31,045 bases of DNA. Source: a virus. Of the stretch, positions 1-31,045 are shown piece after piece (the stretch's first letter is position 1; the number at the start of each line of letters is the position of its first letter). Location of the stretch: IMG/VR virus record IMGVR_UViG_3300028767_000072, positions 1-31,045 of that record; one strand, given 5' to 3'. The translations under genes were made by a program, and so were the position numbers. The notes below the pieces were generated by a model. The model was given only the letters and a program-made list of their open reading frames with translations. It was not told where the DNA came from and did no database searches.

Positions 1-600
1 AGCAAACATTTTCGCTGGTTTAGCAAACGCCCCTATCTTTTCGTGCTTCATTTCAGTTATATCGTCGCCCTTAATAAATTTCTTTGATAAAGTGTCGGTA
101 TTTTCTTCCATAGTGTCTAGTTCGGATTTACTCAATGTGGCTCCTAAACTGTCCCACAGAAAGTAAAACTTCGGCTCTCCCATTTTATATTCTTTGAATA
201 ACGTATCAACATCATCCAATAATTTCTTAACCATCATGAACATCTTTTCCACGTACCGTATCTTCATAACGATAATCTTGCTCGGGTTAATTCCAAGCTG
301 AACTGCGTATTCTTTGCTGTCTCGGTTTTCGCTTGATAATATAACGGCAACCCCAAGCTCAGGATTTTCTTTTAAAAAATGTTTCATACCTGTCAAGCCA
401 AGCGTGGTCTTTCCGGAACGACTCGGTCCGGCAATTTCGATTATGCCTGTGGGGAATCCCATTATCCTTAGATTATAGTCCAGCTCTGAACTACCCGTGT
501 GAGCCCAACTCTTCATCTCCTTAAAACCGTCTTTATCGGACAGCTTAATAACGTCTTCGTTATTGAATCTTTTGATTATATCGTCTGTTATATTAGCCAT
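1..600 (-). CDS. uvsX: UvsX/RecA-like recombinase, C-terminal part outside the window
   Basis: Strand-exchange ATPase that would coat ssDNA and drive recombination-dependent replication and repair. The reading frame is open from the ATG at 598-600 to the window edge, giving 200 residues of the N-terminal and ATPase core. A Walker A motif GPSRSGKT lies at residues 58-65, a catalytic-type Glu at 91 (SSENRD), and a Walker B strand FYFLWDS at 145-151 with Asp150. The spacing fits the RecA/UvsX/RadA fold. The ssDNA-binding-protein gene and a possible mediator lie just upstream, as expected of a T4-style recombination set. A terminator hairpin sits only 11 bases before the start codon, so expression may depend on read-through. 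UvsX and host-type RecA cannot be told apart without the missing C-terminus; UvsX is preferred from phage context. Confidence 0.85.
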   Translation of the reverse strand, partial: MANITDDIIKRFNNEDVIKLSDKDGFKEMKSWAHTGSSELDYNLRIMGFPTGIIEIAGPSRSGKTTLGLTGMKHFLKENPELGVAVILSSENRDSKEYAVQLGINPSKIIVMKIRYVEKMFMMVKKLLDDVDTLFKEYKMGEPKFYFLWDSLGATLSKSELDTMEENTDTLSKKFIKGDDITEMKHEKIGAFAKPAKMFA

Positions 601-610
601 ATATTTTTTA

Positions 611-640
611 TAAAAAAGGGTTGCTATTGCTAACAACCCT
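611..640 (-). terminator. Rho-independent terminator after the ssDNA-binding-protein gene
   Basis: On the minus strand a 7-bp perfect stem (AGGGTTG pairing with CAACCCT, positions 634-640 and 617-623) encloses a 10-base loop. It is followed by a run of Ts corresponding to the As at 612-616. It lies between the stop codon of the ssDNA-binding-protein gene (662) and the start of the recombinase gene (600), so it would end or attenuate transcription between them. Confidence 0.75.
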
Positions 641-661
641 CAATTTTTAGAATGTTACGAA

Positions 662-2041
662 TTATTTGCTTTTTGCTAATTTGTCTTGAATATCTTTCAA
701 AGACATTTTTGCTTTTGGCTTAACTTCTTCTGGTTCTTCAACCTCAGGTTCTGGTTCAACAACTCCCCCCACGGCTTCCCGTATCAAGACACGAATTTCA
801 TCGTCTTCAAAGGATTTTTTTACCCGAACGTCCAAATCGTTTTCGGCAATAAATTCTTTCAATTGTTCTCTGTCCATATCATCGAACTGGTCGCCCGTTT
901 CAGGTGCATTTTCAGCGGCTGTTGTGATTGCCATAGCTTCACGAATCAAGTCACGGATTTCGTCGTCTTCGTATGATTTCTTGACACGAACATCAAGTTC
1001 GTTTTCAGCAATATATTCCTTCAGTTCTTCCCTATCCATGTCATCAAATTCGTCGCCTGCTTTTTTCTTAACAGATTTTTTTACAGGAGCTTCTTCTTCT
1101 TCGTCGTCAACCGCTTTCTTTTTAGCAGTTGGTTTTGAAGTTTCCTTTTCAACCGTTTTCTTTACTGCTTTTTTAGCAGGTTTTGCGTCTTCTTCTGAAT
1201 CGTCAACGGCATCGTATTGAGCGCGAATTTCTTCAAGCTTTTCAATCCAAGCTTCGTTTTCGAACAACCCAATTTCGTTTGTTTCGTCGAAGTTTTGAAG
1301 ACCTTCAACCGCGCGGTCAAACTCACGCATATTGTACTTACCGATTACCTCGTTCAGTGGTTTCAAAGACATAAAAGCTTCAAGCACTTCGTCAGAAAGA
1401 GGATAGGCAATATTCTTTTTAGGGAATGATGTTTCGTAATACTGTTCGCCCTTTTTGCGGTTAGGGTTTTTCATATACTTCACCAAGATTGGTAGACCTT
1501 CGTCTGGGTCGGTGAATGGGTCAATTTCGATGGCGTCATCGTCTTCTTCAGAAAAGGCAAGTTTGTTCATGGCGTCACGAACCATTTTCTTAAATTCCCA
1601 CAACATAGGGTGCAGTTCTTCATCGGATACAACTTTAGAGGCATAAGCCATCCAACTGTAAGAAGGTTTCAAAGAATCTTTATCTCCAGTCAACGCTTCC
1701 AATTTGTCGCTGTCTTTAGCGCAAAATTTAGTAGCCATTTTGGAATACTCTTCAACAACATCCATTTTAGTACCGCCGTGAACTCTTGAGTCGTTAACCG
1801 TACCGCGTCCCATGTCTCCGTCTTTTTTGGCGAAGCTTAACCAATAACATTTTTTAGCAACATAAAAATCTTCCATTCCAGGATGTGGCGGGAACATTCT
1901 TATCTTAGTTGTTTTACCGTCTTCAAGAGTCAAGTACTCATTATTGCTTGCGCCAATAAGAGTGTTATCATCTTCGACATGTTTTTTCAACTGTTTAATC
2001 GGTGTAGCTTTAAATTGGCTACGAAAACTTTTTTCTGTCAT
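662..2041 (-). CDS. gp32-like single-stranded DNA-binding protein with duplicated C-terminal module
   Basis: Probably the phage ssDNA-binding protein that protects template strands and loads recombination and replication proteins. The call rests on its place between the recombinase and the putative mediator, and on its build: a basic N-terminus rich in Lys (residues 1-21), an OB-like core (about 30-275) with a Cys/His-containing stretch (Cys65, His89, Cys107), and a long charged tail. The tail has an Ala/Lys/Glu linker (283-328) and two near-identical 41-residue modules (330-370 and 384-424, 34 of 41 positions identical), then an acidic segment and a last Lys-rich helix. The modules look like small helical SAP/HeH-type units; that is an inference. 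At 459 residues it is much longer than T4 gp32 (about 300). The start codon at 2039-2041 follows an 18-bp palindrome that may control translation. I recognise the family by context and general pattern, not by a decisive motif. Confidence 0.65.
   Translation of the reverse strand: MTEKSFRSQFKATPIKQLKKHVEDDNTLIGASNNEYLTLEDGKTTKIRMFPPHPGMEDFYVAKKCYWLSFAKKDGDMGRGTVNDSRVHGGTKMDVVEEYSKMATKFCAKDSDKLEALTGDKDSLKPSYSWMAYASKVVSDEELHPMLWEFKKMVRDAMNKLAFSEEDDDAIEIDPFTDPDEGLPILVKYMKNPNRKKGEQYYETSFPKKNIAYPLSDEVLEAFMSLKPLNEVIGKYNMREFDRAVEGLQNFDETNEIGLFENEAWIEKLEEIRAQYDAVDDSEEDAKPAKKAVKKTVEKETSKPTAKKKAVDDEEEEAPVKKSVKKKAGDEFDDMDREELKEYIAENELDVRVKKSYEDDEIRDLIREAMAITTAAENAPETGDQFDDMDREQLKEFIAENDLDVRVKKSFEDDEIRVLIREAVGGVVEPEPEVEEPEEVKPKAKMSLKDIQDKLAKSK
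770..892 (-). repeat. Copy 2 of a 41-residue module in the ssDNA-binding protein
   Basis: Encodes residues 384-424, which match residues 330-370 (932-1054) at 34 of 41 positions. The shared core is DDMDRE-LKE-IAEN, then LDVRVKKS, then EDDEIR-LIREA. The DNA copies differ at many third codon positions, so the duplication is old or has been held under protein-level selection. Confidence 0.85.
932..1054 (-). repeat. Copy 1 of a 41-residue module in the ssDNA-binding protein
   Basis: Encodes residues 330-370, the partner of the copy at 770-892. It directly follows an Ala/Lys/Glu-rich linker, so the two modules hang on a flexible tether outside the DNA-binding core. Confidence 0.85.
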
Positions 2042-2048
2042 TTTACTT

Positions 2049-2066
2049 AAATTAATCGATTAATTT
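2049..2066. promoter_or_regulatory. 18-bp perfect palindrome before the ssDNA-binding-protein start
   Basis: The sequence AAATTAATCGATTAATTT is its own reverse complement. It ends 8 bases before the ATG at 2041 and covers the stop codon of the upstream gene. In the mRNA it could form an AU-rich hairpin at the ribosome entry site, or serve as a protein-binding dyad. T4 gp32 is known to repress its own translation through an AU-rich structured leader; applying that here is inference, and AT-rich DNA gives such palindromes by chance more often. Confidence 0.4.
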
Positions 2067-2570
2067 TCTTGTTTTTTTGATTACTATATTATTAACTTTG
2101 CCCTGAATCATATCATCAGTAATGTCCCCCGTTTGCATGCTCATCGACAATTTATCGAGCTTGCCTGATTTGTCCTTAGAACTCCAAAATACGCTCTGAA
2201 TGTAGTCTCGATTTTTTTGAGTTTCAATAAAAGATTTCTTCATCGCTTGAAACCCCTTATCTAACATGATTGCCGAATTGAGCTCGTCAACCGTTGCCGC
2301 CTTGCCTCCTTTTTGATTAGTTATCTCAATTCTGAGACGTTCCTTCACTTTAGCCTCAAATATGTCCACATTCAATTTCTTTTCAGAAACTTGCGCTTCC
2401 ATGTCGGCTAACATTTTCCCAAATCTGTTAACGATAACGGGGAATGTTATTATTTCGCCAATCAAGTTTGAGTAGTCAATTTTCAACAAAGAGTCAATAT
2501 CAACTTCTTCATCAAACTCATCAAAAATCATTTTGTAGGTAGACTCGCCTACCGTTATCGACTTAACCAT
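2052..2570 (-). CDS. Unknown protein, candidate UvsY-like recombination mediator
   Basis: A 172-residue soluble protein without a motif I can name. It has an acidic N-terminus (about 15-26), a predicted helical middle with many charged residues (55-125), a WSSKDKSGKL segment near residue 130, and a basic C-terminal end. A UvsY-type mediator, which helps UvsX displace the ssDNA-binding protein, is suggested only by its place beside the ssDNA-binding protein and recombinase genes and by its similar size and helical, charged character. Its start overlaps the end of the DUF1599 gene by 8 bases, so the two are likely translated together. A general replication accessory protein is an equally possible reading. 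Confidence 0.4.
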   Translation of the reverse strand: MVKSITVGESTYKMIFDEFDEEVDIDSLLKIDYSNLIGEIITFPVIVNRFGKMLADMEAQVSEKKLNVDIFEAKVKERLRIEITNQKGGKAATVDELNSAIMLDKGFQAMKKSFIETQKNRDYIQSVFWSSKDKSGKLDKLSMSMQTGDITDDMIQGKVNNIVIKKTRKLID

Positions 2571-2856
2571 TTTGGTCAGATTTTAGAATATGTAAACCGA
2601 TTACTGCGTAACCTACAATATCTTTCAGAGTATCTTCCAAACTTTCAAAATTTGGTTGCACACCTTTCATTTGTTTTTCAACTAAACTCCTGTACCTTCT
2701 GGCTTTGTCCCAGATGTGTACCATGTTCCCGTTTGTTCCTAAATCAAAAGACGCCCCGCCGTAATCTAAATTCTTTTTTACAAGTATTTCTGTAACCGCG
2801 GAAAGTATTTCTTCAATAGTTTCCTTTGTCATTTTCCCTTGTTCTTCTTTGCTCAT
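2563..2856 (-). CDS. DUF1599 (nucleotide-modification-associated, MazG-like) protein
   Basis: A 97-residue protein that matches the DUF1599 pattern: K-x-LDYGGASFDLG at residues 28-40, WDKARR at 49-54, and ESLEDTLKDIVGYA at 71-84. These Asp, Glu and Lys positions recall the metal-binding helices of all-alpha MazG-type nucleotide pyrophosphatases. The family is often found in phages near nucleotide-modifying enzymes, and here it shares an operon with an HD nucleotidase, a family C polymerase and a thymidylate synthase homologue. A role in cleaning or remodelling the dNTP pool is inferred. Translation could also start at the second Met (residue 9), which precedes the conserved part. Confidence 0.7.
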   Translation of the reverse strand: MSKEEQGKMTKETIEEILSAVTEILVKKNLDYGGASFDLGTNGNMVHIWDKARRYRSLVEKQMKGVQPNFESLEDTLKDIVGYAVIGLHILKSDQNG

Positions 2857-2874
2857 TTCTTATAACTTTTATGT

Positions 2875-3513
2875 TTAAAATTCCATTATTTTTTCAAAGT
2901 TTAACGCACTTGCCGGAAACTTTTCCAACAACACTTCAACCAATTCAGCTTTAGCTTCAAATTGGCGTCCGTCAATGTAGTCTATCCTATTTTTGAAGTC
3001 TTGATTACCCAACGCTATTTCCCTAATTACATAAAATTCAACAGCTAACCAATCGCACCATTTAACAAACTTTTTCACAGCATATACCGGATTTTGTATG
3101 TAATCTTTCAACATTTTAGAAGCCGAAGTTATTTCCGGAAATTCTGATATATCGCCAGTGTGTTTTTGCTCAGTAAAATGTTTATCTGCTAAATGCCCTG
3201 ATAACCTATCCAATTCAGACCTCAATGCATTGCCATTGAAATCGTTATACTTAGTTTCGTGGGATATATCTCGGCGCAATAAACATTCATCCCAATCATG
3301 TAAAGCGGATTGTCGAATAACATCCAATTTGTACTTTAATACTTCAACATTGTCGGAATTTCCGAATATGTCTTCTAACGCTATTGTAGCGAACACTAAA
3401 ACTTTGTAAGAATGCTGAGTTACGCTCTCGTGCTTGATTACGTCAACTTCTTGCCATTGGATTATATTATCCAATCTCTTTAAATAATCTCCTTCAAAAA
3501 TTTTCTTTAGCAT
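2875..3513 (-). CDS. HD-domain phosphohydrolase, YfbR-like 5'-deoxynucleotidase
   Basis: Likely a metal-dependent nucleotidase acting on deoxynucleoside monophosphates. HD-fold residues are visible in order: His34 in ESVTQHSY, the His72-Asp73 doublet in ALHDWDE with Glu76 close by, and Asp154 in KWCDWLA as the distal ligand. The early R-x-NIIQW pattern (residues 13-20) and the RRDISHETK segment (80-88) fit the YfbR/HD_3 group. Length (212) is near that of E. coli YfbR (199). It lies 3 bases after the polymerase stop codon, so it is probably in the same transcript. Such an enzyme could recycle host nucleotides or remove dNMPs unwanted in phage DNA; the substrate cannot be read from sequence alone. 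Confidence 0.75.
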   Translation of the reverse strand: MLKKIFEGDYLKRLDNIIQWQEVDVIKHESVTQHSYKVLVFATIALEDIFGNSDNVEVLKYKLDVIRQSALHDWDECLLRRDISHETKYNDFNGNALRSELDRLSGHLADKHFTEQKHTGDISEFPEITSASKMLKDYIQNPVYAVKKFVKWCDWLAVEFYVIREIALGNQDFKNRIDYIDGRQFEAKAELVEVLLEKFPASALNFEKIMEF

Positions 3514-3516
3514 GAT

Positions 3517-6500
3517 TTATGATATTATATATATTTTTGTTTTATCCCAAGAAAATAACCCCTTTTGACCACGGTAAGTATCCATCTTAACCCTTCCGTT
3601 AACTACTATAACCTTGCCGTTCAGATCGGTGACTTCTTCTGTCATGTCAGCCCATGTATCTGGCCATACGGTGACTCCTATCATAGCGTTGTTGCTTTCT
3701 AGATTTATTGAAAGCATATTACCATTCTTAGTTTTACGTTCGTTAACCGCTATAACCTTGCCTGCTACGGCAACTTCGCTGCCCTCCTTCGCTTTATTGA
3801 ATTCATCTCCCGCTACGTACAACCCCGCTATCCTTTTGCTCGGTATGGAGTCTTTAATCATTGTTTCGTAATCCACATCACCGAACCCCGTAAGACGTTT
3901 CTGTTCGAACACCCAAAATGTATTTTTATCAGCTTCGGGGGAATTATAAATATCAGGCAGCGGCACTCTTTTGAGATTGAAATACCACACTAACAATATT
4001 TTTCTTTGTAATGGTGCTTTGAAATCTTCAATCAAGTCAAATGCTCCTGCAAGTATCAAATTTGTTATAACCCCCTTGTTCACCTTGCTAGGAACTCTGC
4101 TGACGAACTCTTCCAAATCAAAGAATTTGCCGCCTTTGGCGCGTGTCTCCATTATATTAGATACGGCTACATCGCCAACGCCTTTTATTTTTGTAAGGCT
4201 GAAGAATATACGCCTATTTTTATGGTCGCACGTAAAGTTTTGATCTGAAAAGTTTACATCAGGCGGACGCACTTCAATTTCTTCACCAATCTTTTTTATC
4301 TCCGCTAATCTGAAAGGTATGTCTACCTCGCTTGCGTGTTGCAAAGAAGTAGTCCAAAACTCCAACGAATAATTTACCTTGAACCATTGGCTCCAATATG
4401 ACATTATTGAGTATGCGGCTGCGTGGGAGCGATTAAATCCATATCCAGAGAACTTGTCAAGTTTGTCCCAAATCTCATTTGCTTCTTTTTCTGAACAACC
4501 TCTAGAAACAGCACCACTTATGAATTTTTCAGACATAGCCGCCATAGCTTTTTTGTCTTTTTTCTTCATAACGGTTCTTAATACGTCAGCTTCTACCAAT
4601 GACAGCCCACCAAGAACGTGAACCGCTTTCATAATTTGTTCCTGATATATGTACAACCCCGAAGTGCTTTCGGTCACTTCTTGTAACCCAAAATCATAAT
4701 GAGGTTTCTTCTTCCCGTTCTTTATATCGGAGTAATCTTGGTGAGCATTACTTTCCATAGGACCAGGACGGAATACGGCTGTCATGGCTATTAAATGTTC
4801 TAGATTGTCAGGTTTCACGCTCCGGCAATAACTCATCAACCCCGTTGTACCGAACTGAAATACGTCCTCATTCCAACCGCGCTTGAACATTTTGAATACA
4901 TTTTCGTCGTCAAAAGGTATTTCGTTTGTGTCAATGTCAACCCCGTAATTTGCCTTGATTAACTTTATTATCTTTTGGAACTTATCAAGCTGAGTGAGTC
5001 CCAAAATGTCTTCTTTTAAGAATCCTGACTTGTCCATGTATTTACCTTCCCATTCTGAAACCAACAAACCGTCAATTTTCTTAACAGGCAACCATTCAAA
5101 TAAATCTATGTCTTTGCCCTCCAAATTTTGCTTAGGTACAATTACGACCGCCGAAGGGTGAACTGACGCAGCTCGGCACTGAAACACCGCAAATTTGATA
5201 GTATGAACCAACTCCGGATATGTTTGTATGAACTTGAATAACCGTTTTGATTTTGTGGCATATTCTATAAGGTCTCCCCAAGACTCTTGTTGCCAATCGT
5301 CAATGTCTTTAGTCAAAGCATTTGTGTCATCAAAAGACAACCCCTTAATTTTTCCAAAGTCTTTTATACAAGTCTTTAATTTCATTCGGGTATATGTACC
5401 GATAACGCAAGTATATGAATGACCATATTTTTCTTTGATATAGTTTTTTACGCTATCTCTAAATTCTGTTGGGAAATCTACGTCGATATCTGGCATACTA
5501 TCAGCACTCTTTGCGCGCTCCCCAGATACACGAGTTTCATTTAAAAAACGTTCAAACAATAAATCATATTTTATTGGGTCTACATCTGTTATTCTTAGTA
5601 GATAAGCTACCAAAGAACCGCATACCGAACCACGCCCCGAACCTACCATTATATCATTTTCTCTACACCAACGGCAAATATCCCAGTGAATCATAAAATA
5701 ATCGCAAAGACCGTTCGGAACAATGACATTACATTCAGTTTCTAGACGCTCCAAATAAAGATCCATATCTGCTTTACTTAAATGAGATAAGCGTGTTTCA
5801 ATCCCAACTTGTAGTTGTTCAAAGAAAGACGATTTAACGTCATCAACCTCAAACAACGGAAGTTTCCTTTCGCTGGTGTTTATCTTCATATTCGCTTGTT
5901 CAGAAAGCTCAACTGAATTTTCAATACCTAAAAGTACTACCTCTACCAGTGCTTCCACATCTTCTAACCATTCAGAATATGACTCAACCGTATCTTGAAA
6001 ACTTTTGTAAAACTGTGATTCACTTTCGGCGTCTGCCCTGCCGTCAATTTTGTTCAATAACGATTTCAAGCTACCGTTTTCCTTGTCCAAATAGTAACTA
6101 TCATTTATCAATATTGGGTTCAGATATTTTCTGTATTGGCAAATATATTTATCTATGTTCGATAAATGTTTTTTGAATAATGTGGTTGAAGAATATTCGA
6201 CAGTATCTATTTGGTAATATACTTCGTCGAAATACTTTTTGTATTTATTGATTAATTTAATGCAGTGAGTCCTGTCATCTTTAAAGTAGTTGAATTCACT
6301 TTCTTTAGGTATTACCAAGCATAATCCAGCGCCGTACTCATAAAGTAACTCTTCAGGGATAAAGCCCGAAAAATCCACGTTTACAGCCTTATTTATCAGA
6401 AGTAGATTTTTCCAACCTTCATAATTTAAAACAAAGAATTTCAATTCAAATGTTTCTTGTATTTCCACTGACTCGTCGTAGCCTTTTGCTACCGTAATGG

Positions 6501-7035
6501 TTTCGCCCAATATACATTTTATTTTATTCTTGTCACAAGCGGTTTGAAACGCCAGCGCTCCCGCCAGAGTATTTTTGTCGCATATCCCTAAATACTTATG
6601 CCCTAAAAATTTTGCTTTATCTGACCATAATTGGCATATCCCGCTACCGTTCAAAATCTCGTATTCTGAATGAACCCCTAAATGTGCGAACTCCATTACT
6701 AATGGTTCGCTTGTAGCACCCTTGTACTTGAAATCGTTGAACTCGGGTTTGAATATTAGCTCATTGTATTTGTTTTTGCCCTTTATTAGTCCGGAGCAAT
6801 AAAACCTACCGCCGAACTCGAACAATATAAAGTCGGCTTCTTTATTGTCTAATAAATTGTATTCATCATCTGACAAAATGAAACTAAAATCATCGTCTAT
6901 TATTTTACCGTCAAATGGCTTTAAATACAAATACTTCCCAACTCCTTCAACAATAATAATGTCGGAACCATTGTTATCTGATTCCGACACCATTAACTTG
7001 TTTTCTTTAACCCAATTCAGTAAGTTTTCAGTCAT
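3517..7035 (-). CDS. dnaE: DNA polymerase III alpha subunit (family C, DnaE-type)
   Basis: The replicative polymerase of the phage. A PHP domain starts near residue 112 (FAHLGVHSEYEILNGSG). Position 120 is Gly where metal-binding PHP domains often have His, so like E. coli DnaE this PHP domain may be inactive as a nuclease. The palm holds GSGRGSVCGS (466-474) and PDIDVDF (515-521), with catalytic Asp516 and Asp518; the third Asp is likely 676 in KEDILGL. Further on are FRPGPMESN, YQEQIM and GYGFNRSHAAAYS blocks, then helix-hairpin-helix-type DNA binding and a C-terminal OB domain (GSEVAVAGKVIAV onward). At 1172 residues it matches cellular DnaE (about 1160); an extra segment of about 110 residues precedes PHP. 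No intein or frameshift is seen. Its ATG overlaps the stop of the thymidylate synthase gene as TAATG. Confidence 0.95.
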   Translation of the reverse strand: MTENLLNWVKENKLMVSESDNNGSDIIIVEGVGKYLYLKPFDGKIIDDDFSFILSDDEYNLLDNKEADFILFEFGGRFYCSGLIKGKNKYNELIFKPEFNDFKYKGATSEPLVMEFAHLGVHSEYEILNGSGICQLWSDKAKFLGHKYLGICDKNTLAGALAFQTACDKNKIKCILGETITVAKGYDESVEIQETFELKFFVLNYEGWKNLLLINKAVNVDFSGFIPEELLYEYGAGLCLVIPKESEFNYFKDDRTHCIKLINKYKKYFDEVYYQIDTVEYSSTTLFKKHLSNIDKYICQYRKYLNPILINDSYYLDKENGSLKSLLNKIDGRADAESESQFYKSFQDTVESYSEWLEDVEALVEVVLLGIENSVELSEQANMKINTSERKLPLFEVDDVKSSFFEQLQVGIETRLSHLSKADMDLYLERLETECNVIVPNGLCDYFMIHWDICRWCRENDIMVGSGRGSVCGSLVAYLLRITDVDPIKYDLLFERFLNETRVSGERAKSADSMPDIDVDFPTEFRDSVKNYIKEKYGHSYTCVIGTYTRMKLKTCIKDFGKIKGLSFDDTNALTKDIDDWQQESWGDLIEYATKSKRLFKFIQTYPELVHTIKFAVFQCRAASVHPSAVVIVPKQNLEGKDIDLFEWLPVKKIDGLLVSEWEGKYMDKSGFLKEDILGLTQLDKFQKIIKLIKANYGVDIDTNEIPFDDENVFKMFKRGWNEDVFQFGTTGLMSYCRSVKPDNLEHLIAMTAVFRPGPMESNAHQDYSDIKNGKKKPHYDFGLQEVTESTSGLYIYQEQIMKAVHVLGGLSLVEADVLRTVMKKKDKKAMAAMSEKFISGAVSRGCSEKEANEIWDKLDKFSGYGFNRSHAAAYSIMSYWSQWFKVNYSLEFWTTSLQHASEVDIPFRLAEIKKIGEEIEVRPPDVNFSDQNFTCDHKNRRIFFSLTKIKGVGDVAVSNIMETRAKGGKFFDLEEFVSRVPSKVNKGVITNLILAGAFDLIEDFKAPLQRKILLVWYFNLKRVPLPDIYNSPEADKNTFWVFEQKRLTGFGDVDYETMIKDSIPSKRIAGLYVAGDEFNKAKEGSEVAVAGKVIAVNERKTKNGNMLSINLESNNAMIGVTVWPDTWADMTEEVTDLNGKVIVVNGRVKMDTYRGQKGLFSWDKTKIYIIS

Positions 7036-8255
7036 TACAATTTACCTAAGTATTCGTGTGTGTAATCCTTTAACCTTGATGCAAAAAAGTTCTTAGCGAG
7101 CACTACAATATCCAAATTTGACATTTCAGGATCAATATTGTTAACGCAAGAATCAATCAGTTGCAAAGATCCAACTCGCAATAATTGAGCGTCATTATTC
7201 TTATCAGCAAGAAGTTTTTTGTAACGTAAATAAATTGCGCAAAGATTATACGCTAAATACAAATACTTTGAAAACTTTGATACCTCTTGAAGTTCAATAA
7301 GCGAAGCCGTTTCTCCCGCTGCAAGCTTCGTTAAGTTATCAATAATCAAATTCAAATGTATATCTATTTCCCTCAACCTATTTCCTGGAACTTCATGTTC
7401 AAAGTTAAAATCAATTTTCTTTGAATGTGATACTTCGTACAATTCAGGTTGCGAAGTTATATGTCCCATAGATTGTTGCGCTTCTCTGATTTCAAAAGCG
7501 TCTTTCATTTTTGAGGCAGTTTCGTTCCATTCATAAATATGCAAACTTTGCGAATTATGAGTTTGAGTACCTAACTCAACCCCTATGCAATTAGCAAATA
7601 ACTCGGTCAAGAAACTGAATTGAAAAATGTTCGTAGGTAATCCCCAATGCAAATCGTTGCTTCTGTTTTGTATGGTGGATATTAACTTTCCTTTTCTTAC
7701 CTTCACCATCAAAGTATCATTACACGGTGTATCTTTTGTCTTAGCTCCTAAATCGAAATCTGGGTTCCAAATCTGCAATACGACCTGCCTGCTATCCGAA
7801 TTTTCATTCAGTATTTTTACCGCGTCAGCGATTTGGTCATGCCCTTGAGCCACATTCATATTTTCTTCCAAAAATGTATCTTCAGCCCTGACTCCCCAAT
7901 GTCTTAATCTGAACCCGTATGGCGCGTGGAATGTCTTTCCGTCATCTGAAAAGTCAGACATTTTTTTATTGAATAGTGTAAGGAAGTGAACATCCTTCTT
8001 ACCATTAAATATCCACATTGCTTCGGCAAGTAAAAAGAAAATGTTTATATCTCTACCGAATCCACCCACGCAACGATTATACGGATTTGTAAGCATTGTC
8101 TTGAAATCAAGAAGCTCTTTTGTTTTGCCAACTCGGCTATCTTGAATATCTAAATTGTCCAACATCCATTTATTTAATGCCGGATACATCTCGGAAAATT
8201 TAGGAGTCTTCATTATTCCTAATTCGGGAATAAGCGCATTGTTAATGTCTTTCAT
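7035..8255 (-). CDS. Thymidylate synthase-family enzyme (ThyA fold)
   Basis: Methylates or hydroxymethylates the C5 of a pyrimidine dNMP using methylene-tetrahydrofolate. Visible family signatures are APYGFR (111-116), the phosphate-binding SDSRQ (153-157), catalytic Cys178 in TPCND, NRSND (197-201) and GLPTN (205-209), then the HIYEWN strand. Asn209 occupies the position that favours a uracil base in ThyA, so dUMP is the likely substrate. The residue after the catalytic Cys is Asn, not the His usual in cellular ThyA. The protein is 406 residues against about 264 in E. coli; the extra length lies in the N-terminal part and in a C-terminal helical region after residue 300. It shares an operon with the polymerase and two nucleotide enzymes. 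It could be a plain thymidylate synthase or a dUMP hydroxymethylase. Confidence 0.85.
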   Translation of the reverse strand: MKDINNALIPELGIMKTPKFSEMYPALNKWMLDNLDIQDSRVGKTKELLDFKTMLTNPYNRCVGGFGRDINIFFLLAEAMWIFNGKKDVHFLTLFNKKMSDFSDDGKTFHAPYGFRLRHWGVRAEDTFLEENMNVAQGHDQIADAVKILNENSDSRQVVLQIWNPDFDLGAKTKDTPCNDTLMVKVRKGKLISTIQNRSNDLHWGLPTNIFQFSFLTELFANCIGVELGTQTHNSQSLHIYEWNETASKMKDAFEIREAQQSMGHITSQPELYEVSHSKKIDFNFEHEVPGNRLREIDIHLNLIIDNLTKLAAGETASLIELQEVSKFSKYLYLAYNLCAIYLRYKKLLADKNNDAQLLRVGSLQLIDSCVNNIDPEMSNLDIVVLAKNFFASRLKDYTHEYLGKL

Positions 8256-8310
8256 TTTTTTATATGTTTTTTTAATTTGTTATTCTATATAACTAATAAC
8301 TTTGGGGCAT

Positions 8311-8338
8311 AAAAAAAGAGTGCCGCAAAGCACTCTTC
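8311..8338 (-). terminator. Rho-independent terminator after the Lys/Ala-rich protein gene
   Basis: On the minus strand an 8-bp perfect stem (AAGAGTGC with GCACTCTT; 8330-8337 and 8316-8323) closes a 6-base loop and is followed by a T run (As at 8311-8315). It lies 32 bases beyond the stop codon at 8370 and 56 bases before the thymidylate synthase start, so the genes downstream need read-through or a promoter in 8256-8310. I see no TAnnTTTG element in that stretch. Confidence 0.85.
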
Positions 8339-8369
8339 TTATTACATTAGTTATCAAAATATGCTTTGA

Positions 8370-9416
8370 CTATTCTTCTTCTTCAACAACCACTTTTTTA
8401 GTTTTGGTTTTTGCTTCGGCAATTTTTGCTTTTGCAGCGGCAACTTTATCAACTACTGGAGCGACAGGAGTTTTTACAACGGCTTTAGCGGCTGGTTTTG
8501 CAGTTTCCTTAACGGCTGGTTTTGCAGGTTCAGCTTTACTTGACTTTTTCAAGTTTTCTTCCATTTTGTTTCTGTTTTCACCTAACTTTTTGTCAAGTTT
8601 ATTTACAGATGCTTCAATGTTTGGCAATAAAGCTGCCAATATTTCGTTCAATTCATCAATGTCCAACGCTTTGATGAAAGGTACTCCGGACCAACAAATT
8701 TCGTGGTCAATACCATTTTCGGTTAACCCGTCAACATGTCCATTAAATGTAGGCAAGTACAATGTTGCTACAAAAGTACCATCTGCTTTCATTGAACCGT
8801 TTTCCAAAGATAATACAGCGCGGTTGGAATTTTTACCCTTATATTTAACGGTAACTCCGGCATTGCTAATCCAAGCATACAAGTAATCTTCGTCAGGAAA
8901 CAACGCTTTCAAGAACTCAAAATGTACGCGGTCTTCTTCCACATCTTTAGGGTTCAATTTGGTAGGTTTGGCAGTTTTTGCTACTTCTTCCTTTTTGGCA
9001 GTTTCTTTAACAACAGGTTTTGTTTTTGCAGCGGCGGCGGGTTTTGCAGTTTCCTTAGCGGTTGGTTTTGCTACGGCTTTCTTTGCTGGAACTTCTTCTT
9101 CGTCTTCTTCAACCACAACTGGTTTTTTGGCGTTTACTTTTGACGCTGCTTTTTTGGCTGGAATTTCTTCTTCTTTTGAAAGTTCTTCCAATTCTTCTTC
9201 AGTTTCTCCCGATTGCCCCTCGGCGTCTGGAGTTTCATCAACGTCAACAAATGATTCTGCAAGATCAATCAAAGTTTCAAGATCTTCATCTTCCATGCCT
9301 TCAATACCATTTTTAATTAAAAACGCGTTTACTTCAGTTTTTGCGTCTTCTTCGTTTTTTGCTTTGAATCCCAATGCAGTCAATTTCTTGCTAGTGGGAG
9401 CGGTTAATTTTGTCAT
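8370..9416 (-). CDS. Lys/Ala/Glu-rich multidomain protein of unknown function
   Basis: A 348-residue protein with four visible parts. There is an N-terminal helical segment (1-57). A long linker follows (60-155) in which acidic blocks alternate with Ala-Lys-Pro-rich repeats such as PAKKA and ETAKPA. A compact central domain (about 160-290) holds aromatic and beta-type stretches (YLYAWISNAGVTVKYKG, then an acidic-helix end). A second Ala-Lys-Pro tail (292-348) ends in EEEE. The linkers resemble histone H1 or AlgP tails and the linker of the ssDNA-binding protein in this window. Such tails often bind DNA or tether domains; that role is inferred. The central domain matches nothing I can name. 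The gene lies between the sigma-like gene and its own terminator, so it probably ends a transcription unit. Confidence 0.7.
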   Translation of the reverse strand: MTKLTAPTSKKLTALGFKAKNEEDAKTEVNAFLIKNGIEGMEDEDLETLIDLAESFVDVDETPDAEGQSGETEEELEELSKEEEIPAKKAASKVNAKKPVVVEEDEEEVPAKKAVAKPTAKETAKPAAAAKTKPVVKETAKKEEVAKTAKPTKLNPKDVEEDRVHFEFLKALFPDEDYLYAWISNAGVTVKYKGKNSNRAVLSLENGSMKADGTFVATLYLPTFNGHVDGLTENGIDHEICWSGVPFIKALDIDELNEILAALLPNIEASVNKLDKKLGENRNKMEENLKKSSKAEPAKPAVKETAKPAAKAVVKTPVAPVVDKVAAAKAKIAEAKTKTKKVVVEEEE

Positions 9417-9462
9417 TTTGTTCGATTTTTTTTATTTGTTAAAACTATTTTGTTAAATACAT

Positions 9463-10092
9463 TTAATCTTCGTAACTATATGTCTTGTAAATTTCTCTTT
9501 CTCGGTGCAGTTCAGAGCCGTACTTAGTTAGCAAAAACTCTTTGTGCATTTCTATTACTTCGTCTGGGGTGAAGGGATCGTCGTCGTTATAAAGCACCCC
9601 TTTGATTGGCTCACTGTTATTATAAACTTTGGAGATAATTTTGTTGGTGCAACCTTTTAAATACAGCGAGAATATAACCCTGTTAATTCCAGTCAATCCT
9701 TCCAATAAATTTATACCGTTTAAAATGAATTTGTTTTCTTCGGGTGAAATGTAAGTATCAATGTCTGAACCAAAATCATATTCAATATCGTCCATCCGTA
9801 CCTTGTAATTTTCACGGGCTATATATTTCATAAAATCTTTGGTCTTGTTCGAGCAGGCGGCTTCTAAATAATAACGCAATGGGACGGGCTTGGCATAACC
9901 TTCAAGTTTGTATTTCTCCCAACGCTTACCGTAAGATTTGATTGAAGTGAAAATTTTAATCTTAAATTCTTGTAACAGGTCTTCGTATTCGTAAGACAGT
10001 TCGGAGTATGAAAAAATTTTATTGGCGTATTTTTTAGCCAAATATTCGTATCTGTCGTAGAGCACTTCAGACATTTTCTTTTTGTTTTCCAT
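9463..10092 (-). CDS. Sigma-70-like transcription factor
   Basis: Likely a phage sigma factor that redirects host RNA polymerase to phage promoters. Residues 20-53 read like sigma region 2: a helix with KKYANKIF, then YEYEDLLQEFKIKIF leading to IKSY, with the DLLQE core typical of region 2.1-2.2. Residues 72-92 (LRYYLEAACSNKTKDFMKY) fit the following region 2 helices. A short segment at 131-157 (EGLTGINRVIFSLYLKG, then NKIISKVY) has the look of region 4 helix-turn-helix, though weak. At 209 residues it is near T4 gp55 (185), the late sigma, which also keeps mainly region 2. A Bacteroidetes-type promoter element precedes it, so it may be made early by host polymerase. Region 4 assignment is uncertain. 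Confidence 0.7.
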   Translation of the reverse strand: MENKKKMSEVLYDRYEYLAKKYANKIFSYSELSYEYEDLLQEFKIKIFTSIKSYGKRWEKYKLEGYAKPVPLRYYLEAACSNKTKDFMKYIARENYKVRMDDIEYDFGSDIDTYISPEENKFILNGINLLEGLTGINRVIFSLYLKGCTNKIISKVYNNSEPIKGVLYNDDDPFTPDEVIEMHKEFLLTKYGSELHREREIYKTYSYED

Positions 10093-10125
10093 TTAAATTT
10101 ACAATTTGGTATTACAATTATGATA

Positions 10126-10152
10126 CAAAGATAATATATTTTTGGATACAAA
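10126..10152 (-). promoter_or_regulatory. Bacteroidetes-type promoter upstream of the sigma-like gene
   Basis: Minus strand: TATCTTTG at 10133-10126 fits the -7 consensus TAnnTTTG of Bacteroidetes primary sigma factors, with TTTG at 10152-10149 upstream. The gap of 15 bases is shorter than the usual 19-21 or so, so only the -7 element is a strong match. The start codon at 10092 lies 34 bases beyond the -7 box, leaving a short leader. Confidence 0.55.
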
Positions 10153-10163
10153 CCTAGAGTTTT

Positions 10164-10218
10164 CTTGATTATTTTTATTTTCACCCAAAGATTTAACTTA
10201 TTTTAAAAATAAATCAAG
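10164..10218. repeat. AT-rich imperfect inverted repeat between genes
   Basis: The left arm begins CTTGATT and the right arm ends AATCAAG. They pair over about 14 bases with one unpaired base and a loop of about 25. It lies just after the stop codon of the 144-residue gene (10235) and before the promoter. No T run follows on the minus strand, so it is a poor terminator; it may stabilise an mRNA end or be chance. Confidence 0.3.
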
Positions 10219-10234
10219 AATTATCAATAAATCA

Positions 10235-10669
10235 CTACAATATTCGGCAAATGTCATCACTGTCCAATTCCAACGTCTCGCCTGTTATTTCGCAATAAAG
10301 CTTAAACGTGCGAAAATCTATTTGATTTTTTAAAATCCATACTTTACCTAAATATGAAAATTCACTTCCCGCTAAATAATAATTGACAAAATCTGATTCT
10401 GTCATCCTAAAAGTAGGATTTCCTTTGGCATCAAATAATTCTGAATGAACCTTATCCCTCGTTAGTTTGTCATTTAGCACGCTGTTAAGGTTATTTCGCT
10501 CGGCTATATTATTAATCTTATCAGCTTTAAACGACATCACTTTTTGGTAATATTGCTTATCCTTGACATTGTAATATATTTTGCGTTTAAAATCGGCAAT
10601 TAAATATTCTTTTTGAACTACTTCAAAATAGCCCGCTACCGATAAATTTCTTGACTTAACTTCGTCCAT
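10235..10669 (-). CDS. Unknown 144-residue protein coupled to the primase
   Basis: I do not recognise the family. The frame could begin at a GTG at 10670-10672, but the ATG at 10667-10669 is preferred because it overlaps the primase stop codon as TGATG, a common coupling signal. The protein is soluble and charged: an N-terminal part with alternating Lys, Asp and aromatic residues, a middle with DKINNIAERNNLNSVLN, and a C-terminal part with aromatic pairs (FVNYYLAG, then FSYLGKVWILK) that looks like a small alpha/beta domain. No cysteine cluster, signal peptide or membrane segment is seen. Tight linkage to the primase gene suggests a replication role, which is an inference. Confidence 0.6.
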   Translation of the reverse strand: MDEVKSRNLSVAGYFEVVQKEYLIADFKRKIYYNVKDKQYYQKVMSFKADKINNIAERNNLNSVLNDKLTRDKVHSELFDAKGNPTFRMTESDFVNYYLAGSEFSYLGKVWILKNQIDFRTFKLYCEITGETLELDSDDICRIL

Positions 10670-11616
10670 CACATTTTTACTTTTGAAATAATATTCTCGC
10701 TAAATTCTCTTGGTCTTCGTAATCTGGTGAATACTTCAAGTGCCTCTTCTTTGGAGCACTCATCGATATCTTTCTTAGACGTATATGTTATATTTGTAAA
10801 AAAGTTTTTTTCCAGTTCAAAGCCGTATTTTTTTATTTCCTTCAATGCGTCAAAGTCGTAAAGCAATATGACATTTATAATACCCTTGCTTTTTAGCTTT
10901 GCTATTTGCCATGGACTTATTTTCTTACCGAACGTGCAGCAACATTTTATGGCGTCGCAATTATCAAGTTCAAGAACTCTGTCAACCGCTACTTTATCAA
11001 ATCTGCCTTCAACCAATATTACCGTATTAGTTACATCTTTTATAATTTCGTCAAACCCGTCCAACAGTTTTGAAAAATCAGTTCCGGGACTATTATTGTA
11101 CCGCAACTTATCTTTTGGAACTTTTTTGTCAGCCCACCTACCCACGAACCCTCGTATCTTAGAGTTATCGTATATGGGGAATAAAACATACCCCTTGTAT
11201 TTCGATATTATATTAGCTTCTCCAAATTGGTACCTTATATAATGTCTTTTATTCAACCCCCTGCTGAATAAATACTTACTACTTTCACAAACTTTCCAAC
11301 CTGCTGGCATTTTAACAACTGGCAAATCTTCAAGTGTTATTTTTTCATCTTCTTCGACAAAACCAACTCCATTGATTGAATCCCTAAATTCGATTGTCGC
11401 GCCTTCTAATAGGTATGACTTATTGAGGAAACGGAGCAGTTTGTATATTGAGCCCGATTCAGAACATTTTTTACAGTCCCATCTTTGAGTTAATTTTGAT
11501 ATATAAAAATGCTGAGCTTTCCCACAAAAAGGACAGTCGCAAATGTACTGTCCTCTTGTGTTCAACTTGCTGTTAACAAGTAGCCCCTTTAAATCTGAAT
11601 CGTCTATTTTATTCAT
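10669..11616 (-). CDS. DnaG-type DNA primase with zinc finger and Toprim domain
   Basis: Makes RNA primers for the lagging strand. The N-terminal zinc-binding domain is visible as Cys26, Cys28, Cys31, Cys48 and Cys51 (CDCPFCGKAQHFYIS, then CKKC), though the first pair is closer than in DnaG. The catalytic Toprim domain shows the Glu of VEGRFDK (202-208) and the DFD metal site at 254-256 in LLYDFD, with a Gly-rich turn TFGKK between them. At 315 residues it is short, like T4 gp61, and lacks a helicase-binding domain of DnaG size. Its ATG overlaps the homing-endonuclease stop as ATGA, and its stop overlaps the next start as TGATG. The replicative helicase gene lies upstream, separated only by the endonuclease gene. 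Confidence 0.85.
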   Translation of the reverse strand: MNKIDDSDLKGLLVNSKLNTRGQYICDCPFCGKAQHFYISKLTQRWDCKKCSESGSIYKLLRFLNKSYLLEGATIEFRDSINGVGFVEEDEKITLEDLPVVKMPAGWKVCESSKYLFSRGLNKRHYIRYQFGEANIISKYKGYVLFPIYDNSKIRGFVGRWADKKVPKDKLRYNNSPGTDFSKLLDGFDEIIKDVTNTVILVEGRFDKVAVDRVLELDNCDAIKCCCTFGKKISPWQIAKLKSKGIINVILLYDFDALKEIKKYGFELEKNFFTNITYTSKKDIDECSKEEALEVFTRLRRPREFSENIISKVKM

Positions 11617-12398
11617 TTGTTTCTTTTCTCAGTTAATCCTCTCTTCCATCCAGCGGGTATTTCTTCATCTTTACCCAAAGATGAATTTAAAATGCCATTA
11701 GTTATTCTAATCTTACCAAATAATGGATTTTTATTTCCCGTCATAGAATTAGACATTTTTATTTTAGAATTTTCACTCCAAGTTTTACCTGTGAAATGTG
11801 CGGATAACTTTAATTTTGTTTCTTTTGTGTGTGTTTTGCCTAACCAAAGTTGTTTCCCTTTCATTAAATCGGATTGCGATTTGTTATGTTCTAAACTCCA
11901 ATGGTTTCCATAATTCCAGTGTTTATCACCCGCTTGTTTTCCCTTATTAGATTCGGAATTTAATGATTTGGTTTCTTCATCCCAATGTTTCCCGAACATG
12001 TGGTGTTCGGTTCCGCAATATTTACCTTTTCTAGATTTTGAAATTTTTATACGGACTGAAGTTAATCTAGACATAGACCCCATTCCGAAATTATTGGCAG
12101 TTCCTGGTAATATGTTATATCCTAATTTACAAGAATCGTATTTCCTTATGTAATGTTCTTCCAACTTATCAATTACTTTTTGGTTATCAACTTTGATATA
12201 ATGCAAAACTTCTCGTTCAAAATTAACAATAAATTTCCTTCCAAACAATTTTCTGTATTTGCTAATAATTAATGATAACTCGGAACCGCTACCCAAGTAA
12301 TTAGAATCAAGCGTTTTTTGATTTTTTATCCTGTGCTGTCCAATGTATATTTTCCCATCAGGCAAATGTGTTGTTTTATATATTATTGCTATAACCAT
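11613..12398 (-). CDS. GIY-YIG homing endonuclease with NUMOD3-type repeats
   Basis: A free-standing homing endonuclease likely to spread itself by cutting related phage genomes that lack it. The N-terminal nuclease domain carries the GIY-equivalent strand IIYKTTHLPDG (5-15), then YIG at 18-20, and the catalytic-type Glu80 or Glu81 in KLEEHYIRKY. The middle has NUMOD3-like helix motifs (KSRKGKYCG and MFGKHW around 121-139, GKTHTKETKLKLS around 187-199, NSMTGNKNPLFGK near 217-229) used for DNA contact. The C-terminal end (TNGILN, then EEIPAGWKRGL) is a usual tail in this group. It sits between the helicase and primase genes and overlaps the primase start by four bases. No intron boundaries are seen, so it is intergenic and not intron-encoded. 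Confidence 0.9.
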   Translation of the reverse strand: MVIAIIYKTTHLPDGKIYIGQHRIKNQKTLDSNYLGSGSELSLIISKYRKLFGRKFIVNFEREVLHYIKVDNQKVIDKLEEHYIRKYDSCKLGYNILPGTANNFGMGSMSRLTSVRIKISKSRKGKYCGTEHHMFGKHWDEETKSLNSESNKGKQAGDKHWNYGNHWSLEHNKSQSDLMKGKQLWLGKTHTKETKLKLSAHFTGKTWSENSKIKMSNSMTGNKNPLFGKIRITNGILNSSLGKDEEIPAGWKRGLTEKRNK

Positions 12399-12437
12399 AA
12401 CTCGGACTGTTTGATATATAATACTTGCTAAATATAT

Positions 12438-13787
12438 TTAATCATTCCAGTCTGCATTTAACGTCTTTTTACGGTCGTAAAATCTCGAAAACGAGAAATT
12501 ATTATATATGAATATGGGGTCTCCGTTCTTGTAATCTCTTAATTTATCTGTATTTAATCTCATCATTTCTTCTTTGGCTTCATCCCGAGTTTGATTTATC
12601 GTTATGAAAATATCAAACGGTCTTATTTTTCCACGGTCTTCTGATAAGTTGGAACGAGTTATCAAAAACGCTGGGTCATTACGTTGTTCTTCCGGAATGG
12701 AGTTACTTTGAGTTGCGGTATGCACAACGGCATTAAATTCCATCGCCAATTGTTTCATGCCCTTTGCTAATTTAGCTTGTCTGAACCGCTCTTCACTTGG
12801 AGAATAGTTGTGACCATCGCCGACTTCAAGAAGTTCTAAATAATCTATAATTACAACATCAATTTTACCATAGGCTTTCTCCATTTCCTTTAACTCGCGG
12901 TGAACATCAACCAATGTTTTAGCGTTGAAGCTTTCTTCGGAAGAAACCAATATGTCGGACTTGCGGAGTTTCTTGATAATCTTCTTTGATATCTCCATCC
13001 GTTTATCAGATATGTTACCAAGCTTGACATCTGAATATAAGGTACCCGTCCAAGCGGCATCGTACCTATTTAAGCATTGCTCCCTCGTGCCTTCTAATTG
13101 AAAGTGTGCTACTCTGTGACCGTTACGCGCGGCTGCTACTCCAACGCTTACTAAACATTGAGATTTTCCGGAGCCTGAATCTCCTAACCATAATACACAT
13201 TCCCCTGTTTCCGGACCGCCAAACTGACCTCCCAACCTGTAATCAAGTTCATCAATATTAGTGGGAACCTTAAAACGAAAATTGTAGTCTTCAGATTTAC
13301 GTTTTGTTTGGCGTTCTTCAAAATCATTAAAAACAGCTTCAAACTTTGCATTTTGGATACTAAATTTAGCTATGTCGTCGGCGTACTTTATTAACAAGTC
13401 ATATGACGCATCTTTTTCTCCTCTATTATAAGCTTCAACTATTTTATCGTTAGCCTCAAGAAATTTCATTTGTTTAATGTATCTCTCAAAAGTCTCGACT
13501 ATCAGTTCAGCTTCATTTTCGTTGGTAGGTTCAAAATCTTTTATTTCTACTATTTTATTGAGTATGTCTTCATCATCAATAAATTCTTGTTGCAGTTGAC
13601 CTATCGTTGGCACCACGCCCGTTTTATCATACCGTTTAGATATCCATTGCCACATTTTCTTCTCAGACTCCTCTTGCAGGTAAGAATATTTCAGATATTG
13701 CTTAGCAATATCCATTATGGTGCGTTTCTGAAGTGCTACAGCCAATAACTCTACAATAAAATTCTCAGCCAGTTTATTATTCGCCAT
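12438..13787 (-). CDS. DnaB-type replicative DNA helicase
   Basis: Hexameric fork helicase of the RecA-like SF4 group. The N-terminal helical domain (about 1-145) is followed by the ATPase core: Walker A GDSGSGKS at 202-209, a catalytic-type Glu232 in QLEGT, Walker B VVIIDYLELL at 311-320, and motif H3 HTATQSNS with Gln360. Residues 370-400 hold DRGKIRPFDIF, near where the arginine finger and DNA loops lie. The size (449) fits DnaB and T4 gp41. The upstream gene overlaps its start by 11 bases, so the two are co-translated. The homing endonuclease lies directly after it and separates it from the primase. Confidence 0.9.
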   Translation of the reverse strand: MANNKLAENFIVELLAVALQKRTIMDIAKQYLKYSYLQEESEKKMWQWISKRYDKTGVVPTIGQLQQEFIDDEDILNKIVEIKDFEPTNENEAELIVETFERYIKQMKFLEANDKIVEAYNRGEKDASYDLLIKYADDIAKFSIQNAKFEAVFNDFEERQTKRKSEDYNFRFKVPTNIDELDYRLGGQFGGPETGECVLWLGDSGSGKSQCLVSVGVAAARNGHRVAHFQLEGTREQCLNRYDAAWTGTLYSDVKLGNISDKRMEISKKIIKKLRKSDILVSSEESFNAKTLVDVHRELKEMEKAYGKIDVVIIDYLELLEVGDGHNYSPSEERFRQAKLAKGMKQLAMEFNAVVHTATQSNSIPEEQRNDPAFLITRSNLSEDRGKIRPFDIFITINQTRDEAKEEMMRLNTDKLRDYKNGDPIFIYNNFSFSRFYDRKKTLNADWND

Positions 13788-14364
13788 ATCCCCTTTTTAT
13801 ATATACTTTATTGTATTCTTGTTTTAATAGTAATTTGCATTCGTTCTTGTTGGAACACATCACACAAAAGGAACTTTTATGGAAGTACAACGTTGTAGTT
13901 GCTATGCACCATAAAAATCCTCGGTCGGTGTTTAAATGTAAAGCTTTTTGTTTTTCTTCCCTTTGAATCAGGGTGACGACAAGTTCGTTAATCTTAGAGT
14001 TTTTCTTAATAACGTTGATGCGATGCCGGATTTTTATACCCGCTCTAGTCATAAAGACATTCGTTTCCATAGAGCACATATTCCAACGCTTTATAGCACT
14101 GGCTCCAAATATCCAACTAATTCGTACACGACGGGAGTAATCAATGTCAGATCCGTCATTAAACCAGCTCTGCATCCCATACTCAAGAAACTTCCTTATA
14201 AAGTCTTCTCCTATCTCGTCGCCAAAATAATCCATAAAATTATTGAAGCTGTTTACGTCGTTATCATTACATTTTAGCGGGTGTTTGTTTTTTGTGATTT
14301 GTTCTAGTAACTCAATTAAAGTATCAACCGCGTACCTAAATAATTTTTGTCTTCTCTTATTCAT
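13777..14364 (-). CDS. Unknown four-cysteine protein coupled to the helicase
   Basis: A 195-residue basic protein I cannot assign. The N-terminal half looks helical (RRQKLFRYAVDTLIELLEQ, then DFIRKFLEYGMQSWF). The C-terminal half carries Cys153, Cys167, Cys170 and Cys176 (pattern C-x13-C-x2-C-x5-C), which could bind zinc or an iron-sulphur cluster; Cys32 and Cys97 stand apart. It ends inside the helicase start, so the pair is translationally coupled, and the UvsW-like gene ends 2 bases after its start side. A helicase-loading or helicase-regulating role is a guess from this position only. Confidence 0.6.
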   Translation of the reverse strand: MNKRRQKLFRYAVDTLIELLEQITKNKHPLKCNDNDVNSFNNFMDYFGDEIGEDFIRKFLEYGMQSWFNDGSDIDYSRRVRISWIFGASAIKRWNMCSMETNVFMTRAGIKIRHRINVIKKNSKINELVVTLIQREEKQKALHLNTDRGFLWCIATTTLYFHKSSFCVMCSNKNECKLLLKQEYNKVYIKRGYGE

Positions 14365-14366
14365 TT

Positions 14367-15866
14367 TTATATTCTAAACCATTTAGCTATCCAACGTTCA
14401 AGTGTGGGGAAACAATCATCAACTGAAGTGTCTAAAATTCCGACTTCGTCTTCCCCGATTGCCTTAATATAAGTATTTAACCTTGTTTCGGAATGTTCGC
14501 TAAAATACAGCGAATATACGTCAAAAAAATCGATTATCAGGCTTCTGTCTTTAGTAGCGGTTGTTCCTAAAACACGCCCTTTCTTTTGTATTGTGTTCGC
14601 GTCTTCCAAACCTCCGTCTACATTTATCAATACTTCAACCTCGCTTACCGTTACCCCCTTTTTGAATATTCCGGAAGCTAACAAGAATCCGCCGCTTTCC
14701 TTCAAGAAGTTATTTTTTGCTTCTTCGCGCTCTTCGGTTTTAGTACCGCCGTGTATAAACTTAATGCCGCTTGCTTTGGAAATCTTTTTACCATGTTCAA
14801 TACTCTGAAACAATATCAATGTCTTCAAATTTAAGCGTTTCAATATGTCTATAACGTGAAACAATGCATTGTTGCGTATCACATTTTCGAATATTATCTT
14901 TTTGCGATATTCGTTGTAATCGGTATTGTCCTCCATTTCAGCCCCGTAATCAACTTGGTTATGGTCTAATAGCAGCATGAATACTTTATAGTCGCTCAAT
15001 ACCTTTCGGTCTCTTAATGTCGATTCTTTAATAGTGTAAACTATTCCGCCTGACCAAGCCTGAAGTTTTAAATTTTGAATAAACGAATTAGCACGGTATG
15101 GAGTTGCTGAAAGGCAAAGCAAATAATCAATCTTATGACATTTCTTATAAATAGACAATCTTGTGTCTGAACAGTTGTCGTGTATTTCATCGATGCAAAG
15201 AAATTTCAAATGTTTTAAATACTCCAACATCTTTTTCTTTTTTGCCTTGTCTTTGCAACGCGTCGATACCGCTTGTTGAACGGTTTGAATCATAGCCACT
15301 GTAACTAAATGATTCGTGTCTATTCTGCCAGCCCGTATTTCCCCAATTTCAATACCGCCGTATGGCTCAAAAAACTCCTTTATATCTCCAACGGCTTGAC
15401 TGAACAACACATCTGTATCGACAATAAATAAAAACTTATCGGTTGGGTTGTTGTTATTAAATATCCGTATTATTTCTGAAGCGATGAAAGTTTTACCGCC
15501 TCGGGTTGGAACTACAATGATGCCAAATCTTTTCTCAAAAAACGCTTCAACTGCTTCAGATTGGTGGTCATATTTTCCCGACATACGAGAATCAATAACC
15601 GTTCCCGTTGGAAGTGTATATTCATAATTGTATAAATCGTACGTAATGTCGTTTTCTTTTAAATAAGCCTCCAATACGCTCAACATTCCAATCTTAAATG
15701 TATAAATACGCTTATCAAACATTTCGCTGTATTTCTTAGCGGCGTATGGGTCGGGGTTTTTGAACGAAAGTGCTTTCCCAACGTGTTTCAACCCAATCTT
15801 AGTTGATTTAGCAAAACTGAACTCAAAATTACTTATTCTTTCAATGGTCACAATGGGCTGTTTCAT
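14367..15866 (-). CDS. uvsW: UvsW-like superfamily 2 DNA helicase
   Basis: ATP-driven branch-migration or annealing helicase that would process recombination intermediates and R-loops. Motifs in order are the upstream Gln region (KYDHQSEAVEAFF, 98-110), Walker A PTRGGKT (120-126), DEIH box (226-229), SATP (253-256), motif V ASGIFKKGVTV (398-407) and motif VI QKKGRVLG (427-434). The last motif VI residue is Gly where many relatives have an arginine. Residues 1-95 form an N-terminal domain as in T4 UvsW. Length (499) matches T4 UvsW (about 500). It is the first gene of the replication block after a 291-base intergenic region. Confidence 0.85.
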   Translation of the reverse strand: MKQPIVTIERISNFEFSFAKSTKIGLKHVGKALSFKNPDPYAAKKYSEMFDKRIYTFKIGMLSVLEAYLKENDITYDLYNYEYTLPTGTVIDSRMSGKYDHQSEAVEAFFEKRFGIIVVPTRGGKTFIASEIIRIFNNNNPTDKFLFIVDTDVLFSQAVGDIKEFFEPYGGIEIGEIRAGRIDTNHLVTVAMIQTVQQAVSTRCKDKAKKKKMLEYLKHLKFLCIDEIHDNCSDTRLSIYKKCHKIDYLLCLSATPYRANSFIQNLKLQAWSGGIVYTIKESTLRDRKVLSDYKVFMLLLDHNQVDYGAEMEDNTDYNEYRKKIIFENVIRNNALFHVIDILKRLNLKTLILFQSIEHGKKISKASGIKFIHGGTKTEEREEAKNNFLKESGGFLLASGIFKKGVTVSEVEVLINVDGGLEDANTIQKKGRVLGTTATKDRSLIIDFFDVYSLYFSEHSETRLNTYIKAIGEDEVGILDTSVDDCFPTLERWIAKWFRI

Positions 15867-15902
15867 TTTCTTAATATTTTACAGGAGGAAGGATAAAGAA
15901 GA

Positions 15903-15973
15903 AGACCACCCCCTCTCCCCTCTTTGGGTTACTTTTACAGTATGAAAGTCGTGAGTTGTTAATAGACCACCCC
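15903..15973. repeat. Two direct copies of a 10-base element 61 bases apart
   Basis: AGACCACCCC occurs at 15903-15912 and again at 15964-15973 (GGGGTGGTCT on the minus strand, the direction of transcription). Both lie in the leader of the UvsW-like gene, 37 to 107 bases upstream of its start codon. A paired protein-binding site is possible. Confidence 0.5.
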
Positions 15974-16104
15974 TTGTTCAGACCGAAACAGAGCTCACAC
16001 GTTAGACTTAAACTTTGAACTAAAAATGTTGATTTTAAAGCATCCTACGCAAACTTGAAAGCTCTTTCATATAAGTAGTTGAACGCAGATAGAAAGTTTA
16101 TTAA

Positions 16105-16136
16105 CAAAAAGAGCGGGCATGAATAGCTCGCTCTTT
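16105..16136 (-). terminator. Rho-independent terminator at the end of the virion gene block
   Basis: A 12-position stem, AAAAGAGCGGGC against GCTCGCTCTTTT, with one imperfect pair and a 7-base loop. On the minus strand it ends in a T run 22 bases beyond the stop codon at 16158. The arms also carry A/T tracts on the other side, so it could act in both directions, though no plus-strand gene is present. Confidence 0.85.
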
Positions 16137-16157
16137 TAAATGATAAGTAATCAAGTT

Positions 16158-16976
16158 TTATATTAAGTTGGTGCCGTCCCATACATAACTCAAATTGTTG
16201 TATACATAAATTGTACCGCTGACTGGCGTAACCCCGTCGTCGAACAAAAAATCTCCATCTGGGCGTATTATGGAATGAATATTTTTATCGGCTACCGAAA
16301 AATATTTATCTCCCAATTGTAGAGCGCGTGGGTCTGGTTCTTCGCCTGTTATTTGAATCAATCTAACTGGAGGATTAACGTAACCCAAGAATGGTTGCAA
16401 TTCCCAACCCTCAAATATTTTTGAGTAAAACCCATTATTAGAAAATGTTGGGTCTCCTTTCACTGAAACGATTTCTCCGTAATTAATATCCAACCCGTCT
16501 ACACCAATTGAGGATAATGAATCTGCTTGCATATCTGACTTTAAAGCGTATGTTTTTCTCACGTTTAAAGTTCTTGTGTAATTGTTAGTTTGATAAACAG
16601 CGGTAACATTTGTTTCAAAAGTCTTAACTTCCCAATATTTTGTATTCCACATGAGTATTGCTATAACACCTGAATCAACAGGAGTCGTAATAGTTATCTT
16701 GGAACCGTTTACATCATGGAAATTAGCAAATGTAATTGTGCTGCCTTTGCCGACTCCAGATATGTAACTCACCCTCGAAGTATCGGGTTGTATTGGGATT
16801 GTATTAGCAATAGCAAAACCTGTTAACGAAGACTGAGTCGCCAATTCCAAACCGCGGATGTAATCTAACATGCTCAAAGCATACGCTTGTTCACTTGCTG
16901 GAGTTATTTCAGTTCCAACTGGCCTGCCTAACAAAGCGGCTATTATTAAATTTTTGGTATCAATATATCCAGACAT
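16158..16976 (-). CDS. Unknown virion protein, likely fibre- or baseplate-associated
   Basis: A 272-residue protein and the last gene of the virion block. The N-terminus (DTKNLIIAALLGRPVGTEI, then a helical EQAYALSMLDYIRGLEL) looks like an attachment segment. The rest is Thr/Asn/Ser-rich with short beta-type stretches (STITFANFHDVNGSKITITTP, TYALKSDMQ) and ends in YVYNNLSYVWDGTNLI, typical of beta-rich tail appendage proteins. There is no signal peptide, membrane segment or enzyme motif. I know no firm family; the role is inferred from its position and composition. Confidence 0.6.
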   Translation of the reverse strand: MSGYIDTKNLIIAALLGRPVGTEITPASEQAYALSMLDYIRGLELATQSSLTGFAIANTIPIQPDTSRVSYISGVGKGSTITFANFHDVNGSKITITTPVDSGVIAILMWNTKYWEVKTFETNVTAVYQTNNYTRTLNVRKTYALKSDMQADSLSSIGVDGLDINYGEIVSVKGDPTFSNNGFYSKIFEGWELQPFLGYVNPPVRLIQITGEEPDPRALQLGDKYFSVADKNIHSIIRPDGDFLFDDGVTPVSGTIYVYNNLSYVWDGTNLI

Positions 16977-16988
16977 AATTATTTTGTT

Positions 16989-17888
16989 TTAAGAATAAGA
17001 TTCTTTTTGATAATTTGGGTCAAAATTTTCACTTTCAATTAAGTCGTATTCTAAAATAAATTCAACTTCTTCACCCGTATTGTTTATTGTTTTAGCCTTA
17101 TATTCGGCAAATAAAACCTCATCTGTTTTATTGCTACTTTTTTTAATCAACCTTTGTACCCAAATTCCTATTGCCCCGCCTGACAAAAATGGCTCGTCGT
17201 TATTAGTCAAAGCAACAGAGTTATCAGCTTTGTTTTTATACTCCCCGTCGAATTGCAATACTAATTCACCGTCCGTTATAAAGGAGCATGTCTCAGGCAC
17301 TGAAATAACCATCTCGTCCGTGCGTTCAATCCTCATAGTATCATCCGTTAACCGCTTAACCGTATAATCTGTATCTTCAAGAGCCGAGTCAATAGCACTA
17401 TAAGTACCGTACATCCCTTCGGAAATAGATTCACACATTACATCAAACGGATACAATACAAAAGATTCACCTACCGCCGCAGGTTTGACTATTTTTAAAT
17501 TTACCCCCGCTCTATAAAACGCGGCTGAAAAGAACTCTGCCTGTATTGGTTCTTGATATCTGCTAGATATTTTCTCCATAAATAACTCATTCCCCACAGG
17601 AACCGCAGCCACTTTAAACTCGGCTAAATTAGTGTCGTCACCAATAATTTTCAAAGTCACGTTTTTTACGGGAAAATCAAACTTATTAACCAAACAAATT
17701 CCAATAGTTTCTTTTTGTCTTTTTTCGATTGTCAAAGAAGATATTAAATCAAATAAAACATTCACGGCTGCATTGGGAACGGGAGAAGAAGAAACAAATC
17801 CGCCAAGGCTCCTCATTGGGTCTGTTTGAGGAAATTCTCCTCCAGACTTTACGAGTGAAGAGGACGAGCCTGTTAAGTATATCATCAT
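16989..17888 (-). CDS. Unknown virion protein, beta-rich
   Basis: A 299-residue protein between two other unassigned virion genes. The first 50 residues (YLTGSSSS, then QTDPMRSLGGFVSSSPVPN) form a Ser/Pro-rich lead-in followed by NVLFDLISSLTIEKRQKET, after which most of the chain alternates hydrophobic and polar residues as in beta-sandwich domains. Two ATG codons are adjacent at the start (17886-17888 and 17883-17885), and either may be used. The preceding gene stops 4 bases upstream. A baseplate or tail-tip structural role is inferred only from context. Confidence 0.6.
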   Translation of the reverse strand: MMIYLTGSSSSLVKSGGEFPQTDPMRSLGGFVSSSPVPNAAVNVLFDLISSLTIEKRQKETIGICLVNKFDFPVKNVTLKIIGDDTNLAEFKVAAVPVGNELFMEKISSRYQEPIQAEFFSAAFYRAGVNLKIVKPAAVGESFVLYPFDVMCESISEGMYGTYSAIDSALEDTDYTVKRLTDDTMRIERTDEMVISVPETCSFITDGELVLQFDGEYKNKADNSVALTNNDEPFLSGGAIGIWVQRLIKKSSNKTDEVLFAEYKAKTINNTGEEVEFILEYDLIESENFDPNYQKESYS

Positions 17889-17892
17889 AATT

Positions 17893-19248
17893 TTATGAGT
17901 ATTGTCGGGTTGTTGTTATTTTGTTTATATTAATCGCAAAAGAAGATTCTGACAAAATTTCAGTATCGTTCAATAAATTTTTGAAATTAGCAATGCAAAA
18001 TTTTTGTAAAATTGTTTTCACATTACCTATTAACCTATAACGCAACGATATTGTGCTTTTACCGTAATCGACAGGCACTGATATGCGATTATAAATGTTA
18101 TCAATGTTGAGTTTGTAGTATGCAGGGTGTGCTTGACCAGATACTGAAACTTCAAACTCAATTTCGTCAAAATCAGGTATGATAACAAAATCATTTTCTG
18201 TGTCAGAAATAAAAGAAGAGTCCATATCAGGAACCGATAAATCTTTGTTGGCATTGGAAATTATTTTTGCTCGCTTCATGTTTGAGCGATTCAACAAAAT
18301 CCAACCGTTGAACATATTATCAGGTATGGAGCCAACTCCTAAATAATTGCAACCGCCCGTTATGCGAAACGTGTTATTAGTTGACAATGGAAAGAATGAG
18401 AACGAAGATATCTTGTATCCATGTTCAATTGAAATCAACAATTGTCTTTCAGAGTGAATAGCCGCGTCTAATATGCTAACAATGGGGTTAAGTGAATTTT
18501 TATTTGCGTTAGCTGAATCGTTAAAAACCGAAATTCCTCTAAGATCTTTTATCTCCAAGACTCCGTTTTGATATTCAGTTTGGGCTAAAAAATATTGGTC
18601 TTCAGCTAATATTGGAGCGACGTCTGATACTAGTTCTATAATAGAACAAGAGTCATATTCGTATATCAGTTCATCGTCGTTTATTTGTTCAGATCCTGGT
18701 GTAAACGTTCCGATTGCGCTGTACCTCAAATTATTTTCAGGAGCAAACGCCCCGCTTAATATAGCAGAAGTGTCTGAAATAACTTTCAAGACTTCATAAT
18801 CGCTAACATTCAGATTTGAATTTAATCTTACTTTATTGGGGAAATTATTTCCGCCGCGTAGAACTTCTGTAAAATTAGTTCCAACTCCCGTTAAAGAACC
18901 ATTTGCATTTACGCTTACCGAACCAGTTTCTAAATTTGTTGTTTTGTATTGAGCAACGAACCAATGTTTGAAACCGTCGGTTGAAACTATGACGCTAATA
19001 GAATTAGACAGCGTTATTAAATTAAGTTTGGAATCAACAGCAATTCCAGGATTGAAAGTTATGGAATTTACATTACCTAACGATTTAGTTGCCTTTAGAT
19101 AAGTATTTTTAGAGTCTCTAACAACTCCAAAAGATTTTATCATCGCCCCTAGAATTTTCAGATATCCGTTCTCTTTCATAAAGCTTTGGAGCTTGTTTAA
19201 CTCACAAGCTTCAAGGAACAAATCGGGACTTATTTTTAATCTTGACAT
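17893..19248 (-). CDS. Unknown virion protein with baseplate-type beta domain
   Basis: A 451-residue protein. After a helical N-terminus (DLFLEACELNKLQSFMKENG) comes a beta-rich chain. Residues about 105-165 contain a GSVSVNANGSLTGVGTNFTE pattern followed by VSDYEVLKVISDTSAILSGAF. Such a G-x-V-x-G-x-GT-x-F motif recurs in phage tail and baseplate proteins as a small beta domain. The C-terminal part (EFEVSVSGQAHPAYYKLNI onward) looks like another beta-sandwich. No catalytic motif is visible. Assignment to baseplate periphery is an inference from the motif and gene order. Confidence 0.6.
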   Translation of the reverse strand: MSRLKISPDLFLEACELNKLQSFMKENGYLKILGAMIKSFGVVRDSKNTYLKATKSLGNVNSITFNPGIAVDSKLNLITLSNSISVIVSTDGFKHWFVAQYKTTNLETGSVSVNANGSLTGVGTNFTEVLRGGNNFPNKVRLNSNLNVSDYEVLKVISDTSAILSGAFAPENNLRYSAIGTFTPGSEQINDDELIYEYDSCSIIELVSDVAPILAEDQYFLAQTEYQNGVLEIKDLRGISVFNDSANANKNSLNPIVSILDAAIHSERQLLISIEHGYKISSFSFFPLSTNNTFRITGGCNYLGVGSIPDNMFNGWILLNRSNMKRAKIISNANKDLSVPDMDSSFISDTENDFVIIPDFDEIEFEVSVSGQAHPAYYKLNIDNIYNRISVPVDYGKSTISLRYRLIGNVKTILQKFCIANFKNLLNDTEILSESSFAININKITTTRQYS

Positions 19249-19276
19249 ATCTATAAATCTTTCTTATTAATACTTG

Positions 19277-20623
19277 TTAAATGTATATTGTTATGTTATT
19301 CAAATTATAAGGCAACAGATATTTGTTAGATATAAATGTTATTTGTTCATCCGTCAAGCCCTTGTTATTATTCTTAGCGAATATATAAAACAAATTATAT
19401 GATTGTATAAACCCATTGCTTTTAGCATTGGCATCTCTGCTTTTCATAGGAAGTATATTAGTACCCCAAACTAGAGGTCTAACTTTGTAATTCCAGATGG
19501 AAACAGCTCCTCCCGCGTTGCTGTCAATCTGAATAAAGGGCAACATTGATTTCACAAACTTGTTATTGAAATATAAATTGTTACCAATATTCAAATTGTT
19601 TGTGTAATTGTCTTTGTTGACTGAGGAATAACAATGTATTATTCCTCTAACATTATACCATACATCGTTTCTAAAACCAGATAGTGGAGCATCAAAGAAC
19701 AAGTCGGTGATAGAATCGCCGTTTGGAGTTATGAACGCGTCAACTAGTTTGTTTTTTAAATTATCAAATCCTTCTACTCCAAAAATTAGTTTATCGTTTG
19801 GTTGTAGATTTCTTAATTTAAAACTAAATGTTATTTCGTAATCAATGGAGCTGCTAACTTTTATGAGATAGTTTGAAGCGTCTTCTGACATAGAAGTTCT
19901 TCCAATGCCACATTTACCGCTATCGGATGATAATATCAAAACTCCTTTTCCTTCTAAAAGACTCACGCTAACATTGCTGTTTTCAGTGACGAAGTAATTG
20001 TTGGCATCTACAAAGTCAGCCGTATTTTCTTTTGTTTTGTTTAAAGAGTTTACTCCATTAATCCCCCTATACAACGGAGAACTATTACCAACAACCCAAC
20101 CCATTTTAGTTTTAGGTAGTTTTGAATTTAACAGTTCGTCATTCGTGTTTGAGTTTAATACTCTTCTAAACTCACCATCTATTGGCATAACTTTAGAGTT
20201 GCTATATAGCTCACCTTTGCTTTTGAACACCAACGTTGTCCCGCGTTTGCGTATTTCGTCGTACAAATGGTATGATAAATATTGAAGGTCTTCTAAGGTA
20301 ATGTTTGATTCATCAAAGTACAAATTGTTTTGTCGGACGTTTTCTTTCATCAAATCTATGTCCGAATTAAAATTTTCAAACCTTTTTGAAAAACGTATAA
20401 CCAACGAAAAAAATTTAGATATTGAAGAAAACAAGGAGAGATAATCGGCGTCAACCTCTTCGTCCCTATCATCCCCCCTTGTTATATAACAGGGAATAAT
20501 ACCCCTAAAATACAACTTCTTCAAAAGATTTGCACTAACAACTTCAGTCAATGAATCGTTTAGTATATTTTTGAATATACTGGAATTTGTTACGACAAAT
20601 TCATCAACTTTAGGTGCTTCCAT
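19277..20623 (-). CDS. Unknown virion protein with lectin-like C-terminal region
   Basis: A 448-residue protein. Residues 1-150 are helical and charged (SLFSSISKFFSLVIRFSKRFE, then LEDLQYLSYHLYDEIRKRGT), fitting a virion-attachment part. A linker with GEFRRVL and GWVVGNSSPLYRG leads to a beta-rich domain (about 215-380) with the balance of aromatic, Asn and Gly residues seen in concanavalin-like carbohydrate-binding folds (YEITFSFKLRNLQPNDKLIFG, then VWYNVRGIIHCY). The C-terminus (EQITFISNKYLLPYN) resembles the end of such domains. A receptor- or baseplate-binding role is inferred, not shown. Confidence 0.6.
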   Translation of the reverse strand: MEAPKVDEFVVTNSSIFKNILNDSLTEVVSANLLKKLYFRGIIPCYITRGDDRDEEVDADYLSLFSSISKFFSLVIRFSKRFENFNSDIDLMKENVRQNNLYFDESNITLEDLQYLSYHLYDEIRKRGTTLVFKSKGELYSNSKVMPIDGEFRRVLNSNTNDELLNSKLPKTKMGWVVGNSSPLYRGINGVNSLNKTKENTADFVDANNYFVTENSNVSVSLLEGKGVLILSSDSGKCGIGRTSMSEDASNYLIKVSSSIDYEITFSFKLRNLQPNDKLIFGVEGFDNLKNKLVDAFITPNGDSITDLFFDAPLSGFRNDVWYNVRGIIHCYSSVNKDNYTNNLNIGNNLYFNNKFVKSMLPFIQIDSNAGGAVSIWNYKVRPLVWGTNILPMKSRDANAKSNGFIQSYNLFYIFAKNNNKGLTDEQITFISNKYLLPYNLNNITIYI

Positions 20624-20635
20624 GGTGTGTGATTA

Positions 20636-21178
20636 TTACTTTTTCTTTTTAGTTTTATCTGCCTTTATATCAGATTTAGACACTTCTTTTTTCTCCCAAT
20701 TTTTTGCATCAAAGAAGAACGACAATACGGCTGATTCATCAACGCCTAATTCTATAGGGATAATGAAATTCTTGTCATCTACAGTAACCGCTTGCACTAA
20801 TTGCTTTTTGTCGATTACTTCAAGAACCACGTTGCGATTTTCTTGCATTGATTCATCGTAAACCGCCCTTAATTTGTCGTATGATTCTTTGTCTTCTTTT
20901 GAAAGCAACGCAACGGAAAGTTTAAAATCGTAATCTTCTTTTTTGCCAGCTGATTCAGCAGCCTTTTTCTTTTCGTTGGCTAATTGAATAGCCTTATCTT
21001 CTAACTCGATAAGTTCCGGATCTGTACACTTATTTATCAATTCAACTTCTTTAGACAGTATTTCCAAATTTGATAATAAACCCAAATTAAGATGCAAATT
21101 TTTGATTTTGTTTCTCTTACAATAATTAAGAAGTTCTTGTACGTTTTGATGTACGATTTTTATTTCTATCAATTTCAT
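20636..21178 (-). CDS. Unknown helical protein in the virion block
   Basis: A 180-residue, highly charged protein. A start similar to a small alpha/beta unit (KLIEIKIVHQNVQELLNYCKR) is followed by a long stretch of predicted helix or coiled coil rich in Glu, Lys and Ala (about 40-125), a short beta-type part (QAVTVDDKNFIIPIELGVDE), and a basic tail ending KTKKKK. It starts 2 bases after the stop of the next gene upstream, so the pair is co-transcribed. Composition suggests an assembly or scaffold-like role, but no family is recognised. Confidence 0.55.
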   Translation of the reverse strand: MKLIEIKIVHQNVQELLNYCKRNKIKNLHLNLGLLSNLEILSKEVELINKCTDPELIELEDKAIQLANEKKKAAESAGKKEDYDFKLSVALLSKEDKESYDKLRAVYDESMQENRNVVLEVIDKKQLVQAVTVDDKNFIIPIELGVDESAVLSFFFDAKNWEKKEVSKSDIKADKTKKKK

Positions 21179-21180
21179 TT

Positions 21181-21522
21181 TTATTCAGCGATGATTGTAC
21201 AATCGCTATACTCTGGGGTTGTTAATAAATATGTTTCGCAATTTGTTTTCAAGTCTCCCGTTAGAAAATACTTATCAAACGGATTGATTTGTTCAGGAGT
21301 TGGCATAGGCGGAATATTAAAATTCATTCCTTGACCTACTGAATAGTGCCTATCTGGGATAATCGAGCCCAAACCTTGTTCTTTTACTTCCTTATTTAGA
21401 TAAGTACGAACGTTGAAATTTACGGTTTTGCCCACATAATCAATGTTAGCATTGACTACTTCTATGCAAGCCGCGTCGGTGATGACTCCGTTTTTGAAGT
21501 CCATTGCTGTTTTGAGTGACAT
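21181..21522 (-). CDS. Unknown small protein in the virion block
   Basis: A 113-residue protein beginning MSLKTAMDFKNGVITDAACIEV, followed by beta-type alternation (VGKTVNFNVRTYLNKEV) and a Pro-rich segment (FNIPPMPTPEQINPFDKYFLTGD). The short N-terminal leader followed by a beta unit is common among small phage tail accessory proteins. It contains three cysteines and no recognisable domain. Its place between the fibre-side protein and the helical protein suggests a joint or chaperone role, which is a guess. Confidence 0.55.
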   Translation of the reverse strand: MSLKTAMDFKNGVITDAACIEVVNANIDYVGKTVNFNVRTYLNKEVKEQGLGSIIPDRHYSVGQGMNFNIPPMPTPEQINPFDKYFLTGDLKTNCETYLLTTPEYSDCTIIAE

Positions 21523-21535
21523 AATTTTTTATTTT

Positions 21536-22615
21536 TTAATAATTGTTTAAATCGAAACTTGTCGTTAAGGATGAGTCTCCATAATAGTATGTTATATCGA
21601 CAACAGGGCTACCTGTAGCGGACTCATAGGTTTTCCCCGTTGGGGCTAATTCAACTATTATTGAACCATTAGCAGGTATTGTAACGTTTGTTGAATCTAA
21701 ACCGCCAAATGTAGACGCATCAGCCATTGTTGCTGTAAGGTATAATGTTACATCATAGTTATTTGTATTTTCAAATAGTATCTTTAAACTATCCATAAAT
21801 ACAGTGTAATTACCGTATCCGCCGAATGCAATGATTTTGCTATTGAAACTTACATTTATAGCTCCTAACACAGTTCCTCCGCCGCTTCCTATTATGGTTA
21901 TTGTAGTAGGCAATGCTGGTAACAAGTAAAATGTCCCGTAGAAGGTAGAATTTTGATTAAAGTACAATAAGCTATCATTTGCTTGACCTGAATGACTGAA
22001 TAAAACAGGAACTATATGCCAATCTCCCAACCCTAAATCGCTCAAAATATTAATGTTCAATTGTGAGTAATCTCTTATGTCAGATATTTTATAAAGATAC
22101 CCATTGCTTGTGTTAGCCCAATTGTTCACCAATATAAAACCGACATCTAAAACTCCTACAGCCGTTTTTGCGAATAGAAACTTATTAAAGTTTGTTAGGT
22201 AAGATACTTCAACTCCCATATTGAAAGTCCTGTTATTACCATATTCCACGCTCGCCCCTCCTCCGTTCATTACTAACGTGAACCAATTAGTTGCAGCGTG
22301 ATTATAGCCTCTAAAATCTCCCAGTCGGAAAGGTGAACCTGCTCCGCCTTGCGGTTTATTATAAGTCCATTTTGTACCTGATATTAAAGCATTGATTAAA
22401 TCAAGAGGGCTAGAATATGTCGGGATTGTAAATCCATCATCAATAGCAAAATAATCGGCTTCGACTAAACCGCTTAATTTATTAAAAGAAACTGGTTTGT
22501 AAAAGCTCCATTGGTTTACATTTGACGCAACGCATAAACTTCCGACATCGCTAATTGACCTGCCCAGTGCACTGTTTACTGTAGATATGCTTACATTTGT
22601 TGTTCCTATACTCAT
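21536..22615 (-). CDS. Unknown tail-appendage protein next to the fibre gene
   Basis: A 359-residue beta-rich protein directly after the tail fibre gene (2 bases apart). The N-terminal 50 residues (TNVSISTVNSALGRSISDVGSLC, split here by its LGRS-x-DVG core, then NQWSFYKPVSF) follow a pattern I have seen in unassigned Bacteroidetes phage and prophage virion proteins. The rest is rich in Gly, Asn, Ser and Thr with beta sandwich character (TTITIIGSGGGTVLGAINVSF, NVTIPANGSIIVELAPTG). No enzyme motif, coiled coil or signal peptide is seen. It may be a second adhesin or a fibre cap. Confidence 0.6.
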   Translation of the reverse strand: MSIGTTNVSISTVNSALGRSISDVGSLCVASNVNQWSFYKPVSFNKLSGLVEADYFAIDDGFTIPTYSSPLDLINALISGTKWTYNKPQGGAGSPFRLGDFRGYNHAATNWFTLVMNGGGASVEYGNNRTFNMGVEVSYLTNFNKFLFAKTAVGVLDVGFILVNNWANTSNGYLYKISDIRDYSQLNINILSDLGLGDWHIVPVLFSHSGQANDSLLYFNQNSTFYGTFYLLPALPTTITIIGSGGGTVLGAINVSFNSKIIAFGGYGNYTVFMDSLKILFENTNNYDVTLYLTATMADASTFGGLDSTNVTIPANGSIIVELAPTGKTYESATGSPVVDITYYYGDSSLTTSFDLNNY

Positions 22616-22616
22616 T

Positions 22617-25600
22617 TTAATTGCCTTCTAAAGTGTTTATTTTCGCTGTGAGTCCTTGAATTGCACCGATCAGATAAGGTATTAACTTGACATAATCAAC
22701 ACTTAAATATTCATCATTATAAACTGTATGTACCAATTCAGGAAGTACTTCTTTTAATTCCTGTGCAATTAATCCAACATCTTTTTTATCTGTTTTATTT
22801 GAATTTAATTCTTTTGCTTTCTCATTCCAATTGTATGATACAGGATTTAGTTGGTTGATAATATCTAATGAATTACCTATTGATTTAATATTACTTTTCA
22901 ATCTTTTATCTGATGCAGAATAAGCAGTGATTTCACCTGTTGCTTGAATATTCCCACTTATAATTGCACCTGCTCCAATAAATCTACCATTTGAAATAAT
23001 ATCACCTTTTGCCCCTATTGAACCGTTTCTTGCATTAATATATACTGTTCTTGTACCATCTCCATATATATTTCCCGCACTGCCTATAAAACCAATACCT
23101 TGCCAAGATTTAATGTCTATGTTGCAATTATCATAACTTGCATCATCCCCAGTTCCAACATATACCCCAGTACTATTAGCTACAGTAAACTGTGTTGCTT
23201 GTATTGAACCATTAAATTTAGCTGATCCAGATTCTAATGAAAATTGTATTTGTTTAGAGCCATTATAACCCATATATAATGAGTGTCCATATCCAGGAAT
23301 ATTATTATATGTATAACCTAAACCATATGCATTTGCAACAGATGCCCAACTATTTCCAATTGTCCAAATAACTTTATCAGTTGTGCCATTTTCATCATAA
23401 TCACCACACATTGCAACAGGTGATGTTGTTTTAAAATATGTATTGGTTGTTACTTTTGCTGTAAATTCCCCAGAACCTATAAATTTATGTCCATAACCAG
23501 TTTGAGTTGGTATATATTCAAAATTACCATTAGTGTTATTTCTACCAATAGTCATACTATATGTGGAATTACCAACTATAATATTATTTGCTGTTAAATT
23601 TCCATTTGCACTTACATTTGATGCAAATGTTGCTGTTTTATCACTATTCAAACTTAAAACTCTATCGCTCTCTTTATCACCTGAGTCACCAACATAGAAT
23701 TTTATATTTCCTGATGATTGTTTTGCAATTATAGATAGTTGTGCCCCACTACCCGAATAATCCTGAGTTAACCCATAGTATTCACCTGATGAATCCGATT
23801 TAAAAGTAAACAGTTTAGCTGCATAAGTGTAACCATAACCATTATCATATAAATCAATACCACCATAACCACCGTCAGATCTGATATTTGAAGTTGGCTT
23901 AATTTGATTTATATATAAAGTTCTTGCATTCCAATCAACTGTTGATAAATTTGAATTTTCATTATGCCAAAACTTTTTATAATTACCCCAATCCCCACCA
24001 CTTTGACTTCTATAATATAAATCAGAACCATCACAAACTAATATCTGTCTGTAATCTAGATTATCTGCAAATGGCATTTGTATGCCCTGTATCCAAGTTC
24101 CACCCGATGGTTTATTTATCGCATCGGCTGCACAATTAAAGAAACCATAATCATTGGGAATATTTGGGGTTAAAACATCAGATGAAAAATATGCATATCC
24201 TGCAAAATCACCTGCATTTAAACCATCCAATTTATCAGAATTGATTGAATAACCTGCTGTTAAACTACTTGCTGTTCCTGTTAATCCAGCACCATTTCCA
24301 ATAAATTGACTTGCTGAAATATCCCCCGAAAAATTACCATAGTTACCATAAATACCTTTCCATCTCTTCCCACTATCACCTAAGTAATAAGCATTATCTG
24401 CATTAGGTGTTAATCTATCTGCACTACTTGTAAAAATATTATCAGCAAAATATGTTGCATAAACTGTTGATGTAAATGTGGCTGTACCGTCATTTTTCAA
24501 CAGAAACATATTAGAACCTCCATTATTTTTAGCTTCGATTAGGTAATGACCTGAATTACCGTCCCCCCATAACGTTAATCTACCATCCGATGCAGGTGTA
24601 CCTCCTATTGATGAATTACCTCCAAATATTCCTATTCCATCCACCCACACACTACCACTTTGAGCACTTGTTGGGTTATTTTGGATATACTTACTATCTA
24701 AAGATACTCCTGCAATAGTTGGGGCAAAATCAAAATCAAATAATCCATTTCTATGAATTGTATAAACACCGCCCAAATATCCACCCGAATCGTCAAATCT
24801 ATACAATCTTAAATCACTGCCAACATTCCCACCCGTTTCAGGTGCTTGGCTTTCAAATTCCCATCTTAGTTTAGTTCCTACACTTGAGCCATTATATACT
24901 TGCATCACGGCTCCAAAAACTGTAGATCTAAATGTATTACTTACCTCTATTTCATCCCCCCACAATTTACCCAATCGACTTGCACTTGAACCTATTGTTT
25001 GTGGGGTTGATTGAGATGTTAGTACTGCACCTAAGTAATTGCCTAAATTGTTGTTGAATTGACTAAGATTTACAGGCTTATCAGTTAAAGAATTATAGCT
25101 TTTTTCTGATAAGTTATTTAGTGAGTGATTATGAGTTGATAAAGAAAATGTACTGCCCAAAGTAGCCGTAATTAAATTACCTGTTTTACTTATCGACGTG
25201 ATCGCATTCCCTGAACCCGTAACACTCAATGACGTTGCCGAACCACTCTCGACATTTACCAACCTACTATTGATTTGATTAATGGTGTAGGCGTTGAATG
25301 TGTCAGTAAGGTTCGAGTTATTGAAAGAACCGCCCAAGCTTGAAAGAGCATAGACCGTCTGTACAAGACCGCCACCACTACCGCCTACACCAACACCATA
25401 CGCACTCAAAAAGTCTGTTGAGTATACGCCTTTGTCAATCGATAAAAAGCCATTAGCATCAACAATTAAATTTACTGATTTAGTCCCATTGCTAATTGTT
25501 AAACCATTTAATGTTGTAGTATTATTTACATTTAAATTACCTGTTATTGTTCCTCCCGCTAATGGTAAATATGTTGATGTTGCTAATGCCTTTGTTAAAT

Positions 25601-27149
25601 ATAATGTTGCCGCATTTGTTATTGTTAAATAGGTTGACGATGCTTGTGACTTTGTTAAATATGTTCCTGCTGCTATACTTGTTGTTAAATATGTACTATT
25701 GTCATAACTAATAGTAGTTCCGCTGATTTTGACAAATCCCGAACCATTTAATTGCGGTTGCTTTGTGCCGATTAAATTAGTTACTGTTCCGGCAAAGTTC
25801 GGGTCGTTCCCGAGTGCATTTGCAAGCTCGTTAAGGGCATCCAAAGAAGCGGGTGCACTACCAATTAAATCATTAAACCTGCGATCCACATAAGCGGTTG
25901 ACGCTCCATTTGCCTCTAAAATTGAAATTCTCTTTTTCAGTTGTTGAGATGAAAAAGCATTGAAAGTGTTTGTTAAATCAGCATCTGAAAACGTGCCATC
26001 TGAAGCGTCTTGCAGGTCTTGATAACTAAACACTTGACTTATCAACCCTCCTCCTGAAACGCCAGTGCCTGAGCCAACGCCATATGCGCTAATTTCAACG
26101 TTCGAATATACTCCATTATCAATAAACAAAAAACCGTCGGAGTCTACTGATAAATTAACCGAATTAATTCCGTTTGTTATTGTTAACCCCCTAGTGGTAG
26201 TCGTCGCATTTACAGTCAAAGCTCCTGAAAGAGTGCCTCCAGTCAACAACAAATAAGAAGTCCAAGGAGTTTCGGTTATCCCGTATCCAGCGAATGTTGT
26301 GGGGTGTGAAGTTAGGTCAGAAAAAGCATGGCTATGATTTTTTAATGCGTAATTATCTGCGTACCCTTCGACGACAGATAATCTATTTGCTATTTTGCTT
26401 GTTGTGTAAGCATTAAAGGTAGAATCTAACGAAGAATTATCAAATTCTTGCGCAAGATCGTCATATCCAAAAACTTGCGATATAAGTCCGCCTGTTCCTC
26501 CCCCGCTTGGCATACCCGCGCCATACGCTGATATTTCATCTAAGCTGTAAACCGCCTTATCAATTAAAAGTTTACCATCACAATCAACCGTTAAGTTTAC
26601 GGTTTGATTTCCATTTGTTATAGCCAGCCCTCTAGTAGTGGTCAAACCGTAGGAGGTAAAAGTTTTAGCAACCCAATCAATAGTTGGTAAATTAGCGGTT
26701 AAAGCATTATAAACAGAGTTATCGTACACAATATCTGTGCCGTTTACTTTCAAATATCCGTTACCTGATAATTTGTTTTGTTTTCCGGATAATGCAGTTG
26801 CCACTGAATCTACCCAAGGAGTATCAGTTATGCCATATCCTGCAAATGTGGTCGGATGTGAAGTTAGGTCAGAAAAAGCATAGGTTGGGTTATTTGGTAA
26901 CGCCACAGAAATTACTCCTTCATTATCAATAGAGATACCGCCCCCGATACGAACACCCCCGAGCAAAGAAGAAGTTGCAATGGGCAAAACATATTCGGAA
27001 GACGAATTTAATTTTATTTGAGTTGCGATAGCCGCCGACAAGTTCAACGACAAACGAGCGATTGACTTTTCAGGACTTGAGTCATTCGTGTTTATTTGAA
27101 ACGCTTTAGCTATGTCGTCTTGAAATTGTGGATAATTTATTCCGCTCAT
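22617..27149 (-). CDS. Tail fibre with three repeat modules and S74 chaperone domain
   Basis: A 1510-residue fibre that probably sets host range. The N-terminus (1-90) is a likely attachment segment with VLPIATSSLLGGVRIGGG. Residues 172-260, 317-411 and 545-634 are three versions of a module with a shared TTTRGL-ITNG, VNL-VD-DG, ID--VYS and ISAYG core. Between them lie AFSDLTSHPTTFAGYGIT segments (residues 91 and 275) and YLT/YLPLAGG-type fibre repeats (486-540). Around residues 1005-1070 a pyocin-knob-like stretch (ILVCDGSDLYYRSQSGG, then KFWHNEN) appears. The C-terminal 98 residues are a peptidase S74 intramolecular chaperone: SDKRLKSNI with nucleophile Ser1413 and Lys1418, then VGLIAQEL and VDYVKLIPYLI. 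Mature fibre would be released by self-cleavage before Ser1413. The distal half is CpG-poor compared with the rest of the window. Confidence 0.9.
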   Translation of the reverse strand: MSGINYPQFQDDIAKAFQINTNDSSPEKSIARLSLNLSAAIATQIKLNSSSEYVLPIATSSLLGGVRIGGGISIDNEGVISVALPNNPTYAFSDLTSHPTTFAGYGITDTPWVDSVATALSGKQNKLSGNGYLKVNGTDIVYDNSVYNALTANLPTIDWVAKTFTSYGLTTTRGLAITNGNQTVNLTVDCDGKLLIDKAVYSLDEISAYGAGMPSGGGTGGLISQVFGYDDLAQEFDNSSLDSTFNAYTTSKIANRLSVVEGYADNYALKNHSHAFSDLTSHPTTFAGYGITETPWTSYLLLTGGTLSGALTVNATTTTRGLTITNGINSVNLSVDSDGFLFIDNGVYSNVEISAYGVGSGTGVSGGGLISQVFSYQDLQDASDGTFSDADLTNTFNAFSSQQLKKRISILEANGASTAYVDRRFNDLIGSAPASLDALNELANALGNDPNFAGTVTNLIGTKQPQLNGSGFVKISGTTISYDNSTYLTTSIAAGTYLTKSQASSTYLTITNAATLYLTKALATSTYLPLAGGTITGNLNVNNTTTLNGLTISNGTKSVNLIVDANGFLSIDKGVYSTDFLSAYGVGVGGSGGGLVQTVYALSSLGGSFNNSNLTDTFNAYTINQINSRLVNVESGSATSLSVTGSGNAITSISKTGNLITATLGSTFSLSTHNHSLNNLSEKSYNSLTDKPVNLSQFNNNLGNYLGAVLTSQSTPQTIGSSASRLGKLWGDEIEVSNTFRSTVFGAVMQVYNGSSVGTKLRWEFESQAPETGGNVGSDLRLYRFDDSGGYLGGVYTIHRNGLFDFDFAPTIAGVSLDSKYIQNNPTSAQSGSVWVDGIGIFGGNSSIGGTPASDGRLTLWGDGNSGHYLIEAKNNGGSNMFLLKNDGTATFTSTVYATYFADNIFTSSADRLTPNADNAYYLGDSGKRWKGIYGNYGNFSGDISASQFIGNGAGLTGTASSLTAGYSINSDKLDGLNAGDFAGYAYFSSDVLTPNIPNDYGFFNCAADAINKPSGGTWIQGIQMPFADNLDYRQILVCDGSDLYYRSQSGGDWGNYKKFWHNENSNLSTVDWNARTLYINQIKPTSNIRSDGGYGGIDLYDNGYGYTYAAKLFTFKSDSSGEYYGLTQDYSGSGAQLSIIAKQSSGNIKFYVGDSGDKESDRVLSLNSDKTATFASNVSANGNLTANNIIVGNSTYSMTIGRNNTNGNFEYIPTQTGYGHKFIGSGEFTAKVTTNTYFKTTSPVAMCGDYDENGTTDKVIWTIGNSWASVANAYGLGYTYNNIPGYGHSLYMGYNGSKQIQFSLESGSAKFNGSIQATQFTVANSTGVYVGTGDDASYDNCNIDIKSWQGIGFIGSAGNIYGDGTRTVYINARNGSIGAKGDIISNGRFIGAGAIISGNIQATGEITAYSASDKRLKSNIKSIGNSLDIINQLNPVSYNWNEKAKELNSNKTDKKDVGLIAQELKEVLPELVHTVYNDEYLSVDYVKLIPYLIGAIQGLTAKINTLEGN
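25248..25517 (-). repeat. Tail-fibre module, copy 3
   Basis: Encodes residues 545-634. It keeps the module order (LNGLTISNG, SVNLIVDANGFLSID, YSTDFLSAYGVG, GGLVQTVY, LTDTFNAYTINQINSRL) but has diverged most, and its DNA uses more A/T-rich, CpG-poor codons than copies 1 and 2. Confidence 0.8.
25917..26201 (-). repeat. Tail-fibre module, copy 2
   Basis: Encodes residues 317-411 with TTTRGLTITNG, SVNLSVDSDGFLFID, YSNVEISAYGVG, GGLISQVFSYQDL and LTNTFNAFSSQQLKKRISILE. It contains a small insertion relative to copy 1 in the segment before LTNTFNAF. Confidence 0.8.
26305..26881 (-). repeat. Exact 25-bp direct repeat flanking fibre module 1
   Basis: The same 25 bases occur at 26305-26329 and 26857-26881, both encoding AFSDLTSHP-type sequence (beginning at residues 91 and 275). 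The copies are 552 bases apart, a multiple of three, so recombination between them would delete or add one module in frame. Confidence 0.85.
26370..26636 (-). repeat. Tail-fibre module, copy 1
   Basis: Encodes residues 172-260 with TTRGLAITNG, TVNLTVDCDGKLLID, YSLDEISAYGAG, GGLISQVFGYDDL and LDSTFNAYTTSKIANRLSVVE. It is flanked on both sides by the AFSDLTSHP segments. Confidence 0.8.
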
Positions 27150-27164
27150 GTTTTAACTCTTTAA

Positions 27165-28367
27165 TTATATTGTAGCTAACACAGATTGTTGAAAAGAATA
27201 ATCAGGTTCATTTGGATAATAAAACGAACTTAGCACACCCGCGTTATCATATATCAGATTACCATCTAAATCCCGTATTACAAACCCTCTAATCCTTGGT
27301 AATTGACCTTTCGGTACGTTCGTGTCAGCGCGAGGGTAAAAGTTTGTATCAGGCACATAACGGACGTCAGTTGTATTTTGAGCCACGAACAATAGATTTT
27401 CCCATTCTATCTTATCGCCATCTTTCCAAAATCTGTAATCGAAAAGTTTCGACATTTGAATTTGTAAATCTTTTCTCACTGTATCTTTATCCGCCGCTGG
27501 ATTTATGTCCAACCTGAATTGTATATCAACTAAAAACCATTTCACGTTATTCAGTTGCAATGAAAAGGTAGAGGCATCGGTATAATTCAAAAATTCGCTT
27601 ATTGATAAAAATTCTTCAGACCTTGACACCATATCATTTATTTCGTCGGTCGTAAAGTCTTGCCCGTTACACGGAACAATGGTTAGGTTTAATTTACCTG
27701 AAGCGTCAACTCCGCCCTTGATAACCCTCAAGACGTTATTATTGATTTTCATCAATATTTGCTCAATATAAGAAATTGTATTTCTTGCTAATTGATTAAC
27801 GCTTTCCTTTACCCGTATTCGATAAGTATCGTCACTTTCAGAGTCTGTGCCTCCAATTGCTTGATATTCGTTAGTGCAAGAAATATGACCTTGCGGAATT
27901 ACGGACATTCTATTTATAGAAACTGGGTCTACTTTTGTACGTATGCCCGTCGAGTCGCTCTTTACTTTTGCATATTCAAACCCTTGAGATCCTATGGTCA
28001 CATCCGTTTCAAGAGAAAAATAAATACCGCTCGTACTTATGAATTTATTATCAACGGCTGAATAATAAGTTCCTGCATCTGCTACCAAACGAATGTAGGT
28101 CGAGCTTCCGGAAGCAGGAAATCTTTCAGATACGCCTTTTCTTTTAGCTGCTTCGTCAAGATAACTGCCATATGAAGAGTCCGGAAATATATGCCCCTCA
28201 ACTACAGCTTGATTCACTAAACACTTTTGGCCAATTTTCCCTACACCATAACCTATGCCGTTGAGCACAGATTCATTTGATATGTCGTTTACCTTATCGG
28301 TCTTATTTAAAAATATTTCCAAGAATATTTGCTTCAACTCTTGAACTGTGCTTACTTTAGTTATCAT
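27165..28367 (-). CDS. Baseplate J / gp6-like wedge protein
   Basis: Structural protein of the baseplate wedge that ties spike-side parts to the fibres in contractile tails. Signatures of the family are YGSYLDEAAKRKGVSERFPAS, read here as G-SYLDE-A-R-GV (66-80), then GTYYSAVDNKFISTSGIYF (99-117), the G-F-YAKVKSDSTG pattern (129-141), and GGTDSESDDTYRIRVKES (172-189), the best diagnostic of the J family. The second half (about 220-400) carries beta segments and an RIRGF end. At 400 residues it is in the usual range (300-660). Its ATG overlaps the stop of the upstream gene as ATGA, and the fibre gene follows 15 bases after its stop. Confidence 0.85.
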   Translation of the reverse strand: MITKVSTVQELKQIFLEIFLNKTDKVNDISNESVLNGIGYGVGKIGQKCLVNQAVVEGHIFPDSSYGSYLDEAAKRKGVSERFPASGSSTYIRLVADAGTYYSAVDNKFISTSGIYFSLETDVTIGSQGFEYAKVKSDSTGIRTKVDPVSINRMSVIPQGHISCTNEYQAIGGTDSESDDTYRIRVKESVNQLARNTISYIEQILMKINNNVLRVIKGGVDASGKLNLTIVPCNGQDFTTDEINDMVSRSEEFLSISEFLNYTDASTFSLQLNNVKWFLVDIQFRLDINPAADKDTVRKDLQIQMSKLFDYRFWKDGDKIEWENLLFVAQNTTDVRYVPDTNFYPRADTNVPKGQLPRIRGFVIRDLDGNLIYDNAGVLSSFYYPNEPDYSFQQSVLATI

Positions 28368-29284
28368 ATACTTATCTTTTGCTCAGTTTTGTAATTATAT
28401 TTGGTCTTGATATCGCAAGTCAATGTCATGTCCCCGTCGGAAAAATTGAAACTCTTTACATTTACGTATTCAAACAAATCGTTTTGCATGAACGTGTTTG
28501 TGATATCTTCCACTAAAATAGGATATGAAAATTGTTTAACCGTACTTCCTGATATCAGCGACATATCCTTGCCGAATAAGGGATTTTCCGGAACATCCCC
28601 TCGATTTAATTCTAATAATATAACACACTTTTGGTCTACATTATCGCGATATTGAACTATTTCTAAATCATTATCGATAAAAGTTATTTCTTTACAAATG
28701 TCTTTACCATAAATTCTTTCGCCTATTGGTTGGTCTAATATCGTGGTCACGACTATGTCCGTTGCGTTATTCACAAAAGCACTTATGGATTTAAGTTCAT
28801 CAATTTCCCAATCTGACTCTTCCAAATCGTTATTCAGCATCAAATCAACCCAATCGTAACTTTCGCCGCTTACATTCTTAATTGAATTGGCCACATCTTC
28901 CATCGTCCTCATGCCTCCTACGGTAGTGTCTACTTGTATATAAGGTTTATACCCATATTTTGTTTTTGAAGTTCTTAAAAATTTGGGTAGTTTGTTTATC
29001 TTCTCTAATGTAACATTCAAAGTTTCCACTAAATCCATTAGTTCCCAATATCCACAAGTGGAAAATTTAGAAGAGAAATTCTTAAATTGAACGCCCAATA
29101 ATACGCAATCCTTTGTTAATTTAGATAGCGAGTTCAAATGAACATTATCAATTGAGTCAGACTCCCCCGAAAAGTATTGAAGAACTATTGGATACGAATT
29201 AAGCATGAACAACCGATAGTCGTTCAAGAAATTTAATAACGGGTATTTTGTTACTTTTTCAAATTCGTATATTATTGAATCCAT
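28364..29284 (-). CDS. Putative baseplate protein (gp25/XkdS-position protein)
   Basis: A 306-residue protein in the slot between spike-side genes and J, where contractile phages usually encode a gp25/GPW or XkdS-like wedge subunit. The N-terminal half is mostly helical (EKVTKYPLLNFLNDYRLFML, then WELMDLVETLNVTLEKINKL). The C-terminal third (LNRGDVPENPLFGKDMSLI, then YPILVEDITNTFM, then VKSFNFSDGDMTLTCDIKT) has the G-D-P-NP-FG-D order and final beta strands seen in gp25/XkdS-type domains. This likeness is weak and read by eye. It overlaps the J gene start by four bases. Confidence 0.5.
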   Translation of the reverse strand: MDSIIYEFEKVTKYPLLNFLNDYRLFMLNSYPIVLQYFSGESDSIDNVHLNSLSKLTKDCVLLGVQFKNFSSKFSTCGYWELMDLVETLNVTLEKINKLPKFLRTSKTKYGYKPYIQVDTTVGGMRTMEDVANSIKNVSGESYDWVDLMLNNDLEESDWEIDELKSISAFVNNATDIVVTTILDQPIGERIYGKDICKEITFIDNDLEIVQYRDNVDQKCVILLELNRGDVPENPLFGKDMSLISGSTVKQFSYPILVEDITNTFMQNDLFEYVNVKSFNFSDGDMTLTCDIKTKYNYKTEQKISI

Positions 29285-29287
29285 CTG

Positions 29288-30052
29288 TTATAATTTTAAA
29301 GCCATGCCGAAGTTCTTAATTGAACTCGTTATTAAATTATTCAACAATTTAGCTATTTGAGAACTTGCAACCGTAGTCAAAAATTTCTTCATATCTTTGT
29401 TTCCAGAGAAACTACTTTTTATGATGTTCCCGTCGGCTACCGCTTTTAATTCCACTGAATAAAACCAAAGCATATTATTTTCCACACCTTGAGAAAATGA
29501 TTGCTGAAGCGGCTCAACTACGTACGATGTATTAAGCGCGTAATTGTTGAATATTAAGACATGGGGCTTCTTTTTGTCATCAAGTTCCCAAGCTGATTCG
29601 AGAATATTCTCCATCATCTTCAGAAGACCAAAACCAGTTTTAATCAATAAATTTTCTTTCCCTATTTTTACACCCGTATTTCCTCCAAAAAACGGGATTG
29701 TTGATACGTTACCCGTAGGTTGCACACCAGTAATCAATCGCAATTTCCTTCCAAAACAACCTTGCAACGAAACGTCACGAGGGCAAAATGTATCATTAAA
29801 TAATGTAGTTACGCCTGTATTAGTCTTTGTTATCGTTGCTATTTGAGTCTTGGAGTCCATTATATTATTAGGCATTACCGTGAAAGTCATATACCCTTTT
29901 GTAACCCCTGAACTATCAATCAATTCCAAAGAACAAAGATAATATTCTATTTCATCTGGATAAAGCGCATGTAATGCTGCTCTTCCCATAGAAGATGTGG
30001 CTGAAGCCAAACCTGAAGCGGCACTGTTTAATCCATTAGAAAATAAATCCAT
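29288..30052 (-). CDS. Putative tail-tube or baseplate-hub protein
   Basis: A 254-residue protein. A Ser/Ala/Gly-rich helical N-terminus (NGLNSAASGLASATSSMGRAA) is followed by a beta-rich middle containing FTVMPNNIMDSKT, TKTNTGVTTLF and VSLQGCFGRKLR. This order (VMP-NI, TNTG, a strand with QGCFGR) recalls hub-associated proteins of contractile phages that cap the tube. The C-terminal 60 residues are helical and basic (MKKFLTTVASSQIAKLLNNLI). It lies between the spike and the wedge-side genes, one base from the spike gene. The exact part it forms cannot be named from the sequence. Confidence 0.5.
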   Translation of the reverse strand: MDLFSNGLNSAASGLASATSSMGRAALHALYPDEIEYYLCSLELIDSSGVTKGYMTFTVMPNNIMDSKTQIATITKTNTGVTTLFNDTFCPRDVSLQGCFGRKLRLITGVQPTGNVSTIPFFGGNTGVKIGKENLLIKTGFGLLKMMENILESAWELDDKKKPHVLIFNNYALNTSYVVEPLQQSFSQGVENNMLWFYSVELKAVADGNIIKSSFSGNKDMKKFLTTVASSQIAKLLNNLITSSIKNFGMALKL

Positions 30053-30053
30053 A

Positions 30054-30950
30054 TTAATCTGTATTTGAAAGCTTAGACAACAAACTGCTGAGTTTACCTT
30101 TAATAGTTGTTAATTTTAAGACTGATGGCGGCGAAAGCACAGCAGTTGGCATTGATACGGACAGTACCATAGTCGATATTGCGTCTATTAATTCTCCTAA
30201 CAGGTCGTTCATTGAATTTCCTAAAACTAATGGTTGCTTACCAGAGCCCAAGTTTATAGTTTTTGATTCAATTTTTATTTCGTTCTTCGTTGCGGTTATC
30301 TTGTTGTCAAATTCATCTGTGTAAGTAAGACCCTCTCCTAACACGTACTCGATACTGCCCTTCGTTACCCCCTCTTCCGTAACATTCAAATTCAGGTTAC
30401 CGCTTGTGCTTATGTTTATTTCTTTATCTGAAGTTATGTTGAGTTGGTTATCGCAATAAATGTCAACCATTGAGTCTTCATTTTCGCTGTTCACTTTTAT
30501 CTTAAGATTTGCCGGATTATCTTTATCTCCCAGCAAACTTATTTGCAAAATAGATTCTTCGCCGTCCATAAAAAATTCGACAGTTTTTGAAGAACCATTT
30601 CCACGAACTAAACGATATTGGTTTCTATCCATCAAAAATCCGTTCCCCTCTTTTGTCAGATATGCGACTATGATTGGTAATCCAGAAACTCCATCTTTTA
30701 TCCAAACGACTGGAGTACCAAACCCGTTGTCTTCGGGGAAATGTATGTTTTCCATTACATACGGCGGGCACATCACATTGTTAAAAAAACCGTAACCTCT
30801 ACCGCCTTGTATCGTAACCCTATGAGTCAGATAGCAATCGTTTATATACCCTTCTCGTTCGTTTTCGTCAGGCACTACCACATACCCTACTCCACCGTTG
30901 CCGATATCAAGATTGTTGTTGTGTATGCCTAGAATATCTTTTTGCTGCAT
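30054..30950 (-). CDS. gpV/gp5-like baseplate spike protein
   Basis: The membrane-piercing tip of a contractile tail. After an N-terminal segment with GGVGYVVVPD (19-28), residues 65-112 show an OB-type pattern (GTPVVWIKDGVSGLPIIVAYL) usual for spike bases. Residues about 120-235 alternate short beta strands (LKIKVNS, MVDIYCDNQLNITSDKEINIST, GNLNLNV, NKITATKNEIKIESKTINLG) as in the trimeric beta-helix of gp5/gpV. A C-terminal helical tail follows (MNDLLGELIDAISTMVLSV, then SLLSKLS), as in many gpV-like proteins that lack a separate tip. No lysozyme domain is present. At 298 residues it is smaller than T4 gp5 (575) and larger than P2 gpV (211). Confidence 0.75.
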   Translation of the reverse strand: MQQKDILGIHNNNLDIGNGGVGYVVVPDENEREGYINDCYLTHRVTIQGGRGYGFFNNVMCPPYVMENIHFPEDNGFGTPVVWIKDGVSGLPIIVAYLTKEGNGFLMDRNQYRLVRGNGSSKTVEFFMDGEESILQISLLGDKDNPANLKIKVNSENEDSMVDIYCDNQLNITSDKEINISTSGNLNLNVTEEGVTKGSIEYVLGEGLTYTDEFDNKITATKNEIKIESKTINLGSGKQPLVLGNSMNDLLGELIDAISTMVLSVSMPTAVLSPPSVLKLTTIKGKLSSLLSKLSNTD

Positions 30951-30954
30951 GTGA

Positions 30955-31045
30955 TTATTTTGTATTTAATCTACCGTGTTTTATCAATTGTTCTTTTCTC
31001 ATAAAATATCCGAATACTTCTTTGTTTACCTTCCATTTAGACATA
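30955..31045 (-). CDS. C-terminal end of an unidentified gene cut by the window
   Basis: An open frame runs from the window edge to a TAA at 30955-30957 and ends with MSKWKVNKEVFGYFMRKEQ plus ten more residues. The first Met visible is at 31042-31044, so this is either a 29-residue peptide or, more likely, the basic tail of a longer tail or baseplate protein. It ends 4 bases before the spike start. Confidence 0.45.
   Translation of the reverse strand, partial: MSKWKVNKEVFGYFMRKEQLIKHGRLNTK

Follow-up and report, generated by a model that had tools for sequence, protein, structure and literature searches.

The window, meaning the whole stretch of DNA analysed, is a 31 kb piece of viral DNA recorded in IMG/VR which covers part of a phage only; the absence of a gene from it is therefore uninformative on the phage as a whole. 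On its minus strand lies a run of four genes in the order synthase, DnaE, HD and DUF1599:

7035..8255, minus strand: predicted dUMP hydroxymethylase (thymidylate synthase superfamily), 406 aa (PF00303, alignments, tree)
3517..7035, minus strand: DnaE-type family C DNA polymerase, 1172 aa (Pfam domains, TIGR00594)
2875..3513, minus strand: YfbR/DatZ-type HD phosphohydrolase, 212 aa (PF12917, phrog_7076, alignment with YfbR, DatZ and M6)
2563..2856, minus strand: DUF1599 (NMAD1) protein in the slot after HD, 97 aa (PF07659)

All four ORFs are open at these coordinates and curated profiles agree with the gene assignments, which bears out the four genes of the original prediction. The stop of the synthase overlaps the start of DnaE at position 7035, gaps of 3 nt and 18 nt separate DnaE from HD and HD from DUF1599, respectively, and the DUF1599 ORF shares an 8 nt overlap with the next ORF. 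Because these junctions are tight, it is plausible that the run forms a single transcript. Upstream of the cassette are a helicase, a primase and a DnaB-type helicase, and downstream is a RecA/UvsX gene. The synthase–DnaE–HD order is retained in relatives at approximately 55% (synthase), 57–68% (DnaE) and 39–51% (HD) identity, and since it has survived such divergence the arrangement is not due to chance.

The polymerase, which the curated profiles name as DnaE-type polymerase III alpha, possesses domains PF07733, PF17657, PF14579 and PF02811, scores 647 bits against TIGR00594, and carries a PHP domain and the motif DIDVDF. DnaE is situated between the synthase and HD genes in those relatives of the window lineage in which all three genes are readable, and the module occurs elsewhere without it; the insertion of the polymerase is specific to this lineage. 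Its closest named phage homologues infect Bacteroidota, which suggests that the host may also be found there. A scan of GTDB with the clade alignment found no member of the clade.

The synthase and its active site

The synthase matches PF00303 with 91.9 bits. Its best matches among 50,697 phage records are the SPO1-type gp29 enzymes (about 42–45% over 200 residues), followed by those of Pseudomonas phages M6/YuA. Production of hmdUMP is established for the SPO1 enzyme. The window protein is 42% identical to gp29 of Bacillus phage SPO1, which has 5hmU DNA, over 206 aa, and both contain the Cys-Asn, SDDG and NRSND signatures, found in the window synthase at C178 (the nucleophile) and N179, at 103–106 and at 197–201. 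Cys178 and Asn209, named as catalytic in the original prediction, are both present. The C-terminus typical of thymidylate synthases is missing, and in its place is a longer tail of about 120 extra aa.

Phylogenetic analysis using FastTree places the protein in a clade with the dUMP-hydroxymethylases of SPO1, M6 and ViI (local support 0.963), where its own subclade has a support of 1.0; T4 gp42 groups beside this clade. Residues were counted in 69 clade members and 40 true thymidylate synthases, the references for the latter including E. coli ThyA and T4 Td. The residue following the catalytic Cys, which is His147 in E. coli, distinguishes the two sets: every one of the 69 clade members has Asn there, and 39 of the 40 true synthases have His. 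Trp80 is found in all 40 true synthases versus none of the 69 clade members, the equivalent position in the window being occupied by Ser. The uracil-reading Asn177 is retained throughout the clade (69/69) and corresponds to N209 of the window synthase. A crystallographic study reveals that Asn at the base-reading site marks the uracil-using enzymes, including SPO1 dUH, and that Asp marks users of cytosine, dCMP or CMP (PMC5175136). The sequence makes a strong case that this protein is a hydroxymethylase, and we regard that identity as very probable. Plain thymidylate synthase was rejected on active-site residues and the tree, as was dCMP hydroxymethylase on residues and the tree.

The HD protein and the third slot

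The HD protein is matched by the curated YfbR-like 5'-deoxynucleotidase profile PF12917 (34.5 bits) and falls in phrog_7076, which also contains DatZ of cyanophage S-2L. The His, Asp and Glu residues previously claimed for it exist (H34, H72-D73, E76, D82 and D154). The metal site, H..HD..E..D, is intact, with H34, H72, D73, E76 and D154 aligning to DatZ H34, H66, D67, E70 and D119, and W20 is retained alongside these residues. The alignment reveals that the residues responsible for the dATP specificity of DatZ (I22 and P79) are absent from the window protein, which has E22, DISHETK and no PTP motif; the base-pocket differences (E22 for I22, no PTP motif) extend across the window clade. Because E22 and DISHETK replace the specificity residues, the protein was not filed as DatZ and, judged from these positions, its specificity is not that of DatZ.

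The company kept by this gene was surveyed in IMG/VR at 80 hydroxymethylase and 80 true-synthase loci, each taken with 5 kb of flanking sequence, using an HD profile in which YfbR, DatZ and phage members were combined. Matches were found in 57/80 hydroxymethylase loci and 0/80 true-synthase loci. After dereplication at 80% identity an HD gene lay within 5 kb in 44 of 61 hydroxymethylase versus none of 72 true-synthase loci (Fisher p = 1.6e-21). An independent curated Pfam HD model, applied to whole records, gave matches above cut-off in 26/40 versus 0/37 (p 1e-10), the control records being mostly the larger ones. In most lineages other than that of the window, the HD gene begins at the stop codon of the synthase or close to it. 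The pair is also present in Pseudomonas phages M6 and PaMx11, Rhodoferax phage P26218 and a spring-water podovirus, and the order TS–HD–DUF3310 is common to M6, PaMx11, P26218 and ctfPj964. With HD as query, tblastn against all phage records returned nothing at E 0.01; homologues were recovered from the IMG/VR relatives.

DatZ acts on dATP, discarding the base that is being replaced (PMC8065100), and a dTTPase has been reported for the hmdU phage PhiW-14 (PMC5977210). From these analogies and its exclusive association with hydroxymethylases we surmise, with some preference over other substrates, that the HD protein may remove thymine nucleotides (dTMP and/or dTTP). The notion in the original prediction that HD/MazG enzymes clear unwanted nucleotides is plausible for this cassette.

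The fourth protein scores 30.5 bits against PF07659 (DUF1599; curated cut-off 25 bits), and the DYGG and WDKARR patterns noted earlier can both be seen. The gene immediately after HD encodes a DUF3310-like, phrog_480-like, DUF1599 or DUF1599-like protein in 41 of the 44 dereplicated HD-bearing loci. Profiles for this slot match 52/61 hydroxymethylase loci and 0/72 true-synthase loci (dereplicated); having been trained on the same hydroxymethylase loci, the former figure is partly built in, the latter not. Curated DUF3310 is found in 12/40 hydroxymethylase versus 0/37 true-TS records. DUF3310 fills the slot in most hydroxymethylase/HD loci and DUF1599 does so in the window, within whose lineage the slot alternates between DUF1599 and phrog_480/DUF3310-like proteins, with DUF3310 or phrog_480 proteins holding it in most relatives. 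Phage T7 gp1.7 belongs to the same family as most of these third-slot proteins (PF11753, DUF3310; 81.5 bits) and is reported to be a nucleotide kinase (PMC10700055), whereas the window slot holds DUF1599, and no sequence relation between DUF3310 and DUF1599 was detected. Similarly, profile comparison gave no homology support between the phrog_480 slot protein and DUF1599 or M6 gp061, a fold search with the DUF3310 model returned no match, and sequence searches of both slot families against PDB returned nothing meaningful.

DUF1599 had been linked to nucleotide modification, and this stands in part. In four loci (L125, L129, L139 and L149) the C-terminal part of the hydroxymethylase is joined to a DUF1599-like domain, and in SPO1-like loci that lack HD such a domain closely follows the hydroxymethylase; SPO1 gp30, annotated as “DNA replication,” contains one. 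The family is also found in many other phages, such as crAss-like and Gordonia phages, and DUF1599 alone is no general marker of modified-base phages. The description “MazG-like” is weakly supported. The AlphaFold model of the window protein (pLDDT 85) resembles MazG-type folds, with TM scores of 0.67 to AF_0060 and 0.59 to DCTPP1 at non-significant E-values (best 0.13), but the acidic MazG motif EExxE...ExxD is absent among the conserved residues of DUF1599, the invariant ones being Y32, G40, K51, R54, E71, D75, D79 and Y83. Since the slot is otherwise held by DUF3310, the family of the T7 kinase, the DUF1599 protein probably handles the new nucleotide. Whether as hmdUMP kinase or as supplier of dUMP is speculative, with a slight lean to the kinase; for the third protein in general, hmdUMP kinase is a tentative assignment that falls somewhat short of an even chance.

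Related systems and the rest of the pathway

SPO1, which has a similar synthase and bears a DUF1599-like domain in gp30, differs in that the region read shows no annotated HD gene adjoining gp29, and in its polymerase, which is of a different type and does not lie between synthase and HD. The thymidine hypermodification operons of Pseudomonas phages M6, YuA and PaMx11 present a hydroxymethylase, then a YfbR-like HD protein, then a DUF3310 protein, and M6 and PaMx11 share HMUDK_hel with the large relatives of the window. They differ in possessing their own ADDT transferase and side-chain genes, essentially absent from the window lineage, and a different DNA polymerase located outside the TS–HD pair. 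M6 reportedly carries 5-(2-aminoethyl)-dU (PMC6449724). The Z-cluster of S-2L (purZ-datZ-mazZ) likewise combines a synthesis enzyme, an HD phosphohydrolase of the same phrog and a small nucleotide enzyme with variants; there, however, adenine is replaced rather than thymine, the window has no PurZ, and its third gene is not demonstrably of the MazG type.

HMUDK_hel, a helical domain named for 5-hmdU DNA kinases, is present in every one of the 7 relatives that measure 89 kb or more and, as a partial match, in one of 37 true-TS phages (p 2e-7). It is also found in M6, ViI, PhiW-14 and PaMx11, and not in SPO1. The HMUDK_HMUD1 kinase occurs in 0/17 window-lineage records, and the ADDT transferase in that lineage is limited to one weak match (G024). 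dUTPase and dCMP deaminase, both sources of dUMP, are encoded by 8/14 and 4/14 relatives, respectively. HMUDK_hel, dUTPase and dCMP deaminase are all missing from the window fragment; the earlier statement that no kinase lies in the window is true, with the large relatives carrying the kinase-associated domain elsewhere. Because all near-complete relatives carry HMUDK_hel, genes outside the fragment probably encode a further modification of hmdU in the DNA that follows replication. A suspected glycosyltransferase/deacetylase pair in two relatives (G008 92813-94938, G009 62934-65070) received no significant Pfam or PHROGs support and was discarded.

A predicted 5-hydroxymethyl-dU module

The original prediction left a choice between an altered pyrimidine and a simple boost of dTMP. 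The phage matches, alignments, tree, residues and HD association strongly support the former and narrow it to 5-hydroxymethyl-dU. The cassette is likely to be a 5-hmdU module, consisting of a hydroxymethylase, a thymine-nucleotide scavenger and a variable third protein, into which DnaE has been inserted, and it is highly probable that the phage DNA contains hmdU or a derivative. The synthase would convert dUMP and methylene-tetrahydrofolate to 5-hydroxymethyl-dUMP, not dTMP, a step for which the sequence argues strongly. Judged from the DatZ parallel and from its occurrence with hydroxymethylases alone, the HD protein may then dephosphorylate dTMP and/or dTTP and so keep host thymine out, and the DUF1599 protein might, speculatively, phosphorylate hmdUMP or supply dUMP. 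DnaE would copy the phage DNA with hmdU replacing T, and the hmdU in the DNA would probably be modified thereafter.

An ordinary thymidylate synthase cassette raising dTMP in the infected cell, in which HD and DUF1599 would do the house-cleaning, is suggested by membership in PF00303, by the catalytic Cys and dUMP-binding Asn, and by the many phages which carry a true TS. It is nevertheless very improbable: Asn after the Cys and the lack of Trp80 are the opposite of what the 40 true synthases possess, the TS C-terminus is missing, none of the 80 true-TS loci has HD beside the synthase, and a remover of dTMP or dTTP would oppose the boosting of dTMP. The active-site residues and the HD distribution thus disfavor the dTMP branch of the original prediction, and the cassette probably does not serve simply to make more thymine. 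A T4-like dCMP hydroxymethylase cassette leading to 5-hydroxymethylcytosine, for which the shared superfamily and the position of T4 gp42 beside the clade might be cited, is extremely improbable, as the base-reading position is Asn rather than Asp (the criterion of PMC5175136) and the closest homologues use dUMP.

Accepting hmdUMP as the product of the synthase, HD might instead remove dUTP, dCTP or dATP, with the DUF1599 slot holding an NTP pyrophosphohydrolase which supplies dUMP in the manner of MazZ. DatZ, which shares its phrog with the HD protein, has dATP as substrate; structures of the MazG/dCTPase fold are the best matches to the DUF1599 model (TM up to 0.67, E-values non-significant); and MazZ feeds PurZ in S-2L. 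This arrangement is unlikely, though less so than the preceding two: DatZ discards the replaced base, which would here be T, EExxE...ExxD is not among the residues conserved in DUF1599, and the slot is mostly occupied by DUF3310, a family in which a nucleotide kinase has been demonstrated. For the 5-hmdU module, an extended version, in which hydroxymethylase, HD and DUF3310/DUF1599 form a self-sufficient and transferable hmdU cluster with a thymidine-nucleotide-specific HD and a P-loop-free hmdUMP kinase, is rather doubtful.

The three-gene association was not found described in the literature searched, coverage of which was partial, and no claim of priority is made. In 5hmU phages, the exclusion of thymine and the charging of hmdUMP are known mostly from activities measured during infection, such as the dTTPase and hydroxymethyl-dUTP of PhiW-14 (PMC5977210). 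Whether Asn or His follows the catalytic Cys provides a genomic signature separating hydroxymethylases from thymidylate synthases and, together with the module, would turn many phage “thymidylate synthase” annotations into checkable predictions. DUF1599, DUF3310 and the phage YfbR-like proteins gain specific candidate functions. Should the cluster reading be true, this trio of genes would be enough to substitute hmU for T in a cell, the counterpart of what the Z-cluster does to A.

Genes flanking the cassette and a homing endonuclease

Outside the predicted 5-hmdU cassette, the window also encodes, on the minus strand:

662-2041 (-): protein of 459 aa, with RecA on one side and the cassette on the other
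8370-9416 (-): Lys/Ala/Pro-rich low-complexity protein, immediately upstream of the synthase
11613-12398 (-): GIY-YIG-type homing endonuclease, flanked by the primase and helicase genes

The C-terminal half of the 459-aa protein holds the segment DQFDDMDRE.LKE.IAEN twice, in near-identical copies, and the Lys/Ala/Pro-rich protein keeps its position in relatives while varying in sequence. The GIY-YIG gene is probably a recent insertion, since the close relative G002, whose synthase is 84% identical, lacks it, the corresponding stretch measuring 28 bp versus 857 bp in the window.

Split polymerases and fused hydroxymethylases

In several related phages DnaE is encoded by two ORFs instead of one, as is also the case in Cellulophaga phages:

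L040 6232-9980: split DnaE
L042 5494-9996 (= G009 82145-86647): split DnaE, the halves separated in G009 by an ORF of 243 aa

The hydroxymethylases of loci L125, L129, L139 and L149 (508-584 aa) carry a fused DUF1599-like domain.

Other genes of relatives

G008 92813-94938; G009 62934-65070: conserved gene pair
L018 1939-2364 (-); G009 1150-1578: conserved small protein
L018 8857-9360 (-): polynucleotide-kinase-like AAA_33 P-loop protein of G002

By eye, one gene of the pair looks like a PIG-L deacetylase and the other like a glycosyltransferase, a likeness for which Pfam and PHROG gave no support. The small protein displays uracil-DNA glycosylase-like motifs, again by eye and without profile support; Pseudomonas phage M6, which possesses a thymidine hypermodification operon, has a weak UDG match close to its own modification genes. 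The AAA_33 protein, which was not seen in G008 or G009, is a possible hmdU kinase of the close relative G002.
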